Source: Patescibacteria group bacterium
GTDB lineage: Bacteria > Patescibacteriota > Gracilibacteria > UM-FILTER-43-11
Length of the DNA stretch: 41,686 nt
Direction: 5' to 3'
Assembly (NCBI GenBank): GCA_018825145.1
Contig: JAHJFD010000055.1
Coordinates: 1-41,686 of the forward strand
Shown here: positions 1 to 41,686 of the stretch, piece by piece
Layout of the letters: each line of letters opens with the position of its first letter
Position numbering within the stretch: the first letter of the stretch is position 1
Position numbers and translations under genes: made by a program
Notes under the pieces: model-generated
Database searches by the model: none
What the model saw: only the letters and a program-made list of their open reading frames with translations
What the model was told of the DNA's origin: nothing

Positions 1-1
1 A

Positions 2-3000
2 AGCTGGCAGGGAACTGTGGAGACCTTTGACTTCACCTTGCCGGAAATCACAGGTATTCATACTGTTTATGCCGTTGCCGACCCAAAAAATGTCATTCAG
101 GAGATGAGCGAGGCCAATAATGAGTCCAAGACCTATCTGGAAGTCTTCGATGCTCATCCAGACATCACGGTGCTCAGTCCCGACACCAATTCAGTAACAC
201 ATCCGGTGAATATATATTCTGAAGCCTCTGCCACCGATCCGATGACAGGCAATATAGAGAGTGATAGTAGCTTCAAATGGAGCTCTGATCTTGATGGTGA
301 GCTTGGAACAGGCAGGCAGCTTACGGTTAGCCAGCTCAGCGAAGGTGACCACCTGATCACCCTCGAAGTCACCGGGCCGCACGGCGTTTCTTCGGCTAAA
401 AACTTTAACCTTTATGTCCGCCCCAAAGGCACGCCCCTGCCAAAAATCAAGTATCCGATTAACGGCGGGCATCTTTCCAGGGAACTCAGCTATACCCTGA
501 TTGGCCAGGCGGAAGACAATGAAGACGGGGCGCTTACAGGCACATCGCTTTTATGGACCTCAAATATCGATGGTCAGCTCGGAAGCGGCAATGAAATCGC
601 ACTGCAGCTTTCTGAAGGCAAGCATGACCTGACTTTGACCGCCACGGATAGCGATGGAAATGAAAATGCAATGACCATTCAGGTAATAGTTGAGCTAGGA
701 ACGCCCACACTGGGCATTACATCGCCCGAAGCAGGCGCAGTTATTACCGAAGGCACCGAAGTTAGTTTTGAAGGAACTGCGACTGACCTGCAGGAAGGCA
801 ATATTTCCAGCCGTATCATCTGGTCATCCAATTTGGATGGCATGCTTGATCAATCCGCTTCTTTTAGCAAGCTTCTAAGCACCGGAAACCACCAAATCAC
901 TGCCATGATCGTGGACAGCGATGGTCTGGAGGCATCCGAGGAAATAAGCATTAGTGTCCAAAACACGCCACCGGAAGTTATTATTACCGCACCGGTTAGC
1001 AACACTCGGGTCGATTTTGGCCAAGAGGTGACTTTTGCCGGGAATGCCACGGATTTTCAGGATGGAAGTATAGCCCCCGAGAATCTAACTTGGTCTTCTG
1101 ATCGTGACGGTTATCTGGGTAGCGGCGAAGGTCTCACAGTCGGCAATCTTTCTGTCGGCTGGCATGTAATAACTTTGACCGCAAAAGACAGCAAAAATCT
1201 GGAAGGAACCGCGACAATTAACTTAAATATTTATGTGGGAATTCCTACTGCCAATATTCTTCAGCCTGCCACAAATCAGGAATTTAAATACGGCGCTATT
1301 ATTACTCTGGAAGGCACAGCAACAGATGATCAGGATGGATCGCTGACAGGCGCCAGTCTGGTCTGGACTTCTGATTTGGATGGAGCACTTGGCACAGGGG
1401 CCTTGTTATCGCCCAACAATTTGTCACTTGGTACGCACACCATACGTCTTGAGGCGACCGATATCGATGGTTGGAAAGGGACGGCGGAAACTACTGTCAT
1501 AATCAAACCACCACAGAAGCCTCAAACCTCTATTCTGTTCCCGTCGGAAGGCAGTAAGTTTGAGCACGGCAAATTAATCGGTTTCTATGGCCGAGCGATG
1601 GATTCTGAGGACGGCAATCTGACATCAACAAGCATTAAATGGTCGTCTGATGTGGATGGTGACATCGGAACCGGCTCCACTCTTAGCATCAACAGCTTGA
1701 GTCTTGGCACTCACCGGATCACCATGGCCGCCACCGACAGCGACGGCCTCACGGCGACAAACAGTGTTGAAATCATGGTTACCCTGGCTCCGCCTAACGT
1801 TATTATCAGTGAACCCGCCGCTAGTACAGTCATTCCTGTAGGTGAAACAATAATACTCAGTGGCAGTGGCGCTGACACCTTAAGCTGGTCTTCTAATATC
1901 GACGGTGAATTGGGTACAGGCACTTCCATCAGCCCACCCCTCAGTCTGGGCACTCACCAGCTCACCCTGATCGGCACTGATAGCTATGGCACAGAGGGCA
2001 TTGCTACCATTACCATTACGGTGGCCGATGAAAGCAGCCTCAGTCTTAATCAGTTTGCCGATGGAGCGATTTCAAAAACTCTGGATTTTGAAACTGGCGA
2101 CGATTATTTGCTGAAACTGGCGATTGCCAAAGACGCCATCGTGGACAGCGCGCAGGTGACGCTACATGCTCAGCGTGAAATAGACACCCTACAAACTCTT
2201 GCAGTGCAGTCCGAAACACCTGACGAAACCCCGCAACAAAGTGGAGAAACAGCGAATCAGGAATGGATTGATATCGACAATTTACCCCAGCCTGAAGTGG
2301 TAGCTCCTGAACTGGCATCCGCGAGCGGCGGGGGAGGTGAGCCGGTAGATTTAGAAGAAAACATGGGGGTTATGGCTACTAATTATGTGCTTTATGATCA
2401 TTATATGATCAATGTGAATCAGTGGAATAACCCCCCAAAGGCAACCTATCTTGTCGTAGGAGGTATAGTAAACAGCTGGTTTAAAATCGTCAATCTGACA
2501 GAGCCCGGGCAGATTAAATGGCTTTTTCATAAACCGGATGGCTCAACACACGAATGTCTTGACAGTATTGGCATAGGTTACGCGTGGTGGGCGGCTTATT
2601 GTGGTATTAATTCACCTACCGCCGGTCAATACTATGTTGAGGTTTTTTTGAAAGGTATATCTTCTCCTGAATGGACTCATTACTATACAGAAAGCTACTT
2701 TGTTCACGAAAACCCCATTATTCCTCCGAGCCCGACAATAAACACTAATCCGGTCGATGCGGTTATATACGAAGATTCAAACATTCAGTTGGCTTTAAAA
2801 GGTAACGACAACAGTGAACGCTGTACAAAAAGAGAGTTCCACTGGAATGACGGAAATAGTTGGCAGGAAGATTTAGATTGGGGATATTTTTATTGCGCTA
2901 CAAATCCTGTTATGAAATGGGTTGAATCCGCTTGGGACGCTTCATCGGGATTCCTCGACATCGGCCCATATCCCGAAGGCACCATAGTCCAGTACTATGG

Positions 3001-6000
3001 CGCAGTCACTGATACCGAGGGAAATCGGGTTCAGACTGAAACAAAATCCTTCACCGTTCAGGACAGTGACACAGAATGTCCGGCTATTACCAACCTGACC
3101 ATCGAAGAAGGTGAGGGAGCTGACATGGATGGTTTTGTTGATGAAACCGAATCTATCAAAATCACCTGGCAGGCCACCGATCAAAGCGGCATTGCTGAAA
3201 TGCTTTTCCATTTAAATGGTGGGGAGCAAAATGTTGAAATCGATAGAGATCTTTATACGGTTCAGCTTGGCCCCCAAACACTTGGTGAGCAATCCTACAT
3301 TATCACCGCGACTGATGCAGACAACTCGCCGGAAACGACCATCATCAATGACAGCTTTGAAGTCTTCAGAAAGCCATTTGTTCTAAATCCGTCCCTCGAT
3401 GCCGCTGATGATGGTGAGCTGGATTGGAATTATGAGGGGGAAATGGAAGACGACCAGATCACCGGTAGTTTTGCCTCCGCCATCAACAAGTACATTGGTT
3501 CAAACGATCCGGAAACCGATGGAAAGGTACTGGTGCCGCTTCGTTTACGGGCTGAAGGCGGAAACAAGCTCAGGGTTCAGAATTTAAGTCTTTTGTATCG
3601 AATTACCGACGTGACGCCGCCAACCATTACAGACATTATGCTGACTCCGGAATCACCTTTTGCAGGTGAAACCATAAGCATTGGCGCTATTGTTTATGAC
3701 AATACCGGAATAAAAGAAGTGACTGCTGATTTTGGAGATAATCCCATGGTGATGATCGGTGGTGAAAACGATTCGTATAGCGGCTCTCTGGTGGCACCTA
3801 CCGCTGGTGAGTACAGTCTGACCATCAAAGCTACAGATCTGAGCGACCTTGAATCAGAATCGATTTTGCCGGTTATTACCCAATATAATGGGGCGGAACT
3901 CTTCGTGGAAAGTGTTCGATTTGATCCTGCCTCACCGCTTTTGGCTGGTGAAGAAGTGACCGCCCAAATCACTCTAAAAAATACCGGTAATCAGCTGGCT
4001 GAGGCCGAAGTCCAGATCAGTCATGTGACGATTGAAACTCAGACAATTGTTATTCCGGCTGGCGATATGGCCACAGTGACCACTACCTTTACCCTGCCAG
4101 AAGCGGGAGAACACAGCTTACAGGTTGAAGTAGACCCCAATGATCTGATCACAGAAGGTGATGAGGCCAATAACAACTTCACTTACTCATACCAAACAAC
4201 CGACAGCACGCCACTAAGCTTTGAAGATTCAGTGCTACCCAAACAAGTTGGAGCAGAGCAGGTCTTCAAAGTAAAAGTAAAGCTAAGCGACGATGAGAAT
4301 CTGGAGAGTCTGACGGCCCAGTGGCTTGGCCAAATTTACGACTTTGCGGCCGATCCGGATGACTGGTATTCACTCAGTCTTACAGCACCAGCCAGTCTTG
4401 GAACTGAGCCAATCAACTTGATTGCCAGGAGTAAGGCCAGCTTAGATAGCCAAGTTCAAAAAGAAATCGAGATTGTTGACGCAACACCGAACCCCTACGT
4501 TTCAGCAAATGATATCAGCAATGCCAGTGGTAATATCCTGGCACTTGAAACCCCTGAATTCGATATTTCCGTTCACAACAATGGTGGTTCTGATACTACC
4601 ATTCCCGTGCAGCTGAAACTGGATGGAGCCGAAGTATATCAGGAAGATATTTTGATTAAAGCGAATCAGATTACGCCGATCGTATGGAATGGCTGGCAGG
4701 CTGTTGGCGGCAGTCATGAATTAACCGTCATTCTGGATCCCGATAATCAGGTTCAGGAATTGAATGAATCAGACAATACTGCTGCTTACGGCTTCGTTGT
4801 GCCTTACACCCTGCCGCCTCAGCTTTCAAATTTACAGACAACTGAAGATGCCCTGGAAAACCAAACTTTCGAAATTGCTGTAAACGTCCTTGGAGATCAG
4901 AGAATCAATAGTGTCACAATCGATATCAACGGAGAAAGTCATGTAATGACCAGTGCCGATGGCATTAAATACGCTTATTCAGGCATGCTTCCTGTTGGCA
5001 GTTATCCGTTTCAGATAAATGCGATAAACAGCAGTGATCTGGCTGCCAGATTACCCGGCACTTTGGTGGTTCATCAGAATTTAGCTGATCTTGTCGCTCA
5101 GATTCCGCTAATTACACCTGTAAATCTTACCAATAACGATACAGCTCAGTTTGGCATCACCGTTCGCAATGATGGTTATGCGGCTATCGGGAGTGTTCAG
5201 GTTCAAATTAAACTGGATGGACAGGAGCTTGCTTCTGAGGCTATCTCTTTATCATCAAAATCGGAGATCACTCTACCTATGATCGAATGGGAAGCTGTTT
5301 CCGGTTCTCACCAGCTTGTTGTAGAAGTTGATCCAAATAGCTCAGTTCAGGAAAGTGATGAGTTAAACAATCTTTCATCTCTCTCTTTCAAAGTCGGAAA
5401 CGTGAATCCCCCAAATATAATCAGTGTTTCAGCCAAAGAAATTCTGTACACAAGTGAAGTATTTACCGTAGAAGGTCAGATTGAGGATCAGTCTCCGATC
5501 ACAGTCAGCGCTATGTTAAATGGAGGCAATCAGAACATGACCTACGACGCGCAGTCCGAAAAACATTCAGTCAGTCTGAGCGCGCCGACAACCGTGGGCG
5601 ATTATAGCCTGAAAGTTATCGCGCAAAATGCTGACGGCCTGACTTCAACATGGGAGCGAGCTATTATAGTTCTTGATTCAACTCCTGATTTAGCCATTGC
5701 CCCATCCGACATTACTATTACGCCCCGCAGCCTTGTGGAAGGACAAAGTGAGACGATCACCGCGCTCATCCACAATTATGGCGGAACTGATCTGACCAAT
5801 GCTCAGGTTTCGTTAAAAATAAGCGAAATCCCTCTGGAGCTAAAAACCATTGCTGTTTCAAAGGGGGCTAGTACGCTAGTCATTTGGGAATGGTTGCCTG
5901 ATTATGGGACGAACGACATAGTCATAGCTCTGGACCCAAATAATGCTATTTCGGAGTCGAACGAAAACAACAATCAATATGCTGCCTCATTTTTTGTTAG

Positions 6001-7333
6001 TGACATCACTCCGCCTTCCACGCCGCAACTGTCTATGGCGCAGGTGATGAGCGAACAGTGGTCCGAAGTTCACGACTGGAGGATTAGCTGGCCGGAAGTG
6101 GAAGAAAACAATCTCAAATCCTATTCTTATCAGATAGACGGTGGGATATGGATTGATACCGGCTTAAATAGAGAGGTCGAGTTACATTTTGATATAGCCG
6201 GAGAACACATGGTATGTGTGATGGCGGAAGACCTGGCTGGCAATACAAGTAGCACCGCGTGCACTTCAATTCTGCTTGATTTTGAGGCTCCTGAAGCACC
6301 AGTCCTTATGGGTGGAACCAATGATCACTGGTCTTCTGATCCATTGCAAAGTGTTATATGGAGCTCTCCACTAGACGACGGCAGTGGGCCAAAAAAATAT
6401 GAAGTAAAGATCAATGGCCAAAGCTCAGAGGTTTATGATAAAAATTACTTTCAGCAAACATGGGAAGACGGCCAGTATGCGGTGCAGGTTTCCGCCATAG
6501 ACGCGCTCAATCATCAAAGTGAATTGAGCAACAAAGTACAGCTTCAGATAGACGCGACTGCACCAGCTTCTATTCAGACAATTAGCTCATCAACCCATCC
6601 TGATTCAGAAAGCTGGTATCTGAATCAGAATCCTGTTTTTGATTGGGATGAGCCGAACGACCTTTCGGGAGTGCAGGGGTATTACTACCACATTGATCAG
6701 AATCCGGATTCAGCTATGAATAGTCGTTACCTTTGGGCCGAAGAAAATCATATTTCTCTGGCCGAGAGCGAAGCTCTGAGTTCTGGCCATTGGTTCCTGC
6801 ATGTCATTGCGGTTGATCAGGCAGGTAATGAGGGTGATGAAACTTCACACTATGAGTTTAAAATTGATCTGGATGCTCCTCATACAACCGTGGAGCAAAT
6901 TATGAACAACACGGTATTCCTCAATGCCTTTGACCCACATTCAGGTGTGAAAGAAGTTTATTACGCAATTGGCGGAATCGATGAAATTAAGCCACTAGCT
7001 GAACCTGATTACGGTTATGCTGACTTTAGTTGGCATAACGGAAGTTTCATATCATTTCCGGAGCCGGGCAATTATCAGATTTATTTTTATTCCGAGGACA
7101 ATTTGGGCAACAAAGAATCCATTCGGTCCGAAGTTGTTCAGATTAGTGTAATAAGTAAGCCAATTGACAATAATAGTGGTGGCGGAGGATATAGTCCGCC
7201 CGAAGAAGCATACTATCGTTATCTGGACACTAAGGATAATGAGGATGAATATGAGTTGCGTGCCATTGGCGCATTTGAAGCGCTAAAGAAAATTCTGATG
7301 CAGTTTCGGAATTTTAAGTGGAAGATTAGGTAA
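2..7333 (+). CDS. Giant Ig-like/CARDB repeat surface protein, 5' end missing
   Basis: The frame is open from the first bases of the window, and the first ~45 residues are the second half of a CARDB-type domain (DPKNVIQEMSEANN), so the true start lies upstream. About 2440 residues are visible. In order: partial CARDB; seven tandem Ig/PKD-like repeats; a linker with SASGGGG; Ig-like modules; four complete CARDB domains (about bases 3890-4200, 4490-4800, 5080-5400, 5680-6000), each ending in the typical DPN..I.E.[DN]E.NN pattern and separated by Ig-like sandwiches; then DxTAPxxP-type Ig modules; and a Gly-rich hinge (NNSGGGGYSPP) before a basic C-terminus. There is no LPXTG or other sorting motif and no obvious C-terminal membrane helix. 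Such proteins usually sit outside the cell as adhesins or stalks; that role is inference. The leader peptide cannot be seen here. Confidence 0.85.
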   Translation, partial: SWQGTVETFDFTLPEITGIHTVYAVADPKNVIQEMSEANNESKTYLEVFDAHPDITVLSPDTNSVTHPVNIYSEASATDPMTGNIESDSSFKWSSDLDGELGTGRQLTVSQLSEGDHLITLEVTGPHGVSSAKNFNLYVRPKGTPLPKIKYPINGGHLSRELSYTLIGQAEDNEDGALTGTSLLWTSNIDGQLGSGNEIALQLSEGKHDLTLTATDSDGNENAMTIQVIVELGTPTLGITSPEAGAVITEGTEVSFEGTATDLQEGNISSRIIWSSNLDGMLDQSASFSKLLSTGNHQITAMIVDSDGLEASEEISISVQNTPPEVIITAPVSNTRVDFGQEVTFAGNATDFQDGSIAPENLTWSSDRDGYLGSGEGLTVGNLSVGWHVITLTAKDSKNLEGTATINLNIYVGIPTANILQPATNQEFKYGAIITLEGTATDDQDGSLTGASLVWTSDLDGALGTGALLSPNNLSLGTHTIRLEATDIDGWKGTAETTVIIKPPQKPQTSILFPSEGSKFEHGKLIGFYGRAMDSEDGNLTSTSIKWSSDVDGDIGTGSTLSINSLSLGTHRITMAATDSDGLTATNSVEIMVTLAPPNVIISEPAASTVIPVGETIILSGSGADTLSWSSNIDGELGTGTSISPPLSLGTHQLTLIGTDSYGTEGIATITITVADESSLSLNQFADGAISKTLDFETGDDYLLKLAIAKDAIVDSAQVTLHAQREIDTLQTLAVQSETPDETPQQSGETANQEWIDIDNLPQPEVVAPELASASGGGGEPVDLEENMGVMATNYVLYDHYMINVNQWNNPPKATYLVVGGIVNSWFKIVNLTEPGQIKWLFHKPDGSTHECLDSIGIGYAWWAAYCGINSPTAGQYYVEVFLKGISSPEWTHYYTESYFVHENPIIPPSPTINTNPVDAVIYEDSNIQLALKGNDNSERCTKREFHWNDGNSWQEDLDWGYFYCATNPVMKWVESAWDASSGFLDIGPYPEGTIVQYYGAVTDTEGNRVQTETKSFTVQDSDTECPAITNLTIEEGEGADMDGFVDETESIKITWQATDQSGIAEMLFHLNGGEQNVEIDRDLYTVQLGPQTLGEQSYIITATDADNSPETTIINDSFEVFRKPFVLNPSLDAADDGELDWNYEGEMEDDQITGSFASAINKYIGSNDPETDGKVLVPLRLRAEGGNKLRVQNLSLLYRITDVTPPTITDIMLTPESPFAGETISIGAIVYDNTGIKEVTADFGDNPMVMIGGENDSYSGSLVAPTAGEYSLTIKATDLSDLESESILPVITQYNGAELFVESVRFDPASPLLAGEEVTAQITLKNTGNQLAEAEVQISHVTIETQTIVIPAGDMATVTTTFTLPEAGEHSLQVEVDPNDLITEGDEANNNFTYSYQTTDSTPLSFEDSVLPKQVGAEQVFKVKVKLSDDENLESLTAQWLGQIYDFAADPDDWYSLSLTAPASLGTEPINLIARSKASLDSQVQKEIEIVDATPNPYVSANDISNASGNILALETPEFDISVHNNGGSDTTIPVQLKLDGAEVYQEDILIKANQITPIVWNGWQAVGGSHELTVILDPDNQVQELNESDNTAAYGFVVPYTLPPQLSNLQTTEDALENQTFEIAVNVLGDQRINSVTIDINGESHVMTSADGIKYAYSGMLPVGSYPFQINAINSSDLAARLPGTLVVHQNLADLVAQIPLITPVNLTNNDTAQFGITVRNDGYAAIGSVQVQIKLDGQELASEAISLSSKSEITLPMIEWEAVSGSHQLVVEVDPNSSVQESDELNNLSSLSFKVGNVNPPNIISVSAKEILYTSEVFTVEGQIEDQSPITVSAMLNGGNQNMTYDAQSEKHSVSLSAPTTVGDYSLKVIAQNADGLTSTWERAIIVLDSTPDLAIAPSDITITPRSLVEGQSETITALIHNYGGTDLTNAQVSLKISEIPLELKTIAVSKGASTLVIWEWLPDYGTNDIVIALDPNNAISESNENNNQYAASFFVSDITPPSTPQLSMAQVMSEQWSEVHDWRISWPEVEENNLKSYSYQIDGGIWIDTGLNREVELHFDIAGEHMVCVMAEDLAGNTSSTACTSILLDFEAPEAPVLMGGTNDHWSSDPLQSVIWSSPLDDGSGPKKYEVKINGQSSEVYDKNYFQQTWEDGQYAVQVSAIDALNHQSELSNKVQLQIDATAPASIQTISSSTHPDSESWYLNQNPVFDWDEPNDLSGVQGYYYHIDQNPDSAMNSRYLWAEENHISLAESEALSSGHWFLHVIAVDQAGNEGDETSHYEFKIDLDAPHTTVEQIMNNTVFLNAFDPHSGVKEVYYAIGGIDEIKPLAEPDYGYADFSWHNGSFISFPEPGNYQIYFYSEDNLGNKESIRSEVVQISVISKPIDNNSGGGGYSPPEEAYYRYLDTKDNEDEYELRAIGAFEALKKILMQFRNFKWKIR
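155..2035 (+). repeat. Seven tandem ~90-residue Ig/PKD-like repeats inside the surface protein
   Basis: Units begin near bases 155, 419, 698, 965, 1237, 1519 and 1795, a period of about 265-285 bp. Each carries a recognisable GTATDxQDGxLTG segment, then W[ST]S[DN]xDGxLGTG, then LSxGTHxITLxATDSDG. The seventh unit lacks the first segment and is shorter. DNA identity between units is modest, so the repeat is old rather than a recent slippage product. Confidence 0.85.
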
Positions 7334-7343
7334 TATACCCTGT

Positions 7344-7378
7344 TTGACATTGCTTTTTTGGCTTATTTTTGCTATAAT
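7344..7378 (+). promoter_or_regulatory. Extended -10 promoter for pilC
   Basis: TGCTATAAT (7370-7378) is a perfect extended -10. A TTGACA at 7344-7349 is 23 bp away from the hexamer, too far for normal -35 use, so the promoter probably relies on the extended -10. The predicted start of transcription, near 7385, lies about 27 bases before the gene. Confidence 0.55.
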
Positions 7379-7411
7379 ATATAGATTAAATTATAAGCAA
7401 ATTTTTCCCAT

Positions 7412-8755
7412 TTGACAGCACTCGCACTAAAACTCAGGGATCTATTCTCGGACTTATGGCTCGACCTCGCGCTGATGTTCAGCCGAAAACCAAAAGGAAA
7501 GAAGGAAATTAAAGAAACTCCGGTTGCCCACGCGCCGGAAGCGGCCGCTGGCGTGATGCCGGTGAGCACAGGCGCTCCAAAGGCGGGCACTGGCATGTCA
7601 CAGATCATGGATATGCGCGCTAAGCACGCCAAAGAAAAACAGGAGCGCATCAAAAACGCCAGATTCTCTTTTGGCCTGAAGCATCTCAAGTTATCCAAAA
7701 ACGCGCGTCTGGCCTTTTACGACCAAATGTCGACTCTTGTAGGCTCAGGCGTTCCGCTCATCGATTCACTCTCCATTATTCAGGCGCAGGAACGGAACAA
7801 AAACGTCAAAAAGCTCTACGCCGAAATGATCCACGAGATCAACGGCGGACTTTCGCTGGCCGAGTCCATGGAACTTTTCCCTCATATTTTCCCGAAAATG
7901 CAGTCGGCCCTCGTAGAGGCGGCCGAGGCTTCGGGTAATTTAAAAGAAGTGCTGGCCGAACTGGTGGAAGAAATGGAGGCCAGTCAGGACTTTCTGAAAA
8001 AGGTGACCGGCGCCATGGTCTACCCCCTTATTCTCATATTCCTGGCCCTCTTTTTGGTAACAGGCATGATGGTTTTCGTCATCCCCAAAATTGCCGCCAT
8101 GTACGAGCAGGCCAACGTAAAGCTTCCGGGAATTACTCAGGTCGTTATCAACATCAGCAATTTCGTCGTAAATAAGTGGCCGATACTTCTGGGCGGAATA
8201 ATCGGCGGTGTCGTGGCGCTTTATATATTCTTTTCCAAACTTCGTATTGGCCGGCTTATTCTGGAAAAGTTCGTCTCCGTCATTCCCGTGGCAGGACGCA
8301 TAGCCAAAGAAAAGAACATCATGATCATTGCCTCCAACATGGCCATGCTTATGAAAAGCGGCGTTCTCATTACCGAGGCTTTCGCGATTACCGAAAAGAC
8401 AGTCAGCAACCTGCACTACCAGAAGGCGCTCGAAAAAATCCGCCTGGGCGTGGTAATGGGCAAAGAAGTGTCGCAGATGATGGGACTTGAAGATATCAGA
8501 GCCCAGAAGTTCAAAGAACATAAGCTTTTTCCTTTGCAGATGGCCCAGCTTATTCACATAGGTGAAAAAACGGGAACCATCGCCAGCATGCTCGCCAAAG
8601 TAAAAAAGAATTATCACAAAAGCATCGACTACACCCTCCGGAATATCTCCACAATGGTTGAACCGCTGATGATCTTCATAGTGGCCGCCCTCGTCGGTAC
8701 TATTCTGATGGCAGTCATGCTGCCATTCTTCTACATCGGCTCCACAATCAGCTAG
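7412..8755 (+). CDS. pilC: Type IV pilus / type II secretion inner-membrane platform protein (PilC/GspF family)
   Basis: PilC/GspF proteins form the inner-membrane platform on which pilins are assembled by the PilB/PilT motors. Two T2SSF repeats are visible: residues about 100-222 (FYDQMSTLVGSGVPLIDSL, then LVEAAEASGNL) and about 300-440 (NMAMLMKSGVLITEAF, then IHIGEKTGTI). Three membrane segments lie at about 203-225, 255-275 and 418-442, the usual topology. The N-terminal ~95 residues are a charged, Ala/Pro-rich linker. The start used is a TTG, the first in-frame start after the promoter; an ATG at 7475 would shorten the protein by 21 residues, and neither has a Shine-Dalgarno. No other pilus gene is adjacent, so pilB, pilT and pilin genes must be elsewhere. 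Confidence 0.88.
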   Translation: MTALALKLRDLFSDLWLDLALMFSRKPKGKKEIKETPVAHAPEAAAGVMPVSTGAPKAGTGMSQIMDMRAKHAKEKQERIKNARFSFGLKHLKLSKNARLAFYDQMSTLVGSGVPLIDSLSIIQAQERNKNVKKLYAEMIHEINGGLSLAESMELFPHIFPKMQSALVEAAEASGNLKEVLAELVEEMEASQDFLKKVTGAMVYPLILIFLALFLVTGMMVFVIPKIAAMYEQANVKLPGITQVVINISNFVVNKWPILLGGIIGGVVALYIFFSKLRIGRLILEKFVSVIPVAGRIAKEKNIMIIASNMAMLMKSGVLITEAFAITEKTVSNLHYQKALEKIRLGVVMGKEVSQMMGLEDIRAQKFKEHKLFPLQMAQLIHIGEKTGTIASMLAKVKKNYHKSIDYTLRNISTMVEPLMIFIVAALVGTILMAVMLPFFYIGSTIS

Positions 8756-8825
8756 GCGAATCCTATAAAGACTCACTCCACCATATCCTTTTTAGGGGTG
8801 TGAATCTTGATGCACCGTAGTGGCG

Positions 8826-8847
8826 CCAATTTGGCACCAATTTGGCA
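8826..8847 (+). repeat. Two tandem 11-bp direct repeats upstream of the methyltransferase
   Basis: CCAATTTGGCA occurs twice head to tail (8826-8836 and 8837-8847). Each copy contains the near-palindrome CCAA-T-TTGG, a form expected of a protein-binding site. It is flanked by two copies of GGTGGCGC/GTGGCGCC-like sequence. It lies 25 bp upstream of the palindromic promoter at 8872-8903. Confidence 0.6.
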
Positions 8848-8871
8848 CACAGGTGGCGCATCAGAATTTTC

Positions 8872-8903
8872 TACCCTCAGGAGGGTATACCCTGAGGTAT
8901 AAT
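8872..8903 (+). promoter_or_regulatory. Palindrome-rich promoter/operator of the methyltransferase gene
   Basis: A perfect -10 TATAAT lies at 8898-8903, seven bases before the GTG codon, so the transcript would start at or beside the start codon. No -35 is evident. Its place is taken by overlapping inverted repeats: TACCCTC-AG-GAGGGTA (8872-8887), AGGGTATACCCT (8882-8893) and CCTCAGG...CCTGAGG (8875-8881 / 8891-8897). This layout suggests an activator- or repressor-controlled promoter; the regulator is unknown. Confidence 0.5.
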
Positions 8904-8909
8904 ATTTTC

Positions 8910-9620
8910 GTGCAAAAAGATTTTTCCAAAACGATCGCAGAAAAAGTCAAAGCCTCCTACTCGCAGTTTGCCGGGGAATTCGACCAAACGCGCCGCCAGC
9001 AATGGCCTGAATTCGATCATTTTTTCGCTTATATCCGCAAACATGCCAAAGTTCTCGATCTCGGCTGCGGCAATGGCAGGCTGTATGACTTTTTGCGGCC
9101 CAAAGAGGTGACTTATCTGGGAATCGACCACAATTCCCATCTGCTCGACTTGGCGCGGAAAAACTTTCCCGAAGCCAAATTCCAGCTCGATGACATCATG
9201 GATCTCGATCTTGAAGAGGAGGCTTTCGACAATGTTTTTTGCGTTGCCGCTTTTCATCACGTGCCCGGAAAAAAAATGCGAAAAAAAGTGCTGGACAATA
9301 TCCATCACGGCCTCAAACCTGACGGCATTCTTATACTGACCGTCTGGAATCTTTTCCAGCTCAAATATATGGGCGCCCTTCTAAAAGCGGTCCTGCGCGC
9401 TGTCATTTCGCTGGGCTTCAGAGGATCCTGGAACGACCTCTGGATCAAATGGGGAAATTACCCTTTAAAGCGCTATTATCATGCTTTTCGGCCAACCGAA
9501 TTAATGGCTCTGTTTAGCCAAAAGTCGTGGGAAGTTGAAGAATTCTACTTTACGCGGAAAGGAAAACGGGTAAGATGGTTCAGGTCTTTTAATTTTGTTC
9601 TGATCGTCCGAAAAAAGTGA
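8910..9620 (+). CDS. Class I SAM-dependent methyltransferase, Trm9-like N-terminus
   Basis: The SAM-binding motif I VLDLGCGNGR is followed by the acidic post-I GIDHN, motif II (FDNVFCVAAFHHV) and the DGILILTVWN strand of a class I (UbiE/Methyltransf_11) fold. The opening pattern (Y..FA..FD.TR...WP.F) resembles Trm9/ALKBH8-type tRNA wobble-uridine methyltransferases, but that substrate is only suggested. The frame is open upstream to 8820, but those codons overlap the palindromes and the -10 box. GTG 8910 is therefore preferred, giving 236 residues and a probably leaderless mRNA. The C-terminus is basic. Its stop overlaps the start of the next gene by four bases (GTGA), so the two are probably translated together. 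Confidence 0.78.
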   Translation: MQKDFSKTIAEKVKASYSQFAGEFDQTRRQQWPEFDHFFAYIRKHAKVLDLGCGNGRLYDFLRPKEVTYLGIDHNSHLLDLARKNFPEAKFQLDDIMDLDLEEEAFDNVFCVAAFHHVPGKKMRKKVLDNIHHGLKPDGILILTVWNLFQLKYMGALLKAVLRAVISLGFRGSWNDLWIKWGNYPLKRYYHAFRPTELMALFSQKSWEVEEFYFTRKGKRVRWFRSFNFVLIVRKK

Positions 9621-10450
9621 AAGAAAAAGTAAACATCGCAGGGGTCGAATTTGACGCGGTGCGATATATTGACGTTCTCACGGCCGTGGAAGTTTTTGTT
9701 AATCAGGGGCACCAAAAACACATGATCGTGACACCCAATCCCGAAATGGTCGTTTATTCACAGAAGCACGAAGATTTCAGAAAAATCCTCAATTCGGCTT
9801 CCCTGGCGGTGCCCGATGGCATCGGTATCCTATGGGCGGCTCATTACCTGAGCCTGCCCAGGTCAAAAAGCGGGTTTGGCGGAATAATACAGGTAATCGG
9901 CAGTCTGTTTCAGGTGTTTTTCAAAATGAAGGCGATTTATCGGGTCTTACCGGCGCGCGTGACGGGCGCCGATCTTCTTTTTAAAATTGTGGAAGAAAGC
10001 CAGAAGAAAGGCTGGCGAATCTATCTTTTGGGGGCGGCTCCGGGCATTGCCGGTATTGCCATTGATCGTCTGTGCAAAAAGTATCCCAAAGCTGTTTTTT
10101 CCGGAAGTTTCGCGGGAACTCCGGCCGAAACTCACGAAGACGAGCTCTGTGAAAGAATTAATCTTGCCGAACCGGACATCCTTTTTGTCGCTTACGGAAG
10201 CCCCGCGCAGGAAGAATGGATCCACCGCAATCTGCACAAATTCAGTTCGGTCAAAGTAGCCATCGGTGTGGGTGGCGCCATCGATTTTGCGGCTGGAAAA
10301 GCAAAGCGGGCCCCAAAATTGCTCCGCAGTCTTGGACTCGAATGGTTTTGGCGGCTCATCACCCAGCCTCGTCGTTTCAAACGCATCTGGAACGCAACTT
10401 TCGTATTTGTAAAACTCATTTTCCGGTTGAAACGCGGTATTGACTCGTGA
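9617..10450 (+). CDS. WecG/TagA/CpsF family glycosyltransferase (GT26)
   Basis: GT26 enzymes transfer a sugar such as ManNAc or ManNAcA to a lipid-linked precursor on the cytoplasmic membrane face, in wall or capsule polymer synthesis. Family motifs in order: TPNPEMVV (about residues 39-46), PDGIGILWAA (66-75), RVTGADL, YLLGAAPG, AYGSPAQEEW and GVGGAIDFAAGK..RAP. A stretch of about 35 hydrophobic/basic residues sits between the DGIG motif and RVTGADL, longer than in classical TagA. The C-terminal helix is amphipathic and basic, as in membrane-associated members. The GTG start overlaps the methyltransferase stop. The sugar and acceptor cannot be told from sequence. Confidence 0.87.
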   Translation: MKEKVNIAGVEFDAVRYIDVLTAVEVFVNQGHQKHMIVTPNPEMVVYSQKHEDFRKILNSASLAVPDGIGILWAAHYLSLPRSKSGFGGIIQVIGSLFQVFFKMKAIYRVLPARVTGADLLFKIVEESQKKGWRIYLLGAAPGIAGIAIDRLCKKYPKAVFSGSFAGTPAETHEDELCERINLAEPDILFVAYGSPAQEEWIHRNLHKFSSVKVAIGVGGAIDFAAGKAKRAPKLLRSLGLEWFWRLITQPRRFKRIWNATFVFVKLIFRLKRGIDS

Positions 10451-10497
10451 TAAGCTGAAAACAAGAAATAAGTCGTCCTCCAAAGCGATGCTGATTT

Positions 10498-11118
10498 ATG
10501 GATAAAGACGAGCACGATTTTAAAGGCCAGATGAAATACGAACACTACCAGTTCTTTTTCCGGAAACACTGGGTCAAATTCATTCAGCCCATTCTTTTCA
10601 GCTTGCCGGTAGGTTTGCTCATACTGGTGATTCTGATTTTTCTGGGCCGTCTTACCTTACTCGTGGATATCGCGTTTATCCACGTTTTTTATGTCTACTT
10701 CACCCTATTGACTTCAATAGGGTTTTTGATTTTGGCCGGTCTGCAGATGATCAATTTTTATTTTGACATGGTTATCATCACCGATTCCAGAATCCTTATT
10801 GTCAAAAAAACCTGTTTCCTGAAAAACAACTCCGATGCCATCGATCTCACAAAAATTCAGGATATCGCCGTGGAGAGCCATGGGATTTTGCGCAATTATC
10901 TTCGTTACGGAAAGCTGATCATCACACTTTCCACGTCCGCCCCCCCTCTGGTCATTCACCATGTTCCCGACCCCCACTACTACCTTGAATGGGCCAATCG
11001 GGTTAAACGCGAACACATTTTAAGAAGAAGAACAGATCGTTTTCCTGCCAAGCCGGAAGATCAAAAATCCCAGGATTATTCGGACTACTTGCAGGATATC
11101 CAAAATCTAAACCTATGA
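10498..11118 (+). CDS. Membrane protein with bacterial PH domain (DUF304/bPH_2), first of a pair
   Basis: Two long hydrophobic segments (about residues 30-55 and 60-88) are followed by a bacterial PH-like fold: VIITDSRILIV, a DLTKIQDIAVE strand-turn and GILRNYLRYGKLII, the usual YdbS/YdbT-type signature. The C-terminal ~45 residues are polar and charged. The next gene codes for a paralogue with the same order of parts. The domain is often found in pairs of membrane proteins of unknown function. It begins with ATG 47 bases after the glycosyltransferase gene, with no Shine-Dalgarno. Confidence 0.75.
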   Translation: MDKDEHDFKGQMKYEHYQFFFRKHWVKFIQPILFSLPVGLLILVILIFLGRLTLLVDIAFIHVFYVYFTLLTSIGFLILAGLQMINFYFDMVIITDSRILIVKKTCFLKNNSDAIDLTKIQDIAVESHGILRNYLRYGKLIITLSTSAPPLVIHHVPDPHYYLEWANRVKREHILRRRTDRFPAKPEDQKSQDYSDYLQDIQNLNL

Positions 11119-11132
11119 TTTTGGTTATTTTC

Positions 11133-11141
11133 TGCTAAAAT
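11133..11141 (+). promoter_or_regulatory. Extended -10 element before the second PH-domain gene
   Basis: TGCTAAAAT matches the extended -10 consensus at eight of nine positions and lies 24 bases before the ATG. No convincing -35 is present. The same TGCTAWAAT form recurs at several other gene starts in this window. Confidence 0.45.
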
Positions 11142-11164
11142 AAAGCAAGCGAAAATATAATTCT

Positions 11165-11737
11165 ATGCTTGAAAACCTGCCTGGAAGACAGCCGGACGAG
11201 AAAGTGATCATGGTTATTAGAAAGCATTTGATCGTGTACATAAGGAGCCTTTTGGTTTTTCTGGTGGCGGCAATATTTCCGCTGACCATTTTTCTGATTA
11301 TCTGGTCAAAAACCTTTCCGCTTTCTCAGGGGGGCACAGTCAGCGTCATAGGATTTCTGGGGGCCAGCCTCTATTTTTTGTACAGTCTTGCCCTGTTGGT
11401 GGTCTCCATTCTGAATGACGAATTTGACCTCTTCATTCTTACAGACCACCGACTGATCGACGTCACGCAGGTCAGTTTTTTAAGCCGCACGGTGGCTACA
11501 ACTCCGCTTAATCAGATTCAGGATACCACAAGCGACATTCACGGAATTCTGGGGACATTACTTAATTATGGCTCTGTTGATGTTCAGACGGCGGCCGGTA
11601 GCGCCAGCAATTTTACCATTGATACCATTCCGGATCCTCCTATGATAGCACGGGCTATTCTGAATCAGGCTGAAATCCGCAAAGAAAAAGAATTAGAATA
11701 TCGGAGGCATATTCCTGCTTCAAAAGAACAGGTCTGA
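11165..11737 (+). CDS. Membrane protein with bacterial PH domain (DUF304/bPH_2), second of a pair
   Basis: It has a short soluble start (about 20 residues), two hydrophobic segments (about residues 25-48 and 57-82) and a PH-like region with LFILTDHRLIDVTQ, TPLNQIQDTTSDIHGILGT and LNYGSVDVQTA. These match the upstream paralogue motif by motif (ITDSRIL / LTDHRLI, DLTKIQDI / PLNQIQDT, GILRNYLRYG / GILGTLLNYG). Tandem duplication followed by divergence is the simplest history. Function is unknown; both are expected at the cytoplasmic membrane. Confidence 0.78.
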   Translation: MLENLPGRQPDEKVIMVIRKHLIVYIRSLLVFLVAAIFPLTIFLIIWSKTFPLSQGGTVSVIGFLGASLYFLYSLALLVVSILNDEFDLFILTDHRLIDVTQVSFLSRTVATTPLNQIQDTTSDIHGILGTLLNYGSVDVQTAAGSASNFTIDTIPDPPMIARAILNQAEIRKEKELEYRRHIPASKEQV

Positions 11738-11802
11738 GCGGAAAAAAGTTTTCATTTTTTAGAAAAATGCCGTAGGATGTAAAGCACCTTTTCTTTTTGA
11801 GT

Positions 11803-13647
11803 ATGGCGCGAGACTTTAGACAAATCGACAACTCAAACGAGGGCTTTGAAAGCGCTGAATCAGACGTTTTGACCCGCGTTCTTGATAGAAACAGAATGAC
11901 GCAGATCAGACATGAAATTGGCATGATTGCCGAGCGGTCATATCACGAGAACCTGATCAGCGATGAGGCCTACGAAGGCTACCTGGAATTAGCGGAGGGA
12001 CGTGAAGAACATGAAGTAGGGGCAGAGATGTTGGAGAACACGCGCAAATTTGCCGAAAAACATGAAGCGAAGGCAATCCGCATTTACAATAAAATTCGTA
12101 CGGCCGTCAGTCAGAAAATCGCTTCGGAAGATGATGAAGAATTTCTGATGGAAAAACTGGTTATCGATAACATCAGATTTGCTGAGCAGTCGGAAGCAGT
12201 CGAAGGCCTGATTGATCAAAAACTGGCTCGCATGAAGCAAGACAAAGAAAGATATAAAGAGCTTGCCAACCACGACCTGATCCAGGATGTTGGATATCTG
12301 AAGGTGGATGGTGGAACCCGCATCGATTTTCCGGGAGAAGACGAGTTTCTGGAGCTGACAGTGCCCGAGCGCAGAGAACTTCTGAAAAAACTGGAAGCGG
12401 CTTTGCCAAAAGCTGAAGCTTATGCCGAAGAGCAGGAGGAAAAGGAAGATGAAGAGTTAGTCGCCGGCTATATCGAAAAGCTGGACGGAGCGCTTGAAGA
12501 AGGAATTATCGGTCAGCATACCTACAACAGATTCCTCAATGGCTTTAAGAAGATTGATCGAAAAGAAAAAGAATGCTGGAACAAGGAATTCGACGCGCAG
12601 ATGAAAAGGTACCGCACTCTTTGGACGCAGATACGCGGCACGCTTCAGGGGGAAGCACTGGAAAAAATGGAAGGCATGATCGATCAGTCAGGTTACTCAG
12701 ATCTGTTCAAAACATTTGGTCAGCTTAAGAAGGCGGAAAGTCACCGGTTAACCGCCGACTACACGAAAGCACTGAAAGAATATCAAAAGGAAGGCATCAT
12801 CGGTCAGCATACCGTTGATGAGTTTGTCATCTGGATGAATCAACGGGACTTAGCATGTAAATACGAAGCCGGAGGAAAACTTGAAAGTGAAATGGTCCGT
12901 TATGAGAAACTGTGGCAAGACATCGCGGAGCTTCCAAAAAGACAGCAGAAATTTCTGAGATCCAAAATAGATGTCTGGGGCTACACGAAATTGGATCAGG
13001 AATACAAAAAACTCCTGAGCGGCACGAGTTCACAGCCAAGCGGCATTCAGACGGCGGAAGCTTCCTTGAGCCAGATCCGATCAAAAGAAGTGAGAGAGGC
13101 CATAACTGAAACAGACGATATACTGACGGAACAGGGAATAGGGAAAAGGGGGGGCTTTCTCCGAATCGTGGACAAGATGTTCAATCAGGTCAATCGTAAT
13201 ACCTTTGATGCCACCAGCTTTGAAACCGAGCTCCGCAAAAAGACGATGAAAGTGAACCCCGAAGTGAAAAGGGATATTAAAGGACGCGGAGCCGATGACG
13301 AAGTCGATTTTGAGCAGATCGATAATGACACCGGAATTCTGGAGGAAAGCGGTAAGGCAAGAATAAACGAGAGTCTCGGTTTCATTCAGATCGAATCAAA
13401 AGCCGCCAACGACGGTGCCCAGCGCGAAACACAGGTCACCATCAACGAAGAACAGGGTATGGACCGGTTTTTAGCTGAAGACAGTAAAAACAGTTATCGG
13501 GCCAAAGAAGCGGACGGTCAGGACGATCTCTCATTGGCCGTGTACACCGATGCGGGAAGAACCGTGGAGCTCGACCTGCACGAGGTTCGGGTACTCAAAG
13601 AATATCTGAAACAAAAGGAGGCGGAGCAACTGGATGAAGCAGGCTAA
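11803..13647 (+). CDS. Unknown charged, mostly helical protein with an internal duplication
   Basis: No family recognised. The 614-residue product is rich in Glu, Lys and Gln, with no signal peptide or membrane segment, so it is probably cytoplasmic. Two modules of ~90 residues are clearly related: residues 223-315 and 320-406, both with EGIIGQHT, then an aromatic/basic helix, E-x-x-RY-x-x-LW and GY-x-x-L near the end. A weaker third copy may lie at the N-terminus (ENLISDEAYEGYLEL). The last ~190 residues are Asp/Glu-rich and look loosely folded. A TTG two codons upstream is possible, but ATG 11803 is the natural start. Its stop overlaps that of the convergent GH15 gene by four bases (CTAA serves TAA on this strand and TAG on the other), leaving no room for a terminator. 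Confidence 0.65.
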   Translation: MARDFRQIDNSNEGFESAESDVLTRVLDRNRMTQIRHEIGMIAERSYHENLISDEAYEGYLELAEGREEHEVGAEMLENTRKFAEKHEAKAIRIYNKIRTAVSQKIASEDDEEFLMEKLVIDNIRFAEQSEAVEGLIDQKLARMKQDKERYKELANHDLIQDVGYLKVDGGTRIDFPGEDEFLELTVPERRELLKKLEAALPKAEAYAEEQEEKEDEELVAGYIEKLDGALEEGIIGQHTYNRFLNGFKKIDRKEKECWNKEFDAQMKRYRTLWTQIRGTLQGEALEKMEGMIDQSGYSDLFKTFGQLKKAESHRLTADYTKALKEYQKEGIIGQHTVDEFVIWMNQRDLACKYEAGGKLESEMVRYEKLWQDIAELPKRQQKFLRSKIDVWGYTKLDQEYKKLLSGTSSQPSGIQTAEASLSQIRSKEVREAITETDDILTEQGIGKRGGFLRIVDKMFNQVNRNTFDATSFETELRKKTMKVNPEVKRDIKGRGADDEVDFEQIDNDTGILEESGKARINESLGFIQIESKAANDGAQRETQVTINEEQGMDRFLAEDSKNSYRAKEADGQDDLSLAVYTDAGRTVELDLHEVRVLKEYLKQKEAEQLDEAG

Positions 13648-15623
13648 GCCTTACCGCGAAGTTCTTTCGTTTTTTTGTCGTATTGAAGAACCGTGTCCAC
13701 ATAGGTGGCATGAGACCAGGTTAAAGGCGCGACAGAAAGCGGTTCCCCGTTAAAAGGACTGACCTGCTCCGGCATAATACCGGCGGAATTCGCCTGTTTG
13801 GCGGCCCATTCGATATATGTCTTTACTTCATTCAAATCTTCCTGTTTTTTTGCCAGGGCCATAAGCCATTGGGCGTGCCAAAGGGTGGTAATGATCCAGG
13901 GGTTGCCCGGTATATCACGGTAATCACCGGACACCCGCTGGTAATCGTCATTTTCACTTCTGGCCAGTCCGCCAATGTGATTGCGCACCAGCAGTTTTTC
14001 GTAAATTGTCTGGTTGGTTCTCACAATCCTCTCATCATCGGGCGCGAGAACGCCCATCATCCACAAAGCGTGCATACTGGCGTCCAGTCCGTAGTCTTTT
14101 TTAAGTTCACGGGTTACCGGATTGAGCTCCACGCGTTTGAGAAAACGGCCTTCCTTTTCATCATACAGATGTTCCAGAATGGATTTCTTGATACTCTCGG
14201 CCGCCGTCTTGTAACGGCTGGAATGATTGAAATGACCGATGATCGAAGAAAGTTTACTGGCCGCTTCCAGACCGGCGTAAACACAGGCGGCCGTGTAAGA
14301 AAAAATTCCGCGCTCCCTTTCCCACAAATCATAAGTCGGAAGTGGCAGTCCTGTCTTCTCGTCCGCGAAATGGCTCATAAAATTGCCGGCCGCGCGAATC
14401 AGCGCCTCGTACATTTCCTGAATGAATTCAATGTCTTTGTACTTCTCCCAGTGCCGCCACAAAGCGTAAGTCACAATAGCGGTCTCATCTTCCTGAATCG
14501 GCATCTGCATTTCACCGTCTTTGTACCATGGGTGCCAGCTGGAGCCAACCGATTCATCCGGATTGTATTTGTGAAGCAGATAGCCTTCCTTAGTCATGGT
14601 TTCGGCGCAGAACTGAAAGAAGCGTTTAGTGATTTCACCGTATCCGGCCTGGTCCAGCGCGATGCTTACCCATGCTCCGTCGCGGGGCCACATGTAGGTG
14701 TAGGTGTCTTTGTTGAACTTCATAATATCCGAATCATTGGCGGCAATGATGGCTCCCCGGTTATCTATCTGGGTGCGGATTATCAGCAGACTCTGTTTAT
14801 ATTCTTTCAGCAGTTTAGGATCCAGTTCCAGGTGTTTGTCGGCATCTTTGTTCACCCAGCTGATCCAGTAGTTGATGGTGTTTTTCAGAAGTTTTTCGGG
14901 GTTTTCATGCAGAATAAATTCGTGCATGTCCTCGACCTCATTCAGATCTTTTCCGGCGCAAATCCAGACATACAACGTTTTTTCTTCCTGGGCTTTGAGT
15001 GACACGTTGAACTGCACGGTGGAATCCACCGATCCCTGTTCAATCGGATGCTCGTGCAGATTGCCGTCCTCGGCATCGCGCCAGGTGCCTTCAAGTCCTC
15101 GGTATTCGCTCTTGCCTGTGGTAAAGGAATCGACTCCGGCTTTGCCGTTCTGCATGCCGCAAATCCAAAAATAGCGCCGTTTGCGGTAATGGATCATGGC
15201 CTTGTATTCCGGATCATAAAAAGCGGTGTCCTGTTGCTTGTCGCCGTACAAATGAAAATCCTGATTGAAATAAATCTTCAGTTCACGGTCATAGGTGGCT
15301 TCATTACGTATCCTGACCTTTCTAACAAATACGTTTTCGCTGTGATAGACGAAATCGTTAAAATCCAGACGCAACAGCAATTCAACATTACGTGACCGGC
15401 TGTCGGTCACAAGGGTTTCAGGCATGTAATTGATCTCGTGCTCCCAGTGTCCGTCATTCAGCCATGAAAATTTGTTGTCCACAAAAACCCCAACACGGTG
15501 CCAGTGCTGAAAATCGATATGGTCCTCCATTCCTACATAAGGGAAGTAAAGGTCTTCCAGCAGATTCTGCTTGTTGATGCAGGCGAGCAGATTCCCGTTT
15601 CCTGTGACGGCGGCTCTTGGCAT
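13644..15623 (-). CDS. Glycoside hydrolase family 15 (glucoamylase/glucodextranase-like)
   Basis: GH15 enzymes release glucose from the ends of alpha-glucans with inversion of configuration. The 659-residue protein has an N-terminal beta-sandwich (about 1-260) and a C-terminal (alpha/alpha)6 barrel. Family signatures are YMWPRDGAW (310-318), QEDETA (377-382), YDLWERERGIFSYTA with the likely general acid at Glu435, and MPEQ with the likely general base Glu619, followed by PLTWSHA (633-639). There is no signal peptide, so it should act in the cytoplasm on stored or imported glucan. It is the last gene of a GT4-GH57-GH15 operon, 11 bases after GH57. Trehalase or isomaltose-specific activity is possible within this family. 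Confidence 0.9.
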   Translation of the reverse strand: MPRAAVTGNGNLLACINKQNLLEDLYFPYVGMEDHIDFQHWHRVGVFVDNKFSWLNDGHWEHEINYMPETLVTDSRSRNVELLLRLDFNDFVYHSENVFVRKVRIRNEATYDRELKIYFNQDFHLYGDKQQDTAFYDPEYKAMIHYRKRRYFWICGMQNGKAGVDSFTTGKSEYRGLEGTWRDAEDGNLHEHPIEQGSVDSTVQFNVSLKAQEEKTLYVWICAGKDLNEVEDMHEFILHENPEKLLKNTINYWISWVNKDADKHLELDPKLLKEYKQSLLIIRTQIDNRGAIIAANDSDIMKFNKDTYTYMWPRDGAWVSIALDQAGYGEITKRFFQFCAETMTKEGYLLHKYNPDESVGSSWHPWYKDGEMQMPIQEDETAIVTYALWRHWEKYKDIEFIQEMYEALIRAAGNFMSHFADEKTGLPLPTYDLWERERGIFSYTAACVYAGLEAASKLSSIIGHFNHSSRYKTAAESIKKSILEHLYDEKEGRFLKRVELNPVTRELKKDYGLDASMHALWMMGVLAPDDERIVRTNQTIYEKLLVRNHIGGLARSENDDYQRVSGDYRDIPGNPWIITTLWHAQWLMALAKKQEDLNEVKTYIEWAAKQANSAGIMPEQVSPFNGEPLSVAPLTWSHATYVDTVLQYDKKTKELRGKA

Positions 15624-15631
15624 GTTTTAGA

Positions 15632-15646
15632 ATTTTAAATTTTAAT
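15632..15646. repeat. Two-unit heptanucleotide repeat at the GH57/GH15 junction
   Basis: ATTTTAA is repeated exactly twice (15632-15638, 15639-15645), with a degenerate neighbour TTTTAGA on the GH15 side. The array spans the end of GH57 and the spacer before the GH15 start. It belongs with the other 7-bp arrays at 21212-21232, 23106-23126 and 25652-25686, but is the weakest of them. Confidence 0.4.
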
Positions 15647-16963
15647 CAGTTTTTGCTCAAAGTCGTTGAGAGTATTCATGTAAGTGATGTACGCGTCATA
15701 AGGCGATTCATAGCACGAAAAGTAGGCGTGCACGTCGCCATCGTTCCAGTACTTGGTGCACATGTAATAAAAATGATCAGAGGTCTGAAGCCTGCGCCAC
15801 GTATTCTCAAGTTCCTCAGCCTTCTTCTTGGTCATTTTAGAGGCGGACTGATGAACCGTCGGCTCCAGTTCAAAGATCCTCCGCAGCGCCGATTCCTGCA
15901 TGGGGTTGCTAACCCAGGCGGAAAGGTCACGCTCCATATCGGCCCAGCTCATGAGGTAGGGCACGTGGACCCGACCGACCGGTTTGTAAGCTTTAATCGT
16001 TTCGGATGGCGTTTTAAAACCGATATTCCGCCTCAGCAGGGCTTCAGGCAAATGTCTCATGAATTCAAAAATTCCCGTGTCTTCCCACTGATGTTCGCCA
16101 AAAGTTTCGTAGTCCATAAACAAATTGATCGTGTCGCCCATGATCGCGTCCAGCCAGGCGGCGTATTTGTCGGTGGTCAGCGGCCATTCACTCCAGGTCC
16201 GGTTGCTGAATCGAAAGGCAATATCATCCGACAATTTGTAGCATTTAAGAAGCAGGGCGATATCCCTGCCTTGCCGGCAGGCAGGTTTTTTTGGTGCCTT
16301 ATTGACGGCCATCTGTCTGGCTATCTTTCGGTCTGCCGGGTGCAGGTCGACTTTTTCCGGATTATAAACAAAATACGGACTCTTCCATTCAAGGTAGTGG
16401 TCCCAGCCCTCGGCCAAAATTCCCTTAAAGCCCATTTCACGTATAAACTCGGCTATTTCACTGGAGTAAATCAGTTCCGTGTTTCTGAAAACCGTCGGCT
16501 TCTTTTTGAAAAGTTTGTAAATGAGTTTTTTTTGCTTAATAATCTGCTCCGCGAATTCTTTTTTGGAATACAGCCACGAAAGTGAGTGGTAATAAGTCTC
16601 GCAGAGCACCTCTGCCTGACCTGTGGCGATAATTTTTTTGAACGAATCCAGCACTTCTTTTCCAAGTTCCCCGAATTGCAGGCACTGGTCTAAAAAGACC
16701 CCAGAAAAACTGTAACTCACCCTGAATTCAGGATGCTTTTCCAGTAATTCCAGCATCAGCGCGTTGGTAGGCAGATAACATTTGCGGGCCACTTTTTCAA
16801 AAATAGCCTTATTTTCAAAAGTCGCGGGTCCCTCAAAATAGTCGTCTTTATTGCCGACTTCAAAAACATTGCATTTGCTCAGTCTGTAAGGCTGGTGAAC
16901 CTGGAAGTAGAAACAGACTGTTTTGTTGTATCCGTCATGGCGGACAGATTTTTTGTTTTTCAT
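15635..16963 (-). CDS. Glycoside hydrolase family 57 (alpha-amylase type)
   Basis: GH57 enzymes are retaining alpha-glucan hydrolases or transferases. Motifs: QVHQPYRL (21-28), ETYYHSLSWL (122-131), FRNTELIYSSEI with nucleophile Glu163, DYETFGEHQWEDTGI with acid/base Asp284, and the C-terminal DHFYYMCTKYW. At 442 residues it is of the short alpha-amylase type. Residues 227-233 (PACRQGR) are encoded by a palindromic DNA element inserted just before the conserved YKLSDDIAFRFS strand, apparently in a loop. An AAGGGG sequence a few bases before the ATG is one of the few Shine-Dalgarno-like sites in the window. It lies 17 bases after the GT4 gene, in the same operon. No signal peptide. Confidence 0.9.
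   Translation of the reverse strand: MKNKKSVRHDGYNKTVCFYFQVHQPYRLSKCNVFEVGNKDDYFEGPATFENKAIFEKVARKCYLPTNALMLELLEKHPEFRVSYSFSGVFLDQCLQFGELGKEVLDSFKKIIATGQAEVLCETYYHSLSWLYSKKEFAEQIIKQKKLIYKLFKKKPTVFRNTELIYSSEIAEFIREMGFKGILAEGWDHYLEWKSPYFVYNPEKVDLHPADRKIARQMAVNKAPKKPACRQGRDIALLLKCYKLSDDIAFRFSNRTWSEWPLTTDKYAAWLDAIMGDTINLFMDYETFGEHQWEDTGIFEFMRHLPEALLRRNIGFKTPSETIKAYKPVGRVHVPYLMSWADMERDLSAWVSNPMQESALRRIFELEPTVHQSASKMTKKKAEELENTWRRLQTSDHFYYMCTKYWNDGDVHAYFSCYESPYDAYITYMNTLNDFEQKLIKI
16265..16285. repeat. Dispersed palindromic element inside GH57 (encodes PACRQGR)
   Basis: Arms CCTGCC and GGCAGG enclose the self-complementary core TGCCGGCA, with one extra T after the left arm (21 bp). The element is nearly identical to the one at 17556-17575 in the neighbouring gene but is read in a different frame. 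The conserved unit is therefore DNA, not a protein motif. Confidence 0.75.
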
Positions 16964-16980
16964 TTTCCCCTTGTAAATGA

Positions 16981-18228
16981 TTATTTGTTAATAGCTTTTT
17001 GGTAAACTTTTGTAATTTCGCCGGCTTGTTTCTGCCAACTCATCTTATCCAATTCCTCTTTGCTTCGCTCTCTGAGCGTTCGGTGCAAATCCGGATAACG
17101 CAGGGCAGCAATAACTTTATTGGCCATTTCATCGATGTCCCAGAAGTCCACGCGAAGAGCGTTGCGGATAACTTCGCTGATGCCCGACTGTTTGGAAATA
17201 AGTACAGGAGTTCCCTGCTTAATGGCTTCCAGCGGGGTAAGGCCAAATGGCTCTGAAACCGAGGGCATCACGTACAAATCAGCTTCGGCATAAGCCCGGC
17301 TGATCTCATCTCCTTTCAGGAAGCCGGAAAAGAGCACGTTTCGTTCAATGCCCAAATCGATCGACAGGCGGATGATCTGGTCCATCATGTCGCCGTCGCC
17401 GGCCATCACGAATTTCACCCGTTTCATATGGTCGAGAACTTTCTTTGCCATCTTCAGGAAATAATCCGGCCCTTTCTGCATGGTCATTCGCCCTAAAAAC
17501 AAAACCACTTTGTCAGTCGGGTTTATGTGATGGGACTTATGATAGGTGCTGAAAGCCTGCCTGCCGGTAGGCAGGTTCGGCTGCACAGCATTGTGCACCA
17601 CGTCGATCTTCCATTCCTTGATGCCGTAATACTTCATCAGCATCTTCTTGGTATATTCCGAAACTGCGATCACACGGTCGGCGTGTTCCATGCCCCGTTT
17701 CTCCAAATCGTAAACAGCCTGATTCGGGGTGTCGCCGCTGCGGTCAAATTCTGTGGCATGCACGTGCATAATATGTGGCTGGCCCGAAATCTTTTTGGCC
17801 TGAATGCCGGCTTCGGTGGTCAGCCAGTCGTGGGTATGAATAATGTCATGCGGAATATGCCTGGCATGCACGGCCGCTTTGGCCGCGTAGCGATACACTT
17901 CCTCCAGCATATTCTGGCTGTAAATAGTATTAGGCTCTTCTTTAAGCAGTTTCTTCAGATTCTCCCAGTAGGCGTCGTTACTGGTGGCGTAGGGGGAATA
18001 AAGGCCGGTGGCCACGTGTTCGATTTCAACTATTCCTCCTGATTCACCCGCCGAAAGCACTTTGAATGAGTCCGGGCTGTACATCTGCATGGCCGGAGTG
18101 GTTTTGGGCAGAACCAAAAACACAGCGTGATTGTGACTCAGCAGTCCTTCTACGATGCCCTGACAGGCAACACCCAACCCTCCGCTTTGAATGGGGGGAA
18201 ACTCCCACCCATACATGAGCACTCTCAT
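16981..18228 (-). CDS. Glycosyltransferase family 4 (glycogen-synthase-like GT-B)
   Basis: The protein starts MRVLMYGWEFPP and has the N-terminal nucleotide-sugar loop SGGLGVACQG (15-24), the DIIHTHDW strand (128-135), GRMTMQKG (246-253) and the C-terminal donor-binding PSVSEPFGLTPLEAI (322-336) with the two conserved glutamates of GT4/GT5 retaining enzymes. The GH57 and GH15 genes follow directly, so an alpha-glucan or maltodextrin substrate is likely; that is inference. Residues 219-225 (LPTGRQA) come from the palindromic DNA element and sit in the linker between the two Rossmann domains. It is the first gene of the operon and has a clear promoter about 35 bases upstream. Confidence 0.85.
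   Translation of the reverse strand: MRVLMYGWEFPPIQSGGLGVACQGIVEGLLSHNHAVFLVLPKTTPAMQMYSPDSFKVLSAGESGGIVEIEHVATGLYSPYATSNDAYWENLKKLLKEEPNTIYSQNMLEEVYRYAAKAAVHARHIPHDIIHTHDWLTTEAGIQAKKISGQPHIMHVHATEFDRSGDTPNQAVYDLEKRGMEHADRVIAVSEYTKKMLMKYYGIKEWKIDVVHNAVQPNLPTGRQAFSTYHKSHHINPTDKVVLFLGRMTMQKGPDYFLKMAKKVLDHMKRVKFVMAGDGDMMDQIIRLSIDLGIERNVLFSGFLKGDEISRAYAEADLYVMPSVSEPFGLTPLEAIKQGTPVLISKQSGISEVIRNALRVDFWDIDEMANKVIAALRYPDLHRTLRERSKEELDKMSWQKQAGEITKVYQKAINK
17556..17575. repeat. Dispersed palindromic element inside the GT4 gene (encodes LPTGRQA)
   Basis: CCTGCCTGCCGGTAGGCAGG is a near-perfect 20-bp palindrome (one G·T-type mismatch in the core). It differs from the copy at 16265-16285 by one base change and one missing T. 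Read on the gene's strand it gives LPTGRQA, in a different phase from the PACRQGR reading. Confidence 0.75.
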
Positions 18229-18261
18229 GCTGTTTTTGTTTTTATTGATTTAAATCCTTTA

Positions 18262-18290
18262 ATTATATCAAAAAATGGCCTGATTTTCAA
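18262..18290 (-). promoter_or_regulatory. Sigma70-type promoter of the GT4-GH57-GH15 operon
   Basis: On the minus strand TTGAAA (18285-18290) is followed, after exactly 17 bp, by a perfect TATAAT (18262-18267). The predicted transcript begins near 18255, about 27 bases before the ATG. The leader is almost pure A/T and has no Shine-Dalgarno. Confidence 0.75.
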
Positions 18291-18309
18291 GGGTTTTTAT
18301 GTATAAAAT

Positions 18310-18341
18310 AGCCAAAAAATGACTTTCAGTCAGGATTGGCT
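18310..18341 (-). terminator. Rho-independent terminator after the ROK kinase gene
   Basis: On the minus strand the hairpin TGACT-GAA-AGTCA (18320-18332) is followed directly by six T. An outer pair, AGCCAA/TTGGCT, can extend it. It separates the nuclease-ROK transcript from the glucan operon promoter just downstream. Confidence 0.65.
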
Positions 18342-18354
18342 TTTTAAGGCCGTT

Positions 18355-19206
18355 TTAGGACACATTTTCCATAGCCATCATGGCCGCCCCCAGAGCGACC
18401 GACGTATTCCTGCCGGCATCCACGATTTTTGGTGATCTGCCGTCAAGCGATTTACCCGCGATTATCCGTTCCAGTTTTTTCTTTTTTTTCGCCAGGTAGT
18501 AATGATAAATCGAACCGCCCAGTACAAAGACTTCCGGATTGAAGATAAGATGAAGGTTAGAAAGACCGATGCCCAGTTGCTCCAGAATGTACTTTTTCAC
18601 TTTCGGGCCGTTGGCGTCTTTGCCTTTAGCCTTCAGCATTCCGGAGATTTTGGCAAGGTAAGACCCGCTGGTATTTTGCTCGAGCGTTTTCAGGGGGCCG
18701 TGCTGATTAATTATCATATGACCCACCTCGCCCGCGTAACCGGAAGCTCCGTAAACCAGTTTTCCTTCATTAAGAATCGCTCCGCCAAGGCCCGTTCCCA
18801 CCATTACCGCTACAATATTCCTGCGCTTCTTTAACTGAGGACGTTCTTTTTCGGCCCACAAAAAAGCGTTGATGTCATTATCGACGTAAACAGGTCTTTT
18901 AAAACGGTCTTCAATAAACTTTTTGAGCGGATAATTTTTTCGCGTTGGAAGATGAGGGGCTTTCACAAGCGTTCCTGTATGATAATTGACGATGCCCGGA
19001 ACCGCGATGCCGATCGCTTTGATGCCGCTGTTAAAATGCCGCTCAATAAGACAAATTAGCTGATCGGTAAAGCCTTTTTCACCCTTCTTCGTCTGAGTCA
19101 GCACTTTCGCCTCCTCTACTACCCGCATTTTTCTGTCAAAAGTCTGCAGAAGGATTTTCGTCCCTCCCACATCGATCCCCATGATTTCAGAGCGTTTCCT
19201 GGACAT
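18355..19206 (-). CDS. ROK-family sugar kinase (glucokinase-like)
   Basis: ROK kinases phosphorylate glucose or related hexoses with ATP. Seen are the phosphate loop GIDVGGTK, the sugar-binding VDNDINAFLWAE, GTGLGGAILNEGKLVYG and GYAGEVGHM with the conserved EVGH. The usual ROK zinc motif (C-x-C-G-x-x-G-C) is absent: the region after GHM reads NQHGPLKTLEQNTSGSYL, and the protein has only one cysteine. There is no DNA-binding domain, so it is a kinase rather than a repressor. It lies three bases after the EEP nuclease gene and next to the glucan operon, where phosphorylation of the glucose released by GH15 would be a natural role (inference). Confidence 0.85.
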   Translation of the reverse strand: MSRKRSEIMGIDVGGTKILLQTFDRKMRVVEEAKVLTQTKKGEKGFTDQLICLIERHFNSGIKAIGIAVPGIVNYHTGTLVKAPHLPTRKNYPLKKFIEDRFKRPVYVDNDINAFLWAEKERPQLKKRRNIVAVMVGTGLGGAILNEGKLVYGASGYAGEVGHMIINQHGPLKTLEQNTSGSYLAKISGMLKAKGKDANGPKVKKYILEQLGIGLSNLHLIFNPEVFVLGGSIYHYYLAKKKKKLERIIAGKSLDGRSPKIVDAGRNTSVALGAAMMAMENVS

Positions 19207-19209
19207 TGT

Positions 19210-19941
19210 CTATTGGTTTATTTCGACCCAGACAGGGAGATGATCAGAATAGTCGATATGAACGACACCCGCATTGACTATTTTAACATCCGGGCTGGCA
19301 AAGAAAAGGTCGATGTGCCGGGTGGGTGAGACACTGGGGAAAGTAGGCTGATCGATAACGCGTCTCAGGCCCGTCAGACATATGAATTCATCAACTTCTT
19401 CAAGTCCTTTGTGAATATTGAAATCCCCGCAGACCAGATGCGGGCGCTGGCATTTTTTCAGAATTCCTGTCAGTTCTTTAAGCTGTCTGCGACGCACTCG
19501 CCGGCTTAAAACCGCCAGATGCACGGTAAAAATGCTGATTCCTTCCGCAACAAATTCCTGCACCAGTTTCTTCATGCCTGATTTCAGCTGATGCGTCCTG
19601 AATTCACCTTTCCTGTTTGACAGAATGGCGTCGTGCTGTCTGCGGATCATAGTCATATACTGCCAGATGGAATGGTGGCGATACTTGGTCACTGATTTAA
19701 AGTAGGGGAGCTGTAGCTTCCTGGCAATCTGCCGGGCCTGAGAGCGAAAGCGGTTTCTGAATGAACCGTTATCCACTTCCGCCATACATAGCACGTCGGG
19801 TTTCTCTTTTTTAAGGGCTTCAGTCATTTTTTTCATCGCGCGCAGAGGCAGCCAGAAAAAACGAAAACTCCGGGTAAGATACTGCCTCCATGAGCCATTC
19901 ATTCCTGTACCGTAAGCTATGTTGTAAAACATGACCTTCAT
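19210..19941 (-). CDS. Endonuclease/exonuclease/phosphatase (EEP) family protein
   Basis: The metal-dependent EEP fold is shown by FYNIAYG at the start, the catalytic-site glutamate in CMAEVDNGS, TVHLAV, the GDFNIH motif with Asp and Asn, and the C-terminal HIDLFF and SDHLPVWVEI. At 243 residues it is a minimal domain with no signal peptide. Members cut DNA, RNA or phospholipid headgroups, and the substrate cannot be told here. Its many Arg and Lys residues would suit a nucleic-acid or phospholipid ligand. It appears to be the first gene of a two-gene unit with the ROK kinase. Confidence 0.82.
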   Translation of the reverse strand: MKVMFYNIAYGTGMNGSWRQYLTRSFRFFWLPLRAMKKMTEALKKEKPDVLCMAEVDNGSFRNRFRSQARQIARKLQLPYFKSVTKYRHHSIWQYMTMIRRQHDAILSNRKGEFRTHQLKSGMKKLVQEFVAEGISIFTVHLAVLSRRVRRRQLKELTGILKKCQRPHLVCGDFNIHKGLEEVDEFICLTGLRRVIDQPTFPSVSPTRHIDLFFASPDVKIVNAGVVHIDYSDHLPVWVEINQ

Positions 19942-19963
19942 TGTGGATGAGTATTTTTTTGCG

Positions 19964-19972
19964 TGCTATAAT
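19964..19972 (+). promoter_or_regulatory. Extended -10 promoter of the secreted FnIII gene
   Basis: A perfect TGCTATAAT lies 23 bases before the ATG, identical to the element before pilC. No good -35 is seen. The predicted 5' leader is about 17 bases and has no Shine-Dalgarno. Confidence 0.6.
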
Positions 19973-19995
19973 CATGACAATTAAAGCAAAGAATC

Positions 19996-21147
19996 ATGAA
20001 AAAAAGAAATCTATTCTTAATTCTCGCCCTGATCATTTTTACCGCCCTGCCGGCTTATGCCGACAGCCTGGAAAGCGTGCGCGTGATTAAATTCTGGGAT
20101 GACACAGACGATCTTGTCGTGGAAAGAAGCAATGGGGACAGGCTCCTTTTGCAGCATAATCCTGCTTGCCGCACTATGTCCACAGAGTTCCCCATGCAGA
20201 TTCTTTGGTCGGGCGACAAAGTAACAAAGGCAAAAGTGGCGGTCAATGAAATCTGCAAGGTTTACAATTTTGGCCCCTATTCCTCCGATCTTACGATTTT
20301 AAAACGTATTCCCGCATCCAACGTCCTGACAACGGAACACCTGGCCGAGGTCAACTGGAAGGGCAGCCGTTATGAAATAGATTATGGGGCTGGTTGTAAG
20401 TATCTGAGAGATTACGAGAACAAAGAGGCTTACGTTTACACGCCGCAATCAAGCCTGAATGGTGCCACGCTGTACCTGCCAAAAGTAAAGGGAAAATGTG
20501 AAATCAAGTCAGCAACTTTTTTAGAAACAATAGAACCAGACTCAAGTGTACTGGAATCACCAATAAGGAATCTTCAGTATCAGGCCGAAAACAATCAGGC
20601 TCTCTTAAGTTGGGATGCCTTCCCCGATAACGAAATCTGGTACGTTTTTGTTGCCCACAGCAAATATCCGATAGATTCGAATGACTTCACTTTAAGTCAG
20701 ATGCCCGCCCTGAGGCGCGCCCGCGGTAATTCCATACGGATTCTTCAGCTGGTCAATGATCAGCCCTATTACTTCTACATTACCGCCGGTAACAAGGAAG
20801 GGGAATTGGCTCCATGGACGGAACTTTACATTACACCCGTGCAAACCACGCGCCGCATCTGCAATAATCCGGATCCCGAACCCTTCCAGGTTGAGATGAC
20901 GGAAAATGAAAATGCTTATCACCTTGTATGGCCCGACCAAAGTGAAAATAGCCGCAGGTATCTGGTAATGGTTTACGTCGACGGGAAACGGGAAACTTTT
21001 AAAATAATCGATGGCACGCAGAACTTCTTTGATGTTGAAAAAAAACCAGAATTGTCAGGTACGGGGTTCCGTTTTACCGTGCGCTCGCTCCCAAAAGTAC
21101 CCACAGAACCCAGGTATTTCGATAGTATATTCTGGAAAAAAAGTTAA
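19996..21147 (+). CDS. Secreted protein with duplicated Cys-pair module and fibronectin type III-like domains
   Basis: A clean signal peptide (MKKR, a hydrophobic core, then PAYA) predicts cleavage near residue 22. The mature N-terminal ~170 residues look like two copies of one module, each with two cysteines (ACRTM..EICKVY and GCKYL..GKCEIK), probably forming disulphides. Two FnIII-like sandwiches follow (about 190-275 with ALLSWDAFPDNEIWYVFV, and about 285-380 with YHLVWPDQSENSRRYLVMV). No anchor is visible. The function is not known; an extracellular or envelope role is expected. It is transcribed divergently from the nuclease gene. Confidence 0.75.
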   Translation: MKKRNLFLILALIIFTALPAYADSLESVRVIKFWDDTDDLVVERSNGDRLLLQHNPACRTMSTEFPMQILWSGDKVTKAKVAVNEICKVYNFGPYSSDLTILKRIPASNVLTTEHLAEVNWKGSRYEIDYGAGCKYLRDYENKEAYVYTPQSSLNGATLYLPKVKGKCEIKSATFLETIEPDSSVLESPIRNLQYQAENNQALLSWDAFPDNEIWYVFVAHSKYPIDSNDFTLSQMPALRRARGNSIRILQLVNDQPYYFYITAGNKEGELAPWTELYITPVQTTRRICNNPDPEPFQVEMTENENAYHLVWPDQSENSRRYLVMVYVDGKRETFKIIDGTQNFFDVEKKPELSGTGFRFTVRSLPKVPTEPRYFDSIFWKKS

Positions 21148-21154
21148 ATTTCCC

Positions 21155-21183
21155 TTGCAAAAAGGATTATTTAACTATAAAAT
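21155..21183 (+). promoter_or_regulatory. Promoter of rpmA
   Basis: TTGCAA (21155-21160) is followed after 17 bp by TAAAAT (21178-21183), part of TATAAAAT. The predicted transcript has a leader of about 50 bases that includes the hairpin and heptad array. Confidence 0.55.
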
Positions 21184-21196
21184 CCCTACGCTTTCC

Positions 21197-21232
21197 GATT
21201 GAAAATATTTTTTCAATCTTCAATCTTCAATT
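21197..21232 (+). repeat. Hairpin plus three heptanucleotide repeats in the rpmA leader
   Basis: GATTGAAAA (21197-21205) pairs perfectly with TTTTCAATC (21210-21218) over a TATT loop. The right arm is the first unit of a direct array TTCAATC-TTCAATC-TTCAATT (21212-21232), so the left arm contains an inverted copy of the same heptad. It sits between promoter and start codon, so it would be present in the bL27 mRNA. Confidence 0.6.
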
Positions 21233-21240
21233 AATAAATT

Positions 21241-21519
21241 ATGTCTCACAAAAAAGCAGGTGGCTCCACCAAAAACGGCAGGGATTCAAAAGCGAAACGC
21301 TTAGGCGTTAAGCTTTACGCAGGGCAAAAGGTATTGGCCGGGAACATTCTCGTGCGTCAGAAAGGGAATACATTTTTTGCTGGCGACAATGTCGGAACCG
21401 GCAGGGATTTTACTCTTTTTGCCCTGAAGAACGGCGTGGTCAAGTTTTCCGAGAAGAGACAGAAGAAGTACGATGGACGCGTTTATCGCAACAAATTTGT
21501 AAACATCATGTCGGCCTAA
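21241..21519 (+). CDS. rpmA: Large ribosomal subunit protein bL27
   Basis: bL27 reaches the peptidyl-transferase centre of the 50S subunit. The sequence begins [20 protein letters not shown] and carries [27 protein letters not shown] and GVVKF, the whole family pattern over 92 residues. It has the form without an N-terminal processed extension. The gene is alone: rplU (bL21), its usual upstream partner, is not beside it, and it has its own promoter and terminator. Confidence 0.97.
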
Positions 21520-21544
21520 ATCACCGTAGCTTTCCGAAATCCAT

Positions 21545-21574
21545 AAAACCATGTAGACTCGTACGTGGTTTTTT
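21545..21574 (+). terminator. Rho-independent terminator after rpmA
   Basis: AACCATGTA (21547-21555) pairs with TACGTGGTT (21562-21570) with one wobble pair, followed by a T-run. It ends 11 bases before the ATG of the next gene, so that gene must have a promoter overlapping the terminator or depend on read-through. Confidence 0.75.
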
Positions 21575-21585
21575 AATTTTCATTT

Positions 21586-22284
21586 ATGGCAGAAGCGGGA
21601 GATTTTGAACTATTCGGCGCGCCGGCCGCCAAAGAACATGACGAAAAATCAGATGAACAGTTTCGTGAAGAAATGAAGAGGGCTCAGCAGGCGATGCAGC
21701 AGCTTCAGAAAGAAGAAGGCAAGGCGCGCGCGCATGATGACAGGCTCGCTCACATTATTGTTCAGTTTCTCTCTCAGCAGGGTGGGGGCGGCACGGACCT
21801 CTTTTTGCTGATTTCGCGATGCGTTGCTCAGGACATTCCTTCAGAGCTTATCATTGCGGTCTTGTCGCTGGTGGATCGCACAGCTTCAGAAGAAATTCAG
21901 ACTATCATCAAAGAGGCCGGAAAGACCGCCCTGGCATTACCTGAATACAAAGATGTTCACGCTCTGAATCCGGCACAAAAAATGGCAATCGATAAATGGA
22001 TTGGAAATATTACCGTGGCGGCCGCCCATAAACCGCACAGAACTCTGGACAGCGTCCTTATTAAAAGTGTAACTAAAAACACAAACGAGCTTATCAAAGA
22101 AATTTCACCGCCTTTCGTTCAGCTTTCGGCCTTTATAATGCGGAATTTTCTGACCATGCAGGAAACTCACATAGACGTAAGTAAGCTGAGGGACTTTATG
22201 GAAAACGTCTACTTCAAAATGCTCACCGACCTTGAAGAAATGATGCAGGGGCAGAGAAAGCTCGAAAATAGAAAGAAAGCTTAA
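21586..22284 (+). CDS. Unknown helical protein
   Basis: No family recognised. The 232-residue protein has a charged, Gln-rich N-terminal segment that could form a coiled coil (about 20-50), a GGGG loop near residue 67 and otherwise alternating helices, with a basic end (GQRKLENRKKA). There is no signal peptide or membrane span. Codon use and the long open frame match the neighbours, so it looks real. It begins just after the rpmA terminator, and its TAA overlaps the TAA of the convergent STAS gene in a shared TTAA. Confidence 0.6.
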   Translation: MAEAGDFELFGAPAAKEHDEKSDEQFREEMKRAQQAMQQLQKEEGKARAHDDRLAHIIVQFLSQQGGGGTDLFLLISRCVAQDIPSELIIAVLSLVDRTASEEIQTIIKEAGKTALALPEYKDVHALNPAQKMAIDKWIGNITVAAAHKPHRTLDSVLIKSVTKNTNELIKEISPPFVQLSAFIMRNFLTMQETHIDVSKLRDFMENVYFKMLTDLEEMMQGQRKLENRKKA

Positions 22285-22637
22285 GCCTGATTCGCCTTTA
22301 GTTCCTCCAGGCTGCTGTGGATTTTAAATACACTTCCGATTCCGAGAACGGAAAAAATATCCTGGATGTTTCTGTTTATTCCCACGATCAGAATCTGGCC
22401 CTTTTTTGTGTTCATGATGTTATGCCAGGCCACCAGCTGGCCAATGGCAAAACTGTTCAGATAATTTAGTTTTGAGAATTCAAAAATAAGAATGCGGCCC
22501 GGAGTGGCCTGATCTACTTCATTCTGAATCTGCGCGATGGTTTCTTCGGCGTAACCGTCAAAATCACCGTCAAAATAAATGATTTTCGTGTTTGGAAGAT
22601 CGGAATAATCAGTGATGTTTAGAGTGAGTTTTTGCAT
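22281..22637 (-). CDS. STAS-domain protein (anti-sigma-factor antagonist-like)
   Basis: A single STAS domain of 118 residues: the central strand ILIFEFSKLNYLNSFAIGQL holds the conserved Asn-Ser (Ser62), where SpoIIAA/RsbV proteins are phosphorylated, followed by ILIVGINRNIQDIF and LGIGSVFKIHSSLEEL. No kinase or sigma factor gene is nearby, so any partner-switching pathway must be encoded elsewhere. The start lies four bases after the ribH stop, making it the last gene of the lepA-ribE-ribH unit, an odd context for a regulator. Confidence 0.75.
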   Translation of the reverse strand: MQKLTLNITDYSDLPNTKIIYFDGDFDGYAEETIAQIQNEVDQATPGRILIFEFSKLNYLNSFAIGQLVAWHNIMNTKKGQILIVGINRNIQDIFSVLGIGSVFKIHSSLEELKANQA

Positions 22638-22641
22638 TTTT

Positions 22642-23100
22642 TCAGAAATTAAGATTGGCTATTTGCAGGGCGGACAGGGCGGCTTCGGTGCCTTTGTCGG
22701 CTCGGGCTTTTGCCTGAGAAAGGTTGTTGACGGTCAGGATGCCAAATATGACAGGGGTTCCGGTTCTCAGGCTTACGTCCATTATACCCTTAGAACAGGA
22801 GCCCGCAATATATTCAAAGTGAGGCGTCTCACCCCGGATGATAACGCCAAGGCTGATAATGACGTCATACTGTTTTGAGGATGCCAGTTTCTGGCAGGCG
22901 TAAGGGATTTCAAAAGCGCCCGGCACCTTGACCGTCCTTATATTCTTCTCAGAAACGCCGGATTTCAAAAGCGTGCTCAGACAATTCTTGTATAAAGCGT
23001 CTCCGATTTCAGAATTATACTCACTCTGAACAATACCGACTTTCAGGCCTTTGTTGGCCTTAAAGCTTTTGCCGGCGATGTTCTTTTTTATAGAGCTCAT
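22642..23100 (-). CDS. ribH: 6,7-dimethyl-8-ribityllumazine synthase
   Basis: RibH joins 5-amino-6-ribitylamino-uracil and 3,4-dihydroxy-2-butanone 4-phosphate to make the lumazine that riboflavin synthase uses. Motifs: KVGIVQSEYN at the substrate pocket, VKVPGAFEIP, GVIIRGETPHFEYI with the catalytic His, and FGILTVNN, over a normal length of 152 residues. It follows ribE after five bases. ribD and ribBA are not in the window. Confidence 0.95.
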   Translation of the reverse strand: MSSIKKNIAGKSFKANKGLKVGIVQSEYNSEIGDALYKNCLSTLLKSGVSEKNIRTVKVPGAFEIPYACQKLASSKQYDVIISLGVIIRGETPHFEYIAGSCSKGIMDVSLRTGTPVIFGILTVNNLSQAKARADKGTEAALSALQIANLNF

Positions 23101-23105
23101 TACAC

Positions 23106-23126
23106 TTAGTTCTTAGTCGTTAGTCC
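23106..23126. repeat. Three heptanucleotide units at the ribE/ribH junction
   Basis: TTAGTTC, TTAGTCG and TTAGTCC stand head to tail (read on the plus strand). They encode the last codons of ribE (GLTTKN) and end just before the ribH start. They resemble in size and position the arrays at 21212-21232 and 25652-25686. Confidence 0.5.
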
Positions 23127-23690
23127 TATTTTTTCAGCGTATTTGGCCAGAATGTCTGTTTCAATATTTACTCTATCACCCACTTTCAGAGTGTGTAAAT
23201 TGGTGTTCTCCCAGGTATGCGGAATAATTCCGACACTAAACTTCTCGCCATCCACATCCATCACGGTCAGGCTGATGCCGTTGATGGCGATAGAGCCAGT
23301 CTGAACCACATAACAGCTTAAATTCTCCGGAATTCTGAAGGTCAGATGATAAGCATTCTCCACAATCTTCATTTCCAATAGCTCAGCAGTGCCTTCCACA
23401 TGCCCAGCCACAATATGCCCTTCAAAACGCTTGGAACCAAGTATAGCCAGTTCCAGATTCACCAAATCATTCTTCTTTTTGAGCCCCAAGGTGGTTCGCT
23501 CAAAAGTAATCGGCATCACATCAGCTTCAAAAGAATCCTTATCTTTTTTAGTTACAGTCAAACAGGCGCCATCCACAGAAATACTGCTGCCAATTTTCAA
23601 TTCTTTGGCAAGTTCAGGTGCTTTGATAATAATTACATTCTTTTTTACACTGTTAACTTCGCCTGTGTTTTCAATGATTCCAGTAAACAT
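23106..23690 (-). CDS. ribE: Riboflavin synthase alpha chain
   Basis: The enzyme dismutates two molecules of 6,7-dimethyl-8-ribityllumazine to riboflavin. It starts with the diagnostic MFTGIIE and contains two lumazine-binding repeats: the first with ISVDGACLTV and FERTTLG, the second with GHIVAGHVEGT, SIAINGISLTV and IIPHTWENTNL. At 194 residues it is slightly shorter than the usual 200-215. Its ATG overlaps the lepA TGA by one base (TGATG), so translation is probably coupled. Confidence 0.95.
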   Translation of the reverse strand: MFTGIIENTGEVNSVKKNVIIIKAPELAKELKIGSSISVDGACLTVTKKDKDSFEADVMPITFERTTLGLKKKNDLVNLELAILGSKRFEGHIVAGHVEGTAELLEMKIVENAYHLTFRIPENLSCYVVQTGSIAINGISLTVMDVDGEKFSVGIIPHTWENTNLHTLKVGDRVNIETDILAKYAEKIGLTTKN

Positions 23691-25504
23691 CAGTCCTTTT
23701 TTAAAATAGCATGAAAGGCGTCTTGGGGAAGACTCACCGAGCCCATCTGCTTCATTCGTTTCTTCCCTTTCTTCTGTTTTTGAAGTTGTTTGTTTTTACG
23801 GGTGACGTCGCCGCCATATAATCCAGCCGTTACATCTTTGCGGAAGGCCGAAATAGTTTCACGGGCCACAATTTTTCCGCCAATAGCCGCCTGAATAGGA
23901 ATGGCAAACTGGGCGCGCGGAATCACTTCTTTCAGCTTTTTGGCGAGCCGCCTGCCCAAAGCCTCGGCCTCGGTGCGGTGGCACATGGTGGCCAGACTAT
24001 CCACCTTGTCTCCCGCGATCATAATATCCAGACGAACCAGATTCTCTACACGGTATTCGATAAACTCATAGTTCATAGAGGCGTAACCACTGCTGACATT
24101 TTTGAGACCATCATAAAAATCGATGATCACCGTGGCCAGAGGCATTTCAAAAAACAAAAGAACACGATCCGCGTCGATATAAGTCAGGTTTTTGTGAGTA
24201 CCACGGCGTTGCTGAACGAGTTTCATCACTCCGCCCACCGTGTCTTTGGGGCAGACTACTTCCATTTTAATCCAGGGCTCTTCGATGGAATTAATGATAG
24301 ACGGATCAGGCAGCATGGACGGAGCCGAAATAGTGATCTGTTCGCCGGACTTCATGTTCACCCGATACGAAACCGAGGGAGCGGTCACAATAATGTCCAC
24401 ATCATACTCGCGCTCAAGCCTTTCCTGAACGATGTCCATGTGCAGAAGCCCCAGGAATCCACAACGGAATCCGGAACCCAGGGCAGGGGACTGATCCGGT
24501 TCATAAATCAGAGCCGAGTCATTCAGGGTCAGTTTTTCCAGGGCGTCGCGAAGCATTGGAAAGTCGTCGCCTTCCGTGCAGTAAATTCCCGCGTAAACCA
24601 TGGGCACCACTTTTTTGTAGCCCGGCAAAGGGGTGGCCGAGCTAATTTTCTCCTTCTCTCCTTTCCAGATAGTATCACCGACGCGAGCTTCGCCGACTGA
24701 CTTCAGGCCGGTCACCACATATCCCACTTCGCCAGGCAGAAGAACGTCCTTGGGCTCAAACTTGGGGCGGAAGTAGCCCAGCTCCGTCACATCTATGTCA
24801 GTTTTGGCATTCAGAAAACGGAGCTTATCGCCTTTCTTAAAAGTTCCCGAAACCAAACGCACATAACTCACTACACCGCGATAAGTATCGTAAACTGAAT
24901 CAAAAACCAGCGCCTTAGCTTCGTCATCGGAATTGATTGAGAGTTGTTTCCGAAGACCTCCTTCCAGAGGATTTGGCACCCGATCGATGACCGCTTGCAG
25001 GACTTCTTCAACATTCTGTCCGGTTTTGGCCGACACCTCAATCACCTCATCACGGGGAATGGCTAACATGTTTTCAATCTCATCTTTAACCCGCTCAGGA
25101 TCCGCCTGAGGCATATCGATTTTGTTGACCACCGGAATAATGGTCAGATTGTGTTCCATAGCCATATACAGGTTGGCCAGCGTCTGGGCCTGAATACCCT
25201 GCGTCGCGTCCACCACCAGAATCGCGCCTTCGCAGGCAGCGAGTGAACGGCTCACTTCATAGGTAAAATCCACATGGCCGGGGGTGTCGATCAGGTTCAG
25301 AATATAACCTTTGTAGTCCATGCGAACCGGTTGCAGTTTAATCGTAATCCCGCGTTCCTGTTCCAGCTCCATGGTGTCCAGCATCTGACCATGCTTCATA
25401 TCGCGTTTTTCAATCGTACTAGTCACTTCCAAAAACCGGTCTGCTAAGGTGGATTTACCGTGGTCGATGTGGGCGATGATGCAGAAATTGCGAATATTTT
25501 TCAT
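23690..25504 (-). CDS. lepA: Elongation factor 4 (LepA), ribosome back-translocase GTPase
   Basis: LepA is a GTPase that acts on stalled ribosomes. The protein begins MKNIRNFCIIAHIDHGKSTL (G1), then shows RGITIKLQPVRM (G2), DTPGHVDFTYEV (G3), NKIDMPQADP (G4), EF-Tu-like domain II, and the LepA-specific C-terminal domain (GGKIVARETISAFRKDVTAGLYGGDVTRKNKQLQKQKKGKKRMKQ region). The length of 604 residues is normal for the family. It heads an operon with ribE, ribH and the STAS gene. The predicted transcript start is only about two bases before the ATG. Confidence 0.98.
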   Translation of the reverse strand: MKNIRNFCIIAHIDHGKSTLADRFLEVTSTIEKRDMKHGQMLDTMELEQERGITIKLQPVRMDYKGYILNLIDTPGHVDFTYEVSRSLAACEGAILVVDATQGIQAQTLANLYMAMEHNLTIIPVVNKIDMPQADPERVKDEIENMLAIPRDEVIEVSAKTGQNVEEVLQAVIDRVPNPLEGGLRKQLSINSDDEAKALVFDSVYDTYRGVVSYVRLVSGTFKKGDKLRFLNAKTDIDVTELGYFRPKFEPKDVLLPGEVGYVVTGLKSVGEARVGDTIWKGEKEKISSATPLPGYKKVVPMVYAGIYCTEGDDFPMLRDALEKLTLNDSALIYEPDQSPALGSGFRCGFLGLLHMDIVQERLEREYDVDIIVTAPSVSYRVNMKSGEQITISAPSMLPDPSIINSIEEPWIKMEVVCPKDTVGGVMKLVQQRRGTHKNLTYIDADRVLLFFEMPLATVIIDFYDGLKNVSSGYASMNYEFIEYRVENLVRLDIMIAGDKVDSLATMCHRTEAEALGRRLAKKLKEVIPRAQFAIPIQAAIGGKIVARETISAFRKDVTAGLYGGDVTRKNKQLQKQKKGKKRMKQMGSVSLPQDAFHAILKKD

Positions 25505-25512
25505 GCTGACCT

Positions 25513-25539
25513 ATAATAACATACTTTTTTGCCTGACAA
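25513..25539 (-). promoter_or_regulatory. Promoter of the lepA operon
   Basis: On the minus strand, TTGTCA (25534-25539) precedes an extended -10, TGTTATTAT with hexamer TATTAT (25513-25518), after 15 bp. The extended element would compensate for the short spacer. Transcription would start at about 25506, so the lepA mRNA would be almost leaderless. Confidence 0.5.
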
Positions 25540-25651
25540 TCCCTATATACTTCACAGAAAGCGGCCTAAAAATAACGTCGCCATCCACCCCTTATCAAAA
25601 GGTATATACAAAAACACTTCGCACATAACTGAGTTAAAATGAATGCAATTA

Positions 25652-25687
25652 TTGATAGTTGATAGTTGACAGTAAACTATAAACTAT
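25652..25687. repeat. Five contiguous heptads forming a large inverted repeat (operator candidate)
   Basis: TTGATAG-TTGATAG-TTGACAG is followed directly by TAAACTA-TAAACTA (25652-25686). Read as an inverted repeat, ATAGTTGATAGTT (25655-25667) and AACTATAAACTAT (25675-25687) match at 12 of 13 positions around a 7-bp centre. It covers the -35 box and most of the spacer of the promoter of the HTH-phosphoribosyltransferase gene. Confidence 0.65.
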
Positions 25688-25695
25688 GCTAAAAT
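25666..25695 (+). promoter_or_regulatory. Promoter of the HTH-phosphoribosyltransferase gene
   Basis: A perfect TTGACA (25666-25671) and an extended -10, TGCTAAAAT with hexamer TAAAAT (25690-25695), are 18 bp apart. The predicted transcription start coincides with the ATG at 25702, so the mRNA is probably leaderless. Confidence 0.7.
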
Positions 25696-25701
25696 TTAAA
25701 C

Positions 25702-26685
25702 ATGACAACAGACACAGCAGAAAAAATCATAAAATATATTGGCGAAAAAGGGCAAACCACTGCCAAAGATTTGAAAAACTACCTTGGAATTAGTAGTCAG
25801 GCGCTATTTAAACAATTCGCTAAACTGCTCGAAAACAAAAAAATTTACAAAGTAGGCAGACCGCCTAAAGTCTTCTACTATTTGAATAAGGCACTGCCAA
25901 AAGCGAATATCGAGATTGAAGATATAGATGAAAAAACCAGAAAGATTCTTGAAGACTCATTCTTGAATATTACGCCCAAGGGGGAGCGGAAACAGGGTGT
26001 AGAAGGTTTTGCTCTTTGGTGTCAAAAAACCAGACAGCCACTTGAAAAAACCGCACGAGAATATGTAAGTACCCTGGAAAAATATAATGCCTTCAAAAAG
26101 AATGGGGTTATTGATGGCATTAAAAAATTTAGAAGCTCTTTTCCACAAGTATTCTTGGATCATATTTTCTATCTTGATTTCTACAGTATTGAGCGATTTG
26201 GCAAAACAAAATTGGGCCAAATGCTTTTGTATGCAAAGCAAAGCCAAAACAAAGTGCTGATAAAGGAATTGATATCAGATATTGAGCCTCAAATACAACT
26301 ATTAATTAAGGAATATGACATAGATGCTGTTGGCTTTATACCACCAACTGTTAAAAGAGAGATTCAGTTTATGAAAGAACTGGAGAACAATTCCTTACTT
26401 AGCATACCAAAAATCAAAATAGTTAAGGTCAAAACAGAAATCGCAGTTCCGCAAAAAACATTAAGTAAAATTGAAGATCGCATTGAAAACGCGCGCTCAA
26501 CTATTATTGTCGACGAGAACCAAAAATATAAGAATATATTGCTTGTGGATGATGCAGTTGGTTCCGGCGCCACATTGAATGAAACTGCTTCACAAATCAA
26601 AGATAAGGATATATGCCGAGGTAAAATCATTGGACTCGCCATAACAGGCAGCTTTAAAGGCTTTGATGTTATAAGCGAAGTTTAA
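25702..26685 (+). CDS. Winged-helix DNA-binding domain fused to a ComF-like phosphoribosyltransferase
   Basis: Residues 1-60 look like a winged helix (AEKIIKYIGEKGQTTAKDL, then LGISSQALFKQFAKLLENKKIYKVGRP). The C-terminal half is a type I phosphoribosyltransferase: NILLVDDAVGSGATLNET is the PRPP-binding loop. Before it, a VPQKTLSKIEDRIENA stretch resembles the QxxLSxxxRxxN segment of ComF proteins. The middle (about 75-190) is unassigned and charged. Regulators made of HTH plus PRTase exist (PurR of Bacillus is the classic case), so a repressor that senses PRPP or a nucleotide is plausible, but this combination with a ComF-like domain is not one I can name. It is AT-rich compared with its neighbours. 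It starts at a leaderless ATG under a palindromic promoter. Confidence 0.7.
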   Translation: MTTDTAEKIIKYIGEKGQTTAKDLKNYLGISSQALFKQFAKLLENKKIYKVGRPPKVFYYLNKALPKANIEIEDIDEKTRKILEDSFLNITPKGERKQGVEGFALWCQKTRQPLEKTAREYVSTLEKYNAFKKNGVIDGIKKFRSSFPQVFLDHIFYLDFYSIERFGKTKLGQMLLYAKQSQNKVLIKELISDIEPQIQLLIKEYDIDAVGFIPPTVKREIQFMKELENNSLLSIPKIKIVKVKTEIAVPQKTLSKIEDRIENARSTIIVDENQKYKNILLVDDAVGSGATLNETASQIKDKDICRGKIIGLAITGSFKGFDVISEV

Positions 26686-26766
26686 ATCACTAATTCATGT
26701 ATTGAAAGGCGAACCAGATAAGTTCTTATACTTCAATAAATGTTGTAGGTGCTAATCTCAAGCGTG

Positions 26767-27342
26767 ATGCTAGAGCAAGTAATAAAATTTGTTAATAAAT
26801 CTTTTGAAAAATGTGCAACAGGAAAAAGTGTTGCTCATTTCGAAAGCACGCTCCATTGGATTAAGGAACTAAGACCGGAAGCTGATGAGCCCATACTAAT
26901 CGCAGCATATGCACACGATATACAGAGGGCTTTTAGAGAAACAAATACTGAAAATACATTCAAAAATATCGAATTGAATGATCCAGATTTGTTAAAACAT
27001 CATCAGCAAGAAGGCTCTAAGATAATTTGTAATTTTTTGGAAAGTAAGGGTTACGATAAGAAAGGCATAAAAAGAATCGGCAATATGATCGCCCACCATG
27101 AAGAAGGGGGTGATGAGGAGTCAGATTTAATAAAAGATGCTGATAGTATCAGTTATTTTTATACGAATGCCAATAAACATGTTACAGAAACAGTAAAAAC
27201 TCTTGGCAAAGAAAAAATCCGTAACAAAATCGATTGGATGTATAACCGAATTACATCTGAAAAGGCAAAAAAAATTGCAAAACCAAAATATCTTGAAACG
27301 GTCAACAAATTGAAAACATTTAAAACGGTTATGCTAAAATGA
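26767..27342 (+). CDS. HD-domain metal-dependent phosphohydrolase
   Basis: The HD pattern is complete: HFESTLHWI supplies the first His, AAYAHDIQRAF the HD pair, HHQQEGSKII and MIAHHEEGG further His ligands, and DADSISYF the last Asp. Such domains hydrolyse nucleotides or other phosphate esters. The start is taken at the ATG (191 residues); a GTG six codons upstream is also open. The gene follows the HTH-PRTase gene after 81 bases and is equally AT-rich, so the two may form a nucleotide-related pair acquired together (inference). The basic, Lys-rich C-terminus is unassigned. Confidence 0.75.
   Translation: MLEQVIKFVNKSFEKCATGKSVAHFESTLHWIKELRPEADEPILIAAYAHDIQRAFRETNTENTFKNIELNDPDLLKHHQQEGSKIICNFLESKGYDKKGIKRIGNMIAHHEEGGDEESDLIKDADSISYFYTNANKHVTETVKTLGKEKIRNKIDWMYNRITSEKAKKIAKPKYLETVNKLKTFKTVMLK
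27310..27340 (+). promoter_or_regulatory. Possible promoter of the P-type ATPase gene inside the HD gene end
   Basis: TTGAAA (27310-27315) and the extended -10 TGCTAAAAT (27332-27340) are 19 bp apart and overlap the last codons of the HD gene. The leader would be about 15 bases. This would allow the ATPase gene to be expressed independently of the HD gene. Confidence 0.4.
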
Positions 27343-27361
27343 GGCAAATAAAGAAAAAATT

Positions 27362-30139
27362 ATGCCGACTAAAAATCCAAAACAATATTTTTACCAATTT
27401 TCGGCTGAAGAGGCCATTCAGAAGCTCAGAACGGACGGTAAAAAAGGCCTGACTCAGTCTGAAGCAGAAAAGCGGCTTACGCAATACGGTCACAATGAAC
27501 TCAAAGAAGGCAAACGAAGACCCATGATCTTTCGTTTCTTTGACCAGTTCAAGGATTTGCTAATCATCGTTTTAATCGTTGCCGCGTTTTTGGCCTACTA
27601 TTTAGGTGATTTTAGGGGCGGCACCATTCTTCTGGTAATCGTCTTTGTGAATTCGGTGATCGGTTTTTATCAGGAGTACAAAGCCGAAAAAATTCTTGAA
27701 TCCCTGAAGCGCATCATTCAGGCCAAAGCCATCGTGATCCGGGAGGGGAAAAGGCTGGAAGTAGATCAGTTCAGCCTGGTTCCCGGTGACCTGATTTACC
27801 TGGAAGAGGGCGGCTCTGTTCCGGCGGATGTTCGCCTGACCGAAACCACCAATTTTAGTACCAACGACTTCGTTCTTACGGGCGAGTCAGTGCCTCAGGA
27901 AAAGTGGGCTGATCTGATCATCGACCACGAAACCACCCTGACCAATCAGGACAACTCGGTTTTTATGGGTTTGACGGTAGCCAAAGGAAACGCTTACGGT
28001 GTGGTTTACGGAACGGGCATGGACACGGCCATCGGACGCATTGCCAAGCAGACCGAAAGCATTCATCACGATCTGTCGCCCCTTCAGCGTGAAATCAATA
28101 TTCTGGCGAAGTCCCTCACCAAAATCGCGGGAGTCATCGCTCTTTCCCTGTTTATCATCAACTTCTTTTTGAACGTTGGTGAGGCCGAAAGCATACGTCT
28201 GAGTATTCAGCTTTCTATCCTTTTTGCCATCAGTGTGGCGGCGGCTTGCGTACCTCAGGGGCTTCCTGCCCAAATTTCGGTAGCCCTCAGTTTGGGGGTG
28301 GGCCGGCTCGCCAAAAAAAAGGCCGTGGTCAAAAAACTGTCCTCCGTCGAAACATTGGGTTCCACCACCGTCATCTGTTCCGATAAAACCGGCACCCTGA
28401 CCAAAAACGAGATGACCATTACTCACTGTGTCATTCTAGACTGCCAGACCAAAAAAGGATGTGAAGCCAGAGTGTTTGAAACGACCGGAGAAGGCTATGA
28501 ACCGAAAGGCTCAGTGCTGGAGAACGGCAAAAAAATCGACAAAAAAACTTTTGAATTTCTTAAGCAATTTTTTGAAGATGGTTTTTTGGCCAGCAACGGG
28601 CGCGTGGAACCACCCGATAAAAATCATCGCGGCTGGTATGCCATCGGTGATCCCACCGAGGCCGCCTTCACTCCGCTGGCCATGAAGGTGGGGCTAAAAC
28701 CGGCCGACCTCGATAAGCGCTTTCCGCTTTTTCATGAACTTCCTTTCGATTCCGACCGCAAGCGCATGACCATTATCCGCCAGCACAAAGGTAAGCACAT
28801 CGGTTACATGAAAGGGGCCATCGAAAGCATTTTAACGGTATGCGACAAGGCGAAAATCGGAGGAGAAATTGTGCCTTTAACGGATGGAATGCGAAAGTCC
28901 ATCATGAAACAGGGGGACCATTTCAGCGCTCAGGCGCTTAGGGTCATTGCCCTGGCTTACCGGGATTTTCCAAAATCCGAAAAGACTTTCAGTATCAAAA
29001 AAACCGAGAAAAACTTCATCTTCTCCGGTTTTGTTACCATGATCGACCCGCCCCGCCTGGGCGTAAAGGAGGCAATCGAGCGGGTATATAAAGGAGGCAT
29101 GCGCGTGATGATGATTACGGGCGATAACGAAATCACGGCCAAGGCCATAGCTGAGCGCATTGGTATGAAGCACGATGACGGGGAGCTTCCGGTTTATAAC
29201 GGCGACCAGATTAAACGGTTGTCCGACCAAAAGCTGAAAAAAATTCTGAAGGCCCGCTCCGTCATCTTCTCGCGCGTGTCACCCCAAGACAAGTACCGGC
29301 TTGTAACCCTGCTCAAACAAATGGGCGAAGTGGTGGCTGTGACCGGTGACGGAGTAAATGACACGCTCAGCCTGAAGCGTTCCGACATCGGTGTGGCTAT
29401 GGGTAAGATGGGTTCCGAAGTCGCCAAAGAAGCCTCCGAAATCGTTCTGCTCGACGATAACTTCAGCACCCTCACCCGCGCCATCGGTGAAGGCAGAACA
29501 ATTTTTGCGAACTTAAGACATACCATTCTTTCATCCATTACCTCCAACAACGGCGAGCTGACCTGCGTGCTGTTGGGCTTTATCGGTGTTGCCTTTGGTC
29601 TTCCCGCGCCAATTACGGCGGTTCAGATTCTGGCTATCGACCTGGTTGGTGAAATGTTGCCCCTCACTGCCATGACTTTCGATCCGCCGGAGAAGACATT
29701 GATGGAAAAACCGCCCCGTGATCTAAAAGACCATATTATCAACCGCCAGAGTTATCTGAACCTGATCTTCTATGGTTTCTGGATGGGGGCCGCCGGATTC
29801 TTTAGTTTCTTTATGGTTTACAAGTTCGGTTCCGGCACCGTCGAATCCGCCCGCGCTGCCGCTTACACCGGCATCATTTTCTGCCAGTTTATGAACATTC
29901 TAAGCCGAAGGTCAGAGCGGACGATCTTCACCCGTCATCTGTTTACCAATCCTCAGCTCTGGGGCTCTTTTGTAATTTCACTCATTGTCATTTCACTTCT
30001 GATTTACATTCCTTCCCTCTCAATTTGGTTCGGATTTGGCAGTTTGACAACAGGCGATCTGACCTACCCTCTCATAGGCGCTGTCGCGTTTTTGATACTT
30101 CACGAGACCGGTAAGCTATTTAATTTTTTGCGGCCATAG
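27362..30139 (+). CDS. P2-type cation-transporting ATPase
   Basis: A 925-residue P-type pump with an N-terminal cation-ATPase domain, actuator motif TGES (173-176), phosphorylation motif DKTGTLT (Asp341), nucleotide-binding KGA (484-486), TGDNEITAK, and hinge GDGVND (662-667), then six C-terminal membrane segments. It belongs to the Ca2+/Na+,K+ group. Several ion-site residues known from SERCA differ: the TM4 motif PEGLP reads PQGLP (Gln299), and the TM6 NLVTD reads DLVGE (Asp760-Glu764), while the TM5 N-x-G-E is kept (Asn729, Glu732). The transported ion therefore cannot be assigned by analogy. It starts 19 bases after the HD gene, but its composition matches the bulk of the window. Confidence 0.93.
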   Translation: MPTKNPKQYFYQFSAEEAIQKLRTDGKKGLTQSEAEKRLTQYGHNELKEGKRRPMIFRFFDQFKDLLIIVLIVAAFLAYYLGDFRGGTILLVIVFVNSVIGFYQEYKAEKILESLKRIIQAKAIVIREGKRLEVDQFSLVPGDLIYLEEGGSVPADVRLTETTNFSTNDFVLTGESVPQEKWADLIIDHETTLTNQDNSVFMGLTVAKGNAYGVVYGTGMDTAIGRIAKQTESIHHDLSPLQREINILAKSLTKIAGVIALSLFIINFFLNVGEAESIRLSIQLSILFAISVAAACVPQGLPAQISVALSLGVGRLAKKKAVVKKLSSVETLGSTTVICSDKTGTLTKNEMTITHCVILDCQTKKGCEARVFETTGEGYEPKGSVLENGKKIDKKTFEFLKQFFEDGFLASNGRVEPPDKNHRGWYAIGDPTEAAFTPLAMKVGLKPADLDKRFPLFHELPFDSDRKRMTIIRQHKGKHIGYMKGAIESILTVCDKAKIGGEIVPLTDGMRKSIMKQGDHFSAQALRVIALAYRDFPKSEKTFSIKKTEKNFIFSGFVTMIDPPRLGVKEAIERVYKGGMRVMMITGDNEITAKAIAERIGMKHDDGELPVYNGDQIKRLSDQKLKKILKARSVIFSRVSPQDKYRLVTLLKQMGEVVAVTGDGVNDTLSLKRSDIGVAMGKMGSEVAKEASEIVLLDDNFSTLTRAIGEGRTIFANLRHTILSSITSNNGELTCVLLGFIGVAFGLPAPITAVQILAIDLVGEMLPLTAMTFDPPEKTLMEKPPRDLKDHIINRQSYLNLIFYGFWMGAAGFFSFFMVYKFGSGTVESARAAAYTGIIFCQFMNILSRRSERTIFTRHLFTNPQLWGSFVISLIVISLLIYIPSLSIWFGFGSLTTGDLTYPLIGAVAFLILHETGKLFNFLRP

Positions 30140-30175
30140 TTGTAACTGCTCACACCCCCTCCTGCCATAGTTTTG

Positions 30176-30204
30176 TTGACATATAATAGGAAAGATTATA
30201 GGAT
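30176..30204 (+). promoter_or_regulatory. Promoter of the small unknown gene after the ATPase
   Basis: TTGACA (30176-30181) is followed after 17 bp by TATAGG (30199-30204). A perfect TATAAT also begins right after the TTGACA (30182-30187) and could serve as a -10 with an unseen -35, so the exact start is uncertain. Confidence 0.45.
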
Positions 30205-30234
30205 AATTTTCCTAAATAATAACTCCTAATAAAG

Positions 30235-30564
30235 ATGCCTAATTCAAAGAATAAGCCGGACCCGAAAGATCATGTGGCAGCAGCTCTTGTTACACAAGGA
30301 GAGAGGAAAATTCGGGTAGATACTTTTATCCGGAGGGATCTTCCTGAAACTATGGGGTTCCCCGGAAAGGTAATAGCAGAGTGCGTGGCAAGGTTGGCGA
30401 TTAAACTTAGCTTCAGGCGGGATGCGCTTAGTGACGTCTTAGAACGTGGCCGGGAATGTGAGAAAAATGCCTCAGGCAGAACTTCCGTAGGCTATTCCAA
30501 AGCCTATGCCGATAAATGGGAAGGCATTTTTGGCAACAAGGTAGGAAGCGATTTACCTAATTAA
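30235..30564 (+). CDS. Unknown small basic protein
   Basis: No family recognised. The 109 residues are basic, with a mid-region of probable helices (PGKVIAECVARLAIKL, then RRDALSDVLERGRECEK). There is no signal peptide or membrane segment. The promoter upstream, the ATG start and sense-strand codon use argue for a real gene. Its stop codon lies at the edge of the minus-strand terminator, so it and the tRNA-like transcript converge. Confidence 0.5.
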   Translation: MPNSKNKPDPKDHVAAALVTQGERKIRVDTFIRRDLPETMGFPGKVIAECVARLAIKLSFRRDALSDVLERGRECEKNASGRTSVGYSKAYADKWEGIFGNKVGSDLPN

Positions 30565-30599
30565 AAAACGAGGATGCAGGACGTTATCTTGCACCCTCG
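30563..30599 (-). terminator. Rho-independent terminator ending the tRNA-like transcript
   Basis: On the minus strand CGAGGGTGCA (30599-30590) pairs with TGCATCCTCG (30578-30569), ten pairs with one G·U, over an 11-base loop, followed by six T. On the plus strand the same position would be an A·C mismatch and there is no T-run, so the signal belongs to the minus strand. Confidence 0.75.
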
Positions 30600-30681
30600 G
30601 AAGGGACCGGAACCAGTCCGATCCGGAAGGCACCCCCGGAGAGCGCTTTTTATTGTATTACGCCACGGAGATAGCCCGCAG
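30600..30681 (-). ncRNA. Structured RNA segment between the tRNA-like gene and its terminator
   Basis: About 80 bases with no open frame. A strong hairpin GGACTG-GTTC-CGGTCC (30627-30612 on the minus strand) contains a G·U pair that would be a C·A mismatch in plus-strand RNA, again pointing to minus-strand transcription. It is flanked by GC-rich arms (CTCTCCGGGGGTGCC) and an A-rich linker. No known RNA family was recognised. It may be a processed 3' trailer or a separate small RNA. Confidence 0.4.
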
Positions 30682-30755
30682 TCGGCCCAGCTGGAATTGA
30701 ACCAGCGACATTCGGGTTTTTACCCCGGTGCTCTGCCAAGCTGAGCTATGGGCCG
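30682..30755 (-). tRNA. tRNA-like gene with anticodon AAA (Phe codon UUU)
   Basis: A full cloverleaf can be drawn: acceptor CGGCCCA/TGGGCCG (seven pairs), T8-A9, D-stem GCTC/GAGC with GG in the loop, anticodon arm CCGGG-GTAAAAA-CCCGA, variable loop ATGTC, T-arm GCTGG-TTCAATT-CCAGC and discriminator A73. CCA is not encoded. U33 is present, and positions 34-36 read AAA. Oddities: the anticodon is AAA rather than the universal bacterial GAA for Phe, position 32 is G, the first anticodon-stem pair is C·A, and the acceptor begins C1-G72. It has a strong promoter and sits just beyond pyrB. The body looks functional, but the charging identity is uncertain. Confidence 0.75.
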
Positions 30756-30765
30756 TCGGTGTGCT

Positions 30766-30794
30766 ATAGTAATTTGGCTTTTGCCTGAAGTCAA
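30766..30794 (-). promoter_or_regulatory. Promoter of the tRNA-like transcript
   Basis: On the minus strand TTGACT (30789-30794) and TACTAT (30766-30771) are exactly 17 bp apart. Transcription would begin about five bases before the mature tRNA 5' end, normal for a tRNA gene. Confidence 0.7.
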
Positions 30795-30815
30795 TTGATG
30801 GAAAAAACCGAAGGC

Positions 30816-31886
30816 TTAATCAGAAGTTTTTTTGTCAGTTTTAACCAATAAAGTCCGCATTTCTTCGGGATATTCCGGGTCGATTTGTTTTGGGACGAAC
30901 CATTCAACCTGTCGGGAGGATTTGTGGACTTTATCAACCACCCCAAGCACTAAAGCAAAAATCGCCATACGTATTGGGATGCCATTATCAGTCTGACGAA
31001 AAATCCCAAGGTTTCTAAGTCCATTCAAGTCGTGATCCAGTTCATTCGATTCAGGTCGGCTGTCTCGTGGGAGAGGGTGTAAAATCAACACAGTTTTTTT
31101 GCAGTGCTTTTTTACAATATTCCGGTTAATTTTATACATTCCCTGAAAATGTTGGAATTCTGCTTCTGACTCGAAACATTGCTCCTGAATCCGTGTGTCA
31201 TAAATCACATCGGCGTCATTGATTCCCTCAGCGAGATCCTTCACGGTAACTATTTTGTGGTTATGGTTTTTGTCCATGATGTATTCACAAGTTTCATGCG
31301 GCATTTGGAGCTTAGGAGGAGCAATAAATTTGAATCTAATGTTTTTGTGGAGAGCCAGTAGCTTCGACAGAGAATGTACAGTCCGTCCGTTTTTCAGATC
31401 CCCGATCATAGCGATGGTCATTCCATCGATTTGCGCAAGTTCACGGTACAGAGTGTAGATGTCAAGTAACCCTTGCGTAGGGTGTTCTCCCGGGCCGTCT
31501 CCCCCGTTGATAACGGGAATTTGGGTTGCATCTGCGAATTCTTTCACTGCTCCTTCTTTGGGGTCACGTACAGTCATTACATCGGCGTAGCCGCTTATGA
31601 CCCGGCTAGTATCATGTATGGATTCTCCTTTTACAATTGATGAAAAACTTACCCCAATAATGTCTCTCACTGCACCTCCGAGTCGATTAAAAGCCGATCC
31701 AAAACTCACTCGCGTGCGGGTACTGGGCTGAAAAAAGATATTAGCGAGAACCGCTCCTTCCAAAACACGTGTAATTCGTTCGCGACTGGCATAAGGAAGC
31801 ATTTCATCAGCTACTTCCATAATATGCTTTACATCTTCAAGCGTCAGATCATTAACGGATAAAATATCGGCACCTTTAAAATCCAT
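30816..31886 (-). CDS. pyrB: Aspartate carbamoyltransferase, catalytic chain
   Basis: The enzyme joins carbamoyl phosphate and aspartate in pyrimidine synthesis. Signatures: FFQPSTRTRVSF with PSTRT at 54-58, the 80s-loop SSIVKGES (Lys86), VINGGDGPGEHPTQGLLDIYT, MIGDLKNGRTVHSL and HPLPRDSRPE. At 356 residues it exceeds the usual ~310; the additional ~35 C-terminal residues are polar. No regulatory chain gene (pyrI) or other pyr gene is adjacent. It lies two bases after the P-loop gene and is the last of a four-gene unit, so a role outside ordinary pyrimidine synthesis should be kept in mind. Confidence 0.92.
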   Translation of the reverse strand: MDFKGADILSVNDLTLEDVKHIMEVADEMLPYASRERITRVLEGAVLANIFFQPSTRTRVSFGSAFNRLGGAVRDIIGVSFSSIVKGESIHDTSRVISGYADVMTVRDPKEGAVKEFADATQIPVINGGDGPGEHPTQGLLDIYTLYRELAQIDGMTIAMIGDLKNGRTVHSLSKLLALHKNIRFKFIAPPKLQMPHETCEYIMDKNHNHKIVTVKDLAEGINDADVIYDTRIQEQCFESEAEFQHFQGMYKINRNIVKKHCKKTVLILHPLPRDSRPESNELDHDLNGLRNLGIFRQTDNGIPIRMAIFALVLGVVDKVHKSSRQVEWFVPKQIDPEYPEEMRTLLVKTDKKTSD

Positions 31887-31888
31887 AT

Positions 31889-33277
31889 TTAATAATTAGG
31901 GGGACTAATCTTTTCAAGGCTGATCCGATTAAATACATTCTGTATAACTTGCGTGGCCTCTCTGTCGGATTGATTATCGAAGGCGGGTAAATTTAACTGC
32001 TCCTGAATACGAATCGACGAACCATAATTATTACGTCCTTTGGGGTAAGTCAGATAAAAGGGGATGTTATCAGGGCTAAAACCCCATTTCCTATAATAAT
32101 CACAGGAGCCTTTCATTGAAAGTATATCTCCTGAAGAATGCAGAATAGCTTGCACCAGCGGTTTAAATTCAGGGTGCTGAAGAAAAGTCGGAATATTTGC
32201 CTCAATAATATCCCCTCCGAATTCAGCCACGATAACATCAGGCGCTTCTTCATTCAGACGGTTAATCAGTGTACGAATGGCGGGAATATATCGTTCTGCT
32301 GTTGTATATGTAGATGGTAACCCCACATCAGGGAAATCCAGGAAGATATCCGCCCCAGCGTCGCGTAATTCCAGTAAATCACGATAACGTCCCGTTCCGG
32401 CCATTTTACTGGCTGCCACTATTAGCCCTTGTGCTTTTAGCGCGCGGATCAGAACGGCAGCTGTAGTGGTTTTGCCTAATTCCGCTCCGCTCCCCAGATT
32501 GGCTATGATAGGAGCCGAGGGTTTCAGCTTTCTATCCCATTCAGGAAATAGATCACACAGGTTCAGATTACGACCTTTTTCTTGCAGAAGTCCTAGAACC
32601 TTTAGTCTGGTCGGTGTCTGGATCATACGTGCAGGAATTTCCCGTATACAGCCAACAATTCCTCCATGGCACATCAGATCAACAATGTTGTCACTACTAA
32701 TATTCCAGCCTTCTTCAGGAATTTCGCCGAATTCGGAGGTGCCGGTGCGTCGGTTGCCGAACACAACAATCACACGGTCTCCACGATAGATTCTTTCATC
32801 CCTTCCATAATAGTCTTCAATACGGATGGTGGAACCGGAGTCGGTTGTCACTTCGGCAAGGGCAAGATCACCTTCGTGCGCTTTTCCTTCTTTTGAGAGT
32901 TCGGTATTACTCCAATTGAAGTCGGGCTGGCGTATATTGGATGCGACCAATTTTACACGGTGCCCGGCCACTTCAATAGGTTGATGGGTGTCTGAACATA
33001 ATGGTGCGCGAAGCAGTTGAAAGACAAAAAGGATTTGTTCCCGGACGTCATGAAGCTTTTGTTCTGCCTCAGTCTGAACCTGGCCAGCATTGTCTTTGCA
33101 GGTTCCAATTAGGCCTGCCTCCTCGCTTATAAGCCTATAAATACGCTGCACAATTTCTATTCTTTCAGGTGAGTTAGCTAAAACTCGCGGAGTGCCTTTA
33201 GGCCACAGCTTCAACTGAAGGCGTTTTTCAATGACTCCAATCATCGATTCATAATCAGCGTGGGGCATGTCTACCAT
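31889..33277 (-). CDS. P-loop enzyme of unknown role (dethiobiotin-synthetase/DUF1611-like C-terminal domain)
   Basis: The C-terminal ~210 residues hold a SIMIBI-type P-loop, GSGAELGKTT (262-271), followed by an IVAASKMAGTGR strand that matches the KP-x-x-(S/T)G region of dethiobiotin synthetase-type ligases, and a DVIVAEFGGD acidic strand (347-356). The N-terminal ~250 residues contain a helical region and a beta-rich part (GDLALAEV, RGDRVIVVFGNRR, CHGGIVGCIREIPAR). The arrangement recalls DUF1611 proteins but is longer. ATP-dependent carboxylation, amidation or phosphorylation of a small molecule is possible; no substrate can be named. It sits between the TauE/SafE permease (13 bases) and pyrB (2 bases). 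AAGAAG before the ATG may act as a weak ribosome site. Confidence 0.6.
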   Translation of the reverse strand: MVDMPHADYESMIGVIEKRLQLKLWPKGTPRVLANSPERIEIVQRIYRLISEEAGLIGTCKDNAGQVQTEAEQKLHDVREQILFVFQLLRAPLCSDTHQPIEVAGHRVKLVASNIRQPDFNWSNTELSKEGKAHEGDLALAEVTTDSGSTIRIEDYYGRDERIYRGDRVIVVFGNRRTGTSEFGEIPEEGWNISSDNIVDLMCHGGIVGCIREIPARMIQTPTRLKVLGLLQEKGRNLNLCDLFPEWDRKLKPSAPIIANLGSGAELGKTTTAAVLIRALKAQGLIVAASKMAGTGRYRDLLELRDAGADIFLDFPDVGLPSTYTTAERYIPAIRTLINRLNEEAPDVIVAEFGGDIIEANIPTFLQHPEFKPLVQAILHSSGDILSMKGSCDYYRKWGFSPDNIPFYLTYPKGRNNYGSSIRIQEQLNLPAFDNQSDREATQVIQNVFNRISLEKISPPNY

Positions 33278-33290
33278 TTCATCTTCTTAT

Positions 33291-34025
33291 TTAGAGGATG
33301 AGCAACATAGCAGAAATTATGAAAAAGATAAAGACAATTCCGTAGAACCAATGGCTTTTAATCCGTTTTATAACATTACGGCCAATAAAAGTGCCAACAA
33401 AGGAAAGAAAGACAAATGGTAGAGCCTGAACAAAGGTGTCTCCCGTAATCACACCGTTCCAGGAATAGATGACAATTTTGGGAATGTTCATAAAGAAGGA
33501 TGTCAGGGCATAAGTGGCGATATAGGATTCCTTCAAAAGGCCGATACTTAAGAAAAGCGGCCCTTTAATTACATTCCCACTGCCAAGCAGTCCGGAGAAA
33601 AAGCCGTAAAGCAAGCCGAAAAGAGGAATTGACTTCTTGCTCTGTTTTTTTGAAATAAAAGTGTGAAGATCATTTAAGAGAAACAAAATAATCGCGACTC
33701 CCAATATTTTTTCAAATAAATAAGCCGGTAAATAACCTAAAAGAACACTACCTGCCAGCACACCAGGAATAGACCATAGTATGATGATTTTGGCTATTTT
33801 TTTATTGGCGTGCCCCTTAAAAAAAATCAGTTTGTTAATGTTCTGCACCAGAAAATACACTGTTATAATTCCGACACTGGCTTTAGGGCCGTAAATGATG
33901 GCGGCAAAGGGTATCAGAATAAAACTTCCGATTCCTAAAGAGGAGGACACAATAGAACTAAAAAGGACAATGCAGTAAAAAAGAATCAGATTCTGGGAAA
34001 TTAAATCGGTAAGTATTTCAAGCAT
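33291..34025 (-). CDS. TauE/SafE family permease
   Basis: A 244-residue membrane protein with about seven or eight hydrophobic segments. The family signature is visible as a duplicated half with G-x-G-G/P turns: SSSLGIGSFILIPF near the N-terminus and YGFFSGLLGSGNVIKGPLFL in the middle. Members export sulphite, sulphoacetate or related organic anions, or import them; substrate is not predictable. Its ATG overlaps the aldehyde dehydrogenase TAA by one base (TAATG). The pairing of an aldehyde dehydrogenase with this family is also seen in sulphoacetaldehyde oxidation (SafD-SafE), an analogy only. Confidence 0.82.
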   Translation of the reverse strand: MLEILTDLISQNLILFYCIVLFSSIVSSSLGIGSFILIPFAAIIYGPKASVGIITVYFLVQNINKLIFFKGHANKKIAKIIILWSIPGVLAGSVLLGYLPAYLFEKILGVAIILFLLNDLHTFISKKQSKKSIPLFGLLYGFFSGLLGSGNVIKGPLFLSIGLLKESYIATYALTSFFMNIPKIVIYSWNGVITGDTFVQALPFVFLSFVGTFIGRNVIKRIKSHWFYGIVFIFFIISAMLLIL

Positions 34026-35437
34026 TATATGACGATCAATTTTAAATGGCTCATTTCACGAACGGCGAAGGAAATTCCTTCGCGGCCGATGCCGCTTTTT
34101 TTAATGCCGCCGAAGGGAAAGGATTCAATGCGAAAACCCGGACCCTCGTTTATGATTACGGCGCCAGTGCGGATTTCTCTGGCGGCTTTAAACGCTACAT
34201 TAATATTACAGGTGCAAATTCCGGCTTGCAAACCGTATCGTGTGGAATTTGTAATTTGAATAGCCTCTTCGAGTGTTTTGAAGCGAACAATTGGGGCAGT
34301 AGGACCAAATGTTTCTTCGGTGACTATCTCACTTCCCGGATCCACTTCATCTAGTACAGTTGGAGTGTAAAGTGCCTTGTTCCTTTCGCCTCCGTACAAA
34401 AGCTTTGCGCCATCCTGAATGGCCAAACCGACAACGCGCTCAATCCTTTTAGCAGCTTCTTCGTCTATTACAGTTCCTACATCTGTTGCTTCGTCGAAAG
34501 GATCTCCGCATTTGAGTTGCATAGCAGAGTCAACAAAACGTGGAATGAATCGATCAGCCACCTCTTCATGGACTAGTAGACGCTTAATGGATGTACACCG
34601 TTGACCGGAATTGGCAAAAGCTCCCTTAACACTAATATCAATGGCTTTATCAACATCTGCATCATCCATGACAATAAAAGCGCTATTGCCACCTAATTCC
34701 AAAAGTGTTTTTTTGACCCCAATTCGTTCATGAATGTATTCACCAACTTGTGTACTTCCAGTAAAAGTGACCATATCAAAATGAGGATTTCTGAGTAATC
34801 GGTCTGTGGTTTTATTGATATCACAAGTCAGCACAGAAAGCATTTGCGGAGGTAGCCCGTTATTTAACAATATCTCGGCAAAACGAATGGCTGTCAGGGG
34901 AGTTTTTTCTGAGGGTTTTAAAACCGTAGTATTCCCGGCAGCAATGGAGGGGCCGATTTTATGAACCACTTGATTAAGGGGGTGATTGAAAGGGGTAATG
35001 GCTAAAACCAAACCTACAGGTTGGTAAATAGTCATTCCTATTTTGTTTCTTACTCCCGGAATAATATCTCCCGGAAAAGATTGACCTTCCAGTCGTCTGG
35101 CTTCTTCAGCGCAGAAGAGAAGGGCTTGGTTAGCGCGCTCTACCTCATGATAAGTGGATTTTAAGCAGATTCCGGATTCAGAACTAATAAGATGACTTAA
35201 TTCCTCTCTCCTCTCCTGGACTTCTTCAGCCGTTCCCCTTAAAATCTCATAACGTTCATAAGCTGTTAGCTGAGGATGGTATGCGGAAGCTGTTTTAATA
35301 GCCTTTTCAATTGTGTCAATATCGAGTTTTGGAACGGTGCCAATTACTTCTTCAGTATATGGATTACAAACCTCAAAACTGCCCCCACATCCTTCTTCTA
35401 CCCACTTGCCATTAATCAGATTTTTATATGAATGCAT
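34025..35437 (-). CDS. NAD(P)-dependent aldehyde dehydrogenase
   Basis: A complete ALDH of 470 residues: TPFNHPLNQ with the oxyanion Asn151, KPSEKTP for cofactor binding, FTGSTQVG, LELGGNS with general base Glu247, GQRCTS with nucleophile Cys281, and the C-terminal FPFGGIKKSGIGREG. The GQRC, PFNHP and PGFR..PFGG details resemble the group of lactaldehyde, sulphoacetaldehyde and phosphonoacetaldehyde dehydrogenases, which act on small charged aldehydes; the substrate remains unproven. It is the first gene of the four-gene unit and is divergent from mtaB. A possible promoter (TTGAAT and AATAAT, 16 bp apart) lies in the short spacer. Confidence 0.9.
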   Translation of the reverse strand: MHSYKNLINGKWVEEGCGGSFEVCNPYTEEVIGTVPKLDIDTIEKAIKTASAYHPQLTAYERYEILRGTAEEVQERREELSHLISSESGICLKSTYHEVERANQALLFCAEEARRLEGQSFPGDIIPGVRNKIGMTIYQPVGLVLAITPFNHPLNQVVHKIGPSIAAGNTTVLKPSEKTPLTAIRFAEILLNNGLPPQMLSVLTCDINKTTDRLLRNPHFDMVTFTGSTQVGEYIHERIGVKKTLLELGGNSAFIVMDDADVDKAIDISVKGAFANSGQRCTSIKRLLVHEEVADRFIPRFVDSAMQLKCGDPFDEATDVGTVIDEEAAKRIERVVGLAIQDGAKLLYGGERNKALYTPTVLDEVDPGSEIVTEETFGPTAPIVRFKTLEEAIQITNSTRYGLQAGICTCNINVAFKAAREIRTGAVIINEGPGFRIESFPFGGIKKSGIGREGISFAVREMSHLKLIVI

Positions 35438-35549
35438 AATTGGAATATGCTTGATTATTTAGATGAGTTAATTAAATTCAATGTCTATGATAGTCTCTAA
35501 AGTGAGCAAATATAACACATTGAACGATTTTTTAAAAAGTAAAACCTTT

Positions 35550-36797
35550 ATGAAGATCGCTCTCAGTATGACCGGCTGTAAAAATAACCGTTACGAACTC
35601 GACCAAATTCTCCGGTGGGCAATTAAAAACAAGGTACCGGTCGTCGAAGAGTCCGAGGCGGATTTTGCCATTATCAACACCTGTACCGTCACTTCCATTG
35701 CCGACAGAAAATCCCGCCAGTTGGTCCGCCGAACCAGGAACAATAACTCCGGACTTAAAACTATTGTATTTGGCTGCGCCGCCCGCGCGCAGAAGAAGGT
35801 TTTTGAAGAAATCACTGAGGTCGACGTGCTCTTAGGCAGCATGCAGGAGGTGATAACATATCTGGAATCCAACATAAGCGACATGAAAAAGTGCGATGAT
35901 GCCAGTCTGATCACTTCGGGCGAAGCTTTCACCCGTTCCCGTGCCCTGGTACAGATTCAGGACGGCTGTGACAATTATTGTTCTTACTGCATCATCGCTT
36001 CAGCCCGCGGAAAATCAAAAAACCGCCCACAAAAAGAAATCATCAACGAAATAAATAAACATGTGGCAAATGGTTTTAACGAAGTGGTGCTTACCGGCAT
36101 CAACATCGGTGCCTACGGCGCCAGCCTTACCACCAGGCCAGATGAAAACAAGTTCGCCGAACTTCTGGAGGCGATATTTGAGCAGACCGGAATCAAAAAA
36201 GTCCGCGCCGGCTCGCTCGGCCCCGAGTTTTTCAACGAAAAATGGTACAAAGTTATGCAAAACCCCCGTTTCTCCCGCCACCTTCACCTGTCCATCCAAT
36301 CAGGTTCCGATTCGGTTCTCAAAAGAATGCGTCGCAACTATACGGCCGGGCAGGTGACGGACGTCATCAAAAAGCTGCGCGGGATTTCACCCGACATTGC
36401 CATCACTGCCGATATCATCGTCGGTTTTCCCGGCGAAACGGAAGCCGAATTTAAAGAAACCGTACAATTCGTCAAAAAAAACCGGCTGGCCAAAACCCAT
36501 ATTTTCCCTTATTCGGAACGTCAGAACACGCTGGCGGCAAAAATGGAGCAGGTTCCGGTGAAGCTCAGACGCGAACGGGTGAAAAAGTTACAGGAAGTTG
36601 CCGATATATGCCGCAGTGAGTTTATTAAAAGCCAGCTCGGCAAAAAGGCGGAAGTGCTTTGGGAGCATTCCCGCCTGTCCGGCCGGGCCGAAGGTGTAAC
36701 AGAAAACTACATCCGAGTGCGCGTCATGGGGGCACGGACAGCCGGAAGTATTACTTCCGAAGTGCTGACAACGGAAAACATTGATACCCTTTTATAA
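35550..36797 (+). CDS. mtaB: tRNA-t6A37 methylthiotransferase (MtaB-type radical SAM enzyme)
   Basis: MtaB adds a methylthio group to t6A at position 37 of tRNAs. The UPF0004 N-domain has its three cluster cysteines (MTGCKNN, INTCTVTS, FGCAAR). The radical-SAM triad is in DGCDNYCSYCIIASARG, followed by EVVLTGINIGAYG and HLSIQSGS. A TRAM-like C-terminal end carries the EGVTENYIRVRV strand. ATG 35550 is chosen because MKIALSMTGCKNNRYE matches the normal family start; the frame is open 23 codons further up, but that part has no family similarity. MiaB/RimO are alternatives, but the spacing of motifs fits MtaB best. Confidence 0.88.
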   Translation: MKIALSMTGCKNNRYELDQILRWAIKNKVPVVEESEADFAIINTCTVTSIADRKSRQLVRRTRNNNSGLKTIVFGCAARAQKKVFEEITEVDVLLGSMQEVITYLESNISDMKKCDDASLITSGEAFTRSRALVQIQDGCDNYCSYCIIASARGKSKNRPQKEIINEINKHVANGFNEVVLTGINIGAYGASLTTRPDENKFAELLEAIFEQTGIKKVRAGSLGPEFFNEKWYKVMQNPRFSRHLHLSIQSGSDSVLKRMRRNYTAGQVTDVIKKLRGISPDIAITADIIVGFPGETEAEFKETVQFVKKNRLAKTHIFPYSERQNTLAAKMEQVPVKLRRERVKKLQEVADICRSEFIKSQLGKKAEVLWEHSRLSGRAEGVTENYIRVRVMGARTAGSITSEVLTTENIDTLL

Positions 36798-36816
36798 CTT
36801 CCGGCCCGGCGTCTTG

Positions 36817-36845
36817 TTTACTTGAGGCTTTTTGTCAACTATAAT
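36817..36845 (+). promoter_or_regulatory. Promoter of the AI-2E-type permease gene
   Basis: TTTACT (36817-36822) and a perfect TATAAT (36840-36845) are 17 bp apart. The promoter covers codons that a longer open frame (from TTG 36822) would use, which argues for the ATG at 36879 as the real start. Confidence 0.7.
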
Positions 36846-36878
36846 TCGGCCGGAAACATTAAGATTAAACACTTTACC

Positions 36879-38027
36879 ATGATCAAAAAATCTAACACCT
36901 CTATAAACGGCTTTCAGAGGTACTTTTTGATGGGTGTTTTGCTCATTCTTTTAGCCCTGCTCATCACCTTTATCAGCCCCTTCGGGGTCGACCTGCTGAT
37001 TGCCGGTATCATCGTGGCCGCCGTTTATCCGGCGCACAAATGGATAATTAAAAAAATTCCCTTCTCAAGAAGCCTTTCAGCGCTGATCTCGATGATCCTC
37101 ATCATTATCATCATTCTGCTTCCTTTCACGCTTTTTGGTTTTTTCGTTGCCGAACAGGCGGCCGATGCTTATGTCGCTGTTAGTAATAGGATTAATATTA
37201 TTGTCGAAACAAACGACGTCAGTACCACTTCAAAAATTCTGGAACTGATCCCTTATAGTCACAAGATTGAGGGGGTTTTTAAGTACCTCCCCTTTTCCAC
37301 GGCCGACCTTCTGCAGACTGCCAGGGACGCGGTAGGAGTGGCCAGTAGTTTTCTGCTTTCAAAAACGACCAACATTTTAAAACATCTTTCAGTGTTTCTT
37401 GTCCACCTGCTTATTTTTCTCGTTTCTCTGTTTTACTTCCTGCGGGAAGGGGACCGGCTGGTTAATTATGTTCGCTCACTTCTTCCTATGTCCAGGATTT
37501 ACCGGCAGGAACTTTTTACCAAGTTGTCTAAACTGAGTTACGGGATTATTTACGGCATATTCGGAGCGGCCATCATACAGGGTTTCTTAGTAGGTGTCGG
37601 GTTCGCAGTGGCCGGCATAGGGAACGCGGCGTTTTGGGGGGTGATTGCGGCGCTTTTTTCGCCCGTGCCCTACATTGGCACCATGGTCATCTGGTTGCCC
37701 GCGGTGGTCATTACAGCTATCGGCGGAAAATACATCACAGCGGTTCTTCTGCTGGCCTGGTCGGTGCTGATTGCGGGTTCTGCCGACAATGTCATTAAAC
37801 CCTACATAATCGGCTCCTCCGCCCATCTTCATCCGCTGGCCACTCTGCTGGTTTTACTGGGAGGTACTTTTGTATTTGGACTGAAAGGGCTGATATTCGG
37901 GCCTTTCGTACTCACTCTGGCGCTTGCCTTTTTGCATATCTACAAGCTTGAATACAAGGCGATACTGGAAAAAGAGGAAAAGGATTTATTCCCCGAGCTT
38001 ACTGTAAAAAAGAAAAAATCCCGATAA
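36879..38027 (+). CDS. AI-2E family (DUF20/PerM-like) permease
   Basis: A 382-residue protein with about eight membrane segments: a first hairpin pair (about residues 12-55), a third segment near 65-90, a soluble loop, and a C-terminal bundle. Family marks are the central LREGDRLVNYVRSLLP, GIIYGIFGAAIIQG, ALFSPVPYIGTMVIWLP, and the ending HPLATLLVLLGGTFVFGLKGLIFGPF. Some members export the autoinducer AI-2 or act as Na+/H+ antiporters; for this one no substrate can be given. The Lys-rich tail (VKKKKSR) is cytoplasmic. It is transcribed from its own promoter between mtaB and ftsK. Confidence 0.87.
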   Translation: MIKKSNTSINGFQRYFLMGVLLILLALLITFISPFGVDLLIAGIIVAAVYPAHKWIIKKIPFSRSLSALISMILIIIIILLPFTLFGFFVAEQAADAYVAVSNRINIIVETNDVSTTSKILELIPYSHKIEGVFKYLPFSTADLLQTARDAVGVASSFLLSKTTNILKHLSVFLVHLLIFLVSLFYFLREGDRLVNYVRSLLPMSRIYRQELFTKLSKLSYGIIYGIFGAAIIQGFLVGVGFAVAGIGNAAFWGVIAALFSPVPYIGTMVIWLPAVVITAIGGKYITAVLLLAWSVLIAGSADNVIKPYIIGSSAHLHPLATLLVLLGGTFVFGLKGLIFGPFVLTLALAFLHIYKLEYKAILEKEEKDLFPELTVKKKKSR

Positions 38028-38034
38028 TAGAAAC

Positions 38035-38063
38035 TGGGCAGAGCAAATATTTTGTAGTAAAAT
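38035..38063 (+). promoter_or_regulatory. Weak promoter candidate for ftsK
   Basis: TAAAAT (38058-38063) stands 17 bp after TGGGCA (38035-38040), a poor -35. The leader would be about 19 bases, A/T-rich and without Shine-Dalgarno. Confidence 0.35.
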
Positions 38064-38088
38064 CAAAACCCTTATCTAATAAAAACCG

Positions 38089-40269
38089 ATGGTCAAAAAA
38101 CGCAAGTTAGGCGCCGCCAGAAAAACAAGACGCCTGCCAAAAGAGGATTTCACTATTGAACTGGACTCAAATATTACCCGGGAAATCGGGGCCGTGATTT
38201 ATGTGGGCCTCGCGATCATTTCCTATTTGTTCATGAGCGGAAGGGCAGGAATATTAGGCGAATGGATGAATACCTATCTGCGGCTGATTTTTGGTGTGGG
38301 CACGGTACTGCTTCCCGTCATTTTCCTGGGGCTGGGAATAACGCTTTTTTTCGCCCGCCGGGTTACTCTGAATGCCACCAAATACCTGGGTCTGACCCTG
38401 ATGATTTTTGCCGGTTTGGGGCTCGTGCACATGAAGACTGAAGTGACCGCCATGCTCGATAACGTGGAGGCTTACGGCGGTTATGTCGGCTTTCTGACGT
38501 CAGTGCTTCTGCGCCTGTTTATCTCCGACCTCGGGGCCAAAGTGATCATGTGTTCGATGTTTCTGATTGGAGCGCTCATTACATTCGAAATCTCCATCCG
38601 CGACATGATTCGCGCCCTGATCCCGAATCGTCAGCTCAAAATTGAAACCAGGGTAAGGAAGCCCCAAAAACTGACTCCTCTTTTGGACAAAGGCAGTCAG
38701 GAGCTGAACATAGTAAAACCTTTGCTGGCCAAAAAGGAAGACGAGATATCGGCGTCGAATAAGGCGGAAGACAAAATCTTCAAAGAAATCGAGATCAACA
38801 AGCCGGGCAGGATCCAAAAGAAAGAGGAGACGGTCATAAAAAAAGACGAAATCGATTATTCCGGCTGGGAACTTCCGCCGCTCGATCTGCTTTCTTCTGC
38901 CAGCTCCGAGGTTTATGTGAGTGATAAGGTACTTAAAGATAATGCTGAGAGGATCCGCGAAAAACTTCTGCAGTTTGGAATCGAAGTAACCATGCAGGAT
39001 GTAAACATTGGTCCGACGGTGCTTCAGTACACTTTAAAACCGAGTGAGGGGATCAAGCTGACCAAAATCACGACCCTCAAAGATGATCTGGCGTTAGCAC
39101 TTGCCGCCAAGTCTATTCGTATGGAGGCGCCGATTCCGGGGAAATCACTGGTAGGCATCGAAGTGCCGAACGAAAAACGCATGGTGGTGCACCTTCGCGA
39201 AATGCTGGAAAGTGAGGAATTCGCCAGCATGCCGTCCAAACTGCGTCTGGCCATTGGTCGCGATGTGTCGGGCATGCCGGTTATCGACGATCTGGAAACC
39301 ATGCCGCACCTGCTCATTGCCGGTGCCACGGGTTCTGGTAAATCGGTAGGTATGAACACCTTCCTGCTGTCGCTACTGTATCAGAATTCGCCGCGGGATT
39401 TAAAGTTTATTATGGTCGACCCAAAGCGCGTGGAGCTCACACCATATAATGGCATTCCGCATCTGCTCACACCAGTTATCACCGATTCTGAAAAAGCTCA
39501 TTCTTCCCTCAAATGGGCATGTGCCGAGATGAACCGCCGTTATCTGGAATTCGCGGAGAAAGGTTACAAAAACATCAAGGAATATAACGCGGGCGAGTCA
39601 AAACCACTGCACCGCATTGTCATCGTCATCGATGAACTGGCCGACCTGATGATGCAGGCCAGCAAAAAGGAAACCGAGGCCTTGATCTGTCGCATCGCCC
39701 AGATGGCCCGTGCGGTGGGCATGCACCTGATCATCGCCACCCAACGGCCCAGTGTGGACGTGATTACGGGTGTAATCAAAGCCAATATTCCCACCCGCAT
39801 TGCCTTTACTGTGACGTCAGGTGTGGACAGCCGTACAATTATCGACGGCATCGGAGCCGAAGACTTGCTGGGAATGGGAGACATGCTTTACCTGCCCGGT
39901 AACATGAGCCGCGCCATTCGTGTGCAGGGCGTTTACGTGTCGACTAAAGAAATCGAAAAAGTAACCAATCGCATCAAGCTCACAGTTGAGCCCGCCTATG
40001 ATGAAAGCATCACCAAAACGACCGAAACCGAAGTGGTGGATACCGGTATGGTCGGTTCCGGTGGAGATGGTACGGATCAGGACAGCCTGTATAACGATGC
40101 TCTGGACCTTATTCGGGATACTGGTAAGGCTTCCGCCTCATTGCTTCAGCGAAGGCTTAGTGTAGGCTACGCCCGCGCCGCCCGCATTCTCGATATTCTT
40201 GAGGAGCACGGAATGATAGGGCCGGCCAACGGAGCAAAGCCACGCGACATCTACATTAATAAGGATTAA
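38089..40269 (+). CDS. ftsK: DNA translocase FtsK/SpoIIIE
   Basis: FtsK moves chromosome ends through the closing septum. There are four membrane segments in the first ~170 residues, a short charged linker (about 180-275, much shorter than in E. coli), the alpha domain (about 283-383), and the RecA-like motor with Walker A GATGSGKS (412-419), VDPKRVEL, Walker B-like IVIVIDELADLM and ATQRPSVDVITGVIKANIPTR. The C-terminal gamma winged helix (LIRDTGKASASLLQRRLSVGYARAARILDILEEHGMIG) should read polar DNA sites (KOPS-like). 726 residues is a normal size for a short-linker FtsK. Confidence 0.97.
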   Translation: MVKKRKLGAARKTRRLPKEDFTIELDSNITREIGAVIYVGLAIISYLFMSGRAGILGEWMNTYLRLIFGVGTVLLPVIFLGLGITLFFARRVTLNATKYLGLTLMIFAGLGLVHMKTEVTAMLDNVEAYGGYVGFLTSVLLRLFISDLGAKVIMCSMFLIGALITFEISIRDMIRALIPNRQLKIETRVRKPQKLTPLLDKGSQELNIVKPLLAKKEDEISASNKAEDKIFKEIEINKPGRIQKKEETVIKKDEIDYSGWELPPLDLLSSASSEVYVSDKVLKDNAERIREKLLQFGIEVTMQDVNIGPTVLQYTLKPSEGIKLTKITTLKDDLALALAAKSIRMEAPIPGKSLVGIEVPNEKRMVVHLREMLESEEFASMPSKLRLAIGRDVSGMPVIDDLETMPHLLIAGATGSGKSVGMNTFLLSLLYQNSPRDLKFIMVDPKRVELTPYNGIPHLLTPVITDSEKAHSSLKWACAEMNRRYLEFAEKGYKNIKEYNAGESKPLHRIVIVIDELADLMMQASKKETEALICRIAQMARAVGMHLIIATQRPSVDVITGVIKANIPTRIAFTVTSGVDSRTIIDGIGAEDLLGMGDMLYLPGNMSRAIRVQGVYVSTKEIEKVTNRIKLTVEPAYDESITKTTETEVVDTGMVGSGGDGTDQDSLYNDALDLIRDTGKASASLLQRRLSVGYARAARILDILEEHGMIGPANGAKPRDIYINKD

Positions 40270-40270
40270 G

Positions 40271-40978
40271 TTGCATCGGTTCTACCTTCCATCATTGGAT
40301 TTCAAGCGGGACTATCTTGAGATATTCGACCATCGTATCGTACATCAGGCGGGCAAAGTCCTGCGCATGTGGACAGATGACTTTTTCCGACTTTTTGACG
40401 GTAAAAATGAATATCAGGTTCAGATCGCGGAGATCAACAAACGCCGGATACTGGTTAAAAAAGTGCAGGAACTTAAGAACAAGGCTGAACCAAAAATAAA
40501 AGTCAGTTTGTATCAGGCCATTCCCAAAAAACCCGCCCTCTTTGAACTGGTGGTGCAAAAGGCTACCGAGATCGGCGTCAGCGAAATCTTCCCGCTGGTG
40601 ACCGAACGAACCGAAAATCGCCGTATGAGTAAATTTCAGCGCCTTCATCTGATTGCCATGGAAGCCACCGAACAGTGCGGCCGAATGAAAATCCCGGTCA
40701 TCCGTCACCCGGTAAACTACGACGAAATTGTGGGCAAACTAAGAAACGGTTTTATAGCCTACGAGTATGAAGGGACCAGATATTTGGCGGACTACGAAAA
40801 GGATATGAAAGGCGCGAGTGAAATCCAGATCATAATCGGCCCGGAGGGGGGACTCAGTGAATCAGAATTGGCCCTTGCCAAAGAATCGAGCGTCAAACCA
40901 TTTAGTTTGGGTCCCAGAATCCTCCGCACCGAAACTGCCGCCATCGCCGCCCTGTCACTGATGATGTTGAACCGGTAG
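40271..40978 (+). CDS. rsmE: 16S rRNA m3U1498 methyltransferase RsmE
   Basis: RsmE methylates U1498 in the decoding region of 16S rRNA. It has the N-terminal PUA-like part (MHRFYLP, HQAGKVLRMWTDD) and a C-terminal SPOUT fold with KATEIGVSEIFPLVTERTE, MEATEQCGRMKIPVI, IIIGPEGGLSESE and SLGPRILRTETAAI, which form the SAM knot. The TTG start is supported because MHRFY is the usual beginning of the family and it follows the ftsK stop after one base. Length is normal at 235 residues. Confidence 0.95.
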   Translation: MHRFYLPSLDFKRDYLEIFDHRIVHQAGKVLRMWTDDFFRLFDGKNEYQVQIAEINKRRILVKKVQELKNKAEPKIKVSLYQAIPKKPALFELVVQKATEIGVSEIFPLVTERTENRRMSKFQRLHLIAMEATEQCGRMKIPVIRHPVNYDEIVGKLRNGFIAYEYEGTRYLADYEKDMKGASEIQIIIGPEGGLSESELALAKESSVKPFSLGPRILRTETAAIAALSLMMLNR

Positions 40979-41006
40979 CTATATTAAAAATAGCTGACAT
41001 TAACCA

Positions 41007-41046
41007 GTCAATGCTCCATCAGTGCCTGGTCAATGCTCCATCAATG
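41007..41046. repeat. Two 18-bp direct repeats, period 22, between convergent genes
   Basis: GTCAATGCTCCATCAGTG (41007-41024) recurs as GTCAATGCTCCATCAATG (41029-41046), 17 of 18 identical. They lie downstream of both rsmE and the opposing coiled-coil gene. No terminator-like hairpin is formed by them; a small AGCTAT...ATAGCT hairpin (40977-40995) precedes them without a T-run. Confidence 0.6.
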
Positions 41047-41063
41047 TTGCTCAGAAGTGATAC

Positions 41064-41408
41064 TTACTCCTCTTCGGGATTTTCCGTCGTTGTATCTTCG
41101 GTGAGTTTGTCGTCATCTTCTTCATCATTGCCAAGGAAGCTATTCACTTTGTTCAGAGCATTGGCGGCGGTATCGATGGCACTGCTCACTGTTTCAACCG
41201 TTTTTTCAACCTTACTTTTGGTTTCAGTTACAGTCTTGTTGATATCCTCGACTTCAGTTTTCACCCGTTCGTATTCCTCCATGACATTGGTCTTTTTTTC
41301 GTTAAAAGAATCCATGATACTTCCCAGGAATTCTTTGCCCATTGGGAAGAGATTGATCACAAAAAGACTGATAGCCAGCAAAATGATGGTCGCTATAATA
41401 TTTGCCAT
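41064..41408 (-). CDS. Small membrane-anchored coiled-coil protein
   Basis: A 114-residue protein with an N-terminal membrane helix (IIATIILLAISLFVINLF), a long amphipathic helix of apolipoprotein-like character (about 30-95; repeated T/V-heptads such as VKTEVEDINKTVTETKSKVEKTVETV), and an acidic, Thr-rich tail (DDDKLTEDTTTENPEEE). The single helix probably anchors it in the cytoplasmic membrane; the side on which the coil lies is not clear. No family recognised. It has a good promoter about 75 bases upstream. Confidence 0.65.
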   Translation of the reverse strand: MANIIATIILLAISLFVINLFPMGKEFLGSIMDSFNEKKTNVMEEYERVKTEVEDINKTVTETKSKVEKTVETVSSAIDTAANALNKVNSFLGNDEEDDDKLTEDTTTENPEEE

Positions 41409-41490
41409 GAAGTTTTTTATTAATTAATAACTTCCGGAAGCATTTTATCAGGTAGGGAAGAATTTGACCACATCCAACACTTAAAAGTTT

Positions 41491-41519
41491 ATTATAAAAA
41501 AGATTTGACAAACTGTAAA
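41491..41519 (-). promoter_or_regulatory. Promoter of the coiled-coil gene
   Basis: On the minus strand TTTACA (41514-41519) and a perfect TATAAT (41491-41496) are 17 bp apart. Its -35 and spacer overlap the -35 of the opposing plus-strand promoter. Confidence 0.7.
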
Positions 41520-41533
41520 ACATCGTTTAGAAT
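41505..41533 (+). promoter_or_regulatory. Distal promoter (P1) of the last gene
   Basis: A perfect TTGACA (41505-41510) and TAGAAT (41528-41533) are 17 bp apart. Transcription from here gives a leader of about 100 bases containing the hairpin at 41601-41648. Confidence 0.7.
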
Positions 41534-41589
41534 CTGAAGCCAAAGTTCGCGAGCGTAGTAAAAATAGGGCGTTAAAATGTTATTTCCTG

Positions 41590-41628
41590 TTTACAGTTAG
41601 CTCATAAGTCAAGATTATCTGGATAATC
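41590..41628 (+). promoter_or_regulatory. Proximal promoter (P2) with palindromic operator
   Basis: TTTACA (41590-41595) and GATTAT (41613-41618) are 17 bp apart. The -10 box is part of a perfect inverted repeat GATTATC-TG-GATAATC (41613-41628), so a repressor bound there would block P2. The predicted leader from P2 is about 18 bases. Confidence 0.5.
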
Positions 41629-41648
41629 ACTAATTCTAAGCTTATGAG
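41601..41648 (+). promoter_or_regulatory. Leader hairpin covering the start codon of the last gene
   Basis: CTCATAAG (41601-41608) is the exact reverse complement of CTTATGAG (41641-41648), which contains the ATG at 41644. The inner inverted repeat at 41613-41628 stacks within it. RNA from P1 could hide the start codon, whereas RNA from P2 would lack the left arm. Confidence 0.4.
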
Positions 41649-41686
41649 AACACCCAAAAAAAGATACGCTGCCCTGAATGTAATGG
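41644..41686 (+). CDS. Start of an unidentified gene, cut by the window end
   Basis: Only 14 codons are visible (MRTPKKRYAALNVM), a basic start with no diagnostic motif. The two promoters and the operator-like palindrome upstream, together with an open frame to the end, support a real, regulated gene. Nothing can be said about its product. Confidence 0.5.
   Translation, partial: MRTPKKRYAALNVM

What the first reader, a model, noticed from the sequence alone, without database searches (positions are those of the whole stretch)
25652..26685. HTH-ComF-like phosphoribosyltransferase fusion under a self-complementary promoter
The protein joins a winged helix to a PRTase with an intact PRPP loop (LLVDDAVGSGAT). 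Its promoter is covered by a 13+13 bp inverted repeat (12 of 13 matching), so the protein may repress its own leaderless mRNA and use PRPP or a nucleotide as signal. PurR is the known HTH-PRTase precedent, but the PRTase here looks ComF-like, a group tied to DNA uptake.
Basis: partly seen in the sequence, partly recalled or inferred. Interest (0 to 1): 0.6.

Follow-up and report, generated by a model that had tools for sequence, protein, structure and literature searches.

The report
Self-repressing PRTase gene in Patescibacteria
A small stand-alone bacterial gene makes a protein that joins a DNA-binding domain to a nucleotide-type enzyme domain and almost certainly shuts off its own promoter; across many related bacteria the DNA switch and the residues that read it have changed together, so the recognition rules can be read from sequence, while the job of the enzyme part is still open.

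Summary
ORF 25702-26685 has a winged-helix domain (aa 1-63) and a ComF-like phosphoribosyltransferase domain with an intact PRPP loop. Its sigma-70-like, leaderless promoter sits inside an inverted repeat (25655-25687). The repeat is an operator: four 7-bp-spaced half-sites (GTT-4-GTT-7-AAC-4-AAC). That geometry recurs just upstream of 30 of 31 orthologues in the fixed-geometry clade. The bases differ between loci and covary with recognition-helix residues 33 and 36 (R33 with GTTC; Q33/F36 with GTTG; Q33/H36 with GTTT; R33/R36 with GTTCC). A rule written down beforehand then held in 12 of 12 new loci. Two proteins with 92% identical enzyme parts carry different helices together with the matching different operators. 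In its own genome the operator occurs only once, so the protein appears to repress only itself. The gene is patchy, has no conserved neighbours, and was found only in Patescibacteria. Its enzyme domain matches the toxin domain of PsyrT/RqlH and ShosT (PsyrT profile: 43 of 43 members), but neither their helicase nor their DprA partner is present. Self-repression is strongly supported. Whether the enzyme domain is a conflict effector or a PRPP/nucleotide sensor is not decided. A DNA-uptake role has no support.

The parts
25655..25687 (.). Inverted repeat / operator, 16+1+16 nt, containing the conserved 27-bp core 25658-25684 with four half-sites: GTT 25658-25660, GTT 25665-25667, AAC 25675-25677, AAC 25682-25684
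   Evidence: same geometry upstream of 30 of 31 close orthologues; covaries with the recognition helix; unique in the genome at up to 3 mismatches
25666..25671 (+). -35 hexamer TTGACA in the centre of the operator
   Evidence: 11 of 12 consensus matches for the promoter as a whole
25690..25695 (+). -10 hexamer TAAAAT (preceded by TG), 6 nt before the ATG: leaderless transcript expected
25702..26685 (+). CDS of the 327-aa wHTH-PRTase protein
   Evidence: full-length homologues
25702..25890 (+). Winged helix-turn-helix domain (aa 1-63)
   Evidence: Predicted structure, structural matches Z about 10, Pfam HTH_11/MarR_2 in homologues
25795..25833 (+). Recognition helix aa 32-44; residues 33 (25798-25800) and 36 (25807-25809) covary with operator bases 4 and 5, residue 32 with base 6
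26098..26682 (+). ComF/PsyrT/ShosT-like PRTase domain (aa about 133-327), with conserved C-terminal GSFKGFDVISEV
26548..26574 (+). PRPP loop DDAVGSGAT (aa 283-291)
   Evidence: D283, D284, G287, S288, G289 invariant in 43 sequences

Best explanation
A solitary, self-repressing gene. Step 1 (strongly supported by inference, not shown at the bench): the protein's winged helices, probably up to four in a dimer of dimers, bind the four heptamer half-sites over its own -35/-10 region and block transcription of its own leaderless mRNA. Only this one site exists in the genome, so the repression is private. Step 2 (inferred): the specificity module (promoter, operator and recognition helix) diversifies and can be exchanged as a block, so copies in one lineage or cell do not cross-repress. 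Step 3 (inferred, about 0.5): the ComF/PsyrT/ShosT-type PRTase domain is the working part, an active PRPP-using enzyme held at low level by self-repression and acting as a stress, toxin or defence-type effector. It would be released when the repressor is displaced or titrated, or when its PRTase ligand changes DNA binding.
For: Self-repression: fixed-geometry operator over the promoter in 30 of 31 close orthologues; promoter inside the operator. Operator base 4 has its highest mutual information with helix residue 33 (excess 0.91 bit, z 20) and then 36; base 5 with residue 36 (0.68). The best PRTase-domain column, a control for shared ancestry, reaches only 0.22-0.25. R33 x C4: 21/0/1/24, Fisher 3e-12, with 10 and 11 changes on a PRTase-only tree. 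The rule noted in advance held in 12 of 12 new loci and 26 of 27 discovery loci, 0 of 20000 shuffles each. L116 versus L118: 92% identical after aa 65, but operator and helix swapped, with a breakpoint near nt 150. One operator in the genome. Effector reading: PsyrT profile hits 43 of 43 members, best 7e-19, with the signal in the PRTase part; ShosT-PRPP structure Z 9.8; all PRTase motif residues invariant. In RqlH the toxicity maps to this domain and needs the PRPP-site aspartate (PMC4670107). Patchy presence, second copies and decayed copies; no conserved operon partner.
Against: No experiment. No linked antitoxin or DprA gene, unlike PsyrTA, ShosTA and RqlHI; DprA is a single housekeeping gene elsewhere. 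[quoted passage not shown] Neighbours are mostly housekeeping, not a defence island. The window operator's right arm reads GTTTA rather than the GTTGA of its left arm, and the right-arm outer half-site obeys the rule in 32 of 38 loci. On well-supported branches only 4 independent switches can be counted (4 of 4 agree; sign test p 0.125).
Confidence: 0.5

Rival explanations
1. PurR-like sensor: the PRTase domain is a ligand pocket (PRPP, ppGpp or a nucleotide) that sets DNA binding, and the protein is a metabolic autoregulator rather than an effector.
For: Same wHTH + PRTase architecture as Bacillus PurR, whose PRT domain lacks activity and binds PRPP/(p)ppGpp (PMC8789054). Self-repression fits any regulator. 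The PRPP loop is intact.
Against: No second operator in the genome, so no regulon. No metabolic neighbours recur. Presence is patchy, not tied to a pathway. Similarity to PurR is marginal (E 0.3) against 1e-13 to 1e-14 for the PsyrT PRTase part. The ComF-type residues R219, K242, Q251, K252, R260 and N263 are invariant as well.
Confidence: 0.33
2. ComFC-like DNA-uptake factor whose expression is self-limited.
For: NCBIfam comF E 5e-5 (far below cut-off); ComF of H. pylori is the top Foldseek hit (E 7e-4) and Z 10.7.
Against: No competence neighbours recur. True ComF with a cysteine motif exists separately, e.g. L068:14214-14927, 5 kb from a homologue. Patchy distribution.
Confidence: 0.07
3. 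The repeats are ordinary dispersed repeats (as in short tandem heptamer repeats of many genomes) and their place upstream is incidental.
For: 7-bp periodicity resembles such repeats (from memory, a lead only).
Against: The pattern is absent elsewhere in the genome, sits over the promoter in orthologue after orthologue, and covaries with the recognition helix.
Confidence: 0.02

Closest known systems
PsyrT / RqlH (RecQ-like helicase with C-terminal PRTase; partner PsyrA/RqlI, DprA-like)
   Same: PRTase domain of the same type: PADLOC PsyrT profile matches all 43 members and the isolated PRTase part
   Different: No helicase, an N-terminal wHTH that recognises its own promoter, no linked DprA-like partner
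ShosT (PRTase toxin of ShosTA)
   Same: PRTase fold; structure with PRPP-Mg (8zvc) Z 9.8 over 159 residues; PADLOC ShosT profile hits 33 of 43
   Different: No adjacent DprA antitoxin; extra wHTH and self-operator
Bacillus PurR
   Same: wHTH plus PRTase-type domain in one repressor
   Different: PurR uses two 14-bp PurBoxes with a CGAA centre and a purine regulon (PMC8789054); here one private 27-bp operator of four heptamers and no regulon
ComF / ComFC
   Same: PRTase fold and ComF-like residues
   Different: wHTH instead of the cysteine motif; no competence context

Membership tests
PsyrT/RqlH | PRTase domain of the PsyrT type | tested here: met
   43 of 43 members, best E 7e-19; isolated domain 1e-11 to 1e-14 in three members
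PsyrT/RqlH | N-terminal RecQ-like helicase | tested here: not met
   327-aa protein starts with a wHTH; the match begins at PsyrT position 365
PsyrT/RqlH and ShosTA | Adjacent DprA-like partner gene | tested here: not met
   No recurrent neighbour in about 45 loci, none DprA-like among the families listed for 102 neighbours; DprA is a separate single gene
ShosT | PRTase fold with PRPP site | tested here: met
   8zvc Z 9.8, rmsd 3.5, 159 aligned; motif invariant
PsyrT/RqlH and ShosTA | Toxic when unrestrained | not testable with these tools
   Needs expression in a laboratory strain
Bacillus PurR | wHTH followed by a PRTase-type domain | tested here: met
Bacillus PurR | Two 14-bp PurBoxes (CGAA centre) and a multi-gene purine regulon | tested here: not met
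   Operator is 27 bp, four half-sites, no CGAA, once in the genome
Bacillus PurR | PRPP-controlled DNA binding | not testable with these tools
   Needs gel shift with PRPP
ComF/ComFC | ComF-type PRTase | tested here: inconclusive
   TIGR00201 E 5e-5 but 23 bits against a cut-off of 234; top fold match
ComF/ComFC | N-terminal paired-cysteine (zinc) motif | tested here: not met
   Absent from the 327-aa sequence; present in the separate ComF of L068
GfcR (haloarchaeal HTH-PRTase regulator) | NCBIfam NF045507 | tested here: inconclusive
   12.7 bits against a cut-off of 300, E 0.064

The most novel reading that the evidence does not exclude
A one-gene conflict or selfish element of Patescibacteria in which a PRTase effector and its own repressor are fused, and whose repressor/operator specificity diversifies by point changes and block swaps, as phage immunity regions do, so that copies do not silence one another. 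In four genomes with two identifiable copies (G122, G377, G782, G820) the copies have different helices and operators.
Probability: 0.35. Interest if true: 0.75.

Novelty: new variant of a known kind. Interest (0 to 1): 0.55.

Why it matters
It gives a family in which a protein-DNA recognition code can be read directly from natural covariation, including a natural swap between close relatives, in organisms where genetics is hard. It also offers a stripped-down version of the PsyrT/ShosT/RqlH PRTase, whose chemistry is unknown as far as the papers read here say, without helicase or DprA partner, which could make that open question easier to test in a laboratory strain.

Tried and rejected
No relatives by tblastn in 72,556 plasmids or 50,697 phages, nor in viral contigs with single sequence or alignment. 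The downstream HD/DUF4202 gene as a partner: rejected, no relative in 144 other class genomes at E 1e-10 and not next to other homologues. RNA hairpin reading: rejected (the operator is upstream of the inferred start). Family-level horizontal transfer by AU test: not shown (p 0.245 for holding the four same-family copies together), so transfer rests on patchiness only. The 27-bp geometry was not found in most of the recoded (TGA-sense) outer clade L049-L062 (L051 and L052 score high), nor in L025 and L126-L134, which carry other repeat types. A 617-aa hit near one homologue looked like a helicase fusion but is a separate ordinary ComF gene. The wHTH signal on its own is generic (MarR, ArsR, Z-alpha all match), so it does not identify a family. 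The PDB profile search did not find ShosT by sequence. One search was a stray query with a made-up sequence and is not used. Literature: no paper on this fusion in Patescibacteria was found in the library, which holds only open-licence papers.

Full report
Setting. The window is contig C66 of a 1.16-Mb, 93% complete Patescibacteria genome; its nearest named relative carrying the gene is a Candidatus Peregrinibacteria MAG (L006, 66% identity). The gene lies between a divergent lepA-type GTPase gene and an HD-domain gene, followed by a P-type ATPase. The stretch has lower G+C (0.38 against about 0.46 around it).

Protein. Pfam matches are below cut-off for the window protein (PRTase-CE, Pribosyltran, HTH_11) but clear in homologues. 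AlphaFold2 on a four-sequence alignment gives mean pLDDT 72, with a winged helix at 1-63 and a PRTase fold at about 133-327. Structural matches are wHTH domains at Z about 10 and, for the PRTase part, ComF (7p0h, Z 10.7, 162 residues) and ShosT with PRPP-Mg (8zvc, Z 9.8). In 43 homologues the PRPP loop residues and R219, K242, Q251, K252, R260 and N263 are invariant, as is E326 of the C-terminal GSFKGFDVISEV.

Distribution. Matches with E below 1e-60 occur in 17 of 380 genomes sampled across the phylum besides the window's own and matches with E below 1e-30 in 23 of 384 genomes of another class. Four of 18 genomes of the same family have it, the window's own included; the two others of the genus do not. 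Second copies (G122, G377, G782, G820) and decayed copies (G147, G065) occur. Nothing was found in plasmid, phage or viral-contig collections. Flanking genes share almost nothing between about 45 loci; only a DUF4143/AAA_14 ATPase recurs (5 of 102 neighbours).

Operator. The repeat 25655-25687 covers the -35 box and spacer of TTGACA-18-TAAAAT, whose -10 box ends 6 nt before the ATG. Reading the upstream regions of orthologues showed one geometry, GTT(4)GTT(7)AAC(4)AAC, 27 bp, i.e. two 7-bp-spaced half-sites in each arm. Of 31 close orthologues, 25 were reached by 0 of 300 shuffles, 5 by 1 to 5, and one (L015) by 91. The sequence itself varies: GTTGA, GTTTA, GTTCA, GTTCC, GTATA and TTGC half-sites.

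Recognition code. Listing helix and operator side by side suggested that residues 33 and 36 set bases 4 and 5. I wrote the rule down before reading 15 further loci: 12 fell under it and all 12 agreed, with 0 of 20000 shuffles doing so; in the discovery set 26 of 27 agree, the exception being L044. For one of the 12 (L120) the automatic call was out of phase and the half-site was read by eye as GTTCCTA. Across 46 loci the two strongest columns of the whole protein for base 4 are residues 33 and 36 (excess mutual information 0.91 and 0.76 bit), for base 5 residue 36 (0.68), for base 6 residue 32 (0.48); the best PRTase-domain columns for those bases reach 0.22-0.25. Since the PRTase domain largely shares the genealogy, shared ancestry does not explain this. 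On a tree from PRTase columns alone, R33 changes at least 10 times and C4 at least 11 times; on starred branches 4 independent contrasts all go the same way, too few for significance on their own.

A natural swap. L116 and L118 are 92% identical after residue 65 (239 of 261) but 62% before it (40 of 65). DNA identity is about 60% or less upstream and up to about nt 150, then about 90%. One has Q33/F36 with GTTGACA, the other R33/R36 with GTTCCTA. So operator and recognition helix travel as one block.

What this establishes. Binding of the protein to its own promoter is inferred with high confidence (about 0.9) though not shown at the bench; repression follows from the site covering the promoter. 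The operator is unique in the genome even with 3 mismatches, so there is no sign of a regulon, which separates it from PurR.

What the PRTase does. The best family match is the PRTase part of PsyrT. In RqlH, a relative of that kind, genotoxicity depends on the PRTase site, although the domain alone was not sufficient, and a DprA-like partner restrains it (PMC4670107). ComF-like PRTases of mobile elements have been proposed as conflict proteins (PMC5512222), and a DprA-PRTase pair protects against phages (PMC9122126). Patchiness, solitary position, second copies with different specificity and an intact active site fit an effector held down by its own repressor. A sensor role as in PurR (PMC8789054) remains a serious rival, since an intact PRPP site fits both. 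I put the effector reading at about 0.5, the sensor at about 0.33, DNA uptake under 0.1.

Limits. The geometry holds for one clade; outer clades carry other repeats, for example tandem 14-bp palindromes GGTGAATATTCACC with a KT.YKHL helix. Tree support in the crowded part is weak. Start codons of homologues were set by rule, and operators were called as the best-scoring 27-mer within 120 nt. The structure model rests on four sequences.

Noticed in passing
L002:1501-2517 (own genome, C44) and L028:931-1689 (-): A similar N-terminal winged helix followed by other parts: in L002 an ATPase (HATPase_c) plus STAS-like DUF4325; in L028 an unidentified C-terminal part with a separate DUF4325 gene next to it. 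Both promoters also carry 7-bp-spaced GTTTA/TTTAC-type repeats, so the self-operator scheme may extend to other effector domains.
   Followed up: partly
26749-27342: HD-domain/DUF4202 gene 64 nt downstream on the same strand, no relative at E 1e-10 in 144 other genomes of the class; probably a separately acquired neighbour.
   Followed up: partly
L105, L126, L127, L128, L133, L134, L025 upstream regions: A second clade with recognition helix KT.YKHL (or similar) and an operator of two tandem 14-bp palindromes such as GGTGAATATTCACC, also four 7-bp half-sites but in alternating orientation.
   Followed up: partly
L129, L130, L131: A third, longer type (about 391 aa) with promoter repeats of the CTATAGTA..TACTATAG kind and C-terminus GVFDVISEA or GVFDIISEA.
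   Followed up: no
L044, L046-L062: Homologues in genomes that read TGA as a sense codon (open only under code 25) keep the gene, with divergent operators in most of the outer ones.
   Followed up: partly
26001-28000: Local G+C dip to 0.383 over the PRTase and HD genes, against about 0.46 around them.
   Followed up: no
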